This document shows, one piece after another, positions 1 through 64,000 of a DNA stretch of 64,000 nt. The notes beneath the pieces are model-generated. The model was not told the DNA's origin and made no database searches. It saw only the letters and a program-made list of their open reading frames with translations. Within the stretch, counting starts at the first letter, position 1. Each line of letters opens with the position of its first letter. Origin of the DNA: Methylophilus methylotrophus DSM 46235 = ATCC 53528 (lineage in GTDB: Bacteria > Pseudomonadota > Gammaproteobacteria > Burkholderiales > Methylophilaceae); assembly GCF_000378225.1 (NCBI RefSeq), contig NZ_KB905141.1, forward strand, positions 171,143-235,142, in the 5' to 3' direction. The position numbers and the translations under genes are program-made.

Positions 1-60
1 GTTGAACCCAAAGTTGAACCCAAAGTTGAACCCAAAGTTGAACCCAAAGTTGAACCCAAA
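1..60 (+). repeat. 12-bp coding tandem repeat (VEPK x5)
   Basis: Five perfect copies of the 12-mer gttgaacccaaa run from the window edge to base 60 and encode Val-Glu-Pro-Lys repeats. A degenerate sixth unit (gttgcgccgacc) follows. The array continues past the left edge, so the true copy number is unknown. The unit is a multiple of 3, so copy-number change would lengthen or shorten a Pro/Lys/Glu-rich linker without breaking the frame. Confidence 0.95.
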
Positions 61-339
61 GTTGCGCCGACCAAACCTAAAGAAGAGCCAGCAGCATCCG
101 ATAAAAAAACTGGTAAGTTTTTTGTGCAGTTTGGTGTTTTTTCAGATCCAAAAAACTTGGAAAATCTGCAATCCAAACTGAAGCAGGCCGGGTTTGAAAC
201 TGCCACTGAAAGTGTAGATGCCGCCGGGCAGAAGCTACGTTTGCGTACGCGCACTTACGCGACACGCAATGAGGCTGCGGCAGCATTACAAAAACTGCAA
301 GCAGCAGGGTTTAGCGGTATTGTGGCAACCAAATCCTGA
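1..339 (+). CDS. SPOR-domain protein, DedD-like (5' end outside window)
   Basis: Open from the left edge in frame 1 to TGA at 337-339. The visible part is a charged VEPK linker, then a C-terminal domain of about 75 residues beginning near GKFFVQFGVF, which has the pattern of SPOR peptidoglycan-binding domains (beta start, helix, and the LRTRTYATRNEA...LQ segment). SPOR proteins bind denuded septal glycan. The position directly before cvpA-purF matches dedD of other Proteobacteria, usually an N-terminal membrane anchor, linker and SPOR domain. The anchor is not visible here. DedD identity is inferred from synteny; the SPOR call is fairly firm. Confidence 0.8.
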   Translation, partial: VEPKVEPKVEPKVEPKVEPKVAPTKPKEEPAASDKKTGKFFVQFGVFSDPKNLENLQSKLKQAGFETATESVDAAGQKLRLRTRTYATRNEAAAALQKLQAAGFSGIVATKS

Positions 340-345
340 TAGGTT

Positions 346-864
346 ATGACCATTTTTGATTATCTGGTACTGGGCATCATAGGTTTCTCTATTCTGGTGG
401 GGCTGATGCGCGGAGCGATACATGAGCTTTTCTCTGTGCTGGGCTGGGTGCTCGCTTTTTATTTGGCCAACCGTTTTAACAGCCAGGTCATGCATTACAT
501 GCCTGAGCAAATTCCTGGTGAAGCGATTAAGGCCATGGCAGCTTTTTTGATCGTATTTTTACTGGTGCTGTTTGTCTGCGCCTTATGTGCCCTGTTATTA
601 ACAACCCTCCTGAAAGCCATTGGTTTGGGAGGTTTTAACAGGGTGCTAGGTGGAGTCGCTGGCACTGCCAAGGGTGTGCTGATTGTGTGTATCCTGGCCA
701 TGCTCGCGGCCATGACGGATTTGCCAAAAGATATACGCTGGACAAATGCCATGCTCAGTGCCCCTGTAGAGGCATTGGTCTTGAAATTGCTCCCCTGGAT
801 GCCATCTAGTATTGCGGAGCACGTGCATTTGGACCAGCAGCCGGTAGATGAGTCTACTATTTAA
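346..864 (+). CDS. cvpA: CvpA family inner-membrane protein
   Basis: 172 residues with about four hydrophobic segments (roughly 3-20, 25-42, 60-90 and 100-122) and the CvpA N-terminal pattern FDYLVLGIIGFSILVGLMRG. CvpA is a small membrane protein named for colicin V production; its molecular role is poorly defined. It starts 7 bases after the SPOR gene and is followed 31 bases later by purF, the classic cvpA-purF pair, so the three are probably co-transcribed. Confidence 0.93.
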   Translation: MTIFDYLVLGIIGFSILVGLMRGAIHELFSVLGWVLAFYLANRFNSQVMHYMPEQIPGEAIKAMAAFLIVFLLVLFVCALCALLLTTLLKAIGLGGFNRVLGGVAGTAKGVLIVCILAMLAAMTDLPKDIRWTNAMLSAPVEALVLKLLPWMPSSIAEHVHLDQQPVDESTI

Positions 865-895
865 TTTGTAATCGAGTGTTTGATAGGATGTCACT

Positions 896-2431
896 ATGTG
901 TGGAATTATCGGTATTGTAGGCAAGAACCCCGTCAATCAGCTGCTCTACGACGGATTGCTGGTCTTACAGCACCGTGGTCAGGATGCTGCTGGTATCGTC
1001 ACCTGTGATGGTAACACTTTCCACATGCACAAAAATAATGGCCTGGTGAAGGATGTATTTCATACGCGCCACATGCGTAACTTGATCGGTAATGTCGGTA
1101 TTGCCCATGTCCGTTACCCAACTGCTGGTTCTTCCAGTGCCGCCGAAGCGCAGCCTTTCTACGTCAATTCCCCATTCGGTATTGTGTTGGGCCATAACGG
1201 TAACCTGACCAACTCCGAGCAACTCAAATCTGAAATGTTCAGGCAAGACCTGCGTCACATCAATACCAGTTCTGATTCAGAAGTGTTGTTGAACGTTTTG
1301 GCGCACGAGATTGAACATACTTCTAAAAACGCATTGTTGAATAGCGACATGGTATTTGATGCCGTGGCTGGCGTGCACAGACGTTGTAAAGGCGCTTATG
1401 CGGTAGTGGCCATGATTGCCAATTTTGGTCTGCTGGCATTCCGTGACCCACATGGCATTCGCCCATTGGTCATTGGTAAACAAGAGACCGATAAAGGTAC
1501 CGAATATATTGTTGCTTCTGAAAGCGTGGCGCTGGATGTTCTGGGTTTTACCATATTGCGTGATGTTGAGCCAGGTGAAGCCGTATTCATTGATATGGAC
1601 GGCAACTTGTTCAGCCGCCAGTGTGCCGAAAACCCAACACTGACCTCCTGTATTTTTGAGTACGTTTACCTGGCCCGCCCTGACTCAGTGATCGATGGTG
1701 TGTCCGTGTACCAGACCCGTCTTGATATGGGTACTTTGCTCGCCGAGAAAATCAAGCGCGAATGGGCCGATAAAAAGATTGATGTGGTCATTCCTATCCC
1801 AGATACCAGCCGTCCAAGTGCGTTGCAGTTGGGCATTGCGCTGGGGCTGGATTACCGCGAAGGTTTTATCAAGAACCGTTACATCGGTCGTACCTTCATT
1901 ATGCCTGGCCAGGCACTGCGCAAAAAGTCTGTACGCCAGAAACTGAATCCGATCGGCATTGAGTTTAAGGGCAAGAATGTGTTGCTGGTAGACGATTCGA
2001 TTGTACGCGGCACGACTTCGCAACAAATCGTGCAGATGGCGCGTGATGCGGGCGCCAACAAGGTATATTTTGCTTCTGCAGCGCCACCAGTACGCTATCC
2101 GAACGTGTATGGCATTGATATGCCTAGCCGTCATGAGCTGTTAGCGACTAATCGTACAGATGAAGAAATCTGTGCCGAAATTGGTGCTGATGCTCTGATT
2201 TATCAGGATCTCGATGCGCTGCGCGAAAGCATTACCAAATCTAATCCTCATCTCAAAGAATTTGATTGCAGCTGCTTTGACGGCAAATATGTCACTGGTG
2301 ATATTGATGCGGCGTATTTAAACCGCATTGAGTCTGCACGCAGTGATATGAGTAAAAAACAGTTGCCGCCAAACTCAACCACGCAACTCGATTTGAACCT
2401 GTTATCTACGGATCTGGTGGGCGTGGAGTAA
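896..2431 (+). CDS. purF: Amidophosphoribosyltransferase (glutamine PRPP amidotransferase)
   Basis: First committed step of purine synthesis: PRPP + glutamine gives 5-phosphoribosylamine. The protein begins MCGIIGIVG, so Cys2 becomes the N-terminal nucleophile of the class II glutaminase domain (about 1-230). The C-terminal half is a phosphoribosyltransferase fold with the PRPP loop [13 protein letters not shown] near residues 363-375. At 511 residues it has the usual length. The start is fixed by the Cys2 requirement. It ends just before the riboswitch that controls metZ. Confidence 0.97.
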
Positions 2432-2464
2432 GGCTTGACAGTCGCCTGCAAAAGGCGTTTAATG

Positions 2465-2548
2465 GAATTGCGCTGATTTGAGTGGCGAACTTTAAACGAA
2501 GCCAAACTCAGCTTGCGAGCGCATTATAAATACTGCTAAAGCGAGAGC
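2465..2548 (+). promoter_or_regulatory. SAM-II riboswitch upstream of metZ
   Basis: The leader contains the SAM-II core in order: TTGCGCTGATTT (2468-2479), then GCTTGC-GAGCGC (2511-2522), then ATAAAT (2525-2530) and GCTAAA (2535-2540). GCGC 2470-2473 pairs with GCGC 2519-2522 (P1), and the downstream AT-rich and GCTAAA pieces are the pseudoknot strand. This matches the published metX SAM-II aptamer closely. Between the conserved blocks an extra hairpin (about 2480-2510; gagt/actc plus ggc/gcc) extends the loop, a known type of SAM-II variation. It should bind S-adenosylmethionine and repress metZ. Recognised by eye, not by covariance search. Confidence 0.85.
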
Positions 2549-2554
2549 CCAAAG

Positions 2555-2590
2555 ACCCGTTTTAGCGCAATGCTAAAGCGGGTTTTTTAT
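2555..2590 (+). terminator. Intrinsic terminator / SAM-II expression platform
   Basis: Stem acccgttttagc (2555-2566) with gctaaagcgggt (2572-2583), one G-T wobble, loop gcaat, followed by a T-run. The 5' arm's tttagc could alternatively pair with the upstream gctaaa at 2535-2540 inside the aptamer. This gives mutually exclusive antiterminator and terminator structures. Confidence 0.9.
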
Positions 2591-2624
2591 TGCCGTCCGG
2601 TTACGGACAGAAGTTTGAGGAAAC

Positions 2625-3809
2625 ATGAACGATCAATACCATCTGGAAACGCTGGCAGTGCGTGCCGGCACACTCACCACAGAGTTTGGGGAAAACTCTG
2701 AAGCATTGTTTTTAAATTCCAGTTTCCGCTTTAAAAATGCGGCGCAGGCAGCGGCGCGTTTTGGTGGCACAGAACCGGGCAATATTTATTCACGGTTTAC
2801 CAATCCTACCGTGACTATGTTCCAAGATAAGCTGGCTGCACTTGAAGGCGCAGAGCAGTGTGTGGCAACCGCCAGTGGCATGTCGGCAATTCTTGCTTGC
2901 ATCATGGGTATTTGTAGCGCGGGTGACCATATTGTGGCTTCGCGCAGTATTTTTGGAACTACCGTTCAGTTGTTTACAAATATCCTCAAACGGTGGGGGC
3001 TGGAGGTGACGCTTGTTTCATTGACGGATGTCGAGGCCTGGAAGGCAGCAGCCAAACCCAATACAAAACTGTTTTTTGCCGAAACGCCTTCCAACCCATT
3101 AACTGAAGTGGGCGATATTGTCCAACTAGCGGAAGTCGCACATGCTGCTGGTGCTTATTTGGCAGTGGATAACTGCTTTTGTACGCCAGCATTGCAGCAA
3201 CCCCTCAAGTTGGGCGCGGATATCGTGATTCATTCCGCCACCAAGTATATCGATGGTCAGGGGAGGGTGCTAGGAGGGGCCGTGTTAGGCAACAAGGTGT
3301 TAATTGAGCCTGTCTATGCTTTTTTACGCACGGCTGGCGTGACCATGAGTGCATTCAATGCCTGGGTGTTCGTGAAAGGCCTTGAGACTCTGCAAGTGCG
3401 GATGGAGGCGCATGCAACACGTGCCTTGGCATTGGCGCAGTGGCTTGAACAGCAGCCTGGCGTTGAGCGCGTGTATTACCCAGGTTTGCCCTCACACCCG
3501 CAATATGCTTTGGCACAAAAGCAGCAGCGCTTAGGAGGCGGAATCGTGACATTTGAGGTCAAGCCTCGTGCGGGCCAAACTGCACAGGAGGCAGCGTGGG
3601 CTTTGATCGATGCGACGCGCCTGATTTCGATTACGGCAAACCTGGGCGACGCCAAGTCAACTATCACGCACCCGGCGACCACCACACATAGCCGCGTCAC
3701 TGCCGAGGCACGGGCTGAAGCAGGCATTAAGGATAATCTGGTGAGGATTGCGGTGGGCTTGGAGCATATTGAAGATTTGAAAGCGGATTTACAACTGTTG
3801 ACAGAGTGA
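2625..3809 (+). CDS. metZ: O-succinylhomoserine sulfhydrylase
   Basis: PLP enzyme of the Cys/Met metabolism family that makes homocysteine from O-succinylhomoserine and sulfide (direct sulfhydrylation in methionine synthesis). The PLP-binding lysine is Lys207 in HSATKYIDGQGRVLGG. The 394-residue length is typical. A MetZ rather than MetB/MetC call rests on overall similarity to the beta/gamma-proteobacterial MetZ type, on synteny behind purF, and on the SAM-II riboswitch in its leader. The start codon ATG at 2625 follows gaggaaac. Confidence 0.92.
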   Translation: MNDQYHLETLAVRAGTLTTEFGENSEALFLNSSFRFKNAAQAAARFGGTEPGNIYSRFTNPTVTMFQDKLAALEGAEQCVATASGMSAILACIMGICSAGDHIVASRSIFGTTVQLFTNILKRWGLEVTLVSLTDVEAWKAAAKPNTKLFFAETPSNPLTEVGDIVQLAEVAHAAGAYLAVDNCFCTPALQQPLKLGADIVIHSATKYIDGQGRVLGGAVLGNKVLIEPVYAFLRTAGVTMSAFNAWVFVKGLETLQVRMEAHATRALALAQWLEQQPGVERVYYPGLPSHPQYALAQKQQRLGGGIVTFEVKPRAGQTAQEAAWALIDATRLISITANLGDAKSTITHPATTTHSRVTAEARAEAGIKDNLVRIAVGLEHIEDLKADLQLLTE

Positions 3810-3840
3810 TTTACTGCTGCATGGATTATGAATCATTCAG

Positions 3841-3868
3841 GGAGCATTCGTGCTCCCTTTGTTTTTTC
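3841..3868 (+). terminator. Intrinsic terminator after metZ
   Basis: Perfect 7-bp stem gggagca/tgctccc with a ttcg tetraloop (3848-3851), followed by tttgtttttt. Confidence 0.93.
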
Positions 3869-3890
3869 TGGCTGTCTAGCGGATCCTCCA

Positions 3891-3917
3891 ATTAGCTTCT
3901 TGTAATTAGCTTCTTGG
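3891..3917. repeat. Short direct duplication upstream of gyrA
   Basis: The 13-mer aattagcttcttg occurs twice (3891-3903 and 3905-3917) with one base between, in the intergenic space before gyrA. It looks like a recent slippage duplication; no function is evident. Confidence 0.85.
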
Positions 3918-3993
3918 CCGCGATTTGCCGAGCGGGATTGCGCTAGATATGCTAAAATCGCGTGATAACTTTTAACTATAAATTGGGTCAAGA

Positions 3994-6564
3994 ATGAGTC
4001 AGTCTCCAGATCAATTTGCTAAAGAAACCCTGCCTATCAGTTTAGAAGACGAGATGCGCCGCAGCTACCTCGATTACGCCATGAGCGTGATTGTAGGTCG
4101 GGCGCTTCCCGATGTTCGTGATGGTCTTAAGCCAGTACACAGGCGCGTGTTGTTCGCCATGCATGAGCTGTCTAACGATTACAACAAACCTTATAAAAAA
4201 TCTGCCCGTATTGTTGGGGATGTGATCGGTAAGTATCACCCGCACGGCGATACTGCCGTGTATGACACCATCGTGCGTATGGCGCAGGATTTCTCCTTGC
4301 GCTACATGCTGGTAGACGGCCAGGGTAACTTTGGTTCGGTCGACGGCGATAATGCGGCGGCTATGCGGTATACCGAAATCCGTATGGCCAAGATCGCGCA
4401 TGAATTGCTGGCGGATATCGAAAAAGAAACCGTTGATTTTGGCCCTAACTATGACGGTAGCGAGCAAGAGCCGCTGATCATGCCAACGCGCATTCCTAAC
4501 CTGCTGATCAACGGCAGCTCTGGTATCGCGGTGGGGATGGCGACCAATATTCCGCCCCATAACCTCAATGAAGTGCTGAACGCGTGTTTCGCGCTGCTCA
4601 AGAATCCGGAAATCAGCGTGGATGAGTTGATCGAACTTATCCCGGCGCCAGACTTCCCGACCGCCGGTATCATTTACGGTACCGCTGGCGTCAAGGAAGG
4701 TTACCGAACCGGCCGTGGTCGTGTCGTCATGCGTGGTCGCACTCACTTTGAAGACCTGGAAAAAGGCGGCCGCCAGTCGATTATCATCGATGAGTTGCCA
4801 TATCAGGTCAACAAAAAAACCTTAATTGAAAAAATTGCCGAGCTGGTCAACGAGAAGAAGATCGAAGGTATTTCTGACCTTCGCGACGAGTCTGACAAGT
4901 CTGGTATGCGCGTGGTCATTGAACTCAAGCGCGGCGAAGTCCCAGAGGTCATTTTAAATAACCTCTACAAGCAAACTCAACTGCAAGACACGTTCGGTAT
5001 GAATATGGTGGCGCTGATGGATGGCCAGCCACGTTTGCTCAACCTCAAGCAGATGCTGGAAGCCTTCCTACGTCATCGCCGCGAAGTGGTGACACGCCGT
5101 ACCGTGTTTGAACTGCGTAAGGCTCGGGACCGTGGCCACGTACTGGAAGGCCTGGCGGTCGCGTTGGCCAATGTGGATGAGATGATTGCCATCATCAAGG
5201 CTGCCCCAACACCGCCAGAAGCGAAAAAAGAATTGATGGCGCGCAGTTGGAATTCGCCGGTAGTGGAAGAAATGCTTAAGCGTGCAGCCATGGAGGCTTC
5301 ACGTCCTGAAGGCTTGTCAGTTGATTTTGGCCTCACACCAAAGGGCTACAAACTGTCTGATGTGCAGGCGCAGGAAATCCTACAGATGCGTCTGCAACGC
5401 TTGACCGGCCTGGAACAAGACAAAATCGTCAATGAATACAAAGAAGTCATGGATATCATTGCTGACTTGCTGGATATCCTGGCCAAGCCAGAGCGCGTGA
5501 CCGCCATTATTGTGGATGAGCTCAACGAGATCCAGAAGCAGTTTGGCGATAAACGCCGTTCCGAAATCGAGCAAAACACCCAGGATTTATCCCTGGAAGA
5601 CCTGATTACGCCGCAGGATGTAGTGGTAACTTTATCCCATTCGGGCTATGTCAAATCACAGCCATTGGATGAGTACCGCGCACAGAAGCGTGGTGGCCGT
5701 GGTAAACAAGCCGCTGCAACCAAGGAAGATGACTTTATCGACAAGATGTTTGTGGCGAATACCCATGATTATATCTTGTGCTTCAGTAGCCGTGGCCGAG
5801 TTTACTGGCTGAAAGTCTATGAAGTGCCGCAAGGCAGCCGAGTGAGCCGTGGCAAGCCGATTGTGAACCTGTTCCCATTGGAAGAGGGCGAGAAAATCAA
5901 CGCCATCCTGCCGGTAAAAGAGTTCGATGAAAATCACTACGTGTTTATGGCGACCTCTATGGGCACAGTGAAGAAAACCGCGCTGACTGAGTTTGCTAAT
6001 CCGCGTAAATCCGGCATTATCGCCATTAACCTTGATGATGGCGATTACCTGATTGGTGCTGAAGTGACCAATGGCCAGAACGACATAGTGCTGGTTTCCA
6101 ATGGCGGTAAAGCCGTCTGGTTTACCGAGGATGATGTCCGCCCAATGGGCCGTGCAACCCGTGGTGTGCGTGGCATGAAGTTGGCGGCTAAGCAGCAAGT
6201 ATTGTCCTTGCTGATTGCCGAAAATGACCAGCAATCCGTGTTGGTCGCGACCGAGAATGGTTATGGCAAGCGTACTGTGTTGTCTGAGTTCCGTCATTCT
6301 GGCCGGGGTACACAGGGTGTGAAGGCGATTGCGATCAGTGAGCGTAATGGCCTGGCGATTGCGGCAAAACTGGTGACGGCAGAAGATGAAATTATGTTGA
6401 TCACCACCGGTGGTGTACTGATCCGTACTCGCGTTAAGGAAATTCGCGATATGGGACGTGCTGCACAAGGCGTGACTCTGATTAACTTGGGTGAAGGTGA
6501 GAAATTGTCAGGTCTGGAGAAAATCGTAGAGACCGATGATGATGGTGACGACAGCGAAGAATAA
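3994..6564 (+). CDS. gyrA: DNA gyrase subunit A
   Basis: Breakage-reunion subunit of gyrase. The catalytic tyrosine is Tyr126 in [15 protein letters not shown]. The quinolone-resistance region reads [17 protein letters not shown], so the residue equivalent to E. coli Ser83 is Thr87 and the Asp87 equivalent (Asp91) is kept. Thr at this site is natural in several proteobacteria and is not by itself evidence of resistance. The C-terminal half carries the GyrA beta-pinwheel repeats and the GyrA box region (QKRGGRGK, around residue 566), and the protein ends in an acidic tail ([10 protein letters not shown]). 856 residues is normal. serC follows after only 8 bases. Confidence 0.98.
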
Positions 6565-6572
6565 GCAGACGC

Positions 6573-7652
6573 ATGAAACAGATTTTTAATTTTTCTGCCG
6601 GTCCGGCAGTCCTTCCCAAACCTGTACTGGAGCGTGCACAAGCTGAAATGCTTGATTGGCATGGTTCCGGCATGAGCGTGATGGAAATGTCGCATCGCGG
6701 CAAAGAATTCACCAGCATCCTCGAAAAAACAGAAGCAGATTTACGCCAGTTACTGGCGATTCCGCCCAATTACAAAGTATTATTTTTACAAGGTGGGGCG
6801 ATTGGCGAAAATGCCATCATTCCCATGAATCTGCTCAATGGCAAGTCTGCGGACTACGTCGTCACTGGCTCCTGGAGCAAGCGTAGCGTGCAGGATGCCA
6901 AAGCTTACGGCCAGATTAACATTGTTGCCTCGGCAGAAGCTGACGGTTTCACTTATGTGCCTGCATTCTCTGAGTGGCAATTGAATCAGGATGCCGCTTA
7001 CGTGCATTACTGCACCAATGAAACCATTAATGGCGTTGAGTTTGTCGAGGTGCCTGAGACTCACGGGGTCCCCATTGTGGCAGATATGTCTTCGCATATC
7101 CTGTCGCGCCCGATTGACGTCTCAAAATACGGCGTCATCTATGGCGGCGCACAGAAAAATATTGGCCCGGCAGGCTTATGCCTGGTGATTGTGCGTGAAG
7201 ATTTACTGGAACAGGCATCCCCTCTGACGCCAGCCGTATTCCATTGGAAAACCCAGGCTGAAAACCAGAGCATGATTAATACCCCGCCTACTTACAGCAT
7301 TTATATTGCTGGGCTGGTATTTGAATGGTTGTTGGCACAGGGCGGTGTGGAGGCGATTGAGAAGGTCAATATAGCCAAAGCCAACTTGTTATATGACTAT
7401 CTTGATCAAACGGACTTTTATTACAATCCGATTCAACAAGCCTATCGTTCCCGCATGAATATCCCGTTCAGATTGCGTGATGAAACCCTGAACGAAGTGT
7501 TTTTGAAAGCGGCGGATACCCGTGGCCTGTTGCAACTCAAAGGTCACCGCTCGGTGGGCGGTATGCGAGCCAGTATTTATAACGCCATGCCTGTTGAAGG
7601 CGTTCAAGCATTGGTTGAATTCATGCAAGAATTCGAAAGAAATAATTCATAA
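6573..7652 (+). CDS. serC: Phosphoserine aminotransferase
   Basis: Converts 3-phosphohydroxypyruvate to phosphoserine (serine synthesis) and also acts in the pyridoxal phosphate pathway. It begins [19 protein letters not shown], typical of SerC; the PLP lysine is Lys195 in [13 protein letters not shown]. 359 residues. It is part of the gyrA-serC-pheA-hisC-DAHP synthase run, which is common in betaproteobacteria, and probably shares transcripts with its neighbours. Confidence 0.97.
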
Positions 7653-7675
7653 AATACACTAACATTAAACTTTAA

Positions 7676-8758
7676 ATGTCTGATTTATTAAAACAATTTA
7701 GAGATAAGATTGACGCGATTGATGCGCAGATTCTAGCGCTCGTCAATGAGCGTGCCAAGCTGGCACGTGAAATCGGCCATTTAAAGGATGATGGTGTGAT
7801 TTACCGTCCTGAGCGTGAAGCGCAAATTATCCGTCGCTTGCAAGCAGAAAATGAAGGGCCGCTGTCACCGGAGGCCGTCAGCCATATTTTCCGTGCGGTC
7901 ATGTCCAATTGTCGCGCTTTGGAAAAAGAACTTGCGATTGCCTTTTTGGGCCCACTGGGCACCTACAGTGAAGAAGCCGCACTCAAGCAGTTTGGTGAAG
8001 GCCGCCAGGCAGTCGTCTGCGGCAGTATTGATGAAGTTTTTCGTACGGTGGAAGCTGGCCAGGCGGATTACGGCGTTGTCCCTGTAGAAAACTCAACCGA
8101 AGGTGCGGTGGGAATTACGCTGGACTTATTACTGGGTAGTGCGCTGCAAGTGGTAGGCGAGGTGACTTTACCAGTACATCACTGCTTGCTATCGGCCCAG
8201 CAGGATTTGCAACAGATCACGCATGTGTTCTCGCACGCACAGTCTTTGTCGCAATGTCATGAATGGCTAAATAAAGTGTTACCGAGTGCACAACGAGAAG
8301 CTGTGACCAGCAACGCGCGTGCTGCACAAATGATTCATGAGCTAGTCGCCACCCAAGGCACGTTTGCGGCTGCGATTGCCAGCAAACGTGCGGCTGAATT
8401 GTTTGACTTGAATATACTCGCCGAAAATATCGAAGATGATCCGAAAAATACCACGCGCTTTCTGGTGTTGGGTAATCACGGCGTCGCACCTTCTGGTCAG
8501 GATAAAACCTCGTTGGTGATGAGTGCTCACAACAAGCCAGGCGCGGTGTTGCAATTGCTGGAACCATTGTCACGCCATGGCGTGAGTATGACCAAGCTGG
8601 AATCGCGTCCATCACGTCAAAATCTATGGAACTACGTATTTTTTGTTGACATTGAAGGTCATCAACAGCAGCCCTCGGTACAAGCTGCGCTGAAAGAACT
8701 GGCTGAGCGCGCGACTTTCCTTAAAGTGTTGGGCTCATACCCAACCGCTATTATTTAA
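7676..8758 (+). CDS. pheA: Bifunctional chorismate mutase / prephenate dehydratase
   Basis: Phenylalanine branch enzyme. Three modules are visible: an AroQ-type chorismate mutase helix bundle (about 1-90; LLKQFRDKIDAIDAQILALVNERAKL), prephenate dehydratase (about 90-270; FLGPLGTYSEEAA and VPVENSTEGAVG), and a C-terminal ACT domain (about 280-355; NKPGAVLQLLEPLSRHGVSM and the ESRPSR motif) that normally gives phenylalanine feedback inhibition. 360 residues, 23 bases after serC. Confidence 0.97.
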   Translation: MSDLLKQFRDKIDAIDAQILALVNERAKLAREIGHLKDDGVIYRPEREAQIIRRLQAENEGPLSPEAVSHIFRAVMSNCRALEKELAIAFLGPLGTYSEEAALKQFGEGRQAVVCGSIDEVFRTVEAGQADYGVVPVENSTEGAVGITLDLLLGSALQVVGEVTLPVHHCLLSAQQDLQQITHVFSHAQSLSQCHEWLNKVLPSAQREAVTSNARAAQMIHELVATQGTFAAAIASKRAAELFDLNILAENIEDDPKNTTRFLVLGNHGVAPSGQDKTSLVMSAHNKPGAVLQLLEPLSRHGVSMTKLESRPSRQNLWNYVFFVDIEGHQQQPSVQAALKELAERATFLKVLGSYPTAII

Positions 8759-8766
8759 TTCTACCT

Positions 8767-9873
8767 ATGTCCTTATCTTTATCAGAATTAGCCCCTGCCA
8801 ATATCCGTGCGATTGCGCCATATCAAGGTGGCAAGCCCATAAGCGAATTAGCCCGTGAAATGGGCCTTAATGAAGCGGACATCGTTAAACTGGCGTCTAA
8901 CGAAAATCCATTGGGCATGAGTCCCAAAGCGCAAATGGCACTGGAAGAAGCCATTTACGAGATTGCGCGTTATCCCGATGGCAATAGTTTTGCCTTACGC
9001 GATGCGGTAAGCCGCAAATACGGTGTGCAATCTGCGCAAATTGTGTTTGGCAATGGTTCTAATGACATTCTGGAGCTGGCCGCCCGTGCTTTTCTGACCG
9101 CAGGTGATGAGGCGATTTATTCTCAACATGCGTTCGCGGTATATCCATTAGTGACGCAAGCCGTGGGAGCAACCGGCGTCGTCGTGCCGGCCGTTGAATT
9201 TGCCCATGATTTGCCAGGTTTTTTAAAGGCCATTACGCCTAAAACCAAGCTGATTTTTGTGGCGAATCCCAACAACCCAACAGGCACGCTGATCAACAAA
9301 ACGGATTTAAAAACCTTTTTACAGCAAGTGCCCAAGCATGTCCTCGTGGTGTTAGATGAGGCTTATGATGAGTATTTATCTTCCGTAGATAAATCTGAGG
9401 CTATCGCCTGGCTGACAGAATTTGAAAACCTGATTATTTCGCGTACTTTTTCAAAAGCATATGGCCTGGCTGGCTTGCGTGTTGGCTTTGGCTTGATGCA
9501 TGCAACGCTGGCTGACTTGATGAATCGTGTGCGTCAGCCTTTTAACGTCAACAGCCTGGCCCAGGTGGCGGCAACGGTCTCCTTACAGGATGAGGATTTT
9601 GTAGCGCGCAGTTATGCTGCCAACCAGGCGGGCATGGCTCAGATCACGCAAGGCCTGGAGCAATTGGGCTTGAGCTATATTCCGTCTTATGGCAACTTTG
9701 TCAGTTTTAAAGTGACCAACGCGAGTGCTGTTAATCAGGCATTGTTGAAAAGTGGCGTCATCGTAAGGCCTGTGGCGAATTATGAAATGCCGGATTATTT
9801 ACGCGTGAGCATCGGCCTGTTTGGCGAAAATGCACGATTCCTCGAAGTGCTGGAAAATATTTTAAAGTCATGA
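8767..9873 (+). CDS. hisC: Histidinol-phosphate aminotransferase
   Basis: Fold-type I aminotransferase of 368 residues. It has NPNNPTGT for substrate/PLP binding and Lys230 in SRTFSKAYGLAGLRVGF as the Schiff-base lysine. In this location (after pheA) such enzymes often also transaminate aromatic 2-oxo acids, so a role in Phe/Tyr synthesis is plausible but inferred. Its stop overlaps the next start in an ATGA motif, indicating translational coupling. Confidence 0.93.
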   Translation: MSLSLSELAPANIRAIAPYQGGKPISELAREMGLNEADIVKLASNENPLGMSPKAQMALEEAIYEIARYPDGNSFALRDAVSRKYGVQSAQIVFGNGSNDILELAARAFLTAGDEAIYSQHAFAVYPLVTQAVGATGVVVPAVEFAHDLPGFLKAITPKTKLIFVANPNNPTGTLINKTDLKTFLQQVPKHVLVVLDEAYDEYLSSVDKSEAIAWLTEFENLIISRTFSKAYGLAGLRVGFGLMHATLADLMNRVRQPFNVNSLAQVAATVSLQDEDFVARSYAANQAGMAQITQGLEQLGLSYIPSYGNFVSFKVTNASAVNQALLKSGVIVRPVANYEMPDYLRVSIGLFGENARFLEVLENILKS

Positions 9874-10952
9874 CTGCATACGAAAAATTAGCCACCGATG
9901 ATGTGCGCGTGCTTGAAATCAAGCCGCTGGTAAAGCCCGCGGAGCTATTGTCTCGCCTGCAGGAAAGTACAGTCAGTACCCAAAACATCCTTAAAACGCG
10001 GTCAGCGATTCATCATATTCTCCATCAGGGCGACGACCGGTTGCTGGTGATTGTTGGCCCTTGTTCCATCCATGACACGGAAGCTGGCATGGAGTACGCG
10101 CGACGCCTGCTCGATGTGCGTCAGCGACTGGGTGGCGAATTGCTCATTGTCATGCGCGTCTATTTTGAGAAACCCCGTACCACGGTAGGGTGGAAAGGCC
10201 TGATCAACGACCCGCATCTGGATGGGACTTATGATATCAATCTTGGATTGGAGAAGGCCCGCCGTTTCCTGCTGGATGTGAATGAAATTGGCATGCCTGC
10301 AGCCACAGAATTCCTCGATGTGGTCTCCCCGCAATATACTGCTGACCTGGTCAGCTGGGGAGCTATTGGCGCTCGGACGACAGAGTCTCAGATTCACCGC
10401 GAATTGGCCTCTGGCCTGTCTTGTCCGGTTGGCTTTAAAAATGGGACCGATGGCGGCGTCAAAGTTGCCATTGATGCGATTAAGGCAGCAGCCAGTCCGC
10501 ATCACTTTTTGTCCGTGACCAAAGAAGGCGAATCCGCTATTTTTGCCACCAAGGGTAATGAAGACTGCCATGTGATTTTACGTGGCGGTAAAGCGCCGAA
10601 CTTTGATGCGCCTAGTGTGGCAGCAGTATGCGACCAATTGGCAGACGCTGGCCTGGCACCGGTATTGATGGTGGATTGCAGTCATGGCAATAGCCAGAAG
10701 CAATATAAAAACCAAATTTCGGTGGTGAATGATGTGGCTAGCCAAATAGCGGGTGGAGATGCTCGCATAATCGGGATCATGCTAGAGTCGCATTTGAACG
10801 AAGGGCGACAGGATCATTCGCCAGGCTGCAGCCTTAATTATGGGCAATCCATCACCGATGCCTGTTTGGGATGGGAGGACTCAGTGGCTGTGCTGGAAAC
10901 GCTGGCTGCTGCAGTCAAGGCCCGCCGTGACAAGCATGCCGCTGCTGAATAA
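9870..10952 (+). CDS. aroG: 3-deoxy-7-phosphoheptulonate (DAHP) synthase, class I
   Basis: First step of the shikimate pathway: PEP + erythrose 4-phosphate gives DAHP. The 360-residue protein shows the class I (AroF/G/H) signatures VGPCSIHD, the RVYFEKPRTTVGWKGLIND stretch, GARTTESQIHRELASGL and DCSHGNSQK. The amino-acid that inhibits this isozyme cannot be told from the sequence, so the symbol is by family only. The start overlaps the hisC stop by 4 bases. It ends the superoperon; the terminator follows. Confidence 0.94.
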   Translation: MTAYEKLATDDVRVLEIKPLVKPAELLSRLQESTVSTQNILKTRSAIHHILHQGDDRLLVIVGPCSIHDTEAGMEYARRLLDVRQRLGGELLIVMRVYFEKPRTTVGWKGLINDPHLDGTYDINLGLEKARRFLLDVNEIGMPAATEFLDVVSPQYTADLVSWGAIGARTTESQIHRELASGLSCPVGFKNGTDGGVKVAIDAIKAAASPHHFLSVTKEGESAIFATKGNEDCHVILRGGKAPNFDAPSVAAVCDQLADAGLAPVLMVDCSHGNSQKQYKNQISVVNDVASQIAGGDARIIGIMLESHLNEGRQDHSPGCSLNYGQSITDACLGWEDSVAVLETLAAAVKARRDKHAAAE

Positions 10953-10966
10953 GTGATGTGTGTATG

Positions 10967-10995
10967 AAAAGCCGTGCTTTATGCACGGCTTTTTT
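10967..10995 (+). terminator. Intrinsic terminator after the DAHP synthase gene
   Basis: Stem gccgtgc/gcacggc with a 5-nt loop (tttat), preceded by aaaa and followed by six T. Confidence 0.93.
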
Positions 10996-11021
10996 ATGCG
11001 TGCCGATGCCGGGATTGATGC

Positions 11022-11172
11022 GCTCATGAAAATCATGAGCAGGGAATCATTGTCAATTGCAGGCTGTTCATGCAACGCATGCGTATGATGCCAGTCTACT
11101 TAAACAGTAACAGCCGATAGCTGTGAAACAGTAGGTCATTCACAATTGTTGTATGATGAGATGAAACTCATC
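11022..11172. other. Inverted repeats in the pqqB upstream region
   Basis: The 255-base gap before pqqB contains a perfect inverted repeat gctcatga-aaa-tcatgagc (11022-11040) and a second small one, gatgag-atgaaa-ctcatc (11155-11172). These could be operator or RNA hairpin sites for the PQQ genes. No pqqA-like peptide gene was found in the gap on reading all frames. Function is unknown. Confidence 0.5.
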
Positions 11173-11207
11173 GATACATTCATGATTAATAGAAATAACG
11201 AGCGATT

Positions 11208-12149
11208 ATGCATATACACGTATTAGGGGCTGGCGCTGGCGGAGGTTTTCCGCAGTGGAACTGTAACTGTCAAAATTGTGACGGGTTGCGTAAAGGCACA
11301 ATCAAAGCCAAGCGACGCACACAATCGTCCATCTGTGTCTCCAGCAATGGTGTTGATTGGGTCTTGTTCAACGCCTCTCCGGATGTATTGCAGCAAATAC
11401 AGGAGTTTGCCCCTTTACAGCCTGGCCGTGGCATTCGGGATACCGGTATACAAGCCATTGTGCTGATTGATGCGCAAATTGACCACACGACGGGTTTGTT
11501 CATGTTGCGTGAGGGCCAAGTAAAGCGTGAGATTTACTGTACCAAAGCTGTCTATGGCGACCTCACCTCTGGCAACCAGATTTTAAATATCCTTGGTCAT
11601 TATTGCGGCATTAACCACCATGAAATCCCCATTGATACCAACGATATCAGCCAGGCGCACAGTTTCGAGATTCCAGGTGTCCCTAACCTGCGTTTCACAG
11701 CTGTGGCGCTCAAAAGTGCCGCGCCACCATATTCCCCACACCGTAATGACCCGCATCCAGGCGATACCATCGGTGTGCTGATTGAAGAAATTTCTACCGG
11801 CAAAAAATGCTGGTACTCCCCAGGGCTGGCTGAAATCGAGCCGCATTTGCCGCCATTGATGAACCAGGCAGATTGCATCATGGTAGACGGCACCTTCTGG
11901 ACCAATACCGAAATGCTGGATATGGGCCTGATGACCAAGACAGCGCGCAGCATAGGCCATAATCCACAGTCTGGCCCGGGCGGCATGATAGAAGAGTTGG
12001 ACAAGTTTGGTGTGAATAAACCGGTGCGTAAAGTGCTTATTCATATCAACAATACCAACCCGATTTTAAGGGAAGATTCCGCCGAGCGTGCGATCCTCGA
12101 TGATCATAAGATCGAGGTGGCATATGACGGCATGGACATCATTCTATAG
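11208..12149 (+). CDS. pqqB: PQQ biosynthesis protein PqqB
   Basis: Metallo-beta-lactamase-fold protein of the PQQ pathway, reported to hydroxylate the tyrosine part of the Glu-Tyr precursor. 313 residues. It begins HIHVLGAGAGGGFPQWNC and has the PqqB zinc-type cluster NCNCQNC (CxCxxC) near residues 18-24. It heads a pqqBCDE operon. PQQ is the cofactor of periplasmic methanol dehydrogenase, which fits the methylotroph setting. Confidence 0.96.
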   Translation: MHIHVLGAGAGGGFPQWNCNCQNCDGLRKGTIKAKRRTQSSICVSSNGVDWVLFNASPDVLQQIQEFAPLQPGRGIRDTGIQAIVLIDAQIDHTTGLFMLREGQVKREIYCTKAVYGDLTSGNQILNILGHYCGINHHEIPIDTNDISQAHSFEIPGVPNLRFTAVALKSAAPPYSPHRNDPHPGDTIGVLIEEISTGKKCWYSPGLAEIEPHLPPLMNQADCIMVDGTFWTNTEMLDMGLMTKTARSIGHNPQSGPGGMIEELDKFGVNKPVRKVLIHINNTNPILREDSAERAILDDHKIEVAYDGMDIIL

Positions 12150-12158
12150 GAGAGAAAA

Positions 12159-12923
12159 ATGAACGCAGTGACGCAGGCACAATTGCCATGGACTCGTGAA
12201 GAGTTTGAGGCAAAACTTCGAGAAAAAGGGCAGGGGTACCATATTTATCATCCGTTTCACGTGATGATGTATGAAGGCAAGTTGACCAAAGAACAGCTGC
12301 AATGCTGGGTGGCCAACCGATTTTATTACCAGATCGCCATCCCCATGAAAGATGCGGCGATTTTATCTAACTGCCCGGATAAGGAAGTGCGCAAGCAATG
12401 GATAGTGCGTATTACTGACCATGACGGCGTAGATGGCCAGATTGGAGGCATTGAGGCCTGGATTAAACTGGGCGAAGCTGTTGGTCTGACACGTGAACAA
12501 GTAACCAGTCTGCAGCTTGTCTCACCTGGCGTGCGCTTTGCGGTAGATGCCTATATCAACTTTGCCAAACAACGTCCCTGGCAGGAGAGTGTTTGCTCTA
12601 GCCTCACAGAACTGTTCGCACCACATATACATCAGCAGCGTATCAGTTCCTGGCCCAGCATGTATCCTTGGGTGAAAGAAGAAGGCCTGATGTACTTTAA
12701 AAAGCGCCTGACTGAAGCAAGGCGCGATGTGGAGCAGGGATTAAGCGTGACACTGGATTATTTCAGCACTTCTCGAGAAATGCAGATGAAAGCATTGGAG
12801 ATCCTGCAATTCAAACTGAATGTGTTATGGGTGATTGCCGACTCTATCATGCTGGCCTGTACCGATATCAAAACAGAAGGCCGTGATTATTTACGCCAGC
12901 CAGTGATACAAATCGAAAGCTAA
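12159..12923 (+). CDS. pqqC: Pyrroloquinoline-quinone synthase PqqC
   Basis: Cofactorless oxidase of the heme-oxygenase fold that catalyses the last step of PQQ formation. It has 254 residues, with conserved stretches [35 protein letters not shown] and [10 protein letters not shown] typical of PqqC. It starts 9 bases after pqqB with a good ribosome-binding site (aggagag). Confidence 0.97.
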
Positions 12924-12955
12924 GCCATTCGACACGGCGTTATTGAAAGTAGAAC

Positions 12956-13240
12956 ATGGAAAACAATATTCAGCACTCAGACATTTATGCCATCGCCTTG
13001 CATCACCGCTTTCAGTGGGAAGAAGCGCAGCAAAGCTATGTCATTCTGTTTCCCGAAGGCATGATCAAGTTGCACGGTGGTGCGGGCGAGATTCTCAAGC
13101 GGGTGGACGGTAAAACAAGTGTTGGTGAGATTGTGGCTGACTTGAAGAATACTTTTCCAGATGCCGAAGACATTGAAAGCGATATCCTGGGCATGTTTGA
13201 TATCGCCGTGGGTAAAGCCTGGTTACGCAAGGTGAATTAA
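12956..13240 (+). CDS. pqqD: PqqD peptide chaperone (RRE domain)
   Basis: 94 residues. The fold is the RiPP recognition element that binds the PqqA precursor and presents it to PqqE. Typical features are the hydrophobic HHRFQWEEAQQSYVILFPEGMIKL, then G..ILKRVDGKTSVGEIV and a C-terminal helix. A separate gene here (in some methylotrophs pqqC and pqqD are fused). Confidence 0.94.
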   Translation: MENNIQHSDIYAIALHHRFQWEEAQQSYVILFPEGMIKLHGGAGEILKRVDGKTSVGEIVADLKNTFPDAEDIESDILGMFDIAVGKAWLRKVN

Positions 13241-13258
13241 TCCGAAAGGAAGGGCATC

Positions 13259-14440
13259 ATGGCACAGTTAAATAATGGCGTTGCAGCAAGTGTTACTCAA
13301 AAGCAGCCTTTGTGGCTGTTGGCAGAGGTCACCTACCGGTGCCCGCTACATTGTGCGTTCTGTTATAACCCAACCGATTATGACAAGCACACTAAAAATG
13401 AATTAAGCACTGAGCAGTGGATTGCTGCTTTGCGTGATGCCCGTAAAATGGGTGCCATTCAGCTGGGCATCTCTGGCGGTGAGCCCTTGTTGCGCGATGA
13501 CATTGAAGAGATTGTGGCTGAAGCGCACAAATTAGGTTATTACAGTAACCTGATAACCTCAGGCGTGGGGCTGACAGAAAAACGCATCCAGGCCTTTAAA
13601 GAAGGGGGGCTGGATCACATCCAGCTCTCCATGCACGATGTCACAGAAGATATCAGCAACTTTATCACCAATACGCGCACCTTTGAGTTGAAGAAAAAGG
13701 TAGCCGCCATGATCAAGTCGCATGGCTATCCCATGGTATTGAATGTGGTCATCCATCGTTACAATATTGACCAGGTAGGCAAAATCCTGGAAATGGCTGA
13801 AGCCCTTGGTGCGGATTACGTTGAGCTGGCGAATACCCAGTACTACGGCTGGAGCTTGGTGAATCGTGATCAGCTGATGCCGACGCGTGAACAGTTAAAC
13901 CGGGCTGAGGCGGCAACCAATGCATTCCGGGAGCGTGTTGGCAACAAAATGAAAGTATTTTTTGTGGTGCCGGATTATTTTTCTGACCGGCCCAAGAAAT
14001 GCATGAATGGCTGGGGCGAGGTGTTCATGATTGTGACTGCCAATGGCGATGTATTACCGTGCCATTCTGCAAGGGTATTGCCTGGCCTTGAGTTCCCCAA
14101 TGTCAAGGAGAATGGCCTGGAATGGGCATGGAGGGAGTCGCCTGCGTTTAATAAATACCGTGGCATGGAGTGGATGAAAGAGCCTTGCCGCAGTTGCGAT
14201 GAGAAAGAAAATGATTTGGGCGGTTGCCGCTGCCAATCCTATTTGCTGAGTGGAGATGCTGAAATGGCGGATCCAGTGTGTACCAAGTCGCCAAACCGTC
14301 AGTTGATTGATGAAGCATTGGCCAATTCTCAAAAACCATTCTTGCGTGAACAGCCCATTATTTTCAGGACAGACAAGAACTCCAAAAAATATGTAGAAGG
14401 TGATAAGGAGCGTATAGAGCAGTTCCACGCCCTGCCTTAG
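13259..14440 (+). CDS. pqqE: Radical SAM protein PqqE
   Basis: Forms the Glu-Tyr carbon-carbon cross-link in PqqA. The radical SAM cluster motif is Cys28-x3-Cys32-x2-Cys35 (RCPLHCAFC), followed by GISGGEPLLR. The C-terminal SPASM region carries further cluster cysteines (CMNGWGE, LPCHSA, CRSCDEKENDLGGCRCQ and PVC). 393 residues. The start ATG at 13259 follows gaaaggaaggg. Its substrate gene pqqA is not in this window. Confidence 0.97.
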   Translation: MAQLNNGVAASVTQKQPLWLLAEVTYRCPLHCAFCYNPTDYDKHTKNELSTEQWIAALRDARKMGAIQLGISGGEPLLRDDIEEIVAEAHKLGYYSNLITSGVGLTEKRIQAFKEGGLDHIQLSMHDVTEDISNFITNTRTFELKKKVAAMIKSHGYPMVLNVVIHRYNIDQVGKILEMAEALGADYVELANTQYYGWSLVNRDQLMPTREQLNRAEAATNAFRERVGNKMKVFFVVPDYFSDRPKKCMNGWGEVFMIVTANGDVLPCHSARVLPGLEFPNVKENGLEWAWRESPAFNKYRGMEWMKEPCRSCDEKENDLGGCRCQSYLLSGDAEMADPVCTKSPNRQLIDEALANSQKPFLREQPIIFRTDKNSKKYVEGDKERIEQFHALP

Positions 14441-14481
14441 TAAATGATCTTTAGCCAACGGCTGCAATATGATTTATGATC

Positions 14482-14513
14482 TACAGGTGCCCATCGGGCA
14501 CCTGTATTTTTTT
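14482..14513 (+). terminator. Intrinsic terminator after pqqE
   Basis: Stem acaggtgcc/ggcacctgt with a short loop, followed by attttttt. It lies inside the upstream extension of the next open frame, which helps fix the true start of that gene downstream. Confidence 0.93.
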
Positions 14514-14529
14514 AGGAAAGTCTTTCATT

Positions 14530-15747
14530 TTGAAATCTCGTTCTTCAGTACTCGTGCTGGTTCTGGCAGCACTGGCTGCGTTAGCGCCTTTTGCGATTGA
14601 TACCTACCTGCCAGCTTTCCATGTCATGGCGGCTGAGTTTGGCACGGATGAACTGGCGATCCAGCAGAGCTTAACTTTTTATTTATTACCCTACGCCGTC
14701 ATGACCTTGTGTCATGGGGCTATTTCTGATGCCATCGGCCGCATTACAACCATTAAATGGGGATTAGCCATCTTTGTATTGGCAAGCCTGGGCTGTGCCT
14801 TCGCGCCCAATGTGCAGACCTTGTGGCTGTTCAGGGCATTGCAGGGCGTGAGTGGCGGGGCGGGCAACACAGTTGCACGTGCTATGGTGCGAGACCTGTT
14901 CTCCGGTGCCCAGGCGCAGCGCGTCATGGCGACCGTGCAACTGTTATTCGGCATTGCACCAGCGGTTGCCCCGATTTTGGGTGGCCTGTTACTGGGAATC
15001 CACTGGCAAGCCATTTTCCTGTTTTTATCCTTGTATGCAGCGGTTGCTTTATGGATGGCTGTACGTTACCTGCCTGAAACCATGACTGTAGAAAAGCGGG
15101 TGCCTTTTTCACTGGCAGGCATAGCCCATACCTATGGCAAAATGCTTAGGCACCGTGTTTTCCTGGCATTGATTGCGTGTCTGGGTCTTAACTTTGCCGC
15201 CTTTTTCATTTATGTGTTGGCAAGCCCGATATTCCTGGTCGAGCATTTGCATTTGAACAGCCAGCAGTTTGGATACCTGTTTATCCCGACGGTGACCGGC
15301 ATGATGTTGGGTTCCTGGATATCCCGTCACACCGCCGGCAAGATTGCCGCGTCACGGATGTTGCGATATGCATTTGCCTGGATGGTATTGATTGCCAGTT
15401 TGAATGTCTGTATCCAGTTATGGGTGGGCAATGGCATTCATCACGCCTGGTGGCTGGCGATCTTGCCCATTGCACTCTTTAATATAGGCATGGCTGCCGC
15501 CATGCCGGTACTGTCTATTGCCGCCCTCGATTGTTATCCCAAAGTGCGCGGGACGGCAGCCTCTGCACAGGCGTTCATGCAAATGCTTTGTTCCACAGTC
15601 TGCTCGGCAGCGATCGTGCCTTTCGTATGGCATTCCACATTCACTCTCGCGGTGGCGATGCTCATGATGACTTTGCTGAGCACCTTGTTATTGCGCCTGA
15701 CGCACCAACCGCAAGCGCATGCCAGCGCAATCAACGACAAGGTATAG
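14530..15747 (+). CDS. Bcr/CflA-family multidrug efflux transporter (MFS)
   Basis: About 405 residues with 12 predicted membrane segments. The first helix ends in APFAIDTYLPAF, and motif-A-like residues after helix 2 (GAISDAIGRITTIKWG) and GVSGGAGNTVARAMVRDLF are characteristic of the Bcr/CflA drug-resistance branch. The frame is open from 14476, but the pqqE terminator occupies 14482-14513. I therefore place the start at TTG 14530, 9 bases after aggaaag. Substrate unknown. Confidence 0.85.
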   Translation: MKSRSSVLVLVLAALAALAPFAIDTYLPAFHVMAAEFGTDELAIQQSLTFYLLPYAVMTLCHGAISDAIGRITTIKWGLAIFVLASLGCAFAPNVQTLWLFRALQGVSGGAGNTVARAMVRDLFSGAQAQRVMATVQLLFGIAPAVAPILGGLLLGIHWQAIFLFLSLYAAVALWMAVRYLPETMTVEKRVPFSLAGIAHTYGKMLRHRVFLALIACLGLNFAAFFIYVLASPIFLVEHLHLNSQQFGYLFIPTVTGMMLGSWISRHTAGKIAASRMLRYAFAWMVLIASLNVCIQLWVGNGIHHAWWLAILPIALFNIGMAAAMPVLSIAALDCYPKVRGTAASAQAFMQMLCSTVCSAAIVPFVWHSTFTLAVAMLMMTLLSTLLLRLTHQPQAHASAINDKV

Positions 15748-15883
15748 CCCTCCTCAAGCACCGAATTATGGGATGTTTACCGCCTTCATTCGATATTTGA
15801 ACCACCAAGGCTTGTTTTAAGATGAAACTGTCAATGCCTGTCAGATGGCAGCGCATTCTTAAGAATAAATAACGGGAGTTCAT

Positions 15884-16570
15884 ATGGAAATGACCAGAGA
15901 AGAAGAAGCACAAAAGGCCTATGTCAAACTGCTTACCGGTCAAGGCGTGAGTCAGCGTGTGCTGGTTCAACGTGAGTTTGTGATTATTCGCCTGAGTGCT
16001 TTCCTGAAAGATATTCCTTGTGACGGTAGCCATTACCGGCAAGCCGTTGACCGCTTTATTGCCAGCATGGATCCGGCCGAGATTCCAGCCATATTGCCTG
16101 TCGTTCGCGAGTTTTTCTCGTTCTGGGTCCGTGATATCAAGGCCATTGCCGCCATGAGCCAGGCGAAAGTCTTCAACGGTACTACGCCAGTGACCATGGC
16201 GACCCAGGATGAGTTATTCAAACATTGGTACGACCTGGATAAAACCACCATGACTAGCCAAGAAGAGCAAGTGATGGATACCTTTAAGCAGGTATCCATG
16301 GTGCGTGGGTTCGAGCCTGCCGTATTTAAAGAACGCATGCGCATGGCTAAGTGCTTGTTGCTCTCTTTGCGTCAGGTGCCTTATAAACAATCACATAGCT
16401 ATCGCCAGATGGTGGACAGGAATTTACCGCTGTTCAATGCACTGGGCTCCCAGCATACTTTCCTCAGTGTTTCCCGTGAGTTTTATTACTTTTGGCGTAG
16501 TGATATGCTTAAGACGCAATCTGCAAAATCTCCAGCCATGCAAGGCCGCGAGATGGCGATTGCCGCTTGA
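15884..16570 (+). CDS. Unrecognised protein with two copies of one module
   Basis: 228 residues, soluble, no signal peptide or family I recognise. An internal duplication is visible: residues about 24-86 and 145-208 share the pattern R...-P...(H/S)YRQ-VDR...-REF-FW--D (HYRQAVDR 50-57 with SYRQMVDR 172-179; VVREFFSFWVRDI 73-85 with VSREFYYFWRSDM 196-208). The two copies are joined by about 60 residues of charged linker. It starts at ATG 15884 after acgggag (an ATG two codons on is also possible). It sits alone between an MFS gene and the convergent ppsR. Confidence 0.8.
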   Translation: MEMTREEEAQKAYVKLLTGQGVSQRVLVQREFVIIRLSAFLKDIPCDGSHYRQAVDRFIASMDPAEIPAILPVVREFFSFWVRDIKAIAAMSQAKVFNGTTPVTMATQDELFKHWYDLDKTTMTSQEEQVMDTFKQVSMVRGFEPAVFKERMRMAKCLLLSLRQVPYKQSHSYRQMVDRNLPLFNALGSQHTFLSVSREFYYFWRSDMLKTQSAKSPAMQGREMAIAA

Positions 16571-16593
16571 TTGCCAAGCTTGGATTGCTATAG

Positions 16594-16627
16594 AAAAAAC
16601 GCCAGCCTTAGCGCTGGCGAATTTTTT
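16594..16627. terminator. Bidirectional terminator between 15884-16570 gene and ppsR
   Basis: aaaaaa-cgccagc (16594-16606), loop cttagc, gctggcg (16613-16619) then a-tttttt. A/T runs on both sides suit termination of both converging genes; the ppsR stop lies inside the loop. Confidence 0.9.
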
Positions 16628-17411
16628 GCAGGATCAGGGCAGAAAGCTCTTCAATCGAGCGGCTGGTAGAGTCTGCCCAGGGAATGTTATAGCGACGCAT
16701 CATTTCCTCAGCTGTCGCAATTTCCTTGCGGCAATTGTCCAAAGAGGCATAAAAACTGTCTGGACGGCGCTCACTGCGCACAGAATGCAAACGTTCGGGT
16801 TTAATGGTCAGCCCAAAAATCTTGTCAATATTCTTTTCTACCGCTGCGGGTAAAGAACCGCGCTCAAAGTCTTCCGGGATCAATGGGTAATTGGCTGCCT
16901 TGATGCCAAATTGCATGGCCAGGTAGATACTGGTCGGTGTTTTGCCACAACGGGAGACGCCAATCAGAATCACATCAGCTTCATCCAAACCAGAGTTGGT
17001 CATGCCGTCGTCATGATTTAGCGTAAAGTTAATCGCTTCCATGCGCTCAAGGTAACTATGGCCTTTGACACTGTAAGCAATGCTGGCACCTGTGAGTGGC
17101 TCCTGGTTGAGTTCGGAACCTAGCGGATAAATAAAACGGTGGAATAAATCAATAAAATACGCGTTGGCTTGCTTGAGGTGGTTACGGTGTTCACCATTGC
17201 CGATCGACATGATCACTATCGGGCGAATGCCATCCTGGTCGCCCACTTTCTGGATATGCTCAAACGCTGCCTGAACCTTTTCGTCGTTATCCGTAAAGGG
17301 GAGGCGGGTAGTTGTGAACTGGGTATTGGGAAAGTGTTCCAGAAGTTTGCTTAAGGCACCTGCCGTAATCCCCGTACCATCAGAAACAATAAACACAGAA
17401 CGGTGATTCAT
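16608..17411 (-). CDS. ppsR: PEP synthase regulatory protein (bifunctional kinase/pyrophosphorylase, DUF299)
   Basis: 267 residues. PpsR-type enzymes inactivate PEP synthase by ADP-dependent threonine phosphorylation and reactivate it by Pi-dependent dephosphorylation. It begins RSVFIVSDGTGITAGALSKLLEHF and has the P-loop GVSRCGKTPTSIYLA about residues 153-167. It lies 37 bases downstream of ppsA on the same strand, so target and regulator are probably co-transcribed. Confidence 0.95.
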   Translation of the reverse strand: MNHRSVFIVSDGTGITAGALSKLLEHFPNTQFTTTRLPFTDNDEKVQAAFEHIQKVGDQDGIRPIVIMSIGNGEHRNHLKQANAYFIDLFHRFIYPLGSELNQEPLTGASIAYSVKGHSYLERMEAINFTLNHDDGMTNSGLDEADVILIGVSRCGKTPTSIYLAMQFGIKAANYPLIPEDFERGSLPAAVEKNIDKIFGLTIKPERLHSVRSERRPDSFYASLDNCRKEIATAEEMMRRYNIPWADSTSRSIEELSALILQKIRQR

Positions 17412-17448
17412 ACAGGTGCCTCAATGAGTAACTAATAATGCTGTCTGC

Positions 17449-19821
17449 TTATTTTTTGGTCAGGCGCTGCCAGGTGGCAACCACTGTGTCTGGGTTCAAT
17501 GACACAGACTGGATGCCTTCCTTGACCAACCATTCGGCAAAGTCCTCATGGTCAGAAGGGCCCTGGCCGCAAATACCCACATATTTGCCAAGGCGGTTAC
17601 AGGTGTTGATAGCCATTTTCAGCAGGACTTTTACCGCATCATTACGCTCGTCAAACCCGTCTGCCAGGATACCGGAGTCACGGTCCATACCCAGAGTCAG
17701 TTGAGTCAAGTCATTGGAGCCGATAGAGAAACCATCGAAGTACTCCAGGAACTGTTCAGCCAGCAGGGCGTTAGCAGGTATTTCACACATCATGATCAGG
17801 CGCAGGCCGTTTTCACCACGTTTAAGGCCGTTGGCGGCCATGATGTCGGTCACAGCTTTCGCTTCTTCCAGAGTGCGCACGAATGGAATCATCAACTCCA
17901 CGTTGGTCAGGCCCATCTCATCACGGACTTTTTTCATGGCCTGGCATTCCATGGCAAAGCACTCTTTAAAGTCTTCAGCCATGTAGCGAGCTGCACCACG
18001 GAAACCAATCATTGGGTTTTCTTCATCCGGCTCGTAGATGTCGCCACCAACCAGTTTCTTGTACTCGTTGGACTTGAAGTCAGAGGTACGCACGATGACT
18101 GGTTTGGGATAGAAAGCGGCAGCAATCGTTGCCACACCTTCAGCCACTTTATCAATATAGAACTGTTTAGGGCTGGCGTAACCACGTGCGCGGTTATGAA
18201 TGGTTGCCTGCATCGCTTTAGGCATGGCATCGACATTGAGGATAGCTTTCGGGTGAATACCAACCATGTTGTTGATGACGAACTCCAGACGCGCCAAGCC
18301 CACACCATCATTCGGCGTTTGAGCGAAGGTAAATGCCATATCCGGGTTACCGACGTTCATCATGATCTTGCAAGGTGGTTTCGCCAGTTCGCTATTGGCT
18401 TGCGTGGAAACTTCATACTCTAATGCGCCGTGATAAACGAAACCAGTTTCACCTTCGGCACAAGAAACAGTAACTACCTCACCGTCACGGAGCAAATCGG
18501 TCGCATTGACGGAACCTACAATAGCGGGAATCCCCAGTTCACGGGCAATAATTGCCGCGTGGCAGGTACGGCCACCACGGTTAGTCACCAGTGCGCTGGC
18601 ACGTTTCATCACCGGTTCCCAGTTCGGGTCAGTCATGTCGGCAACCAATACGTCACCTGGTTGCACTTCGTGCATTTCAGCTGGATCCAGCACGATACGT
18701 ACCGGTCCAACACCTACTTTCTGAGTCACGGCACGGCCAGCGACGACAGGCACAGAAGAGTGTTTCTGCAGCTTGAAAGTTTCGGTCACATTGCTGGCTG
18801 ACTCCTGGGACTTCACAGTTTCAGGGCGCGCTTGCAGGATATACAGTTTGTTGTCCAGTCCATTTTTACCCCATTCGATATCCATTGGGCAGCCATAATG
18901 CTGCTCAATGGTCATGGCATAGCCTGCCAATTCCAGGATATCTGAATCGTTCAGCGAGTAGCGGTTAGATTCAGCAGCATCTACAGGCACGGTGTGCGTG
19001 GATTTGCCTGCCTGGGTGGCATCTGAAAATACCATCTTGATTAGTTTTGAACCCATGGTGCGGCGTACAATCGCTGGTTTGCCCTGTGCCAGCAATGGCT
19101 TATGGACGTAAAATTCGTCCGGGTTCACGGCACCTTGCACCACGGTTTCACCCAAACCATACGAAGACGTGATAAAAGCAACATCACGGTGGCCGGACTC
19201 AGTATCAATGGTAAACATCACGCCGGCACAGCCGATATCTGAGCGTACCATTTGTTGCACGCCAGCGGACAGGGCGACATCAGCATGCACAAAGCCTTTG
19301 TGTACGCGGTAGGAGATCGCACGGTCGTTATACAACGAGGCGAACACTTCTTTAATGGCGTGATTAATGTTGTCCAAACCATGAATATTCAGGAAAGACT
19401 CTTGCTGGCCGGCAAAAGAAGCGTCTGGCAAGTCTTCGGCAGTCGCGGAAGAGCGTACAGCAAAGGTGGTGCCTGGCGCTGATTTCTCAATCAGTTTGGC
19501 ATAGTTGTCGGCTATCGCTGTCTGCAATGCCGGTGGAAACTCTGCTTCCATGATCCATTGGCGGATTTGTGAGCCTACGCGCGCCAATTCCTGGGTGTCA
19601 TCTGCATTCAGTTTGTCCAGCAAGTCATTGATTCTGTCATTCAAACCACCTTGGGCCAGAAACTCGCGGTAAGCATCGGCAGTGGTCGCAAACCCGGTAG
19701 GAACGCGTACGCCTTTGGCTGTGAGCTGAGAGATCATTTCGCCCAGGGAAGCGTTCTTGCCCCCAACGGACGGCACATCGGTGTTTCTTAGATTCTCAAA
19801 TGGAATAACATGACTTACCAT
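17449..19821 (-). CDS. ppsA: Phosphoenolpyruvate synthase
   Basis: Makes PEP from pyruvate and ATP (AMP + Pi released), needed for gluconeogenesis from C1-derived carbon. 790 residues: N-terminal ATP-grasp-like nucleotide domain, central phosphohistidine domain with His421 in [21 protein letters not shown], and C-terminal PEP/pyruvate TIM barrel ending with ...[18 protein letters not shown]. The 205-base gap to the divergent gene at 20027 must carry both promoters; I could not assign them with confidence. Confidence 0.97.
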
Positions 19822-20026
19822 ATAAAACCCTTAATTATTTTAAAACTGGTGATCATCTATCGCGGAGTGCAATGGACTAAAATTCGATCAGTAGAGGCCG
19901 TTTGCCGGACATAGTCTGATTGTAGAATGACTTTTATAGCGGCCATTATGCCAAAATCATGTTTTAATGTCACGTCGCCATGACATCGCCATTCCATTTT
20001 TTTTAGCATCTTTATAATAAAACGCC

Positions 20027-21001
20027 ATGAATGCAGTGATTCCTGTTGAGCGCGTGGTCAGCGTGACCACATATGGTCGCTTACATCTCGGTTTTTTTAA
20101 CTTGAGCCAGCAAAGCCAACGCCAGTTTGGCAGTGTGGGCGTGGCGATTGATGCCTTTCAAACTTCATTGACTGTGGGGCTTGGCCCGCAGCAGTCACCA
20201 TTAGATCCATGGGTGTCCGAGAGGCTGCAGCATCACTTGAGTGCTTGCGGGTTAAACGCCGAAATCAATGTAACCATCAAGCAGGCCGTCCCTCGCCATG
20301 GTGGCCTCGGTTCAGGCACGCAGATGGCGCTGGCATTAGGCGCTGCGGTGAATACCTTGTTGGGTCTGCCTGTGAATGCAGCGAAGATCGCAGCAACGCA
20401 TCAGCGCGGCGCACGTTCAGGCATTGGCATTGCGACGTTTGAACATGGTGGGTTTGTGGTAGATAGTGGGCGCGGGCCACATACAGAGGTGCCGCCCTTA
20501 ATAGCGCAACATGCTTTTCCACCAGATTGGCACTTTTTACTGATTGTTGACAACAGTCGCGATGGATTGCATGGTCAGGGTGAAAAAAACGCATTTAAAC
20601 AGCTTGAGCCACAATCGCTGACCGCCACACAAGTTATCCAGCAACAGCTGTTAAGCCAGGGTTTGCCTGCCTTGATCGAGCAGGATTTTGCCACGTTCAG
20701 CCGTTTTCTTGGTGATTTGCAAGCTTATAATGCAGATTATTTCGCGCCTGCACAGGGTGGTGCCTATGCCAGTTCGAGCGTGGCAAGCATTTTGCAATCT
20801 ATTAAAAAACAAGGTTATGCAGGCATCGGACAGACGTCCTGGGGACCAACAGGATTTGTGTTGCTGCCTTCGCGTGCAGAAGCGGTCACTATGCAAATGC
20901 AGCTGCTGCATTTGCATGCTAACGATGCCTCCCTGGGATTTATCGTCACAGCAGCCATGAATCAGTCGGCCAATATTATGTTTGGGAATGGCGCAGATTA
21001 A
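20027..21001 (+). CDS. Beta-ribofuranosylaminobenzene 5'-phosphate (beta-RFAP) synthase
   Basis: 324 residues, GHMP-kinase-like fold. It catalyses the first committed step of methanopterin synthesis, joining PRPP and p-aminobenzoate with loss of CO2 and PPi. Evidence is the family start TTYGRLHLGFFNLS, the glycine-rich PRHGGLGSGTQMALALG near residues 89-105, and the direct linkage to mtdB and mch. The homologue in Methylobacterium was shown to have this activity (orf4; MptG in archaea). It is divergent from ppsA. Confidence 0.92.
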   Translation: MNAVIPVERVVSVTTYGRLHLGFFNLSQQSQRQFGSVGVAIDAFQTSLTVGLGPQQSPLDPWVSERLQHHLSACGLNAEINVTIKQAVPRHGGLGSGTQMALALGAAVNTLLGLPVNAAKIAATHQRGARSGIGIATFEHGGFVVDSGRGPHTEVPPLIAQHAFPPDWHFLLIVDNSRDGLHGQGEKNAFKQLEPQSLTATQVIQQQLLSQGLPALIEQDFATFSRFLGDLQAYNADYFAPAQGGAYASSSVASILQSIKKQGYAGIGQTSWGPTGFVLLPSRAEAVTMQMQLLHLHANDASLGFIVTAAMNQSANIMFGNGAD

Positions 21002-21120
21002 ATTTTCTTAAGATAATTTTGAAAAGTTATGGCTTTTACGGTCTACTCTTTATTTTGAACTGGTCTGGATATGTGTATATTGGCGAAAGATATTGTTAAC
21101 GAACCGTACCGGGGGGAAGA

Positions 21121-22014
21121 ATGAAAAAAACCAGTATTATGCATTTGTTCACTGCTGCCAAGAATGCCAGTCCATTTGATGTGAATATGGCCTTTGATGC
21201 TGGCTATGAGAAAATTATTTCTTACACCGATGTGACTTTGAATGAAATCGTCGCGTTGACGCAGGATGCCATTTTTTCACGCAGCCCGAGTGGATTAAAG
21301 CAGCAAGCCTTATTTTTTGGTGGCCGCGATATCCAGGTGGCGCTGGAAATGCAGAAGCAGGCGCGCAGTGCCATGTTCAAGCCATTTGAATGCCATACTT
21401 TTTCTGATCCGTCCGGTGCCTTTACCACGGCAGCAGCCATGCTGGCCAAAGTCGATTTTTATTTGCAGAAATCTGGTAGTGGTTTGGGCAAGGAAAAAGT
21501 CGCTATTTTTGGTGCCAGTGGTACCGTGGGCTCGACAGCAGCACTCATCGCAGCTCGCCAGGGAGCCACTGTATTGATGGTGGCGCACTCGGATGTTGCC
21601 AGTATGCAGGCGTATGTTGATAAGCTTTCTAGCAATTATGATGTCAGCCTCAAAGTAGTGGATGGCAGTACAGAGGCTGCCAAAGTGGCTGTGTTGAATG
21701 AAGCGACAGTAGCCTTGTGTGCAACACCAGCTGGGATTCGCGTCCTTGAAATCAAGCAATTCGCCAACTCCAAATCACTGAAAGTGGTGGCAGACGTAAA
21801 CGCAGTCCCTCCTTCTGGCATTGAGGGCGTAGACACATTCTCTGATGGTGGCGTGATTGAAGGCACACAAGTGGCCGGTTTTGGCGCCTTGGCGATTGGC
21901 CAGTTGAAATATGTCACCCAAAACAAGCTACTGGAGCAAATGCTGCAAAGCGAAAGCCCCATGCACATTGATTACCATGAGGCATATGAGTATGCCTGTG
22001 CACACGTGGAGTAA
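21121..22014 (+). CDS. mtdB: NAD(P)-dependent methylene-H4MPT dehydrogenase
   Basis: Oxidises methylene-H4MPT to methenyl-H4MPT in formaldehyde oxidation. 297 residues. It begins KTSIMHLFTAAKNASPFDVNM, characteristic of the MtdA/MtdB family, and has the Rossmann motif FGASGTVGSTAAL near residues 130-142. MtdB rather than MtdA is inferred from the H4MPT cluster context. A strong ribosome-binding site (ggggggaag) precedes ATG 21121. Confidence 0.92.
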   Translation: MKKTSIMHLFTAAKNASPFDVNMAFDAGYEKIISYTDVTLNEIVALTQDAIFSRSPSGLKQQALFFGGRDIQVALEMQKQARSAMFKPFECHTFSDPSGAFTTAAAMLAKVDFYLQKSGSGLGKEKVAIFGASGTVGSTAALIAARQGATVLMVAHSDVASMQAYVDKLSSNYDVSLKVVDGSTEAAKVAVLNEATVALCATPAGIRVLEIKQFANSKSLKVVADVNAVPPSGIEGVDTFSDGGVIEGTQVAGFGALAIGQLKYVTQNKLLEQMLQSESPMHIDYHEAYEYACAHVE

Positions 22015-22022
22015 AGCGATTC

Positions 22023-23120
22023 TTGCGATTGGCTGTATTGTCACAGAGTGCGCGTATTTATAGCCAGATGGCGCAACAAGAAGGCTTTAGTGTATTGGCT
22101 GTGGACGCGTTTGCGGATAACGATACGCAGCAATCTGCAACATTGGTATACCACTGGCCAGGCCTGTGCGGACCGGATGTCAACAATGAAATGTCTGGGT
22201 TAATGGAAGTATTGGATAGTTTCAAGCCGGATGCCGTTTTACTTGGTTCTGGTTTTGAAGCAGATCAAGCGGCATATGCAAAGTTATTCACACGCCATGC
22301 AATATTTGGCAATACACCGGAAACCGTGGCCCGGGTCAAAAATCCGCAATGGCTGAAAAATTATTGTGATGCGCACGGCGTCCAGTCGCCATGCATCGCC
22401 ACGCAAAAGCCGGTCGAAGGTCGTTGGCTGCATAAACAGGCGGGACGATGTGGTGGTATGCATGTGCAAGACTGGTCACCTGCAGCAACAGTCACTGCAA
22501 AAAGTTACTGGCAAGCATTTCAGCCAGGACAAGCCGTGGGAATATTGTTTGTCGCGCATCAGCAGGCATTCACATTGATTGGCGTACATGCACTCAAGCA
22601 ACGCGCAGGGAGCTATGCTTATGCAGGCGTGAAGCGCTTGCATGATCCAGCGCTAACTGTCGCTGCCACAGAGTTATTGCAGGCAGTCTTGCCAGGCTTG
22701 GGATTAGTTGGCATTAACAGTATTGATGCCATCTGGCATGAGGGCGAGTTGCATCTCATCGAGGTGAACCCCCGACTCAGCGCCAGTATGCGTCTGTATG
22801 CAGGGTTGCCATTGATAAAAGCGCATATGGACAGTTGCAATGGCAACATCATGCCTCTGCAACAACATACTAAAACGCATGCCTGCCATTGCATTGCGTA
22901 TGCACGACAAGAGATTAACGCAAGTCATCTAGACTTTCCTGACTGGTTGGAAGACCGGCCCAGTGGTGGCATGATTGCTGCGGGTCTGCCCGTTTGCAGT
23001 CTATATGCACAAGGGGACTCAGACAGGGAATTGCTACAGGCTTTGCAAGATAAGAAAACACGATTAGAGAAACTATGGGGGACTTATGTCTGTAACCGCA
23101 TCGAATTCAACATCCATTAG
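22023..23120 (+). CDS. ATP-grasp protein of the H4MPT gene block
   Basis: 365 residues. The C-terminal part has the ATP-grasp signature GINSIDAIWHEGELHLIEVNPRLSAS, with Glu and Asn as likely Mg-ATP ligands; the N-terminal part is poorly conserved. Such ORFs recur in methylotroph H4MPT clusters and are needed for, or linked to, H4MPT pathway function, but the substrate is not established to my knowledge. Start TTG 22023 follows ggag at 22008-22011. Its last 35 bases overlap the start of mch. Confidence 0.75.
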   Translation: MRLAVLSQSARIYSQMAQQEGFSVLAVDAFADNDTQQSATLVYHWPGLCGPDVNNEMSGLMEVLDSFKPDAVLLGSGFEADQAAYAKLFTRHAIFGNTPETVARVKNPQWLKNYCDAHGVQSPCIATQKPVEGRWLHKQAGRCGGMHVQDWSPAATVTAKSYWQAFQPGQAVGILFVAHQQAFTLIGVHALKQRAGSYAYAGVKRLHDPALTVAATELLQAVLPGLGLVGINSIDAIWHEGELHLIEVNPRLSASMRLYAGLPLIKAHMDSCNGNIMPLQQHTKTHACHCIAYARQEINASHLDFPDWLEDRPSGGMIAAGLPVCSLYAQGDSDRELLQALQDKKTRLEKLWGTYVCNRIEFNIH

Positions 23121-24060
23121 CGTTCAACAATATAGCGCACCACTGGTGGCGCATCTGATGGCCAATGCCCCAGCTTTAGGCTGCGCAGTGGCAACGCATG
23201 AAACAGGCGCCACGATTGTGGATGCAGGTATTCAAGCAACTGGCGGCCTGGAAGCAGGGCGCATCATCGCCGAAATTTGCATGGGTGGTTTAGGTAGAGT
23301 GTCGTTGCAGCAAGTGCCGCAATTTGCCCACTGGCCTCTCAGTGTCGTGGTGACAGCTACCCAACCGGTGATTGCCTGCCTTGGCAGTCAGTATGCCGGC
23401 TGGGCCTTGTCACACGAAAAATTCTTCTCACTGGGCAGTGGCCCGGCACGCTCAATTGCACAGCGTGAAGAAGTCTTCAAAGATATTAATTACAGTGATA
23501 AAGGCGAGCAAACGGTTTTGGTGCTGGAAACCGACAAGGTGCCTCCTGTGCAGGTGATTGAAAAAGTGGCCAGAGATACTGGCCTGCCAGCCAATAAGCT
23601 GACATTTATCCTGACCCCAACCCGCAGTGTGGCCGGTTCCTTGCAAGTGACTGCACGTGTGCTCGAAGTTGCACTGCATAAATGCCATGCCTTGCATTTT
23701 GACCTGAATGCCATTGTCGATGGTTATGGTGTCGCGCCAGTACCGGCGCCCTCGCCAGACTTTATCGTCGGCATGGGCCGTACCAATGATGCGATCCTGT
23801 TTGGCGGCTTTGTGCAGTTGTTTGTGAATACCGATGATGCTGCAGCGGAACAACTCGCCCAGCAACTACCTTCCTCTTCATCCAAAGATTACGGCCGCCC
23901 ATTCGCACAGGTGTTCAAAGCCGTTAATATGGACTTTTACCAGATTGACCCCATGTTGTTCTCTCCAGCCAAAGTCAGTGTGACTAACCTCAAGTCCGGC
24001 AAGACTTTCTTTGGCGGCCAGTTTAATGAAACCCTTCTGAATCAATCATTTGGAAGTTAA
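23086..24060 (+). CDS. mch: Methenyl-H4MPT cyclohydrolase
   Basis: Hydrolyses methenyl-H4MPT to formyl-H4MPT, following MtdB in the archaeal-type formaldehyde oxidation route. 324 residues. Conserved stretches include IVDAGIQATGGLEAGRIIAEICMGGLG and the C-terminal NLKSGKTFFGGQF typical of Mch. ATG 23086 follows a strong ggggga ribosome-binding site, which lies inside the preceding gene and supports the 35-base overlap as real. Confidence 0.95.
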   Translation: MSVTASNSTSISVQQYSAPLVAHLMANAPALGCAVATHETGATIVDAGIQATGGLEAGRIIAEICMGGLGRVSLQQVPQFAHWPLSVVVTATQPVIACLGSQYAGWALSHEKFFSLGSGPARSIAQREEVFKDINYSDKGEQTVLVLETDKVPPVQVIEKVARDTGLPANKLTFILTPTRSVAGSLQVTARVLEVALHKCHALHFDLNAIVDGYGVAPVPAPSPDFIVGMGRTNDAILFGGFVQLFVNTDDAAAEQLAQQLPSSSSKDYGRPFAQVFKAVNMDFYQIDPMLFSPAKVSVTNLKSGKTFFGGQFNETLLNQSFGS

Positions 24061-24082
24061 ATTTAAGGTGCTATAAAAGTTC

Positions 24083-25039
24083 TTGACGCGGGATTCTGTG
24101 CAAAATGCATGGGTCCCGCGTGATCATTTCAACGCTGACATGAACGTCCTTCCTATTTTTACCGACGAAGTAGCCCAGGCTGGTGGCTGGCACGGACAGA
24201 GTCTGGCGCAAGCCTTTGCAAAACTTGGCTGGCAGGCATTGATGGTGTCATTGGATAGTTGCCACGTCAGTATTGTGAATCAGCAGGTGCAAGTCCACAT
24301 CCCAGGGCTCACACAAGCTGCACCTTTGGCATTCGTGCGTGGCGTGGCGGCGGGCACCACCCAGCAAATCATCACGCGTATGAATATCCTGCATACCCTG
24401 CAACGCCAGGGCATGACAATTTACAATCAGGCGCGGGCCATTGAAATAACCGTAGACAAAGGCCTGACCAGCCAATTGCTGGCAGAGCACGGCGTTCCCA
24501 CACCCGCCACCTGGATATGCGAACATCGCGGCGTTGCCCATCCCTTGATGCAGCAGGCGCTGGATGCCGGCAAGTCTCTGGTGATCAAGCCGCTGTTTGG
24601 CTCCCAGGGCAAAGGTGTACGTTTGATAGAGCATCCGCAGCAATTTGCGCTACCGCAAGATCAGTTTGTCGATGGGGTGTATTATCTGCAAGAAAAAATC
24701 GAGTGTGGCCAGCATCAGCATGATTATCGTGTATTTGTCGTGCGTGGCGAGCCGGTGGCAGCCATGAAGCGGCAAGGGGAGAACTGGTTACATAATGTCG
24801 CCCGTGGCGCACGCTGTACTGTATGTCACGAAGTGGATGTAGCTGAGCTTGGCGTCAGGGCGGCACAAGCCATCAATATTGATTATGCCGGAGTAGATAT
24901 CATGCGCGACAAACATGGCAAGTTATGGGTGATCGAGGTCAACAGTATCCCTGCCTGGCGGGGATTGCAAAGCATCACCCCATTTGAGATTGCTGACGTG
25001 CTGGTCAATGACTTCTTGCGCAAGGCTAATCTGTCCTAA
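24083..25039 (+). CDS. RimK/MptN-like ATP-grasp ligase
   Basis: ATP-grasp ligase of the RimK family: VIKPLFGSQGKGVRLIEHP, YYLQEKIECGQHQHDYRVFVV and ..DIMRDKHGKLWVIEVNSIPAWRGLQS. In archaea the related MptN adds glutamate to H4MPT; here the same kind of pterin-tail or related ligation is likely but unproven. The start is uncertain: frame open with TTG at 24083, GTG at 24098 and ATG at 24140; the similarity to family members (MNVLPIFTDE...GWHG) favours ATG 24140, though no good ribosome-binding site precedes it. Confidence 0.82.
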   Translation: MTRDSVQNAWVPRDHFNADMNVLPIFTDEVAQAGGWHGQSLAQAFAKLGWQALMVSLDSCHVSIVNQQVQVHIPGLTQAAPLAFVRGVAAGTTQQIITRMNILHTLQRQGMTIYNQARAIEITVDKGLTSQLLAEHGVPTPATWICEHRGVAHPLMQQALDAGKSLVIKPLFGSQGKGVRLIEHPQQFALPQDQFVDGVYYLQEKIECGQHQHDYRVFVVRGEPVAAMKRQGENWLHNVARGARCTVCHEVDVAELGVRAAQAINIDYAGVDIMRDKHGKLWVIEVNSIPAWRGLQSITPFEIADVLVNDFLRKANLS

Positions 25040-25044
25040 TCCTT

Positions 25045-25887
25045 ATGACCACCTCAGTACAACAAGCCTACCTCAACGCCTGCCTGGCAGAGCTGGAGGC
25101 GCTCAAACCCGGCAATGTGCATATTTTTGCCGATGGTCATGGCATGCAGGTACAGGACTTTATCCAGAGCGCCGAAGTGTCTGCGCCAGCGCTGTGTGAT
25201 GATCAGGTGTTTGGTGTGCGTTCTTTAGGGCAACGGATATTAGATGCACTACAAGCTACTTATGACAAGGTAGGTTGCAATACTAATTTGGGCATCTTGT
25301 TATTGGCAGCCCCAGTCGTTCACGCCTTATCAACATATCCGCAATTACCGTTAAAAAATGGCTTGCAACACGTGCTGCAACAAACCACGATAGCCGATGC
25401 GGCCTGCGTATATAAAGGCATACGATTAGTGAATCCTGCTGGGATGGGTCAACGCGAAGAGCATGATGTTTCACAAGCGCCGCAAATTGATTTGCTGGAA
25501 GCGATGCGCCTGGCAAGCGCGCATGATATGGTCGCGCGGCAATATGTCGATGGTTATGAAACCATCTTCTCTCAAGCGTTGCCACTTTATCGCGAGCTGA
25601 TAGCACGCTGGGAACGCCCGGCGTGGGCATTGTCAGTGGTGTATCTGTATTGGCTGGCCACGTTTCCTGATAGTCATATTGTGCGTAAATATGGGGTTAA
25701 AACTGCCGCAGCTGTGCAACAGGTGGCGCAAACGCATTACCAGGCATTGTTAGCGCTGGAGAATCCCAAACATTACCTGCCTCAATTGCTAGCCTGGGAC
25801 CAGGCACTCAAACAGCAAAAGTTGAATCCTGGTACAAGTGCAGATTTAACCGTGATCACCGCGCTGTGTGCTTCCCTGACAGGTTAA
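25045..25887 (+). CDS. CitG-family (triphosphoribosyl-dephospho-CoA synthase-like) protein
   Basis: 280 residues with the CitG/MdcB fold signatures ACLAELEALKPGNVHIFADGHGM, DFIQSAEVSAPAL and NTNLGILLLAAPVVHA. True CitG enzymes make the prosthetic group of citrate or malonate lyases, but no lyase genes are here. Homologues are conserved in methylotroph H4MPT clusters, where an ATP-dependent transfer on a pterin or cofactor intermediate is a reasonable guess. It starts 5 bases after the RimK-like gene. Confidence 0.8.
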   Translation: MTTSVQQAYLNACLAELEALKPGNVHIFADGHGMQVQDFIQSAEVSAPALCDDQVFGVRSLGQRILDALQATYDKVGCNTNLGILLLAAPVVHALSTYPQLPLKNGLQHVLQQTTIADAACVYKGIRLVNPAGMGQREEHDVSQAPQIDLLEAMRLASAHDMVARQYVDGYETIFSQALPLYRELIARWERPAWALSVVYLYWLATFPDSHIVRKYGVKTAAAVQQVAQTHYQALLALENPKHYLPQLLAWDQALKQQKLNPGTSADLTVITALCASLTG

Positions 25888-25905
25888 ACCAGGATTTTCC
25901 TCATT

Positions 25906-26081
25906 ATCCCAGATTTTCCATTGGGACTTGAAATGGCAACGCTGGACAGTTTGATGGATTTTTTTGTGAAAATTTGAGGGTAATAGTCATTCTATTGACC
26001 GAAAATTTGCGCCAAAAAGACGCAAAATGGACAAGTTGACGTTCAAGTAGATTAAATGTCGCCTAATGGAAAATCTGGGAT
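25906..26081. repeat. MITE-like element with 17-bp terminal inverted repeats
   Basis: The 17-mer atcccagattttccatt (25906-25922) returns as its perfect reverse complement at 26065-26081. Inside these, sub-arms acttgaa/ttcaagt and tggcaac/gttgacg are also partly inverted. TTA occurs immediately outside tcccaga...tctggga on both sides, which could be a 3-bp target duplication. No transposase gene fits within 176 bases, so this would be a non-autonomous element or a large hairpin. It fills the 255-base gap before the pterin dehydratase gene. Confidence 0.6.
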
Positions 26082-26142
26082 TAAGCATAGCCACCACAAG
26101 AGTATACTGTGAGCCTCTCAAGAAAACGACGAGGAGAATGCC

Positions 26143-26511
26143 ATGACCGAACAAGTACTTACTGAGCAGGAAATTCAACAACACTTTTCTGAATCATTGC
26201 CACACTGGTTTTATGAAGATGGCTGGATACGCCGCAAATACAAAACCAATAGCTGGAAGGGCACGCTCATGGTGGTGAACACTATTGGACACCTGGCAGA
26301 AGCAGCCTGGCATCACCCTGATTTAACGGTATCGTATGCGTTTGTGATCGTGAAGTTATGCACGCACAGCGCTAAAGGCATCACCATGAAAGACATTGAA
26401 CTGGCGCGTAAAATTGAAGAAGTGATTCAATGGCAACCACAGGCAGGCTCAGCTTTGGAAGGTACGCCTCAGGATGACCTGCGTTTCAGTTATGTGAAGT
26501 ACGATAAATAA
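26143..26511 (+). CDS. Pterin-4a-carbinolamine dehydratase family protein
   Basis: 122 residues, longer at the front than minimal PCD/DCoH proteins. It has the active-site pattern HLAEAAWHHPDLTVSYAFVIVKLCTHSAKGIT, with the paired histidines and aspartate of the family, then DIELARKIEEVI. No aromatic amino-acid hydroxylase is nearby; PCD-like proteins are often linked to H4MPT genes in methylotrophs, so a role in pterin metabolism is likely. ATG 26143 follows gaggagaatgcc. Confidence 0.87.
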   Translation: MTEQVLTEQEIQQHFSESLPHWFYEDGWIRRKYKTNSWKGTLMVVNTIGHLAEAAWHHPDLTVSYAFVIVKLCTHSAKGITMKDIELARKIEEVIQWQPQAGSALEGTPQDDLRFSYVKYDK

Positions 26512-26552
26512 TCTAAAAGTGTTGCGCATGATTGATTAATTTTTGATTTTCT

Positions 26553-27506
26553 ATGTCTTCACCTGTTAACGCCAGCCTGCCTCCTGCCATTTTCCTCATG
26601 GGGCCGACTGCAAGTGGTAAAACGGCCGCCACTATCGCCTTGTGTCAACACTTTCCGGTAGAAATTATCAGCGTCGATTCCGCGCTGGTTTATCGCGATA
26701 TGGACATAGGTACGGCTAAACCTGATGCCGAGACGCTGCGGCAGGCGCCACATCATTTGATCGACCTTATTTCACCGCTAGAACAGTATTCTGCAGCGCA
26801 ATTTGCCAGGGATGCATTAGCGCTGATGCATAAAGCTACGCATCAAGGACGTATCCCGGTACTGGTTGGCGGCACCATGCTCTATTTCAATGCCTTGCAG
26901 CATGGGCTAAGTGATTTGCCAGAAGCAGATGCCACCATTCGCGCGCAAATTGAAGCCGAAGCAAACACCGTAGGCTGGCCGGCCATGCATGCCCAGTTAG
27001 CCAGCATCGATCCCACTGTCGCCGCCAAAATTCACACCACCGATTCTCAGCGCATAGAGCGGGCATTGGAGGTATACCGCATTAGTGGTAAACCCATGAG
27101 CGTCTTGCGCGCGCAGTCACAAAAAGTATCGCTGCCATTCAATATCCTTAAACTGGCCTTGATGCCCAGTGACCGCAGTGTGCTGCATCAGCGCATTGCT
27201 GAGCGCTTTCAGCTGATGCTCAAACAAGGCTTTGTAGATGAGGTGAAAAAATTACTGATTGACTATCCGCAACTGAACATGGATACCCCGAGTATGCGTT
27301 GTGTCGGCTATCGTCAGGTGCTGCAGTATTTGCATGGTGATATTGACTTGCCAACGCTGGGCGAGCATGGCGTGTATGCCACGCGCCAACTGGCTAAACG
27401 CCAGCTAACCTGGTTGCGCGGCATGGATTATGTACATGTGCTGGATTGTTTGCAACCAGATTGGGTAACGCGGGCGCTGGCACTCATTGACCATCATCAA
27501 AAATAA
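26553..27506 (+). CDS. miaA: tRNA dimethylallyltransferase
   Basis: Adds a dimethylallyl group to A37 of tRNAs that read UNN codons. 317 residues with the P-loop GPTASGKTAATIAL near residue 17, SVDSALVYRDMDIGTAKP, and the LISPLEQYSAAQF and LVGGTMLYF motifs. Confidence 0.97.
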   Translation: MSSPVNASLPPAIFLMGPTASGKTAATIALCQHFPVEIISVDSALVYRDMDIGTAKPDAETLRQAPHHLIDLISPLEQYSAAQFARDALALMHKATHQGRIPVLVGGTMLYFNALQHGLSDLPEADATIRAQIEAEANTVGWPAMHAQLASIDPTVAAKIHTTDSQRIERALEVYRISGKPMSVLRAQSQKVSLPFNILKLALMPSDRSVLHQRIAERFQLMLKQGFVDEVKKLLIDYPQLNMDTPSMRCVGYRQVLQYLHGDIDLPTLGEHGVYATRQLAKRQLTWLRGMDYVHVLDCLQPDWVTRALALIDHHQK

Positions 27507-27533
27507 AAAACTGGACAAATTGTTCGGTTTTTT
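27505..27533. terminator. Bidirectional terminator between miaA and the phosphoglycosyltransferase gene
   Basis: aaaaaactggac (27505-27516) with gttcggtttttt (27522-27533): a 12-bp stem with two G-T wobbles and A/T runs on either side, between convergent genes. Confidence 0.75.
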
Positions 27534-27548
27534 ATTTGCTTGCTTTCC

Positions 27549-28952
27549 CTAATAAGCCCCATCTTGACCAACAATGGTCAGCCATATCGTCTTGGCGACA
27601 ATCAACATATCCAAGCGAGGGCTCCAGTTGCGCAGGTACTCAAGGTCATAATGGACACGTTGCTCCATTTTTTCTAACGTGTCCGTTTCGCCGCGGAAGC
27701 CATTTACCTGTGCCCAGCCGGTAATCCCGGGTTTTACCTTGTGGCGTACCATATAGCCTTTAATCAGCTTACGGTATTCCTCGTTATGCGCCACCGCATG
27801 TGGGCGTGGCCCAACCACACTCATGCGGCCTTGTAACACATTAATAAACTGCGGCAACTCATCCAGGGAGGTTTTGCGCAAAAAGGCACCCAGTGGCGTA
27901 ATGCGTTGATCATTCCTGGTGGCTTGTGTCACCGTTGCACCATCTTCAGTGACGGTCATGGAGCGGAACTTGTACACCAAAATCTGTTGTCCATCCAAGC
28001 CGTAACGACGTTGCTTGAAAATAACGGGGCCAGGAGAGGTGAGTTTTACTGCAATCGCAATACCGATCAAAATAGGCGAGATCAGAATCAACACCAATAA
28101 TGAAAATAAAATATCTGCCGTGCGTTTGATAAAGCCATCCATGCCAGTAAATGGCGTATCACACACAGAAACAACAGGAATGCCGTTGACATCCGAAACG
28201 CGTCCCTGGATCAGGTCGGTGACAAAGATGTCAGGCACAAAGTAAATGGAAGCTGTCGTGTCTTTAAGATCGTCTAATAGTTTCAAAATACGAGGGTGAC
28301 TGGACATCGGTAAAGCGATATAAAGTTTGTGTACAGTGTGTGATTTCAGGTAATGACTCAGTTCATTCAAGCTGCCAAGTACCGGATAAGAATCTATGTG
28401 CGGAAGCCGGTTAGGCGCGCGGTCCTCAAAAAATCCCAATATATTGATTCTTTGATAATAATCACGTTTCAGATTATCCGCCAAAAGCAGACCTTGCTCA
28501 TTCAAGCCGATAATCAAGGTGTTTTGTCGTGGTCCTTGCCACTCAATCAATTTGGGGCTGGCCCATTTTAGTAACTGCAACGCAATAATCTGGGCAACTG
28601 GCGTCACAATCAACCAGGCGAGAATTAATTTTTCGCTATATAAGGTGATGTAACGAGTGATATAAGCAAAGGTCAGCAAAAAGGTGGCAATGACCAGCCA
28701 TTGACCAATCACATCCCGGCACATCTTGGCAAAGCCCTTGCGAATCTTGGCGCCGCTGGGGAAAGAAATCGAAAACAGCACTATCGATGTAATAAAAATC
28801 GACATCGGAATGCGGTTTTCGGTATAAATAAACAACCCCCACAGCACAAACACCATCACCAAGGGCTCAACGAGAGACTCAAGCATGTAAAGTGGATTAC
28901 TCCCGCCAGATGAAAAGCCGGAGAGTGTTCTGATCGGAGGTTTAGTCGCCAT
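27549..28952 (-). CDS. Undecaprenyl-phosphate hexose-1-phosphate transferase (EPS priming enzyme, WcaJ-like)
   Basis: 467 residues. The N-terminal half has about five membrane segments and a CoA-binding-like domain (LIIGLNEQGLLLADNLK). The C-terminal bacterial sugar transferase domain begins with KRTADILFSLLVLILISPILIGIAIAVKL and has YKFRSMT, LRKTSLDELPQFINVLQGRMSVVGPRP and KPGITGWAQVNG. It loads the first sugar (probably glucose-1-P) onto the lipid carrier. It is divergent from the EPS series starting at 29406, across a 453-base gap. Confidence 0.93.
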   Translation of the reverse strand: MATKPPIRTLSGFSSGGSNPLYMLESLVEPLVMVFVLWGLFIYTENRIPMSIFITSIVLFSISFPSGAKIRKGFAKMCRDVIGQWLVIATFLLTFAYITRYITLYSEKLILAWLIVTPVAQIIALQLLKWASPKLIEWQGPRQNTLIIGLNEQGLLLADNLKRDYYQRINILGFFEDRAPNRLPHIDSYPVLGSLNELSHYLKSHTVHKLYIALPMSSHPRILKLLDDLKDTTASIYFVPDIFVTDLIQGRVSDVNGIPVVSVCDTPFTGMDGFIKRTADILFSLLVLILISPILIGIAIAVKLTSPGPVIFKQRRYGLDGQQILVYKFRSMTVTEDGATVTQATRNDQRITPLGAFLRKTSLDELPQFINVLQGRMSVVGPRPHAVAHNEEYRKLIKGYMVRHKVKPGITGWAQVNGFRGETDTLEKMEQRVHYDLEYLRNWSPRLDMLIVAKTIWLTIVGQDGAY

Positions 28953-29013
28953 ATGTGAAATTAGTAATTATTGTGTTGGGGCTTCAATGTTAAATGAATA
29001 CAAAAATAAGTGA

Positions 29014-29116
29014 GCGGGCGGAATCTAAAGTGCAAGGCGCACGCAACGCAATCACCGAATCAGTACTATAGAGTACAGTGAGGTCTGAGTAGCGTGCAAT
29101 GCAGCAATTTGCCCGC
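29014..29116. repeat. Imperfect long palindrome in the EPS intergenic region
   Basis: Outer arms gcgggc (29014-29019) and gcccgc (29111-29116), partly complementary inner arms (tgcaaggcgcacgcaac... against ...gtagcgtgcaatgcagca), and a centre gtac-tataga-gtac (29063-29076). It is a roughly 100-nt imperfect inverted repeat of the REP/intergenic-element type. It lies in the gap between the divergent EPS transcription units. Confidence 0.55.
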
Positions 29117-29172
29117 GTAACCATTATTTCTTATATTTATTTAAGTTTAACGCAACTGCGATAGTGGCATCA

Positions 29173-29188
29173 ATGCACGATTCTTGCA
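29173..29188 (+). promoter_or_regulatory. Candidate sigma-54 promoter of the EPS series
   Basis: atGCACG-attc-TTGCA fits the -24/-12 consensus (TGGCACG-N4-TTGCA) at all positions except the first two bases of the -24 box (at for TG; the GG doublet is tG). The G and the GC are spaced by the required 10 bases. Many exosortase/EPS loci are controlled through sigma-54 and the PrsK/PrsR pair, which gives the site some context. No regulator gene is in the window. Confidence 0.45.
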
Positions 29189-29405
29189 ATCGCCCTTTTG
29201 TACAGGTGCATCACTTGGATTAACATGGTAATCTGTCAAAAAAAATTAATAATAGTTGTTCATCATGGTTTATCATTTGTGGTGCCTGATGCTGCTCGCG
29301 TGACTATAATGAAAACAGGGCTCTTAGCTTTAATTAAAACCACATTTTGTGCACATAATCATCTGGTAATTCAATCGCCTCATTTTTAATCAATACGGCC
29401 ACTGC

Positions 29406-30605
29406 ATGTCCATAAAACCAAAAAACGTGAAATCATTAACAAAGGTGCCCAAACTCATTTGGTGGTGTTTATCAGTACTCTATGCTTCAAACACGATAGC
29501 AGATGAATTCGACACCCTGCAGTTCAACGCTGCGGTCAATAAAACCTGGGATAACAACCTGTTTCGCTTGAGTAATAATGAAATCTCTGACCAGGTTACC
29601 ACCTACACGGCAGGGGTCAAACTCGATAAAAGCTACTCGCAACAGCGTTTTATTGTGAATCTCAATTATGTGGATAATCAATATCAGCGTAATGATTTTC
29701 TCGATTTTAATACCCTCAACTATGATGCAGCCTGGCGTTGGACGCTTACACCGGCTTTAACGGGCACACTATCTTCTACCAAATCCAAGGCGCTGGCCGG
29801 TTTTGCCGACTTTAGAACGTTGGCCCAAAATATTCGCACCACCGAGACCAATCAGTTTCGTGCTGAGTATTCTCCACATAAAGTATGGGCCCTGATTGCA
29901 GGCTTTACTGAATCCAGTGCTACCAACAGCCGAACCTTTAATGCCATCCCTGATTTCGAATACACAGCTTTTGATTATGGGGCCAGTTATAACTTCACGT
30001 CTGGTACGAGCATCACCTTTTTAGCGCATAAACGGGCAGGGGACTTCAAGCGAAGCATCGATTCTGTAAGTTTTTTTGATAACGGTTACAGTGAGGATGA
30101 ATTTGAGTGGGATACCGTCTTTAAAGCCACTGGTAAAAGTAATCTGAGTACCAAGCTGGCGTATTTGTCCCGCAAGTACGATAACTTCGGCGTGCGAGAT
30201 TATGATTCATGGTTGGGTTATATTCGGTATGATTTACTGTTAACTGGCAAGCTCAAACTAAATACTGAGTTAGCTCGTACAATTGGTCAGTTTGATACGC
30301 CGTATAGTAGTTATTCGGCTACCGATGCACTTACAGCAAACATGAGTTATTTTTTCAGTGATAAATTAATTTTTGCCATCAATGGCCGCTATGCGCAACG
30401 CGATTTCAAGCAGCCAGTGGTCGCAGGGTTGCCGTCTCGCACTGACGATGAACGCAGTTTGGGGGCCTCCTTGACCTGGCAGCCACTAAGAAGTATTGGC
30501 TTGATTCTTAATTCAACCAAGTCCTCACGCAATGCCTCCAATGGCTACAATAATTTTGACTTTGATGACGTAACAACCAGTGTGACCCTGGATTTAAAAA
30601 TTTAG
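29406..30605 (+). CDS. epsL: EpsL-like outer-membrane beta-barrel protein (exosortase-B associated EPS transporter family)
   Basis: 399 residues. Signal peptide about 1-33 (LIWWCLSVLYASNTIADE). The rest is a series of amphipathic strands rich in Tyr, Phe and Asn with a C-terminal strand ending VTLDLKI, typical of outer-membrane barrels. It matches the EpsL family that accompanies XrtB loci and is proposed to help EPS cross the outer membrane. First gene of the rightward EPS series. Confidence 0.85.
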   Translation: MSIKPKNVKSLTKVPKLIWWCLSVLYASNTIADEFDTLQFNAAVNKTWDNNLFRLSNNEISDQVTTYTAGVKLDKSYSQQRFIVNLNYVDNQYQRNDFLDFNTLNYDAAWRWTLTPALTGTLSSTKSKALAGFADFRTLAQNIRTTETNQFRAEYSPHKVWALIAGFTESSATNSRTFNAIPDFEYTAFDYGASYNFTSGTSITFLAHKRAGDFKRSIDSVSFFDNGYSEDEFEWDTVFKATGKSNLSTKLAYLSRKYDNFGVRDYDSWLGYIRYDLLLTGKLKLNTELARTIGQFDTPYSSYSATDALTANMSYFFSDKLIFAINGRYAQRDFKQPVVAGLPSRTDDERSLGASLTWQPLRSIGLILNSTKSSRNASNGYNNFDFDDVTTSVTLDLKI

Positions 30606-30713
30606 GATTTGAAAATTTAAGACATTTTTCAATTCAAAGCGTTGAATATTAACCCCCGTCATCAATTTGCAACCTGAACCCGTTATTTTATAAAAAACAG
30701 GAATCAAAAAACC

Positions 30714-31616
30714 ATGAAACGTATAGTAATGACAAGCCTGTTATTAGCCACACTAGCTGCTTGTGGCAGCAGTGATCCAATAGGCAAGCAAACTCAGGTA
30801 GTGGCCAAGGTCAATGGCGACGAAATTACCGTACATCAAATCAATGGCGAAATGCAGCGCCTGCAAGTGCCGGTGGCTAATCCGCAAAAAGTGGCCAAAC
30901 AAATGCTCACCAGCCTGATTGACCGTCAATTGTTGGTGCAAGAAGCGCAAAAGCTTAACCTGGACCGCACCCCGGAAGTCATGCAACTGGTGGATGCTGC
31001 CAGGGCGCAGATTTATGCCCAGGCTTATTTGGCGCGAAAAGTGTCTACTTTAGGCCCTGCCACTGAAAAAGAAGCTCAACAATTCATGGTTGAGCACCCT
31101 GAAGTATTCAGTCACCGCAAAGTGTTTACCACTTCAGATATTATTTTTGCGAACGACGCATCCAAGGTCGACGTTAACCAATTACAAACGCTGGTCAGTA
31201 ATGCCGAGGAATTAAAAGCCTGGCTCAATAGTCACCAAATACATTTTGAGCTCGCAGAAGAAACCATTCCAAGCGAGGCATTGCCCAAACAAGCAGTCGG
31301 CCTGGCAGACCAGCTCAAAGTGGGCGATTTAATGTTTATGCACGACGATATCAAAGTCGTCGCGCGCAGCATTGCCAATATTGCCGAGGTGCCACTCTCC
31401 GAACAGCAAGCCAAAGATATGGCCACCAAAGCGGTCAATGAGCGTAAACGTCAGCAGTTGATTCTGGATGAAGTGCAACGGCTAAAAAAATTGGCGCAGA
31501 TTGAAGTGCTAGACCCTAATCTGAAGCAAGACGAAGCAAGCGCCACGGCTAAAGCCTCTCCGGCTTCTGCCAATGACAAAACCAATAATCTTGATCATGG
31601 CTTAAAAGGGCTATAG
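30714..31616 (+). CDS. epsD: EpsD-family lipoprotein peptidyl-prolyl isomerase
   Basis: 300 residues. Lipoprotein signal with lipobox LAAC, Cys17. SurA/parvulin-type architecture: VVAKVNGDEITVHQINGEMQRL chaperone region with the LIDRQLLVQEA helix, and a C-terminal PPIase-like domain in which canonical motifs are weak. EpsD proteins of XrtB loci may help fold the secretion apparatus; this role is inferred. Confidence 0.88.
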   Translation: MKRIVMTSLLLATLAACGSSDPIGKQTQVVAKVNGDEITVHQINGEMQRLQVPVANPQKVAKQMLTSLIDRQLLVQEAQKLNLDRTPEVMQLVDAARAQIYAQAYLARKVSTLGPATEKEAQQFMVEHPEVFSHRKVFTTSDIIFANDASKVDVNQLQTLVSNAEELKAWLNSHQIHFELAEETIPSEALPKQAVGLADQLKVGDLMFMHDDIKVVARSIANIAEVPLSEQQAKDMATKAVNERKRQQLILDEVQRLKKLAQIEVLDPNLKQDEASATAKASPASANDKTNNLDHGLKGL

Positions 31617-31685
31617 ACCGGTTATTCATTTGTCGATAACGTACCGTTTATTCTTTAATAAAATAAATTTACTCGAGAGCTAGAT

Positions 31686-32708
31686 ATGAAATTGTTCACA
31701 CGCTGCCTGTTTTTATTCACGTTGTTGTTCTCTCTGCCTGTGCTGGCAGATTACACCTTAGGCACCGGTGACTTTGTGAAAGTCACTGTTTACGGTGATG
31801 CAGAGCTTACCAGAGAAATTCGCATTGCAGAAAACGGCATTCTGACTTTTCCGCTCATCGGCGAGGTGAAGGTAGGTGGTTTAAGCACCGTTGAAGCTGA
31901 AAAGAAAATTGCCGAGCAGTTACAACGTGGAGGCTTTATTGCTAGCCCTCAAGTCTCTTTGGTGGTGCTGCAGTTTTTGAGCAAAACAGTCTCTGTACTG
32001 GGCGGTGTGCTTAAACCTGGCCGTTATCCAGTCACCCGGCCATCAGACATAAAAGACATGATCGCAGAGGCGGGCGGTATCACCGCTGAAGGTTCAGAGA
32101 TTGTCACAGTCGTCCGGGGTGACAAACGTAGCGAATTTGATCTGCATGACGTCATTAACCAACACGTTGGTAAAGAAGATATCGCAGTTGTTGGCGGTGA
32201 AACTATTTATGTTGGAACGCGTGATGTTGCGGTGGTGGGACAATTGTTACGCCCAGCCAAATATGGCATCCAGGGTGGCATGCGTAAAATCAGTGACTTT
32301 ATTTCTTTGGCTGGTGGCCCTAACGAAAATGCTGGTGAGGTCATGTTTTATACCACTTCAATCTCTGGGTCACCTGTGACTGAGCAAATCAATATTGACG
32401 AGTTATTTAAAGCGCCGAATTCTGCACAAAACAAGCAGGTCTATCCTGGGGATGTACTTTATGTGCCTAAAGCGCCACAAGTGTACGTCTACGGTGAAGT
32501 GCAGCGCCCTGGCATGTATAAAATTGATAAAAACATGACCGTGATGCAAGCGATTGCCAAAGCGGGTGGCTTGACCATCCGAGGCACCCAACGCTCAGTC
32601 AAATTGCATCGTAAAGACGAGCGTAATGAAGTCATCAAACAAACACCGGGGTTAACTAGTTTATTACAAGATGAAGACGTGTTGTATATCGAGGAAAGCT
32701 TGCTTTAA
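31686..32708 (+). CDS. epsE: EpsE, Wza-type polysaccharide export protein
   Basis: 340 residues. Sec signal about 1-21 (LPVLA-D), then the polysaccharide export domain (YTLGTGDFVKVTVYGDAELTREIRIAENG) and repeated SLBB domains (VSVLGGVLKPGRYPV, VAVVGQLLRPAKYGI and VYVYGEVQRPGMYKI). It is a periplasmic/outer-membrane EPS export channel component. The signal sequence has no lipobox, unlike Wza, which suits the EpsE subgroup paired with EpsL. Confidence 0.93.
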   Translation: MKLFTRCLFLFTLLFSLPVLADYTLGTGDFVKVTVYGDAELTREIRIAENGILTFPLIGEVKVGGLSTVEAEKKIAEQLQRGGFIASPQVSLVVLQFLSKTVSVLGGVLKPGRYPVTRPSDIKDMIAEAGGITAEGSEIVTVVRGDKRSEFDLHDVINQHVGKEDIAVVGGETIYVGTRDVAVVGQLLRPAKYGIQGGMRKISDFISLAGGPNENAGEVMFYTTSISGSPVTEQINIDELFKAPNSAQNKQVYPGDVLYVPKAPQVYVYGEVQRPGMYKIDKNMTVMQAIAKAGGLTIRGTQRSVKLHRKDERNEVIKQTPGLTSLLQDEDVLYIEESLL

Positions 32709-32723
32709 GCAAAGGGCCATATT

Positions 32724-34118
32724 ATGAATTTTTCACAATTTTTATTGATACTTAAAGCAAGAGCCAAAATTATTATTTGGACATTTTTAATTATTGTTGG
32801 CACAACAATATCAATTAGCCTGGTTTTACCCAAAAATTATACGGCCACAACATCCTTAGTCGTTAATTACAAAGGTGTTGACCCTTTGAGTGGCATGGTA
32901 ATGCAAGCCCAATTGATGCCTGGATATATGGCTACTCAGGTCGATATTATTACTAGTCATGCCGTTGCAGTGAAAGTTGTGCAAAACTTGGGTTTGACCA
33001 ATAGTCCAGTCATCAAACAGCAGTTTGAAGAAGCATCTGAGGGTTCAGTGAATATCGAAGACTGGCTGGCTGAATTGTTGCTAAAAAAGCTCGACGTCAA
33101 GCCTTCTCGTGAAAGTAGTATCCTTGAAATCAGTTACACGGGTAGCGATCCGCAGTTCTCGGCGGCTATTGCGAATGCGTTTGCCGATGCTTACCAAGAG
33201 GCGAGTTTGCGGTTAAAGGTCGAGCCTTCACAAAAAGCTGCTGGTTATTTGCTGACACAAGCAAAAATTTACCGTGAAAAACTTGAAGAGGCTCAGGTCA
33301 AGCTGTCGCGATATCAGCAAGAAAATGGCTTGACCAGTATTGCGGAAAACCTGGATGTGGAGAACGCTAAACTTAACCAACTGGCAAATCAGTTAATTAT
33401 GGTTCAAGCCCAAGCGCTTGATTCATCTTCCCGGCAAAAAAATGCAAATGCAAATGGCGATGCGTCTCCGGATGTCGCCGCTAGTCCTGTCATTCAGAAT
33501 TTGAAGGTTGCATTAGCACAGGCCACATCAAAGTTGGCAGAAGCAGGTAATAGACTTGGCACTAATCACCCACAATATCAGTCTGCACAGGCTGAAGTTG
33601 ACAAACTCAAGTCTCAATTAGATATTGAAGTGTCTAGAATTGGCAATAGTGTAGGTGGTAGTGCTCGTATTTATTCTCAAAATGAAGCATTGCTTAAAGC
33701 CGCTTTGGCAGCACAAAAGCAGAAAGTGTTAGATCTAAATCGCTCTCGGGACCAGTTAATTGTTTTGCAGCGAGACGTCGAAACCGCGCAAACTGCATAT
33801 AACAATGTAACGCAAAGATTGAATCAGAATAGCATTGAAGGGAAGGCGAATGAAAGCGATATATCCATCCTGAACGTTGCGATTCCTCCAGATAAGCATT
33901 CAAGCCCTAAACTATTGCTCAATACATTTTTGTCGATTTTCCTCGGTGGTATGTTAGGAATCGCTTTCGCGCTTTTCTCTGAAATGATGAACAGAAAAGT
34001 ACGTAGCGCTGAAGATATTACACAATTACTTGAATTGCCCTTGCTTGCAATGATCGAATCAAATGGTTCTAAAACAAAAAAAAGCGTGCTACTGCCGCCT
34101 TTTTCTAAAGGTTATTAA
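32724..34118 (+). CDS. epsF: EpsF, chain-length determinant (Wzz-like) protein
   Basis: 464 residues. Wzz architecture: N-terminal membrane helix about 12-34, periplasmic part with long coiled-coil stretches (about 175-370, rich in Gln, Ala, Lys and Leu), and a second helix about 390-415. It sets EPS chain length and partners the kinase-like EpsG encoded next. Confidence 0.92.
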   Translation: MNFSQFLLILKARAKIIIWTFLIIVGTTISISLVLPKNYTATTSLVVNYKGVDPLSGMVMQAQLMPGYMATQVDIITSHAVAVKVVQNLGLTNSPVIKQQFEEASEGSVNIEDWLAELLLKKLDVKPSRESSILEISYTGSDPQFSAAIANAFADAYQEASLRLKVEPSQKAAGYLLTQAKIYREKLEEAQVKLSRYQQENGLTSIAENLDVENAKLNQLANQLIMVQAQALDSSSRQKNANANGDASPDVAASPVIQNLKVALAQATSKLAEAGNRLGTNHPQYQSAQAEVDKLKSQLDIEVSRIGNSVGGSARIYSQNEALLKAALAAQKQKVLDLNRSRDQLIVLQRDVETAQTAYNNVTQRLNQNSIEGKANESDISILNVAIPPDKHSSPKLLLNTFLSIFLGGMLGIAFALFSEMMNRKVRSAEDITQLLELPLLAMIESNGSKTKKSVLLPPFSKGY

Positions 34119-34119
34119 T

Positions 34120-34986
34120 ATGAGTCAGCAAATCATTGATTCCAAAACACATGAAAATGTCTCTAGTATCGGACGCTTGTTGTTGGACATGGGTAAAATA
34201 ACCCCAGAAGATACTGACCGTATTTTGCGTAGACAAAAAGAAGAGGGTATCAAGTTTGGCGATGCAGCCAAACAGTTAGGCCTGATTACCGAGGATGACT
34301 TGCAGCAAGTGCTGTCCCGTCAGTTTGACTACGCATACCTCCCTGCCGCAAATGCCCAGTATAGTGCCGATCTGGTTGCAGCATACCAGCCTTTTTCAAC
34401 CCAAGTGGAGGGTTTCAGGGCTCTACGTAGCCAGATCATGTTTCGCTGGTTAAATGAGGGTTTCAAAGCATTCACAGTAGTTGCTTCAGATTCAGGAGAA
34501 GGAGCTAGCTATATTGCTGCCAATTTGGCTGTTGTGTTTTCCCAGCTTGGCAAAAAAACATTGTTAATTGATGGCAATATGCGACAGCCGCGTCAACATA
34601 AAATATTCAACCTGAAGCAGTCTTTTGGCTTGTCAGACATTTTGGCTGATCGAACGCCAGGTGCGGAAGCATTATTTAACATACCTGATTTTCCAAACCT
34701 AACTGTACTTGGTGCGGGCACTGTACCACCAAACCCACAGGAGTTAATTGGCAGGCAAAACTTCCCCCAGTTAATCAAATACGCCAGCTCTATTTTCGAC
34801 GTAATTATTATCGACAGTCCGGCCATCTCTGCAGGTTCTGATGCTCAAATGTTGGCTTCGATTTCTCGGGGCGCTATATTGGTATCAAGAGTGCATCATA
34901 CTTCAATTGAACAATTCAGGTTGTTAAAAAATCAGGTTGAAGGTTCAGGTGCCAATATTATTGGTGCGGTAGTCAATAATTATTAG
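34120..34986 (+). CDS. epsG: EpsG, BY-kinase-like chain-length partner with altered Walker A
   Basis: 288 residues from ATG 34120, right after the epsF stop (TAATATG). N-terminal MshEN/GspE-like segment (GRLLLDMGKITPEDTDRIL...), then a MinD/BY-kinase fold: VVASDSGEGASYIAANLAV, LLIDGNMRQPRQ (Walker A') and IFDVIIIDSPA (Walker B). The Walker A lysine is Ala129 (GEGAS instead of GEGKS) and the second A' aspartate is Asn. The C-terminus has only one Tyr. ATPase/kinase activity is therefore doubtful; it may act structurally with EpsF. Confidence 0.9.
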   Translation: MSQQIIDSKTHENVSSIGRLLLDMGKITPEDTDRILRRQKEEGIKFGDAAKQLGLITEDDLQQVLSRQFDYAYLPAANAQYSADLVAAYQPFSTQVEGFRALRSQIMFRWLNEGFKAFTVVASDSGEGASYIAANLAVVFSQLGKKTLLIDGNMRQPRQHKIFNLKQSFGLSDILADRTPGAEALFNIPDFPNLTVLGAGTVPPNPQELIGRQNFPQLIKYASSIFDVIIIDSPAISAGSDAQMLASISRGAILVSRVHHTSIEQFRLLKNQVEGSGANIIGAVVNNY

Positions 34987-34993
34987 GGTTCTT

Positions 34994-35857
34994 ATGCAAG
35001 ACAAGCTCTTGATGAAATTACCGTCGATACTCGTAGCCTTCTGGCCAATTATTATCGGCTTTATGTCGGTAATAATCCCAACATACGTTTACCTAACGCA
35101 ATCAGTTTGGAACAGTTCAGATCAAGCCCACGGGCCATTGGTTCTTGCGGTCGTGCTATATTTATTTTACGACAAACGAAATGCTTTAACGCTACCCAAT
35201 AAACCGGCAAACATCTCTGGCTGGTTATTATTTGTATTTGCCTTGTTTTGCTACATCATTGGTCGTTCTCAAGATATATTGATTCTTGATATGGGCGGAC
35301 AAATGCTGCTTATTGCTTCACTTATTTTGCTATTTAAGGGCTGGAAAAGCTTAGTCGTGTTGTGGTTTCCGTTGTTTTTTATGTTGTTCATGGTACCGCT
35401 CCCTGCTTTTTTTGTTGATGCAGTAACCATGCCCATGAAGATTGCGGTATCTCAAGTAGCTGAGCACGTATTATATTGGTTCGATTATCCGATTGCACGC
35501 ACTGGCGTAATTCTGCAAATTGGTCAATACCAGTTACTGGTTGCAGACGCTTGTGCTGGCATGCATACACTTATTTCTCTAGAAGCATTAGGATTGCTAT
35601 ACCTCAATTTAGTAAAGCATGATTCGCTAGCGAGAAATGTTTTGCTAGCACTATTCATTATTCCGATTTCTTTTACTGCAAATACAGTTCGAGTGATTGC
35701 AATCACTTTAATAACTTACTACTTCGGTGACGAGGTTGGCCAGGGATTTGTTCATGGCTTTGCAGGAATCGTTTTGTTTATGGTCGCATTGATTTTAATC
35801 ATTACGCTTGATTCATTAATACAAAGAATTGTTGTTTCGCGGTTATCCCAAGAGTAA
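34994..35857 (+). CDS. xrtB: Exosortase B (XrtB)
   Basis: Polytopic membrane transpeptidase of 287 residues and about eight membrane helices, which processes PEP-CTERM proteins. The catalytic triad is visible: Cys187 in VADACAGMHTL, Arg233 in FTANTVRVIAIT and His254 in GFVHGFAGI. EpsI is encoded separately just downstream, which fits the B-type. Likely substrates are the five PEP-CTERM genes at 56.4-59.2 kb. Confidence 0.93.
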   Translation: MQDKLLMKLPSILVAFWPIIIGFMSVIIPTYVYLTQSVWNSSDQAHGPLVLAVVLYLFYDKRNALTLPNKPANISGWLLFVFALFCYIIGRSQDILILDMGGQMLLIASLILLFKGWKSLVVLWFPLFFMLFMVPLPAFFVDAVTMPMKIAVSQVAEHVLYWFDYPIARTGVILQIGQYQLLVADACAGMHTLISLEALGLLYLNLVKHDSLARNVLLALFIIPISFTANTVRVIAITLITYYFGDEVGQGFVHGFAGIVLFMVALILIITLDSLIQRIVVSRLSQE

Positions 35858-35861
35858 GTTA

Positions 35862-36533
35862 ATGAACTTAAAAAAAATGGTTTTGTTAGTGTCCATGGTT
35901 GCGGCCGCAGTTGCAGCAATATACTTGGAGCCCACACAAAAAATTGCAGCCGAGAGAAAAAACTTCATATTGGCTAATATTATTCCTTTACAGTTTGGCG
36001 AGTGGAAGTTAATTGACAGCTCAGAAGGTGGACGGATTGTTAACCCTGAGCAAAATACGTTGATTAATAAGCTATACAGCCAGACATTATCTCGCACATA
36101 CGCAAATAGTAAGGGTGAGCAGGTCATGCTCGTCATTGCCTATGGTGAGGATCAAAGTGATGGAACCCAATTACATTATCCCGAGGTTTGTTACCCAGCG
36201 CAGGGTTTTCAGATTATCTCAGCAGACAATACTTTGCTAAATACATCATTAGGAAGCATACCGGTAAGAAAGCTGATTGCCACATTCTCCACACGAGTTG
36301 AGCCAATTATTTATTGGACAACTATTGGTAATAGAGCTGTTTTTCGTGGCAAAGAAACTCGGTTGCTGAAATTAAGTTATGGTTTACAAGGCAAGATCCC
36401 AGATGGGATTTTATTTCGTACCTCATCGATTACGGCTGACACAACACACGGCTTTGAACTCCAAATTTCTTTTATCAATAACCTGCTCTCAGCATTACCA
36501 GCAAATAATTTAAACGCAATTGCTGGCTTATAA
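35862..36533 (+). CDS. epsI: EpsI domain protein (exosortase-B partner)
   Basis: 223 residues from ATG 35862 (4 bases after the xrtB stop). One N-terminal membrane helix (KKMVLLVSMVAAAVAAIYLE), then the EpsI domain with its signature DGTQLHYPEVCYPAQGFQI. EpsI proteins accompany exosortases, sometimes fused to them; their molecular role is unresolved. The frame extends 11 codons upstream, overlapping xrtB, but the internal ATG gives the expected signal-anchor start. Confidence 0.9.
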   Translation: MNLKKMVLLVSMVAAAVAAIYLEPTQKIAAERKNFILANIIPLQFGEWKLIDSSEGGRIVNPEQNTLINKLYSQTLSRTYANSKGEQVMLVIAYGEDQSDGTQLHYPEVCYPAQGFQIISADNTLLNTSLGSIPVRKLIATFSTRVEPIIYWTTIGNRAVFRGKETRLLKLSYGLQGKIPDGILFRTSSITADTTHGFELQISFINNLLSALPANNLNAIAGL

Positions 36534-36558
36534 GTTATAAATTTGTTTTAAGGTTGTG

Positions 36559-37842
36559 ATGTTTAAAAACACCATTTTTATGGGATTAACTACTGCAGCA
36601 AAAATGCTGTCTGGTATAGTTGTATTCGTGTTAATGGCACGTTTACTAGGTCCGCATGATTTTGGCTTGATCGCTTACTCCTTCACTCTTGCAACTCTTC
36701 TTGTCTTAATTGTAGATTACGGTTTTCCACAGCAAATTTTGCGCGAAATAGGGACTACTCCAGACAAGGCCAGTCAAATTGTCGGAGAAGTTTTGGGTAC
36801 AAAGATACTGCTTTCATTATTTGTCTTATTAATATCAATCATTTACTTAAGCTTTTTTACTCGAGAGTTTGCTTTTGTTTTCGGGTTTTTACTTTTGTCT
36901 TGCTTAGTCGCCTCATTTTGCGAGCTTCTTAATACTGTGTTAAGGGCGGTTGGTCATTATAAAAAAGAGACTAACATTGCAACTATAGGATCACTGATAC
37001 ATTTTTTCTTACTGCTAACTGTCCTTTTCATAACTCAAAACGTATTAATTGTGGCGTTTGCATTCGTTATTTCTAGATGCATTTTTTTGATCGTTTCGTC
37101 GAAAGCATATAGCTCTTCTATTGGAGCTATCACACTTAATTTTGAACGTGAGCAAATTTTGAAGACTCTCAAAGTGGGTTTTCCTTATGCTGCTGATGCT
37201 GGATTTACCAATTTTTTTCAACAGATTGATACATTAATAGTTAAATACTTTTTAGGTTTTTCTGGAGTTGGCTTATATCAGGCTGCAACAAAATGGTTGC
37301 AAGGAGGTATGCAGTTTGCCCCCGTTCTAGCGAATGTTTACTTACCAACCTTAGCCAATAATGCAAGTCGTCAAGAGAGGAACTTTAAATATGTTAAGAT
37401 GCTTAATATTAAAATGCTAGCTATAGGCTCTTCTGGGTGGTTGTTTTTTACTTTTTTTGGTGCAAATTTATCTGAATTAGTTTACGGTGGACAATTCAAA
37501 AAAATTACCAATATTTGGCCGTTTGTAGGCTTTTTGATGTGGGTTAGATATGTTGCAGCTTCCTCTGGAGTAATACTTACAGCATATGGAAAACAAAAGG
37601 TTAGAGTCTATACTCAAGTCGTATCGTTAATAGTGTTTTTTTGCATCGTGCCTAGTTTAATAAGGTCATATAACCTTGAAGGTATGTTGATTGCAATTAG
37701 TGTCACGTTCATCACAATTTTCTTTATTTATTTATCAAGTTTGGTTAGGTCTCGAATACCAACTGGATTTAATTTAATCACCATCCTTTACTGTATAGTT
37801 ATCACAGCCTTTGCAATTTTTGAAATGCAGGGATCATTGTAG
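36559..37842 (+). CDS. Wzx-type lipid-linked oligosaccharide flippase
   Basis: About 427 residues, 12-14 hydrophobic segments, MATE/PST superfamily pattern (MARLLGPHDFGLIAYSF near the N-terminus; KYFLGFSGVGLYQAATKW in the middle). It would move the undecaprenyl-linked EPS repeat unit to the periplasm. ATG 36559 follows aagg (a GTG one codon earlier is possible). Codon use here turns visibly AT-rich, the start of the variable segment. Confidence 0.88.
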   Translation: MFKNTIFMGLTTAAKMLSGIVVFVLMARLLGPHDFGLIAYSFTLATLLVLIVDYGFPQQILREIGTTPDKASQIVGEVLGTKILLSLFVLLISIIYLSFFTREFAFVFGFLLLSCLVASFCELLNTVLRAVGHYKKETNIATIGSLIHFFLLLTVLFITQNVLIVAFAFVISRCIFLIVSSKAYSSSIGAITLNFEREQILKTLKVGFPYAADAGFTNFFQQIDTLIVKYFLGFSGVGLYQAATKWLQGGMQFAPVLANVYLPTLANNASRQERNFKYVKMLNIKMLAIGSSGWLFFTFFGANLSELVYGGQFKKITNIWPFVGFLMWVRYVAASSGVILTAYGKQKVRVYTQVVSLIVFFCIVPSLIRSYNLEGMLIAISVTFITIFFIYLSSLVRSRIPTGFNLITILYCIVITAFAIFEMQGSL

Positions 37843-37851
37843 GCAAATAAT

Positions 37852-39087
37852 ATGAATCCAGAATTACATTCTAATAACGCGAATGTCTTGAATATTATAA
37901 AAAGTAATGGTTATTGCACGGGCTGTGGCATCTGCGCATCAATCGCAGAACCTGGTCAAATTGAAATGCAAATTAGTTCTTCGGGGTTCTTGCGACCTGT
38001 CGAATTTAGCCCTATTTCAAGATTAAGTCAGCAATTAATTCAAGAGGCATGTCCTGGAGTTCATTTAGAGCATTCAAGTGCAAATACAGAAAAATTTCAT
38101 CCCATTTGGGGGCCTCTAGTAAACACAAGAACAGCGTTTTCATTAGATCAGGATATACGTCGGCAGGGTTCATCCGGCGGGGTTGTGTCTGCATTATGTA
38201 CATATTTATTAGAGGCTGGGATTGTCGATTTTGTAGCACAGACAGCGGTGAGTCCTACAGATCCTCTAAAAAATATATTGCAGAAAAGTAGGAGTCGTGA
38301 GGATGTGCTTAGGGCCGCAGGATCAAGATATGCGCCTTCTGCGCCTTTGGAAAATATTCGTGAAATGCTAGAAACTGGAGAGCGTTTTGCATTTGTCGGC
38401 AAGCCCTGTGATGTCGCAGCGTTACGTCATTATCTCGATACTCACCCTGAGTATTATGAACAGGTCAAGCTCTTGATTTCATTTATGTGCGCGGGTGTTC
38501 CCAGCATTAAAGGAACTCACGAGGTTCTGGAAAAAATGGGCGCGGATAAAAATAAATTGGCCTCATTCAGGTATCGTGGCGATGGTTGGCCTGGTAAAGC
38601 TCGCGCCATTCAGAATGATGGGCAGATTTTTGAAATGGATTACAACTCTTCTTGGGGTGAGATTCTTGGAAGAAGAGTCCAGTTTAGATGTAAGTTGTGT
38701 CCAGATGGCACGGGTGAGTTTGCGGATGTTGTATGTGCGGATGCCTGGTACGGTAAGGATGGATATCCAGACTTTACCGAGAGGGAGGGGCGTAGCATGC
38801 TTTTGACTCGTACTAAACTAGGTGAGGAGTTGGTTAACAAGGCTTGTGAGGCTAGAGTTATCGACATGGTAGACCTACCGGTGGCAGATATCGCAAAAAT
38901 GCAGCCTTATCAAGCGTTAAGAAAAAAAGTTGCTTTGGCGAGGTTAGTTGCTGCGGGCTTGGCCAATATGAGGTTTGTTAAGTTTAAAAGAATGGGCTTA
39001 TTCAGGGCTAGTTTTATGATTAACCCGATTAGCTTGCTGAGAAATGCTGTTGGCACTTACAGACGAACAAAGGTAGAAAAGAGTTGA
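37852..39087 (+). CDS. FrhB-like Fe-S/flavin protein (F420 hydrogenase/dehydrogenase beta-subunit family)
   Basis: 411 residues. N-terminal 4Fe-4S motif NGYCTGCGICASIAEPGQ with a later ACPG. A second cysteine pair lies in FRCKLCPDGTGEFADVVCADAW, characteristic of the FrhB C-terminal family. Members in polysaccharide loci sit next to pyruvyl transferases, as here; the reaction is unknown and a sugar redox step is a guess. The stop overlaps the next start (TTGA). Confidence 0.85.
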   Translation: MNPELHSNNANVLNIIKSNGYCTGCGICASIAEPGQIEMQISSSGFLRPVEFSPISRLSQQLIQEACPGVHLEHSSANTEKFHPIWGPLVNTRTAFSLDQDIRRQGSSGGVVSALCTYLLEAGIVDFVAQTAVSPTDPLKNILQKSRSREDVLRAAGSRYAPSAPLENIREMLETGERFAFVGKPCDVAALRHYLDTHPEYYEQVKLLISFMCAGVPSIKGTHEVLEKMGADKNKLASFRYRGDGWPGKARAIQNDGQIFEMDYNSSWGEILGRRVQFRCKLCPDGTGEFADVVCADAWYGKDGYPDFTEREGRSMLLTRTKLGEELVNKACEARVIDMVDLPVADIAKMQPYQALRKKVALARLVAAGLANMRFVKFKRMGLFRASFMINPISLLRNAVGTYRRTKVEKS

Positions 39088-40268
39088 AAAAATCTAAAAT
39101 AAAAATTGGTTTACTTTGGCACTCGTTAACTTCTGATAACTTAGGAGTTGGTGCCTTAACCGAGTCGCAAATAGCAATTTGCTCTGCCGCTGCTAAAAGA
39201 GCCGATGTAGAAATTAGCTTTACAGTTATTGGTACGTCTGGTGGCCGCGCGCACACGCTTCATGATATAGAAATTACACAAGGCAATCCCGTTTCTATTC
39301 GTCGCACTATATTAGGCAATGCCCCATATCTTGATGATATTGAGCAGTGTGATCTGGTGCTGGATATTGGTGAAGGCGATAGCTTCACAGATATTTATGG
39401 CCTTTATCGTTTTGCTTTTTTATGGGGTAGTAAAGTAGGCGTTCTGATGAGAAAACGCCCACTTATTTTAAGCCCGCAAACAATAGGCCCATTTAATTCG
39501 ATAATTACTCGCTTTCTTGCTGCACAAGTAATGAAGCGGTGCGAGAAGGTGTTTACCCGTGATGAATTGTCAACGCGTTATTTGGATGATGCTGAGGTTA
39601 GACAGAATCGCGCAGAAGCAATTGATGTAGCATTTAGGCTGCCTTATAAATCACCAGAACCTAATATTGGCGAAACTGTAAATATCGGATTAAATATTTC
39701 TGGATTGCTCATGAGTGGAGGCTATACTGGCGCGAATCAGTTTGGACTGACGGTTGACTACAAGAAACTGATAGAGAAACTACTTCAAGAATGGACAGCT
39801 GATCAGCGCAATACTATTTGGTTGGTCTCACATGTAACTCCTGAAAACATGGATAATGAAAACGACATGGTATCTATTCTTGAGGTACAAAAGAAATTTC
39901 CAAGCTGTAAAGTAGTTCCTAAATTCGAGAGTCCATCTGAAGCTAAGAGCTTTATTGCGGGCATGGATTTCTTTACTGGCGCGCGCATGCATGCTTGTAT
40001 CGCCGCGATTTCTTCTGGAGTACCTGTCGTACCACTGTCCTATAGTCGAAAGTTCAATGGGTTATTTAATACTCTGGAGTATCCTTGGATCGCAGATGGT
40101 AAGGTTGATAACACAGAGGTGGCGGTTGAAAAAATCCTTACTGGCTTTAAAAACCGAACAAATCTTAAAGCAGATGCATTGAAAGCCAAGACTAGTGCGG
40201 ATTTAAAACTTCAGGCTTATGAAGACTTTTTAGTAGATTATTTTTCAATGTTAGCCAGCAAAAAATAA
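39084..40268 (+). CDS. Polysaccharide pyruvyl transferase family protein
   Basis: 394 residues. WcaK/CsaB-type pattern: IGLLWHSLTSDNLGVGALTES at the start, GDSFTDIYG, RPLILSPQTIGPF, VSHVTPE, and the late TGARMHACIAAISSGVPVVPLSYSRKF. It probably adds pyruvyl ketals to an EPS sugar, using PEP. Start TTG 39084 overlaps the previous stop, so the pair is translationally coupled. Confidence 0.88.
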   Translation: MKKSKIKIGLLWHSLTSDNLGVGALTESQIAICSAAAKRADVEISFTVIGTSGGRAHTLHDIEITQGNPVSIRRTILGNAPYLDDIEQCDLVLDIGEGDSFTDIYGLYRFAFLWGSKVGVLMRKRPLILSPQTIGPFNSIITRFLAAQVMKRCEKVFTRDELSTRYLDDAEVRQNRAEAIDVAFRLPYKSPEPNIGETVNIGLNISGLLMSGGYTGANQFGLTVDYKKLIEKLLQEWTADQRNTIWLVSHVTPENMDNENDMVSILEVQKKFPSCKVVPKFESPSEAKSFIAGMDFFTGARMHACIAAISSGVPVVPLSYSRKFNGLFNTLEYPWIADGKVDNTEVAVEKILTGFKNRTNLKADALKAKTSADLKLQAYEDFLVDYFSMLASKK

Positions 40269-40276
40269 GTCAACCT

Positions 40277-41764
40277 ATGATAGGTAAGAGAACAGTGAAA
40301 AATCTATCTATTTTGCATTTAGTATTTATGCTGTTTGCAGTAATTGGATTGGCATTTGTTGGGTTAATTACTGCATTCTCACCAGTGCTTAGTGTTGCAC
40401 TGACAGCCATGTCAATCTTGGCCGTGATAGTCGCTTTTGCCTTATTTCACGATGATGTTGGCCCTATGAAGATTAAAAACATCAATATTTTGATACTGAT
40501 GTTTGTGGGCGTGACTGTTTTCTGGCCAACATTCCTTAATTTACATATTCCTTTATTGCCTACGCTAAATTTGCGACGGCTTTTGGGCATGGGGATGATG
40601 GCGTTGATTATTTATTTATTAATGTCACGAAGGAGTGTTAGGCAGAATCTTGTACCCGATCACCTTACTGAGCGTGTTGTTTTAATTATTGCTGTACTGA
40701 TGATACTTATCCGTATCTACTCTGCTTTTTCTGCACCATTTTTCGGTTCAGCAATAGCCTTTGTTTTTTGGGAGATATGCCTATATTTCAGTATCTTCTT
40801 GTTCGCGGTTTTGTGCCTTAAGGTGGAGGAATCACGCAAATTTTTTATAAATGCACTGCTGGTTTCAGCAATTTTCTGTGCTCTGATTGCAATAATTGAG
40901 GCATCTATAGGGAAAAACTTTTTTGTAGATTTATTATCACCATTATCCTCAGACAGAGAAGGCTTGAATGCAATGATGCTTTCCAGGTATAGGGAAGGTG
41001 TGCTTCGAGCACAAGGCCCTTTTGAGCATCCATTACTTCTTGCCGAGTTTGGTTCTGTTGTGTTTGTGTTTGCATTAGCTCTCTTGCTTTGGCCCGCTCA
41101 GTCTCAATCTCGGTGGTTCGTAATCATAGGCATTACTTCTGCTTTGATTTGTGTTGTATTGAGCTACTCCCGTAGTGCATTAATTTGTACAGCTATTGGT
41201 TCGGCATGGTTAGTTGCATTATGGTTTTTACGGCCTAAAGTGCGTACAGATGGCTCAAGGGCATTCTTCCGTCTTGTGATTCTTGGTGTTTCAATAACTC
41301 TCTTGGCATTGTTATCTTGGGGGGTGGTCCAAGATATTGCTCAAGGGCGATCTCACGCTGAATCAGAGAGTACGGCTTCTCGTTCTATTATGATGAATAA
41401 AGGTATAGACCTGATGTCGGAAAAACCAATTCTGGGATTTGGTGTGGGTACAGGAGTTGCCCTTGCTGGCGTTATTAGTCGTGGTATTCCTACATTGGAT
41501 AATTATTTCATTATGATCGGAGTTGAGTCTGGGCTTCCTTATTTATGTCTTTTCATGCTTTTTTTCATCATCCCTGTTATGAAAAGTGCTTTTCAGGTGC
41601 TTAGAGGCGATGCTGAAAGCGCTTTCCTCTCGGCTGCTTCGGCTGCGCTAATTTCTTTATTTGTTATGCGGTCCGTATTGGGGATCACTTATAACATACC
41701 AATTGCATTCTTTCTTGTTGGTGCTTTGATTGCGATACAAGTGGGTAGCCGGAAGGTGGATTGA
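40277..41764 (+). CDS. O-antigen ligase/Wzy-type polymerase
   Basis: 495 residues, about 12 membrane segments, with the Wzy_C/O-antigen ligase loop (GPFEHPLLLAEFGSVV; periplasmic loop with HAESESTASRSIMMNKGIDL; KPILGFGVGTG). It would polymerise EPS units outside the inner membrane. The stop TGA shares one base with the next ATG (TGATG). Confidence 0.85.
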   Translation: MIGKRTVKNLSILHLVFMLFAVIGLAFVGLITAFSPVLSVALTAMSILAVIVAFALFHDDVGPMKIKNINILILMFVGVTVFWPTFLNLHIPLLPTLNLRRLLGMGMMALIIYLLMSRRSVRQNLVPDHLTERVVLIIAVLMILIRIYSAFSAPFFGSAIAFVFWEICLYFSIFLFAVLCLKVEESRKFFINALLVSAIFCALIAIIEASIGKNFFVDLLSPLSSDREGLNAMMLSRYREGVLRAQGPFEHPLLLAEFGSVVFVFALALLLWPAQSQSRWFVIIGITSALICVVLSYSRSALICTAIGSAWLVALWFLRPKVRTDGSRAFFRLVILGVSITLLALLSWGVVQDIAQGRSHAESESTASRSIMMNKGIDLMSEKPILGFGVGTGVALAGVISRGIPTLDNYFIMIGVESGLPYLCLFMLFFIIPVMKSAFQVLRGDAESAFLSAASAALISLFVMRSVLGITYNIPIAFFLVGALIAIQVGSRKVD

Positions 41765-42747
41765 TGCAAAAAATTGCAATTGTCATTCTTAATTGGCATG
41801 GCGGGGCAGATACCGCGGCCTGTATAGAGAGTTTAGGACGCCTGAAGTACAGTAACTTTAATGTGATCATTGTGGACAATGCATCTACAGATAACTCGAT
41901 TGAGTTGATCACAAATGCGATTCATCAGCAGTCAAAGTCGGATTCTGCAATTCTTTTTCAAGTAATTGAACCTGACACAATTGGATCTAAGACACAACCA
42001 TCATGTGTTGACGCTAAATTTAATTTAATTAAAGCTCCAATAAATGGCGGTTTCGCATATGGAAATAATTTTGGTATCAACGCTGCTATGTCAGATGCAA
42101 GATTTGGTTATGTGTGGATACTAAATAATGATGTTGTCGTCGATCCTGACGCACTAAATGAGTTAGTTAATAAAGCTGAACAGTCCACTTCGCCAATGGT
42201 TGGGTCATTGCTGGTTTATTTTGATGATAGACAAACTATCCAATGTGTTGGAGGGGTTTCTTTTAATATATTTAAAGCTGTAGGAAAGCAGGTTGGTCAA
42301 GGCGATACTTGGACAAAAGGCTCGAATTTACCAGAGCCGGACAACTTATCATATATTGCAGGTGCATCCATGCTTGTAAATATGGAGGCCATCAGGCAAT
42401 TTGGAATAATGGATGAACGTTATTTCTTGTATTATGAAGAAATGGATTGGGCATTGCAGCTTGCAAAGGCTGGAAAAATGGTGGTTGCTACAAAAAGTAT
42501 TGTATTCCATAAGGAGGGAGCCTCAATCGGCACATCTTCCAGATCTAAACGATCATTACTTTCTTATTATTATCTTGCTAGAAATCTCGTTATTTTTTAC
42601 CGAAAAAATTATCCCTTGTTACTCATTTTTGCCATTTTGAGAAATCTAAGAGAAGCTTTGCGAGAGATAAATTGTCGCGACTTAAGTATTAGTCATACTA
42701 TTATAAAAGCGACTTGGCATGGTCTTTTAGGAAAGGTTGGAAAGTAA
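41764..42747 (+). CDS. Family 2 glycosyltransferase
   Basis: 327 residues, GT-A fold. It starts IAIVILNWHGGADTAACIESL, with NVIIVDNASTDNS, a DxD-like WILNNDVVVDPDAL, and a late YYEEMDWALQLAKAGK, typical of rhamnosyltransferase-like GT2 enzymes. Cytoplasmic assembly of the EPS unit; sugar specificity unknown, though dTDP-rhamnose is made downstream. Confidence 0.9.
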   Translation: MQKIAIVILNWHGGADTAACIESLGRLKYSNFNVIIVDNASTDNSIELITNAIHQQSKSDSAILFQVIEPDTIGSKTQPSCVDAKFNLIKAPINGGFAYGNNFGINAAMSDARFGYVWILNNDVVVDPDALNELVNKAEQSTSPMVGSLLVYFDDRQTIQCVGGVSFNIFKAVGKQVGQGDTWTKGSNLPEPDNLSYIAGASMLVNMEAIRQFGIMDERYFLYYEEMDWALQLAKAGKMVVATKSIVFHKEGASIGTSSRSKRSLLSYYYLARNLVIFYRKNYPLLLIFAILRNLREALREINCRDLSISHTIIKATWHGLLGKVGK

Positions 42748-42748
42748 T

Positions 42749-43888
42749 ATGCCAGTCACCCGACGAGAGTTTATTTTAGGAGCTATGGCATCTTTGGTTT
42801 TACCAAAAACAGTGTTAGCGGATAGTAAAGTATTTAAGTTGTCTGGAATTGGTGTTAATTGTTTCGACTTGTTTTATGGCACCTTAGTTGATGAAAGAGG
42901 TGTGAGATCAGCTAGAGATCGACTTTGGGAGTTGTCTGATGCTGGAATCCCTTTTGTACGATTTGCTGCCTCTCCCTTTTGGCCAAAAGAGTGGAGACTT
43001 TATCCTCAAGACCGCTATTATAGATTGTTAGATGAAGTTTTTCTAAACGCTGATAAGTTTGGTATAGGTCTGGTTCCTTCTCTTTTCTGGAGCCCAACAT
43101 CAGTTTCAGATTTGTTCGGCGAATCGATTACTTCTTGGGGGTTTTCTGCGTCAAAAACATCTAAATTTGCAAAGCGATACGTTCAAGACATTATTGGCCG
43201 ATATGGAAAGTACAATAGCGTTCTACATTGGGAGTTTGGCAATGAGTTTAACCTTAATCTTGATTACTTCAATAGAGACTTCCCTTGGCCAAAAGTTAAT
43301 GTTGAAATGGGGACTCCTGCAAGACGTAGTCCAACGGATGTATTAACTACAGATGATTACGCGCTATTAATGAGTAACTTTGCTTCTTGGGTACAGGAGA
43401 TTAAACCAGGCGCTCTTATATCCTCAGGATCAGATATCCCTCGGTTTGATGCCTACAATCTCCAACAGGGAAAGAGTTCGGCTGATACCGTTGAGCAGTT
43501 CAGGCAAGCCGTCTGTAATGCTAATCCAGTTAAAAACTCGATAGCATCAATTCATTTTTATCCCGATAAAATTAGAAAGTATTCAAAGTGGGAGGCAACA
43601 GCATCTAAACTATTGATTGAGGCGAAAATTGCTGCTGCAAGTAATTCTCAAAGTTTGTTTGTCGGTGAGTTTGGTGTAAGGACTCAAGGCAACACTAAAG
43701 AGGAGTATAGAACTTTTGAAATGATGCTGAACGCAATTGATATCGCAGGTATTGAAAGTGCCGCATTATGGGTTTATGACTTCGGTAAGTGGCAACCTGA
43801 CTGGAGCGTAACCCTCTCAAACGCCAGAGCATGGCAATTTAAACAGGTACTTGCATTCAATGCTAGACGAGCAAAAGTAGCTTTTTAA
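42749..43888 (+). CDS. Tat-exported glycoside hydrolase (GH5/cellulase-like clan A)
   Basis: 379 residues from ATG 42749 (ribosome-binding site ggaaag). The N-terminus MPVTRREFILGAMASLVLP has a twin-arginine motif and hydrophobic stretch with a likely VLA cleavage. The TIM-barrel catalytic acids are Glu166 in HWEFGNEFN (acid/base) and Glu307 in LFVGEFGVRT (nucleophile). It could trim or release the EPS; EPS loci often carry a matching hydrolase. Substrate unknown. Confidence 0.85.
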   Translation: MPVTRREFILGAMASLVLPKTVLADSKVFKLSGIGVNCFDLFYGTLVDERGVRSARDRLWELSDAGIPFVRFAASPFWPKEWRLYPQDRYYRLLDEVFLNADKFGIGLVPSLFWSPTSVSDLFGESITSWGFSASKTSKFAKRYVQDIIGRYGKYNSVLHWEFGNEFNLNLDYFNRDFPWPKVNVEMGTPARRSPTDVLTTDDYALLMSNFASWVQEIKPGALISSGSDIPRFDAYNLQQGKSSADTVEQFRQAVCNANPVKNSIASIHFYPDKIRKYSKWEATASKLLIEAKIAAASNSQSLFVGEFGVRTQGNTKEEYRTFEMMLNAIDIAGIESAALWVYDFGKWQPDWSVTLSNARAWQFKQVLAFNARRAKVAF

Positions 43889-43909
43889 GCAAGCAAATAA
43901 CACTACGAT

Positions 43910-44722
43910 ATGGAATTGATTATTGTGGAACAACAAAAACAAGTAGTTAAGTCTTTTTTTCCAAGAGTTATTGTTGGTGGCATAGAAGTTGATGTTTGTT
44001 CAGAGATTGAACTCACAAAATTGATATGTGATCAGGCTATTATTGACAGAAGTGGCGACAAGCATTGCCGCTTAGTGTTTGATGCAAATGGTCATGGCAT
44101 CGCGCTTGCAGCCTTTGATCAGTCATATCGAGAAGCTTTGCAGCAAGCAGAAATTATTCATGCTGATGGGCAGGCATTAATTTGGGCCTCCCAAATTTTT
44201 TGCGACCAAAAAATTACTGAAAGAAGTGCTACTACCGACTTGATTCATTCCGTCGGCAGAGGTGCGAGTGATAGTGAAATTAAGATTTTTTTTCTTGGTG
44301 CGAAGCCCGCAGTAATTTCTAGCGCAGCTGATAGATTTCGTTCTTTGTATCCGAAAGCTAAATTGGTTGGATTCCGTGATGGTTATTTTACAGGAGATCA
44401 AGTTTCCGAAGTTATCTCTCAGATTAACGCCACGCAAGCTGATATTTTATTTATTGGTCTAGGAAAACCTCGTGAGCAGTTGTTTTCTCAACAAATCAAG
44501 AATCAGCTTCAGGTCTCTTGGGTTATCACAGCCGGCGGTTGTTTCGATTTTTTAGCCGGAAATGCTCCAAGAGCACCTGGATGGATGCAGAGCTTGGGAC
44601 TTGAATGGTTGTACAGGTTATTGCAAGATCCCAAAAGATTATTTTGGCGCTACCTATGGACTAATACTGTAGCAATTTTTCTATTAATATTTAAGTCAGG
44701 GAATAAGGTTAATAATAAATGA
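43910..44722 (+). CDS. WecG/TagA/CpsF-family glycosyltransferase
   Basis: 270 residues. Family features are LVFDANGHGIALA, EIIHADGQALIWASQ, IKIFFLGAKPAVI, LFIGLGKPREQLF and AGGCFDFLAGNAPRAPGWMQSLGLEWLYRL. It transfers a sugar (ManNAcA-, ManNAc- or glucuronosyl-type in known members) to a lipid-linked acceptor. The start has a weak ribosome-binding site, and GTG 43926 is an alternative. ATGA overlap with the next gene. Confidence 0.9.
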   Translation: MELIIVEQQKQVVKSFFPRVIVGGIEVDVCSEIELTKLICDQAIIDRSGDKHCRLVFDANGHGIALAAFDQSYREALQQAEIIHADGQALIWASQIFCDQKITERSATTDLIHSVGRGASDSEIKIFFLGAKPAVISSAADRFRSLYPKAKLVGFRDGYFTGDQVSEVISQINATQADILFIGLGKPREQLFSQQIKNQLQVSWVITAGGCFDFLAGNAPRAPGWMQSLGLEWLYRLLQDPKRLFWRYLWTNTVAIFLLIFKSGNKVNNK

Positions 44723-45855
44723 CTTTTCATAATCAGGCTAACTTCTCTAGTTATCGCCAGGTTGTATTTGTGCTATCACATGATGAACCTGGCGGTGCTA
44801 GAAATTTATGGGAGCAAATAGCAGGGGCTATAAAAAAACGGGGACATATAGTTTCGTTAAGGACCATTTACAGGAAAGATGAGGAAGAAAAAAGTCAATG
44901 GTTCCCTACGATTAATGGCACATTTCGTATTTACGACATTTTTAAAGCTATATTCTTAATGTGTCGACATTTGAGAGGGAACAGAGACTATTTGACTCTC
45001 TCTGCGCAGCCATTAGCAAATATTATAGGCTCCATAGCTGGGTTTTTTTCCGGCGCCAAGCTTCGAATTATTTCTCATCACACTCCAGTTCAGACTTATG
45101 GAAAATTACAACAGTTATTAGATTTTTGTGTTGGTTGTACTCCAATCGTCACGAATATCATATGCGTTTCAGAGGGCGTAAGTCAGTCGTTCAATAATTA
45201 TCCATTATTGTATAAACGCAAAATTATCGTTATTCGAAACGCATTATCACCAGATGTCGCCGAGCTCATTCAATCTATCTTAGCTAATAAAGAAACGTCT
45301 TCTAATCACGAAAAATTACATATTGTTGCAGCAGGTCGTCTTGCTGAACAAAAGAACTATCCACAATTGATTGATGCTATGAAGCATGTTAATGGTGCAT
45401 ATCTCTCAATTTTAGGTGATGGCCCGGAGCGTGAAAAACTTCAAGCGCAAATAGTGAAATTAGGACTCCAAGATGTTGTCCACCTAAAAGGGCATATGTC
45501 TCACAAAGACACCTTAACTTTTATGGCTAATTGTGACGTATTTACTCAGCCTAGTTTATTTGAGGGACACAGTGTCGCATTACTGGAAGCCGCTGCTCTT
45601 GGTTTGCCTATGGTTGTGAGTGATGTACCAACCCAGGTAGAAGCTGTACGATTGGATACTGGTGAGTTTTGTGCGGCATTAGTTCCGATTGGTGATTCGA
45701 GTTCCCTGGCAAAAGTTTTAAATCAACTGGTAAATGATAAGATATTCTTCGAGAACTTAAAGAAAAGTTCAGCATTGATAACTGCCAATTCTGGATTTGA
45801 TCGTTTAGTGGCCGATTATGAAAAGCTCTTTTCTTCGAATGCGACAGGTTACTGA
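44719..45855 (+). CDS. Family 4 glycosyltransferase
   Basis: 378 residues, GT-B fold. C-terminal signatures are IVAAGRLAEQKNYPQLIDAM, ILGDGPEREKL, and FEGHSVALLEAAALGLPMVVSD with the E-x7-E type motif. Retaining transferase for one EPS sugar. Its start overlaps the preceding stop by 4 bases. Confidence 0.9.
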   Translation: MTFHNQANFSSYRQVVFVLSHDEPGGARNLWEQIAGAIKKRGHIVSLRTIYRKDEEEKSQWFPTINGTFRIYDIFKAIFLMCRHLRGNRDYLTLSAQPLANIIGSIAGFFSGAKLRIISHHTPVQTYGKLQQLLDFCVGCTPIVTNIICVSEGVSQSFNNYPLLYKRKIIVIRNALSPDVAELIQSILANKETSSNHEKLHIVAAGRLAEQKNYPQLIDAMKHVNGAYLSILGDGPEREKLQAQIVKLGLQDVVHLKGHMSHKDTLTFMANCDVFTQPSLFEGHSVALLEAAALGLPMVVSDVPTQVEAVRLDTGEFCAALVPIGDSSSLAKVLNQLVNDKIFFENLKKSSALITANSGFDRLVADYEKLFSSNATGY

Positions 45856-45859
45856 TGTT

Positions 45860-47023
45860 ATGAAGTCAATTTGTTTTTATTCTACCTCTTGGCGAGGTGG
45901 TGATGGTTGGTACACACATGGCTTTGCAGAAGGCTTAGCTAATGCAATGAGATCGAAAGGTTACTCATTAATCTTTCTCGCATCGCCCATGCAACCTCAA
46001 GAGCGAGAAGCTAAATCTGAGAATTTAATCCGCTATAACTTTAGACCCGGCCATAGCAGTGAATGGTCACGCATTCATAAGGTATTTCACATGGTTATGC
46101 GGATTGTGGAAGCTACTTACAATTTAATCAAGATTAGATTTGAAACTTCAGTTTTTGTTGTTACATTCCCACATTGGTTGTCTGTAACAATGTTCCAATT
46201 TATGGTTTTAAAGCTAACGGGTGCAAAGATTATTTATATTGTGCATGATCCACTGCCTCATGCTTGGAGCCTACCTAAGTTATTTAGAAACTTTGAGATG
46301 GCTTGTATAGCCTCGACTTATTACTTAGCTGACCAATTGGTGACCCTTACAAAGTCGGGTAATACAGTCCTTAAGGAGCAGTTTGGAGTAAAGAATAATA
46401 GGCTTTCTGTAGTACCGCATGGTGTATTTGATAGTGGAAAAGCTGAACCACTTAAAAATAATCGGAAATTTTTAATCTTTGGAATGCTTAGAAGTAATAA
46501 ATGTATATTGGAGTCTATAAAAGCTTTCAAAAATCTCTTGATAACTGTTCCTGATGCAAAGCTGGTTGTGGCAGGAGCACCTTATTCAGCTGAGCCTGAA
46601 TATTGGGCTGAATGTGAAAAAGCCTTGAGCGACCTAGGAAGTAGTGTCACAACTGAAATTGGTTTTGTTGAGGAGTCTCGGTTAGAGACGCTTTTTGCAG
46701 AGTGTGATGCTGTATTGTTACCTTATAAGAATTTTAATTCCCAATCTGGAGTTGCAGTATTAGCAGCCCTTTCTATGAGGCCTGTGATTGGTACTTCAAT
46801 GGGCGGGATAGCTGAACTATTTGAAACTGGTATGTGCGGTATACCTTTAATTGATCCACCTGATGAAACTAGTATAGTAAATGCAATGTTAGATTTCTGT
46901 AGTCAACCCGTGTCAGAGTGGAAAAATAAAACTATTGAATCAAGACAAAAGCTTCTAAATAGTCTTTCTTGGCAAGCTATAGGTGACGCGTTTTGTAAAA
47001 TTATTTTCACAAATTCTGATTAA
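45860..47023 (+). CDS. Family 4-like glycosyltransferase
   Basis: 387 residues from ATG 45860, 4 bases after the previous stop (the frame also extends back into that gene, which I discount). N-terminal YSTSWRGGDGWYTHGFAEGLA, middle IVHDPLPHAW, and C-terminal LIFGMLRSNKCILESIKAF, LLPYKNFNSQSGVAVLAALSMRPVIGTSMGG. GT-B type; sugar unknown. Last gene of the AT-rich segment; a 95-base gap precedes rfbB. Confidence 0.85.
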   Translation: MKSICFYSTSWRGGDGWYTHGFAEGLANAMRSKGYSLIFLASPMQPQEREAKSENLIRYNFRPGHSSEWSRIHKVFHMVMRIVEATYNLIKIRFETSVFVVTFPHWLSVTMFQFMVLKLTGAKIIYIVHDPLPHAWSLPKLFRNFEMACIASTYYLADQLVTLTKSGNTVLKEQFGVKNNRLSVVPHGVFDSGKAEPLKNNRKFLIFGMLRSNKCILESIKAFKNLLITVPDAKLVVAGAPYSAEPEYWAECEKALSDLGSSVTTEIGFVEESRLETLFAECDAVLLPYKNFNSQSGVAVLAALSMRPVIGTSMGGIAELFETGMCGIPLIDPPDETSIVNAMLDFCSQPVSEWKNKTIESRQKLLNSLSWQAIGDAFCKIIFTNSD

Positions 47024-47118
47024 AAACATAATAAAGCGATCTCAGAGTAATTATTATTTTTAGATATTCTCAGTTTAGCTTTTGCTTACTCTCTTCACTT
47101 ATTTAGGTACTATTTTTT

Positions 47119-48174
47119 ATGATCTTAGTCACTGGCGGTGCCGGCTTTATCGGCAGTAATTTTGTATTGGACTGGTTGGATAAGTTGGATGAACCAGTGA
47201 TCAATCTTGATAAGCTCACTTATGCGGGTAACTTGGATAACTTGAAAACCGTTGCTGATAACAAAAAACATATTTTTGTTAAGGGGGATATTGGTGATTT
47301 TGAGTTGGTAAGCAAGCTGCTGGCTGAGCATAAGCCTCGTGCAGTATTGAATTTTGCAGCTGAATCACATGTTGACCGCTCGATTCATGGACCTGAAGAC
47401 TTTATCCAGACCAATGTGGTTGGCACGTTTCACTTGCTGGAAGCGGTGCGCGCTTATTGGAGAGGGTTGGACGATGAAGAAAAAGCAGCTTTTAAATTTT
47501 TACATGTGTCTACTGACGAGGTATATGGCACTTTAGAGAAAAATGATCCGCCGTTTAACGAGCGCAATCGCTATGAGCCCAACAGCCCATACTCTGCCTC
47601 TAAAGCAGCGTCTGATCATTTAGTGCGTGCCTATCACCACACTTATGGTTTGCCGGTGTTGACCACAAATTGTTCAAATAACTATGGCCCGTACCACTTT
47701 CCCGAAAAGCTGATTCCATTGGTGATTCATAACGCGCTCAATGGTAAACCATTGCCGATTTATGGGGATGGTCAACAGATTCGTGACTGGCTGTTTGTGA
47801 AAGACCACTGTACCGCGATCCGCCGTGTATTATCCGCTGGCCGATTGGGGGAAACCTACAATGTAGGTGGCTGGAATGAAAAGCCGAACCTGGAAGTGGT
47901 GCATACCATTTGCGATATTCTGGATGAGTTGCAACCACGTGCAGATGGTCAATCTTATAAGTCGCAAATTACCTTTGTCAAAGATCGCCCTGGTCATGAC
48001 AGACGGTATGCCATTGATGCCACCAAACTTGAAAAAGAGTTAGGCTGGAAGCCCGCTGAGACTTTTGAAACCGGCATACGCAAAACGGTGCAATGGTATC
48101 TGGATAACCAGGCCTGGGTAGAGAATATTACCAGTGGCCAATATCTGAAGTGGGTAGAGAAGCAATATCAATGA
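47119..48174 (+). CDS. rfbB: dTDP-glucose 4,6-dehydratase
   Basis: Second step of dTDP-L-rhamnose synthesis. 351 residues: NAD Rossmann motif [12 protein letters not shown] at the N-terminus, catalytic HVSTDEVYG and YSASK (Y-x3-K), and [17 protein letters not shown]. Base composition rises again here, so the rhamnose genes look more native than the upstream transferases. Confidence 0.97.
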
Positions 48175-49058
48175 AACTTCTGCTGACAGGATGTAATGGC
48201 CAATTGGGGTTTGAATTGCAGCGTAGCTTGGCCCCGTTGGCTGAGGTGGTTGCCATAGGCTCAGCGGATTGCGATTTGTCTGATGAAGCGGCATTAAGGT
48301 CACTTATCCAGAAGGTAAAACCGGACGGGATCATTAATCCGGCAGCTTATACGGCCGTTGACAAGGCTGAGACGGATACAGAACAAGCACGCAAGGTAAA
48401 TGCGGATGCGCCACGTATCATAGGCGACGAAGCCAGTAAGTTAGGTGCTTTCGTCATTCACTTCTCCACAGACTATGTGTTTGAAGGGATAGGCGAGCAG
48501 TTTTATAAAGAGAGTGATGCGACTAACCCTCAAAACATATATGGCCTGACCAAAAGAGATGGTGAGTGCGCGTTACAACAAAGTTGTCCGCAAAGCTTGA
48601 TTATGCGCACAAGCTGGGTCGTCGGAGCGCATGGGGGCAATTTTGCCAAAACCATGTTGCGCCTGGCTGCTGAGCGCGACAGTTTAAGTGTGGTTGCCGA
48701 CCAGTATGGGGCGCCGACTTCAGCAGCCTTGCTGGCGGATGTGACCGCGCAGTTGGTCGGACGTATCAGGCAGCAGGGGCTGCAGGGCTTTCCATTCGGT
48801 TTATACCATGTGGTTGCTTCTGGGGTGACCAATTGGCATGCCTATGCCCAGTTTGTGATTGCTGAGGCAATCAAGGCGGGCAAGGCAATCAAGGTGCAGC
48901 CGGAAACCATCAAGCCGATTGCGACCAGTGATTATCCGGTGCCTGCCAAGCGGCCAGCTAACTCCCGGTTGGATACAAGCTTGTTCCAGAAAACGTTCAA
49001 CCTGCTATTGCCGCATTGGGAACACGGTGTTTCCCATGTGCTAAAACAAATTTTATAA
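48171..49058 (+). CDS. rfbD: dTDP-4-dehydrorhamnose reductase
   Basis: Last step of dTDP-L-rhamnose formation. 295 residues from ATG 48171, which overlaps the rfbB stop (ATGA). Motifs are [39 protein letters not shown] and YGLTKRDGE (Y-x3-K). Confidence 0.96.
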
Positions 49059-49064
49059 GGATGC

Positions 49065-49955
49065 ATGATGGCTAAACATAGAAAAGGCATAATTCTGGCA
49101 GGGGGGTCTGGCACCCGTTTATACCCTGCCACGCAGGCTGTTTCAAAACAATTGATCCCGGTGTATGACAAACCAATGGTGTATTACCCTTTGTCAACGC
49201 TGATGCTATCGGGCATAAAAGATATTTTGCTGATTTCAACGCCACAAGATACTCCAAGATTTGAGCAATTGCTCGGTGATGGATCGCAATGGGGCATGAA
49301 TATTCAATATGCGGTACAGCCTTCGCCAGATGGCCTGGCCCAGGCTTTTATTATTGGCAAAGATTTTATCAATGGTCATCCGAGTGCCTTAGTGTTGGGC
49401 GATAATATTTTTTATGGACATGAATTAGCCTCCGGCCTACAAGCAGCAAATATGCAAACTGAAGGCGCAACGGTGTTTGCTTATCCAGTGCATGATCCTG
49501 AGCGTTATGGTGTGGTGGAGTTTGACGCTGAAGGTAAGGCGATTAGTTTGGAAGAAAAACCTACCAAGCCTAAATCACGCTATGCAGTGACAGGTTTGTA
49601 TTTTTATGATAACCAAGTGTGTGATATTGCCGCCAATATGAAGCCCTCACCTAGAGGCGAGTTAGAAATTACCGATGTGAACAAACAATATTTGTCACAA
49701 AATCAACTCAATGTGAAGGTGATGGGGCGTGGCCATGCGTGGCTGGATACGGGCACGCATGAATCTTTACTTGAGGCCTCATTGTTTATTCAAACCATTG
49801 AAAATCGTCAAGGACTCAAGGTTGCCTGCCCTGAAGAAATCGCCTACCGCATGGGCTACATTTCTGCTGAGGCGCTGCTTAAACAAGCCGAGCTCTATAA
49901 GAAAAATGGCTATGGGCAGTATTTAATGCAAATTGTAAATGAGAGGGTGTTTTAA
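49065..49955 (+). CDS. rfbA: Glucose-1-phosphate thymidylyltransferase
   Basis: First step of dTDP-rhamnose synthesis. 296 residues with [42 protein letters not shown] and [20 protein letters not shown]. Two adjacent ATG codons open it. The last base of the stop is the first base of the rfbC ATG. Confidence 0.97.
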
Positions 49956-50503
49956 TGCAGGCGATTAAAACAGCTATTGCTGATGTGGTGGTATTTGAAC
50001 CTAAAGTATTTGGGGATGCCCGTGGCTTTTTTTATGAAAGCTTTAACGAGAATGTGTTTGCAGAAGCCACCGGGTTGCGCCCCAGGTTTGTGCAAGATAA
50101 TCACTCAAAGTCTTCTAAACACGTACTGCGTGGTCTTCATTATCAAATTCAACAGCCGCAAGGCAAGCTGGTTCGGGTCACTCAGGGTGAAGTCTTTGAT
50201 GTGGCTGTAGACCTGCGTTCTAACTCGCCCACCTTTGGACAATGGGTAGGTGAAATACTTAGCGCAGAAAATAAGCGAATGCTGTGGGTGCCTGAAGGTT
50301 TTGCGCATGGTTTTGTGGTGCTTTCTGATACGGCTGAATTCTTGTACAAGACCACGGACTTTTATGCGCCGCAACATGAGCGTTGCGTTATCTGGAATGA
50401 TCCTGATTTGAAAATTGATTGGCCCATTGGAGAGTCACCCTCATTATCTGCAAAAGATGCTCAAGGCTTAAGTTTTCTGGAAGCGGAAAAGTATATGAGC
50501 TAG
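49955..50503 (+). CDS. rfbC: dTDP-4-dehydrorhamnose 3,5-epimerase
   Basis: 182 residues, cupin fold, with PKVFGDARGFFYESFNE, the catalytic-His stretch LRGLHYQIQQPQGKLV, and WVPEGFAHGF. The stop shares a base with rfbA's in a TAATG junction. A small perfect inverted repeat (gacatt-taat-aatgtc, 50503-50518) overlaps its end but lacks a T-run. Confidence 0.96.
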   Translation: MQAIKTAIADVVVFEPKVFGDARGFFYESFNENVFAEATGLRPRFVQDNHSKSSKHVLRGLHYQIQQPQGKLVRVTQGEVFDVAVDLRSNSPTFGQWVGEILSAENKRMLWVPEGFAHGFVVLSDTAEFLYKTTDFYAPQHERCVIWNDPDLKIDWPIGESPSLSAKDAQGLSFLEAEKYMS

Positions 50504-50580
50504 ACATTTAATAATGTCCCACTAAAGTTAATTGGTATTGATCGTATATTAACTAATCTTAATAATTGATGGATGTAAAA

Positions 50581-51576
50581 ATGAAAGTATTAGTAGTGGG
50601 CGGAGCAGGATATATTGGCTCTCATATGGTGAAAATGCTCCTTAACGCCAATCATCAAGTGATTACGTTAGATAATCTATCAAGCGGTCATCGTGATGCG
50701 GTGATAGGAGGCGTGTTTGTTGAAGGTGATTTGGCGGATAACGATTGTTTATATCGCGTATTTGAGGAACATAAACCCGATGCTGTGATGCACTTTGCCT
50801 CTTTCATACAAGTTGGTGAGTCCGTTCGCAAGCCAGACATATATTATCGAAACAATGTCACAAACACCTTAAATTTGCTGGATATCATGCTCAAGTTTAA
50901 TGTGAAAAAATTCATTTTCTCATCTACGGCGGCGGTATTTGGCGAGCCTGACTATGTGCCGATTGATGAAGCACACCCTAACCGACCTTTAAACCCTTAT
51001 GGCCGCTCAAAACTGATGATAGAGCATGTATTGGCCGATTACGCCAAAGCGTTTGATTTGAGGTCGGTTTGCTTGCGCTATTTTAACGCGGCAGGTGCAG
51101 ACCCTGAAGGGCAATTAGGTGAGCGTCATGATCCAGAAACCCATCTGATCCCGCTCATATTGCAGGCAGCTTCTGGTCGGCGTGAAAATATTCAGGTGTT
51201 TGGACGAGATTATGATACGCCGGATGGTACTTGTATTCGGGACTACATCCATATTGTAGATTTATGCTCTGCACATCTTGCCGCCTTGGACTACTTGGTC
51301 AATGGCGGTGAAAGTGATCGCTTTAATCTGGGTAACGGGTCTGGATTTTCGGTGCAAGAGGTACTAGACGCAGTGCAAAAAGTTTCTGGCAAGCAGGTTA
51401 AGGTCATTGATGGTCCGCGTAGAGATGGGGACCCGGCAAGGCTGGTGGCTGATGCCAAACGTGCGAGAAGTGTGTTGAACTGGAAACCTGTATTTACCGA
51501 CTTGGAAACGATTGTTAAACATGCTTGGCAGTGGGAGATAAAGTGTTTGGATCGCGCCTCAAAAGTATCGGCTTGA
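50581..51576 (+). CDS. galE: UDP-glucose 4-epimerase
   Basis: Interconverts UDP-glucose and UDP-galactose, supplying galactose for EPS. 331 residues with VVGGAGYIGSHMVKMLL, the FSSTAAVFGEP strand, YGRSKLMIE (Y-x3-K) and RYFNAAGADPEG. ATG 50581 is chosen because it gives the standard GalE N-terminus and follows ggatg; TTG 50566 and ATG 50569 are in frame upstream. Confidence 0.95.
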   Translation: MKVLVVGGAGYIGSHMVKMLLNANHQVITLDNLSSGHRDAVIGGVFVEGDLADNDCLYRVFEEHKPDAVMHFASFIQVGESVRKPDIYYRNNVTNTLNLLDIMLKFNVKKFIFSSTAAVFGEPDYVPIDEAHPNRPLNPYGRSKLMIEHVLADYAKAFDLRSVCLRYFNAAGADPEGQLGERHDPETHLIPLILQAASGRRENIQVFGRDYDTPDGTCIRDYIHIVDLCSAHLAALDYLVNGGESDRFNLGNGSGFSVQEVLDAVQKVSGKQVKVIDGPRRDGDPARLVADAKRARSVLNWKPVFTDLETIVKHAWQWEIKCLDRASKVSA

Positions 51577-51630
51577 ATTGATCATCGCAAATGATGCGTG
51601 TGCCTTTAGTCTTTTTTATTTAATTTTTGG

Positions 51631-53052
51631 ATGTCTTTAATGAAAATTGTCCCCGTCATTTTGTCCGGTGGTTCTGGTACGCGATTATGGCCGTTGTCAC
51701 GCGCGGTTTTGCCTAAACAGTTATTGCCTTTGGTGACCGAAAATACGATGTTACAGGAGACATTGATCCGGCTTTCTAGCTGGGCGGATGTCGGTCATCC
51801 TATCGTCGTCTGTGGTAACGATCATCGCTTTTTGGTGGCGGAGCAATTACGGCAAGTGAATTTGACACCTGAGGCGATTGTGCTGGAGCCGGTGGCGCGA
51901 AATACGGCACCTGCGATTGCTGCTGCGGCTGTGACTTTAAAAGACAAAGATGTCTTGATGCTGGTGTTGCCTGCGGATCATGTGATTACTGACGTCACTG
52001 CTTTTGAGGCTGCTGTGCGTCGTGCCTGCGTTGCAGCAGAGCAGGGGAAACTGGTCACATTTGGTATAGAGCCTACACAGCCGGAAACCGGTTATGGTTA
52101 TATCCAATCAGGTGCAGAATTGGAAGCATGTGATGGTTGCTTTGAAGTGGCACGTTTTGTTGAGAAGCCTGATGCTGCGACTGCACAGCAATATTTGGAT
52201 GCCGGAAACTTTTATTGGAACAGCGGCATGTTTTTGTTTAAACCGGCTGTGTTCCTGGCTGAGTTGCAGCAATACGCGCCAGCCATGGTCAGTGCGGTAA
52301 GCAATGCCGTTGCGCAAAGTTATAAAGACCTGGATTTTGTGCGCTTGCATGAGGCCTCGTTTGCTGAGTCTCCTTCTGATTCAATTGACTATGCCGTCAT
52401 GGAAAAAACCAAACTGGCGGCCGTGGTACCTGCCAGCATGGGGTGGAATGATGTTGGCTCATGGACTGCCTTAAAAGAAGTGCAGCCCAATGATGCGGAT
52501 GGGAATGCTACACGCGGGGATGTGTTTCTTAAAAATGTGAAAAATACCTTGGTACGGGCGGAAGAGCGCTTTGTGGCTGCCGTTGGCGTAGAGGATTTGC
52601 TGATTGTTGAAACCAGTGATGCGATCCTGGTTGCGCACCGTGATTGTGCGCAGGATGTCAAGAATATTGTTGATCATTTGAAGGCAAGCGGACGTTCTGA
52701 ACATAAGATGCATCCCCGTGTTTATCGCCCTTGGGGTTGGTACGAGGGAATCGATATCGGCGAGCGTTTCCAGGTCAAGCGTATTATGGTGAAACCAGGT
52801 GAAAGATTGTCACTGCAAATGCATCATCATCGGGCTGAGCACTGGGTGGTTGTCAGTGGGTCTGCCATGATCACTATTGATGATGTCACCAAGCTCTATA
52901 CTGAAAACGAATCTACTTATATACCGATTGGCTCAACGCACCGACTAGAGAATCCAGGTAAATTGCCTTTGCATTTAATCGAGGTGCAATCCGGTAGTTA
53001 TCTTGGAGAAGATGACATCGTGCGTTTTGAAGATACCTACGGCCGTAGTTAG
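51631..53052 (+). CDS. manC: Mannose-1-phosphate guanylyltransferase / mannose-6-phosphate isomerase
   Basis: 473 residues, two domains. GDP-mannose pyrophosphorylase (about 1-340): VPVILSGGSGTRLWPLSR, AIVLEPVARNTAPAIAAA, FVEKPDAATAQQYL. Type II PMI cupin (about 345-473): RPWGWYEGIDIGERFQVKRI, SLQMHHHRAEHWVVVSG. It supplies GDP-mannose together with the phosphomutase downstream. ATG 51640 is a possible alternative start. Confidence 0.95.
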   Translation: MSLMKIVPVILSGGSGTRLWPLSRAVLPKQLLPLVTENTMLQETLIRLSSWADVGHPIVVCGNDHRFLVAEQLRQVNLTPEAIVLEPVARNTAPAIAAAAVTLKDKDVLMLVLPADHVITDVTAFEAAVRRACVAAEQGKLVTFGIEPTQPETGYGYIQSGAELEACDGCFEVARFVEKPDAATAQQYLDAGNFYWNSGMFLFKPAVFLAELQQYAPAMVSAVSNAVAQSYKDLDFVRLHEASFAESPSDSIDYAVMEKTKLAAVVPASMGWNDVGSWTALKEVQPNDADGNATRGDVFLKNVKNTLVRAEERFVAAVGVEDLLIVETSDAILVAHRDCAQDVKNIVDHLKASGRSEHKMHPRVYRPWGWYEGIDIGERFQVKRIMVKPGERLSLQMHHHRAEHWVVVSGSAMITIDDVTKLYTENESTYIPIGSTHRLENPGKLPLHLIEVQSGSYLGEDDIVRFEDTYGRS

Positions 53053-53061
53053 GTGTTTGGT

Positions 53062-54486
53062 ATGCAAACATTACAAGCGGTGATGCAACAGAGCGGGGTG
53101 GCGTTTGGCACCAGTGGCGCACGCGGTTTGGTCTCTGCGTTGACCAATGAGGTCTGTGCTGCATATACCCAAGCCTTTGTACGCACCATGCGTGCAAGTT
53201 TTGATTTTGACGAGGTGGCGATTGCAGTGGATTTGCGTCCAAGCAGTTTACGCATTGCGCAGGCTTGTGCGAGCATGCTACACAAACTGGGTGTAACCCC
53301 CGTGTTTTGTGGTGCAATTCCTACGCCTGCGTTGGCATTATATGCCCAGGCACGCCAAATCCCTGGCATCATGGTGACTGGCAGCCATATCCCGTTTGAT
53401 CGTAATGGTTTGAAGTTTTATCGCCCTGATGGCGAAATCAGTAAACAGGATGAAGCAGCCATGCTGATCTCTGCGGTTGATGCTGGCAGTGTAGATGAGA
53501 CACCGTTACCACCGATCAACGAGGCGGCGTATGAGGGCTATGTGCAACGCTATGTCACGATGGCGGGTGCGCAGGCCTTGGCTGGACTCAAATTAGCCAT
53601 TTATCAGCATTCCAGCGTCGGTCGCGATTTGATGCATGCATTACTGACCGCACTGGGCGCTGAGGTTGTTTGCTTGGAGAGATCTGACTCTTTTGTACCC
53701 ATTGATACCGAAGCAGTGTCGGCTGATGATGTGACCAGAGGCAAAGCATGGGCTGAGCAATATCAGGTGGATGCGATTATCTCTACCGATGGCGATGGTG
53801 ACCGTCCACTGATCAGCGATGAGCGTGGTCAATGGTTACGCGGCGACATTGTTGGCTTGCTGACAGCCCGCGCACTCAATATTACGCACCTGGCGGTGCC
53901 TGTCAGCTGTAATACTGCGATCGAAAAAAGTGGTTTTTTTACGCAGGTCACCCGCACCAGAATCGGCTCTCCATATGTAATTGCCGGCATGGAGAGACTG
54001 GCGTCTGAAGGTGCGACCAGCGTGGCTGGTTTTGAGGCAAATGGCGGTTTTCTGTTGGCCACTCAGCCTCCTGGATTGTCAGGCCTCGCGCCATTGCCAA
54101 CCAGGGATGCGGTGCTGCCTGTGGTGGTCTTGCTTTCCCAGGTTAAACAGTTAGGCCAGCCTTTGTCTCAACAGGTGACGGCCTTGCCCCAACGTTATAC
54201 GGCCAGTGATCGTTTGCAGAATTTTGCCACCAGTAAAAGTCAGGCATTGCTGGCTGAATGGTCTGCCAACCAGGCTGCTCTGGCTGAGGCCTTAAATCTG
54301 AGTGCACCAGTCAACAGCATTGATAATACAGATGGATTAAGAATAACGTTGGCGTCAGGACAAATTGTTCATTTGCGGCCCTCTGGAAATGCGCCTGAAT
54401 TCAGGTGTTATGTTGAGGATGAGACCCCGGAGTCAGCCATGAAGCTACTTGAAGTGACGCTGAAACAACTCTCTAAGTTTGCTTGA
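53062..54486 (+). CDS. Phosphomannomutase/phosphoglucomutase-family protein
   Basis: 474 residues from ATG 53062 (ribosome-binding site aggtg; GTG 53053 is an upstream alternative). Alpha-D-phosphohexomutase family. FGTSGARG at the N-terminus, phosphoserine loop MVTGSHIPFDRNGLKFY (Ser108; TGSH in place of the usual TASH), metal loop STDGDGDRPL, sugar loop GFEANGGFLL, and phosphate-binding RPSGNAPEFR. Its position after manC points to Man-6-P/Man-1-P conversion. Confidence 0.88.
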   Translation: MQTLQAVMQQSGVAFGTSGARGLVSALTNEVCAAYTQAFVRTMRASFDFDEVAIAVDLRPSSLRIAQACASMLHKLGVTPVFCGAIPTPALALYAQARQIPGIMVTGSHIPFDRNGLKFYRPDGEISKQDEAAMLISAVDAGSVDETPLPPINEAAYEGYVQRYVTMAGAQALAGLKLAIYQHSSVGRDLMHALLTALGAEVVCLERSDSFVPIDTEAVSADDVTRGKAWAEQYQVDAIISTDGDGDRPLISDERGQWLRGDIVGLLTARALNITHLAVPVSCNTAIEKSGFFTQVTRTRIGSPYVIAGMERLASEGATSVAGFEANGGFLLATQPPGLSGLAPLPTRDAVLPVVVLLSQVKQLGQPLSQQVTALPQRYTASDRLQNFATSKSQALLAEWSANQAALAEALNLSAPVNSIDNTDGLRITLASGQIVHLRPSGNAPEFRCYVEDETPESAMKLLEVTLKQLSKFA

Positions 54487-54572
54487 GTTGTGATTGATGA
54501 GAATGTTAGCTAACCATTGCAAGCATCGACTTGTCATCTTGGGCTGTACATAAAAATTAGTATCAATGGCGC

Positions 54573-56150
54573 ATGATATGTGGAATGTTCAACTCTAAAT
54601 TGATCTCGCAAAGACTTCTGATTCTCAATGCCTTTAATAAATATTGGCATAGACCTAGCATATTATTAGTCACCGCTGCTTTGCTAGGCGCAATGACCGT
54701 TTTTGGGTTTGCGCCTTTTTATTTTTATTGTCTCCCTCTCATCACTCTATTTGTTTTATGTTGGCTGCTTTGTCGCAGTCAAACGCCTTTTCATGCGTTT
54801 TGCTTAGGTCTCTGTTTTGGCCTGGGGATGTATGTGGCTGGCTTGTCATGGATGGTGACGACCCTGCATGAATTTGGTGAAATGCCATTATGGCTGGCTT
54901 ATTTGTCTACGGCGATATTGTGCTTATACCTGGCCAGTTTTACTGCTCTGGCGACGTGGATGGCCGCATATGTCCGAGCCTTATGGTGCTTGCCTTTTGC
55001 CTGGGGCCTGGCGGATTGGCTAAGAGGCTACATAGGCGGTGGTTTCCCCTGGTTGACCATGGGCTACACCCAGGTACCCGGAGGTTTGTTCAGCAGCTAC
55101 TTGCCCGTGACTGGAGTATACGGTCTAAGTATTATCCTGGTGGGGATAGTGGTCACTTTATTGTATGCGTTGCGTGGCACGAGTAGAAGGCGGTGGGTAG
55201 GGGCTTTGTCGATATCAGTGATTGTTGCCCTTGGGATGGGTCTGCAGCATGTCGGCTGGACGACAAAGGGTGATCCTATTCGGCTGTCTTTGCTGCAAGG
55301 GAATATCAGCCAGCAGACCAAGTGGTCTGTTGATCAAAGTAAGCAAATCGTTTTGAGTTATCTGGATTTAATGCAGCAGGCTGATGCAGAGGTGATGGTA
55401 TTGCCAGAAACAGCGTTTCCTATTTACCTCTCCCAAGCCATGGGCAAAACAAAAGACAAGTTAATGGCGTTGGCATTTGAAAAACATGCTGACATTCTTG
55501 TTGGGATGCTTGATTGGCAAGGTGCTGGCGAAACGCGGCAAAAATTTAACGCCGTTGTGAATTATGGCGTCTCAGGATTACAGGTTCAGCATAAAACGCA
55601 TCTGGTGCCATTCGGGGAGTTTGTACCGCTACCATTTCTATTTTCGCCCATCTACCAGCATTGGTTTCATATGCCTCATAATGATTTTTCGGTAGGCCAA
55701 GCAAAACAATTATTTTTGCTTGGAGCTAACAATGTCGCTGTGTCAATTTGCTATGACGACCTTTTTGGGGCTGACCTGGCAGAATATGCTCGAGAAGCAA
55801 GCTATATTGTCAGCGTAAGTAATGGCGCCTGGTTCGGAAATAGCGTTGGGCTTGAGCAATATCTGCAGTTCAGCCAGGCTCGTGCAATAGAGAGCCAAAA
55901 AATGATTGCAAGAGCGAGTAATAACGGCATCACGGCTTTTATTGATAAAAACGGAGAAGTTCTCGTTCGTGCAGCAAAAAACAAGGCTTTGACGCTTAAC
56001 TATACTGTCGATAGCTATCAAGGCGCCACTTTTTACAGCCGCTGCAAAGACGCTATTTTTTACATTCTTGAATTGATCGGCCTGATCTGCATTGCCTCCA
56101 GACTAATATCTGTCAAAAAAAATTCACAAATCAATGGAAGTTGTGTGTAA
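54573..56150 (+). CDS. Apolipoprotein N-acyltransferase (Lnt)-like protein in the EPS locus
   Basis: 525 residues. N-terminal half with about six membrane helices, including GFAPFYFYCLPLITLFVL and AWGLADWLRGYIGGGFPWLTMGY. C-terminal nitrilase domain with the triad Glu279 (VLPETAFP), Lys341 (HKTHLVPFGEF) and Cys393 (SICYDDLFG). All catalytic residues are present. Housekeeping lnt normally lies elsewhere (next to ybeX/corC), so this may be a second copy dedicated to a locus product such as the EpsD lipoprotein. Confidence 0.88.
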   Translation: MICGMFNSKLISQRLLILNAFNKYWHRPSILLVTAALLGAMTVFGFAPFYFYCLPLITLFVLCWLLCRSQTPFHAFCLGLCFGLGMYVAGLSWMVTTLHEFGEMPLWLAYLSTAILCLYLASFTALATWMAAYVRALWCLPFAWGLADWLRGYIGGGFPWLTMGYTQVPGGLFSSYLPVTGVYGLSIILVGIVVTLLYALRGTSRRRWVGALSISVIVALGMGLQHVGWTTKGDPIRLSLLQGNISQQTKWSVDQSKQIVLSYLDLMQQADAEVMVLPETAFPIYLSQAMGKTKDKLMALAFEKHADILVGMLDWQGAGETRQKFNAVVNYGVSGLQVQHKTHLVPFGEFVPLPFLFSPIYQHWFHMPHNDFSVGQAKQLFLLGANNVAVSICYDDLFGADLAEYAREASYIVSVSNGAWFGNSVGLEQYLQFSQARAIESQKMIARASNNGITAFIDKNGEVLVRAAKNKALTLNYTVDSYQGATFYSRCKDAIFYILELIGLICIASRLISVKKNSQINGSCV

Positions 56151-56296
56151 AATGGTGTATGTAAAGGTGCACGTTAATGGTGCGTCAACGCGGGTTGGCT
56201 GGTTTATTTGGAGCATAACTGGCTGATAATCCCACTTTTTAATCTGACTACAAAAATAAGTTGTTGATTATAAAAGCATTAATATTTTTGTAATAT

Positions 56297-56312
56297 TGGT
56301 ATATTTCTTGCT
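56297..56312 (+). promoter_or_regulatory. Candidate sigma-54 promoter of the PEP-CTERM genes
   Basis: TGGTATA-tttc-TTGCT: GG (56298-56299) and GC (56310-56311) are spaced by exactly 10 bases and the -12 box TTGC is perfect; the -24 box keeps TGG-A. It lies in the 287-base AT-rich gap after the lnt-like gene, 126 bases before the first PEP-CTERM gene. No clear terminator was seen in this gap. Confidence 0.5.
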
Positions 56313-56437
56313 GTGATAATTAATAACGATTAACGAAACGCCCGCACTATTTGGCTTTAATTAAAATTAGCCCGAATGGGTAGTTTTGCAAATAAAAGAA
56401 TTTGATTATTGTATTAATAAAATTGAGGAGAATTAAG

Positions 56438-56965
56438 ATGAGTATAGTGAAAGGATTAGCAATTGCGGCTTTAGCCTCCTTTGCTGTAAATGCAGGTGCG
56501 ACCACTGTAACACTTGGCGCAGGTTCGTCTACGTTGCCTATGGTAGTTGCGGCGGGTGGTATTCTGGGCCCCACTGTCAGTTTTAATGACATTTTTAATT
56601 TCACGCTCGCTGGCCCCGGCAAAATAAGCTACCAAGTCACTGAGAAAGAAGTCGTGTTTGGTTATCCTGACCCATCAAGTTCTCTCGGGTTTTCAGTGGC
56701 TCAAATTTATGACATTTCTGATACATCCTTTACCTATGGCTTGTACAATGCTTCCAATGCATTGGTGACCGATTTGAATAATCTGACATCTGGTGCTTAC
56801 TACATTAAAGTATCCGGCACAACAACAGGTCTTTTTGGTGGGCAGTACACATTAAAAACCACTATTACGGCCTTGCCAGTGCCTGAGCCAGAAACAAATC
56901 TGATGATGTTGTTGGGCTTGGCTGCCATCGGCACACTCACATACCGCAAGAAAAATTCACTGTAA
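56438..56965 (+). CDS. PEP-CTERM protein 1 (FxDxF-type)
   Basis: 175 residues from ATG 56438 (ribosome-binding site gaggag). Signal peptide about 1-21 (LAIAALASFAVNAGA). The middle has FNDIF, the FxDxF-type motif, in a beta-rich secreted domain. C-terminal sorting signal: VPEPETNLMM, a hydrophobic helix, then RKKNSL. Expected to be cleaved by the exosortase and surface-located or released into the EPS matrix. Confidence 0.9.
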   Translation: MSIVKGLAIAALASFAVNAGATTVTLGAGSSTLPMVVAAGGILGPTVSFNDIFNFTLAGPGKISYQVTEKEVVFGYPDPSSSLGFSVAQIYDISDTSFTYGLYNASNALVTDLNNLTSGAYYIKVSGTTTGLFGGQYTLKTTITALPVPEPETNLMMLLGLAAIGTLTYRKKNSL

Positions 56966-57007
56966 TTTTTTTACGCTGATTTTTATTGTGACTATGGGAG
57001 AACTAAA

Positions 57008-57640
57008 ATGAAATTAATAAATGCTTTGGTACTGGCCGGTCTGTTATCTGTAACTGGTGTCGCTCACGCAGGGACACCTTCTTCAAGCACCCCAACGACA
57101 ACAACCTCAAACATTTCGCAAGATCTGTTTGATGATGGCAGTTTTAGTGTCAGCAAGTCTTATGCTGGAGACAAGACTTTCACTGACAATTACACATTTA
57201 ATTTAAATGCACAGCTCTTGCAGGAGTTTAACTCCTTGTCAACGACTTTAAATTACACGAATTCCAAATCTGTTGGTTGTGCGCTGTTGATTTTTTGCGG
57301 TGTGTCAAACTCCGGTTTCAGTAATTTGAATGTCACTTTAACAAGCCCTTCAGGAAGTAGCACAAGTGGTACTACAACCACCGGCCCAACAAATACAAGC
57401 GTATTTGTGATCCCAATTTTGGTATGGAGTGCAACTACTTCTACACAAAATACAGTTTCTACTGACTGGATCAGTTTATTAGCTACAGGTACTTACACAC
57501 TTTCCGTTTCTGGTACAACCCTCAAAAACGGCGGAGGATATAGTCTAGGCGTCACCGCTGTACCTGAACCTCAGACTGCAGCTCTGGCAGCTTTAGGTTT
57601 AGGACTGATTGGGATGATTGCACGTAGGAGAAGAGTGTAA
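57008..57640 (+). CDS. PEP-CTERM protein 2
   Basis: 210 residues. Signal peptide ending VTGVAHA (about residue 21), Ser/Thr-rich domain with KTFTDNYTFNL (FxDxF-like) and a Cys pair (GCALLIFCGV). Sorting signal VPEPQTAALAALGLGLIGMI-ARRRRV. Thr/Ser stretches such as TSGTTTTGPTNTS could be glycosylated. Only 42 bases after gene 1, so probably the same operon. Confidence 0.9.
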   Translation: MKLINALVLAGLLSVTGVAHAGTPSSSTPTTTTSNISQDLFDDGSFSVSKSYAGDKTFTDNYTFNLNAQLLQEFNSLSTTLNYTNSKSVGCALLIFCGVSNSGFSNLNVTLTSPSGSSTSGTTTTGPTNTSVFVIPILVWSATTSTQNTVSTDWISLLATGTYTLSVSGTTLKNGGGYSLGVTAVPEPQTAALAALGLGLIGMIARRRRV

Positions 57641-57708
57641 ATTGCCTCACTATGATTTATTTAATTTAGTGTTTTAAATAATAGTACGTTTATTTATTAG
57701 GAGATCTT

Positions 57709-58149
57709 ATGAAGCTTGCAAAAAAAATGACATTATTGTCAGCATTGTTAATGTCTTCAGTATTTGCAGTAAGTGCGAATGCTGCGACATTTACCGTATC
57801 CTCAACTGAGTATCTGTTTAATCCAGGCATGTTTTTTGAACAATTGAATTTCTCTATTTCTGAGGCTTCAGTTGTAAGCTACAGTTTTAGTGGTTTAACA
57901 GGTAGTTATTCATTGTTTGTTCCTGCACTGACAGATAAAGCTGTGCCTGCAAACACATTTGCAAGCGGTACATTGTTAAGTGCTGGTAATTATTCATTCA
58001 ATATTTTTGGTAACCTGACCTCTGCATCTGGTCAATTTACTTATACATTGTCAGCAGTTACTGCTGCTGTTCCTGAACCACAGACGACAGCTATGATGGC
58101 TTTGGGATTAGGTTTGATGGGTTTGATCTCACGTCGTAAGAAACAGTAA
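57709..58149 (+). CDS. PEP-CTERM protein 3
   Basis: 146 residues. Signal peptide about 1-26 (SALLMSSVFAVSANA), short beta-rich domain (FFEQLNFSISEASVVSYSFSG), sorting signal VPEPQTTAMMALGLGLMGLI-SRRKKQ. ribosome-binding site aggag before ATG 57709. A strong terminator follows directly. Confidence 0.9.
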   Translation: MKLAKKMTLLSALLMSSVFAVSANAATFTVSSTEYLFNPGMFFEQLNFSISEASVVSYSFSGLTGSYSLFVPALTDKAVPANTFASGTLLSAGNYSFNIFGNLTSASGQFTYTLSAVTAAVPEPQTTAMMALGLGLMGLISRRKKQ

Positions 58150-58164
58150 TCTTTCCTGCTTTTC

Positions 58165-58195
58165 AAAAGGCCATGTCTTCACATGGCCTTTTTTA
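58165..58195 (+). terminator. Intrinsic terminator after PEP-CTERM gene 3
   Basis: Perfect 12-bp stem aaaaggccatgt/acatggcctttt with loop cttc, followed by more T. It splits the PEP-CTERM array into 3 + 2 genes. Confidence 0.95.
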
Positions 58196-58248
58196 TTGGC
58201 ATTAGCCCATCTGGGTCATATTAGTTAGTCTTAATTTAAAGCATCATA

Positions 58249-58280
58249 CTCCCAAGTGTTTAATTTATTTGGGAGAAGGA
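58249..58280 (+). promoter_or_regulatory. Hairpin covering the ribosome-binding site of PEP-CTERM gene 4
   Basis: ctcccaa (58249-58255) is the perfect complement of ttgggag (58269-58275), whose gggag belongs to the ribosome-binding site gggagaagga of the GTG start at 58283. Folding would hide the site. Seen in sequence; effect inferred. Confidence 0.5.
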
Positions 58281-58282
58281 TT

Positions 58283-58711
58283 GTGAAAAAAATTGTATAC
58301 AGCATCATTGCAGCAAGTGCTCTCATGTTTGCAGGTTCCGCTTCTGCAGCTTCAACAACAACTTATATTTCAGAGACTGGGACGCAAACATTCTCTATTA
58401 ACGTCGCTGACACGTTGTTTAATGCCTCTTTTGATGGTTTAGGAGTGACAGCGGTGAGTTTGTCTGGCCCGACCAACTATTCTTTTACGCAGAATTTCAT
58501 TACCGATATCTGGGAATTTAGCGCCACAAACTTCATGCCTGGTTTATATAACCTGAATATCACTGCAGTAGGAGCGTGGACTGGTCAATACACAACAACA
58601 CTGGGTACATTTATTCCTGCAACGCCTGTCCCGGAACCAGAGACCAACATGATGATGTTGTTTGGTTTGTTAGCGGTTGCAGCTGCCTTTGGCAAATCTA
58701 AATCAGCCTAA
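58283..58711 (+). CDS. PEP-CTERM protein 4
   Basis: 142 residues from GTG 58283 (ribosome-binding site gggagaagga); the frame runs 9 codons further upstream, but a signal peptide start at this GTG is cleaner (KKIVYSIIAASALMFAGSASAA). Short beta-rich domain. Sorting signal VPEPETNMMMLFGLLAVAAAF, with a weaker basic tail (GKSKSA) than its neighbours. Confidence 0.87.
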   Translation: MKKIVYSIIAASALMFAGSASAASTTTYISETGTQTFSINVADTLFNASFDGLGVTAVSLSGPTNYSFTQNFITDIWEFSATNFMPGLYNLNITAVGAWTGQYTTTLGTFIPATPVPEPETNMMMLFGLLAVAAAFGKSKSA

Positions 58712-58736
58712 TTATTCTCATATCGGAGTGATCATC

Positions 58737-59192
58737 ATGTATCAATTCATTAAAAAAAGCGTTATCGGTTTAGCATTGCTTGGGATGTCTTCAGGTGTTT
58801 TCGCCGCTACGTATTCATTCAATCAGGCTAAAGGCTTTGCAATTCCTGTTGTGAGCGAAACAGGTAACTTTGTCCTCAGTGGGTATGCTTTTTCAGCAAC
58901 AGCGACTGTTCTGGATATTCAAAATGCAGCTGGTGATGTAGTGTTGAGCCTGAACAAGGATACGAATACCAATCAGTTTGCGCTGGGCTTTACCTCATTT
59001 ATTGCGGGTAACTATTCTCTGATTTTTAATACTTCGGTGCTGGATGCCAAAGGTTCATTTACTTCTGCCTTAGGGTCTATTAGTGGTCAAACAGCCATAG
59101 GCGCTTCGCCAGTTCCAGAAGCTGAAAGTAGCGCACTGATGTTAATGGGATTGGGTATACTCGGATTGATTGTCCGCAGGAAATCTGCTTGA
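58737..59192 (+). CDS. PEP-CTERM protein 5 (variant VPEAE motif)
   Basis: 151 residues from ATG 58737 (ribosome-binding site cggag). Signal peptide about 1-23 (GLALLGMSSGVFA). Beta-rich domain with repeated serine/valine strands. Sorting signal VPEAESSALMLMGLGILGLI-VRRKSA, in which the usual Pro-Glu-Pro is Pro-Glu-Ala. 25 bases after gene 4. Confidence 0.87.
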   Translation: MYQFIKKSVIGLALLGMSSGVFAATYSFNQAKGFAIPVVSETGNFVLSGYAFSATATVLDIQNAAGDVVLSLNKDTNTNQFALGFTSFIAGNYSLIFNTSVLDAKGSFTSALGSISGQTAIGASPVPEAESSALMLMGLGILGLIVRRKSA

Positions 59193-59211
59193 TCTATAAT
59201 GATCAATGACA

Positions 59212-59244
59212 AAAAAGCCAGCGCTATATAACCGCTGGCTTTTT
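59212..59244. terminator. Bidirectional terminator between PEP-CTERM gene 5 and dapC
   Basis: aaaaagccagcg (59212-59223) and cgctggcttttt (59233-59244), perfect 12-bp stem with a 9-nt loop, between convergent genes. Confidence 0.95.
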
Positions 59245-59272
59245 AGTTGATGCCGTAGCACTTTTTTAATGT

Positions 59273-60466
59273 TTATTTCAAAAACTCACTCATCCTGTCT
59301 GCTGCAGAGATTGTCTCTTCATATGAAGCAACTAGCGCCATACGGATAAATCCTTTTCCAGGGTTCATTCCGTGGGCTTCGCGAGCGAGGAAAGAGCCTG
59401 GCAGTACTGTAATGTTGAGATTTTCATAAAGTTTTTTCGCCACTTGTGTGTCGTCTTGCTGCGTGTTGATCCACAGGTAAAAAGCTGCATCAGGAAGGTG
59501 CGTTTGCGGCCAGACGCTTTGCAAGCGCGGCGTGACAGCTGCGAACTTTTCACGATAAAGGGCTCGGTTCTGTTGAACATGTGTTTCGTCATTCCAGGCA
59601 ACGATACTCGCTGCTTGAACAGCCGGGTTCATCGCGCAGCCGTGATAGGTACGATAGAGTGTAAATTTCTCAATAATATCTTCATCTCCGGCGACAAAGC
59701 CTGAGCGCATGCCCGGTACATTGGAGCGTTTGGATAAAGAACTGAACATAACAATCCGTTTAAAGTCGTCGCGACCGAGTTGATGCGCGGCTTGCAGAGC
59801 ACCGACCGGAGGTTGTGCTTCATCGAAATAAATTTCTGAATAACATTCATCTGATGCAATGACGAATCCGTATTTATCTGATAACTCAAACAGGGTTTTC
59901 CAAGCCTGGATATCCATGACTTTACCGGATGGGTTACCAGGGCTGCAGACAAATACCAGTTGGGTTCGTTTGAGGACTTCCACCGGAACTTGTGTCAGGT
60001 CCATGACATAGTCGTTGTCAGGTGTGGTATTGATAAAGTAGGGCTGTGCGCCTGCCAGAAAAGCCGCACCTTCGTAAATCTGGTAAAACGGGTTGGGGGA
60101 AATCACCACAGGCTGTTGAGTCGCGCTGCTATCAATCACAGCTTGTGCAAACGCGAACAGGGCCTCACGGCTGCCATTCACAGGCAGAATCGCCTTGTCT
60201 ATATTGAGCGCTGGAATCTTGTAACGGCGTTGTAGCCAGAGATTGATGGCCTCCCGTAAGGCGGGCACACCGATTGTGGTAGGATAGCTGGCCAATCCAC
60301 TCAAATTGTTTGCAAGTGCTTCGCTGATGATGCCTGGTGTAGCGTGTTTAGGCTCACCAATCGACAGGTTGACATGGCTGTATGCCGGATTGGGTGTCAG
60401 GCCCTGGAACAGATCACGTAAACGCTGGAACGGGTAGGGTTGGAGGTGGTTTAAATTTGGATTCAT
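59273..60466 (-). CDS. dapC: Succinyldiaminopimelate aminotransferase
   Basis: PLP aminotransferase of the lysine/diaminopimelate pathway (N-succinyl-2-amino-6-oxopimelate and glutamate). 397 residues; N-terminus LQPYPFQRLRDLFQG, typical of betaproteobacterial DapC; CSPGNPSG, SDECYSEIYFD, and the PLP lysine in FSSLSKRSNVPGMRSGF. No ribosome-binding site precedes ATG 60466; instead TATAAT lies 8 bases upstream (60475-60480, minus strand), so the message may be leaderless. Confidence 0.94.
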   Translation of the reverse strand: MNPNLNHLQPYPFQRLRDLFQGLTPNPAYSHVNLSIGEPKHATPGIISEALANNLSGLASYPTTIGVPALREAINLWLQRRYKIPALNIDKAILPVNGSREALFAFAQAVIDSSATQQPVVISPNPFYQIYEGAAFLAGAQPYFINTTPDNDYVMDLTQVPVEVLKRTQLVFVCSPGNPSGKVMDIQAWKTLFELSDKYGFVIASDECYSEIYFDEAQPPVGALQAAHQLGRDDFKRIVMFSSLSKRSNVPGMRSGFVAGDEDIIEKFTLYRTYHGCAMNPAVQAASIVAWNDETHVQQNRALYREKFAAVTPRLQSVWPQTHLPDAAFYLWINTQQDDTQVAKKLYENLNITVLPGSFLAREAHGMNPGKGFIRMALVASYEETISAADRMSEFLK

Positions 60467-60481
60467 AGGTGTGTATTATAA

Positions 60482-61393
60482 GTGAGCCTGTCGCATAAAC
60501 AAAAAACTTCCCGGCAAAAATATATTGCTTCTGCTGCCCTGATTTATGGCGCTTTGTGCTGGGGCATTATCTGGTATCCGTACCGGTTATTAAATGAAAC
60601 AGGCCTGTCAGGGGTACAATCCAGCTTGTTAAGTTACAGCTTGGCCTTGCTGCTGGGTGGCATGCTGTTCTGGCCGCGCTTCAAAAGGATCTCGCACGTG
60701 CCTGCATCTGCGTATTGGCTGAGTGTGGTGGCTGGTTGGACAAATCTGGCTTATGTGCTGGCGATTATTGATGGTGAAGTGATGCGTGTGATGCTGCTGT
60801 TTTACCTATCACCGTTATGGACGCTATTGCTCGCCAGAATCTGGCTACATGAACCCTGGCATAGACCTCAATTGCTGGCCATCGGTTTATCCTTGCTGGG
60901 GGCGGTGCTGATGCTGACGGATGGCCAATGGGTCTGGCCATGGCCACAATCCACTTCTGACTGGCTGGCATTATCGGCGGGGGTAGGTTTTTCGCTCACC
61001 AACGTCATCACCCGTTTTTCAACCCATTTGACCATTGCTGCAAAAGGCATGCTGGTCTGGTTGGGCGTTTTTGCATTGTCATTGCTGATATTGTTGTGGC
61101 AATCTGGAGCCTCTGGCATGGTGTTTGTCATGGCCTCTGCTGTAGCGCCACATGTTTATATCACTCTTTTTATCATTGCCTTGCTGCTGGTCTCAGCCAC
61201 GTTGCTCGTGCAATATGGTGTCACTCAAATCCCTGCCATCCAGGCATCGGTCTTATTTATGTCCGAGCTGATTGTGGCGGCCATTGCAGCCTATTTTCTG
61301 GCGCATGAAACTATGTCTATCATTGAAATGGCCGGCGGCTGTTGTATCCTTGCTGCGGGAATGTTGTCGGTCAGTGTGGGCGAGTCTGGGTAG
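60482..61393 (+). CDS. EamA/DMT-family transporter
   Basis: 303 residues with ten hydrophobic segments arranged as two EamA repeats (ALIYGALCWGIIWYPYRLL; LSAGVGFSLTNVITRFS). A metabolite or drug exporter of unknown substrate. Start GTG 60482 lies only 15 bases from the divergent dapC start; no later start codon preserves the first helix. Confidence 0.85.
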   Translation: MSLSHKQKTSRQKYIASAALIYGALCWGIIWYPYRLLNETGLSGVQSSLLSYSLALLLGGMLFWPRFKRISHVPASAYWLSVVAGWTNLAYVLAIIDGEVMRVMLLFYLSPLWTLLLARIWLHEPWHRPQLLAIGLSLLGAVLMLTDGQWVWPWPQSTSDWLALSAGVGFSLTNVITRFSTHLTIAAKGMLVWLGVFALSLLILLWQSGASGMVFVMASAVAPHVYITLFIIALLLVSATLLVQYGVTQIPAIQASVLFMSELIVAAIAAYFLAHETMSIIEMAGGCCILAAGMLSVSVGESG

Positions 61394-61394
61394 C

Positions 61395-63167
61395 TCAAGA
61401 CAATAATTTCGCCAAAGACTGTTCCAATTGTCGGCAAAAAGTCTCTGGTTCAAATAATACCTGTGCTTGAGTCTTTAACTTTGTTTTGAGTTCAGCCAGG
61501 GCAGCGGCGTCACGCGCCAAATCAATCGCGCGTTGCTCAAATGCTTTCCAGTCCTCACAGATACATTCAGGCAGACCAACGCGATGGAGCAGGCTGGCAC
61601 TGACCCTCGCCGGGAAAGTATCGCCTGCCACAGTGAGTATCGGGATGCCTTGCCACAAGGCATCACTGGCCGTGGTATGTGCGTTGTAAGGGCTGGTGTC
61701 CAGCATGAGGTCTGCATGTTGTTGCCGGGCGATATGCTGATCAATATGCATACGGGGTGCAAATATCAATCGGTCAACCTGGATGCCCGCTGCTTGCGCA
61801 TGTTGCTGCAAGTTGCGTGTCGCCCAGGCATTGCTTTGTAATAGCCATAACACACTGCCAGGTACGTGCTGGAGAATGCGCATCCAGATGGCAAAGATGT
61901 CTGGCGTGATCTTGAAGCTCTGATTCAGGCAGCAAAATACGAAGCCTTGTTCAGGCAAGCCATGCTGTGCACGCGTCCCTGCATCCGCTTCCGGGCGGCG
62001 CGCATTGTTAGGTTGATAGCAGGGTAGCAGTACAGGTTGTTCAGCCAATGTAGCCGACTTGAGCGTTTCATCAATCACGATAGCATCAAATAATGGTCTG
62101 CCATGAAGAAAGCCCATACTGCCAGGATATCCTAGCCAGTTAATATGTCGGCGGGCAGGGCGGTAAGCAGTGACGCCACAGCGGCTGTTTTGGGTATAAC
62201 CGGTCAGGTCTATCAGAATATCGATACCTGCATGACGCATATGCACCGCAACGTCTGCATCCGTCATATGAGTGATGTCCACCCATTGATCTGCTGCTGT
62301 CACAAAAGCTTGCCGTTCTGGTGATTGGTCATCTTTGGCATTGCTATATAGGGTGACTTCAAATTGATGGCGATCATGGGCTGAAATAACATCTGTGACC
62401 AAATAAGCCAGAGGATGACGGCGGAAATCAGAAGAAATATAAGCCACTCTGATCCGCTGATGAGCAGCTTTAGAAGCAGGGGGTGGCAAAGGCTGGATAT
62501 GACCGTAATGCTGTTGCGCCCATAGGCTGGCACAGGCCAGTTGCTCTTTGTCAGTGGTGCCCGGCATGGCCAAAAAGGCAAAGGGAGGAATGCGTGCCTG
62601 AGTATTTGATCTCAATGCCTCCCTGACCGCTGCGATGGAGACATCCAGCCCTTGCCAATCGGCCATATGCTGTTTTTGATGAATCCAGTGTACTTTGGCA
62701 TGCAATAACTGAGGATCAAGTTGCATCGCTTGTGCATATGAAGCGACTGCAAGATCCAGCTGGCCTTGCTCGCGATAAGCATTTCCCAAGTTGTTATGAC
62801 ACTCGGCATCATGCGGTGCGAGGCGCAAAGACGCCAGATAATGTTGAATCGCTGTTGCATTTTCTCCTAACTTGCGCAGGCTGTTGGCAAAGTTAAAGTG
62901 CACGTCGGCCTGCTGGGCATCCTGCTTTAATGACTGCCTGAAATATTCGGCAGCAACAGTTTCATTGCCTTTCAGGCTTGCGACATTGCCCAACTGCATG
63001 AGAATTTGCGGATGATCTGGCGCCCAATGTAGCGCCTGCTTAAACGCTTGCTCCGCGGCATCTGCCTGCCTGAGTGCCAGGTAACAGCGGCCTAATTCAT
63101 AATGTAGCTCTGGGTCTTGCGGCGAAAGCTGCAGTTTTTTTTGTAATCGCTCAATGGTTGAGTTCAT
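61395..63167 (-). CDS. TPR-containing O-GlcNAc-transferase-like glycosyltransferase (GT41)
   Basis: 590 residues. About four TPR units in residues 15-150 (ELHYELGRCYLALRQADAAE, ADVHFNFANSLRKLGENATA, AECHNNLGNAYREQGQLDLA). The C-terminal GT41 domain has RVAYISSDFRRHPLAYL, DLTGYTQNSR, INWLGYPGSMG and LDTSPYNAHTTASDALWQGIP. Bacterial relatives glycosylate proteins or remain uncharacterised. Its ATG overlaps the mnmC stop (ATGA), so it is co-transcribed with that tRNA-modification gene. Confidence 0.9.
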   Translation of the reverse strand: MNSTIERLQKKLQLSPQDPELHYELGRCYLALRQADAAEQAFKQALHWAPDHPQILMQLGNVASLKGNETVAAEYFRQSLKQDAQQADVHFNFANSLRKLGENATAIQHYLASLRLAPHDAECHNNLGNAYREQGQLDLAVASYAQAMQLDPQLLHAKVHWIHQKQHMADWQGLDVSIAAVREALRSNTQARIPPFAFLAMPGTTDKEQLACASLWAQQHYGHIQPLPPPASKAAHQRIRVAYISSDFRRHPLAYLVTDVISAHDRHQFEVTLYSNAKDDQSPERQAFVTAADQWVDITHMTDADVAVHMRHAGIDILIDLTGYTQNSRCGVTAYRPARRHINWLGYPGSMGFLHGRPLFDAIVIDETLKSATLAEQPVLLPCYQPNNARRPEADAGTRAQHGLPEQGFVFCCLNQSFKITPDIFAIWMRILQHVPGSVLWLLQSNAWATRNLQQHAQAAGIQVDRLIFAPRMHIDQHIARQQHADLMLDTSPYNAHTTASDALWQGIPILTVAGDTFPARVSASLLHRVGLPECICEDWKAFEQRAIDLARDAAALAELKTKLKTQAQVLFEPETFCRQLEQSLAKLLS

Positions 63168-64000
63168 GTCGGCACCTTGTCACTAAAAGGCTGCGTCAAC
63201 GATTGCCATCCCAATTGCTTGAACAAATGTCGTTGCGGGTGCAAGCCATGCCAGAAAGTGTCTTCAGTGAGCTGGGGTAGAGAGTACCCAAAATCTGTTA
63301 ATAAGCGCCTTGCCAATATCGCCGCACAAAAAGGCGCTGTCAACAGGCCTTTGCTGCCATGTGCGACATGTACATACAGTCCTTGCGGTGAAGGCAAGTC
63401 TGTATGCTTTTCGATAGGCGCAACATGTAATTTGAGTCCGTTTAATATTGGGCCAACATAAGGCAGGTAATCAGGCGATCCGCATCTTAATGAAGCGCGT
63501 GCAAATGTGATCTCTGTGTTTTTAGCGTCATTAAAGTCTGCGCTGAGTCGGCTGACCATGTCGAGATTGCCAATATTGTCTTCCTCACGGATATCGGTGC
63601 CGTGGTCACCCGGGGCAAATGTGGCGCCCATCGCGTGCTGGCCATTATGCTGCGGTGTGAGATAACCATCTCCGCAAAGAATGGTTTTCAGCATGCTCAT
63701 GGACGGTTGTGCAGCAATCATACCCATCTGCCCGCGTACCGGATTCAACCACATGCCACTATCCGGCAATAGTTTGTTGGCCTCGGCCGCATTGCAAACA
63801 ATCACAGCATCAAACTGCTCGCTCAACTTGGCATCATTCATTTGCAACTGCCAAGCAGAGGCTTGCTTTACCAAGCTGGTGACTTCGTGGTTTACGTGCA
63901 AGCTGATATTCTTGTGATCTAGCATGCGTGTGCAAGCACTGTTTGGATTCACCCAGGCACCTTGTTCAAAAAACAGGCTGTCATGCGCCAACGAGACACC
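63164..64000 (-). CDS. mnmC: FAD-dependent 5-carboxymethylaminomethyl(-2-thio)uridine oxidoreductase MnmC, C-terminal part (5' end outside window)
   Basis: Minus-strand frame open to the right edge. Visible features of the MnmC oxidoreductase domain: FFEQGAWVNPNSAC, AVIVCNAAEANKLLP, PVRGQMGMIA, MGATFAPGDHGTDIREEDN, ARASLRCGSPDYLPYVGPI and HVAHGSKGLLTAPFCAAILA. It removes the carboxymethyl group from cmnm5(s2)U34 of tRNA before methylation. Whether an N-terminal MnmD methyltransferase domain is present cannot be seen. Confidence 0.92.
   Translation of the reverse strand, partial: GVSLAHDSLFFEQGAWVNPNSACTRMLDHKNISLHVNHEVTSLVKQASAWQLQMNDAKLSEQFDAVIVCNAAEANKLLPDSGMWLNPVRGQMGMIAAQPSMSMLKTILCGDGYLTPQHNGQHAMGATFAPGDHGTDIREEDNIGNLDMVSRLSADFNDAKNTEITFARASLRCGSPDYLPYVGPILNGLKLHVAPIEKHTDLPSPQGLYVHVAHGSKGLLTAPFCAAILARRLLTDFGYSLPQLTEDTFWHGLHPQRHLFKQLGWQSLTQPFSDKVPT

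Follow-up and report, generated by a model that had tools for sequence, protein, structure and literature searches.

A hairpin-expanded SAM-II-like riboswitch predicted to control transcription termination before metZ in Methylophilus methylotrophus

The window analysed here is a stretch of 64,000 nucleotides from contig NZ_KB905141.1 of Methylophilus methylotrophus DSM 46235. Between positions 2435 and 2627 it contains, in order on the + strand, a promoter, a SAM-II-like element, an intrinsic terminator, a GAGG sequence and the start of metZ. The end of purF is at 2431, 3 bases 5' of the -35 box. The promoter (2435-2463) is of the sigma-70 type, with TTGACA at 2435-2440, a 17-base spacer and TTTAAT at 2458-2463, and from its position the transcript is predicted to start at about the first base of the P1 stem of the element. 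The presumed regulated gene, metZ (2625-3809), encodes O-succinylhomoserine sulfhydrylase, its product scoring 687.7 bits with NCBIfam NF006003 (cut-off 522) and 580.6 bits with TIGR01325 (cut-off 510). Its ribosome-binding site, GAGG at 2617-2620, lies outside the switch. A small hairpin, GTCCG/CGGAC, can be seen by eye at 2595-2608, between the terminator and the ribosome-binding site, and also in some close relatives. At the window edge (1-64) there is a 12-base tandem repeat, GTTGAACCCAAA, in five copies by eye.

The element begins with the P1 5' arm, GCGCU (DNA GCGCT; 2470-2474), which pairs with the 3' arm AGCGC (2518-2522). This is followed by L1, GAUUUGA (DNA GATTTGA; 2475-2481), and by an extra hairpin (2482-2507) between L1 and the P2 5' strand, in which 2482-2486 pair with 2501-2507. 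The P2 5' strand, CUCAGCUUGC (2507-2516), includes GCTTGC at 2511-2516. The P2 3' strand, GCUAAAGCGAG, occupies 2535-2545, where GCTAAAGCGAG is read in the window. P2 pairing involves 2507-2509/2543-2545, 2511-2512/2541-2542, 2513-2514/2538-2539 and 2515-2516/2535-2536, and the 3' end of the extra hairpin overlaps the P2 extension. With the numbering of the SAM-II crystal construct mapped onto the window, we take the pocket to be 2477-2479, 2513-2516 and 2535-2540. U2477-U2479 are then U10-U12, U2513, U2514, G2515 and C2516 are U20, U21, G22 and C23, and G2535-A2540 are G42-A47. An earlier note on this DNA had described the SAM-II blocks as present in order with a hairpin inserted in the loop, and direct reading bears this out, coordinates included.

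The intrinsic terminator (2552-2588) has a stem of 2552-2566/2572-2586, with a folding energy of -21.0 kcal/mol, and a T-run at 2583-2588. Its 5' arm, CGUUUUAGC (2558-2566), with TTTTAGC at 2560-2566, is also the putative antiterminator partner of 2535-2543, the part of the P2 3' strand that would double as the antiterminator strand. The 3' arm of the terminator, GCTAAAGCG (2572-2580), is identical to 2535-2543; this repeat of the pseudoknot strand had been recognized before, but as almost exact, when it is in fact exact. When the leader (2432-2624) was compared with 200 shuffles, one folded equally well or better (z -3.2).

In the 64-kb window no RNA family reaches its Rfam gathering score, which is a threshold of the model and not a biological feature. 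The element matches SAM_alpha (RF00521) in the right place with 18.6 bits (E 0.042 in 261 bases), below the cut-off of 36, and SAM-II long loops (RF01726) with 18.3 bits (E 0.34), below the cut-off of 44. The significant covariance match to SAM-II by which the earlier note would have judged its claim was therefore not obtained from the window alone. Across the whole genome, the element is second (E 0.109) among SAM_alpha matches, behind a 19.7-bit match inside sequence that reads by eye as recA coding sequence. Rfam alone was rejected as proof, with the window under both SAM-II cut-offs and a coding-sequence match scoring higher; it is neither proof nor exclusion of SAM-II, and the case rests on relatives. 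Matches to RefA9, which has the highest bit score in the element region (19.6, E 0.87), Trp_leader and mir-1471 are all below cut-off and were taken as chance.

Relatives were gathered from Methylophilaceae. A MetZ search of 187 genomes of the family found the protein in 173 at E<=1e-100, and upstream DNA was taken for 130 metZ genomes (30 loci and 100 stretches, one a 107-base stub). A core-block pattern had a single match in 98 of the 130 loci. Of the elements so found, the 73 distinct ones were aligned, with P1 and the hairpin as structure, to give model R1. A pattern scan of 261 loci left 19 without a match, the 107-base stub among them. The 119 family records include one that was misparsed (L027) and one second, chance match (L029). 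Model R1 matches 160 of the 187 Methylophilaceae genomes at E<=0.01, so that the element is not a chance occurrence, and in the M. methylotrophus genome it has one match at this threshold, before metZ, with no second SAM-II. Beyond the family, R1 matches 148/281 class genomes at E<=0.1 and, at E<=0.01, 170/250 order genomes and 28/249 phylum genomes, these three samples overlapping.

Outside the family, most of the matches listed are 53-57 nt, and it is these compact relatives that connect the element to SAM-II. Fourteen of 15 compact relatives found with R1 match SAM_alpha at E<=0.1, and five exceed the cut-off of 36, the best with 42.1 bits; locus L308 scores 41.7 bits. Among 20 Methylophilaceae loci, SAM_alpha matches 11 at E<=1, with L124 alone over the cut-off at 36.9 bits, so that the relatives over the cut-off range from 36.9 to 42.1 bits. 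Of 12 further loci, the seven that are compact all match at E<=0.05 with scores up to 35.8, still below the cut-off, and at this threshold the five with long inserts have no match. In the sets examined, long inserts accompany loss of Rfam score. Taken with the pocket, a gene context that includes metK and covariation at one P1 pair and in outer P2, the compact relatives support the SAM-II identity claimed earlier, and homology of the window element to SAM-II is hardly in doubt.

The SAM-II pocket residues U10-U12, U20, U21, G22, C23 and G42-A47 are described as fully conserved (PMC3764141). All 13 are present in the window element. The blocks GATTTG, TTGC and GCTAAA are kept exactly in 95 of 103 R1 matches (in 100 loci), and of the eight matches with altered blocks three read as losing a pocket base. 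The invariance of these core blocks within the family is partly by construction, because the patterns used to gather the family set require them.

Base pairs were counted in three sets, of 73, 211 and 110 distinct sequences, the last set comprising the distinct members of the 115 loci parsed out of 117 from the pattern scan. The shuffle statistics ignore relatedness. Of the 211 sequences, 208 have the fifth pair of P1, against a shuffled mean of 191.5. At 2508/2544, U-A (71) and C-G (25) account for most of the 110 sequences among the matches listed, which are paired in 97 cases against 77.6 shuffled. The outermost pair, 2507/2545, is formed in 72 of these 110 (61.4 shuffled) and in 153 of 211 (136.2 shuffled). 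There is no excess in the 211 sequences at 2511/2542 (183 against 181.8) or 2512/2541 (194 against 192.6), and the inner P2 pairs have hardly any or zero variation, with no covariation. The equivalents of 2507/2545, 2508/2544, 2511/2542 and 2512/2541 are missing in 54, 23, 26 and 16 of 118 class and order sequences. Two of the P2 U's were counted one base off the crystal register; this alters no count, because these positions are invariant in the sequences used for counting. With the fifth pair of P1 and the outermost two of P2 covarying, the alignments argue for the P1 stem and P2 H-type pseudoknot of SAM-II.

The genes that follow the element also have a bearing on its ligand. The 126 strong non-family elements, which are the better-scoring R1 matches from the class and order samples and not a random set, precede metZ (92), metK (15), metH (4), metX (3), metF (2) or none of these five (10), so that 116 are before one of the five. 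The 15 before metK, the SAM synthetase gene, are those at L187, L195, L292-L294 and ten more. At L228 (101-154 and 214-268), L254, L248, L309 and L312 there are SAM-II-like elements in tandem, spaced by about 100-170 bases. It could be argued that a SAM-II descendant now prefers another ligand, such as SAH or methionine, and works the same terminator switch, since relatives are also found before metH and metF, genes of the SAH-homocysteine-methionine cycle. However, metK and metZ are plausible SAM-repressed genes, and the sulfonium readers U11 and U21 and the adenine and methionine readers U44 and A47, in the roles described in PMC3764141, are all kept. A change of ligand is therefore very unlikely, and SAM is preferred as the signal.

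The promoter is conserved with the element. A promoter score of at least 9/12 is reached in 113 of 117 distinct family upstream stretches, against 2/117 shuffled, and the -10 box is 6 nt before P1 in 89 of the 117. Outside the family this score is reached in 81 of 124 (1 shuffled), with more varied distances to P1. Promoters just before P1 and methionine or SAM genes downstream were noted for SAM-II by Corbino 2005. The placement of the elements here is that of SAM-II, before methionine and SAM genes and with a promoter a few nucleotides from P1. This start at the aptamer, as predicted, would also leave no upstream room for a leader peptide, which speaks against a protein- or ribosome-controlled attenuator. 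An attenuator would share the terminator and antiterminator anatomy, and Trp_leader has a weak match here (16.4 bits, E 0.7), but it is the SAM-II pocket blocks that are conserved, and compact relatives exceed the SAM-II cut-off. The probability of such an attenuator in place of a riboswitch is close to nil.

Conservation of the antiterminator pairing was examined across the relatives. Of 119 family records, 105 have a full 9-nt complement of GCUAAAGCG (G-U allowed) no more than 80 bases away, and the mean longest complement is 8.6 against 5.1 shuffled (n=119). In the non-family records the full complement is found in 47 of 126, and the mean longest is 7.1 against 5.1 shuffled. The fold analysis took 77 of the 119 family and 76 of the 126 other records, identical leaders and those with a complement below 6, no T-run or no fit being excluded. 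Since the longest complement is below 6 in 3/119 family records versus 28/126 others, the bias from this selection is small in the family and real in the others. In 70 of the 77 distinct family leaders all nine positions of the terminator 5' arm are able to pair with the pseudoknot strand, while in only 10 are all nine terminator-paired. The UUU of this arm is invariant (77/77), its positions being terminator-paired in 48, 50 and 57. The contrast is weaker outside the family, where all nine are aptamer-pairable in 39 and terminator-paired in 17 of 76. What seems to have been kept in the terminator 5' arm is thus complementarity to the aptamer strand, which an antiterminator would require.

Stepwise folds agree with this. 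In folds of partial transcripts, which cannot represent the pseudoknot, the antiterminator is predicted for ends at 2567, 2572 and 2578 and the terminator for ends at 2583 and 2589. The mean energy of the terminator is -17.2 kcal/mol, versus -11.3 for the antiterminator; the terminator is the more stable, and the choice between them must therefore be kinetic. The antiterminator/terminator switch that the earlier note had read in this leader gains support both from these folds and from a terminator 5' arm that is more conserved than termination by itself would demand.

It is possible to imagine that the aptamer has its main effect on translation or mRNA stability, the hairpin being a plain terminator without SAM control. 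The metA element of Sinorhizobium meliloti is predicted to act on translation (PMC9373788), and 17 of the 126 non-family elements are without a T-run by the criterion used here. Against this, the metZ ribosome-binding site is some 70 bases past the aptamer, and what is conserved in the terminator 5' arm is its ability to pair with the aptamer strand. A translational read-out was considered and is disfavoured, and this reading as a whole is highly improbable.

The leader is very likely to be a hairpin-expanded SAM-II riboswitch, predicted to turn metZ off by transcription termination. Direct support comes from the sequence, its conservation, the covariation of some pairs, the gene context, the promoter position and the selected antiterminator complement. 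The RNA would begin at or adjoining P1. When SAM is scarce, the strand 2535-2543 would be free and would pair with 2558-2566 once this is transcribed, and the antiterminator would occupy the terminator 5' arm until polymerase is past. When SAM is plentiful, it would be bound by U2477-2479, U2513-C2516 and G2535-A2540, the residues of the pocket, locking the P2 pseudoknot. The strand 2558-2566 would then be available to 2572-2580, the terminator would form and metZ would be off. We infer from these features the binding of SAM and its affinity, as well as the direction and the size of the effect, and on the same grounds termination in the metZ leader can be expected with good confidence to depend on SAM.

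The extra hairpin is variable. In its three distal pairs both sides have changed in 12, 30 and 7 of 73 sequences, and the pairs are unformed in 11, 8 and 12. The core-to-tail length among genus-labelled family loci is 53 to 89 nt (two g16 entries, the misparsed and chance records, being excluded); therefore the hairpin varies inside the family, with compact forms alongside. In the insert-bearing forms among the matches listed, a negative folding energy is obtained for the first insert in 85 of 110 distinct sequences. A long L3 is also present in 51 of these 110, again among the matches listed, and folds into a hairpin in all 51, marking a second insertion point. A pattern scan of named records, covering at least 117 stretches, found insert-bearing forms before metZ in at least 53, metX in at least 30, metH in at least 26 and none of these in at least 8. 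Among the matches listed, the named records are of Methylotenera, Methylophilus, Methylobacillus, Methylovorus, Herbaspirillum, Collimonas and Noviherbaspirillum, the last three of which we take to be Oxalobacteraceae. Oxalobacteraceae-type elements before metX or metH have hairpin inserts in both the L1/P2 linker and L3 (L318, L327, L334, L363, L391 and others), and these five named loci are missed by the Rfam SAM-II models at E<=0.05. At L391 the SAM-II-like element is preceded, at a distance of about 100 bases, by a 67.5-bit match to Rfam RF02278, Betaproteobacteria toxic small RNA (1370-1432, - strand). In the data here, the hairpin-expanded form is best represented in betaproteobacteria.

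The extra hairpin is most likely an insert that is tolerated or has a stabilising effect. Its closing pairs, G2480-G2482/C2507-C2509, share their CUC with the partner of the P2 extension, G2543-G2545. Because both use the same CUC, the hairpin and the P2 extension would be mutually exclusive, and the hairpin, if it were a working part, would gate pseudoknot formation. Such a three-state switch, and with it a tuned SAM-II branch in betaproteobacteria with hairpins at two loop positions, is a tentative idea and rather unlikely.

The element has in common with SAM-II (the metA motif, SAM_alpha RF00521) P1, the UUU of L1, the P2 pseudoknot, all pocket residues, a promoter just before P1, a downstream terminator and a methionine gene. 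It differs in its 25-nt extra hairpin between L1 and P2 and in its score below the SAM_alpha cut-off. With SAM-II long loops (RF01726) it shares the enlarged loops and the same core, but again it is well under the cut-off, and that family comes from other lineages, namely Bacteroidetes and marine samples (PMC2864571). The earlier note had called a betaproteobacterial methylotroph example with transcriptional read-out notable; SAM-II in betaproteobacteria was already on record by 2009, in a paper that gives SAM-II as most common in Alpha-, Beta- and Gammaproteobacteria (PMC2704228).

The orphan 'metXZ' element of Leyn 2014 (PMC4239095) is in all probability the element of the window. According to the text of that paper, metXZ is 5' of metX or metZ in 35 betaproteobacterial genomes, with metZ in three Methylophilales, and has a pseudoknot and a speculated terminator/antiterminator. 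Compared by this description, the two share a betaproteobacterial host, a single element before metZ in Methylophilales, the pseudoknot and the terminator. They differ in that the metXZ section assigns no ligand and counts the element apart from SAM_alpha. Of the six conserved sequence regions of metXZ, region 3 is said there to have no complement; on the text description, we take it to be the P2 5' strand. If the two elements are the same, metXZ, described in 2014 before betaproteobacterial metX and metZ, responds to SAM by way of a SAM-II riboswitch.

A second record is Bp2_Cand287, a 2012 candidate upstream of methionine genes that was suggested to be a cis element (PMC3521395) and is now Rfam RF02424 (Bp2_287, Bp2_Cand287_SIPHT). 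The Rfam model, entered as a gene for a Burkholderia sRNA, represents the opposite strand. Of nine RF02424 matches at E<=1e-4, eight overlap R1 matches, and all nine are below the cut-off of 70 bits. In 100 order genomes there are seven such matches, each on the strand opposite to an R1 match, and in 80 genomes of another family there are two: one opposite a partial R1 match of 17.3 bits (L450) and one aligned mainly through the terminator, with no R1 match (L451). Neither the 100 nor the 80 genomes have a match over 70 bits; the best score, 39.3, comes from the family-loci set. RF02424 also lies opposite the element in 6/6 matches of the compact-loci set and 12/13 of the family-loci set, the 13th being beside it; at L308, for example, it matches 1501-1619 (-) and R1 1528-1581 (+). 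The window itself matches RF02424 with 12.5 bits on the minus strand and not on the strand of the element. Read backwards, the printed RF02424 consensus contains the SAM-II core by eye. The link to the element is likely, not proved, and there is a strong probability that RF02424 is the wrong strand of SAM-II-like elements. The 'sRNA' that was RT-PCR-positive in 2012 may be the terminated leader.

In the open-access literature no paper joining metXZ or RF02424 to SAM-II was found, and the hairpin-expanded form and the links to these two records appear to be new, which SAM-II in betaproteobacteria as such is not. If these links are true, one sRNA family of Rfam probably represents SAM-II elements on the wrong strand, and hairpins inserted at two loop positions are one way in which curated models miss SAM-II. 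A further described counterpart is the metZ leader of S. meliloti, with SAM-II, a predicted SAM-induced terminator and a terminated leader RNA (PMC9373788). That leader is alphaproteobacterial, and it is likened here by its description in the text; the two have in common a SAM-II element before metZ followed by a predicted terminator.
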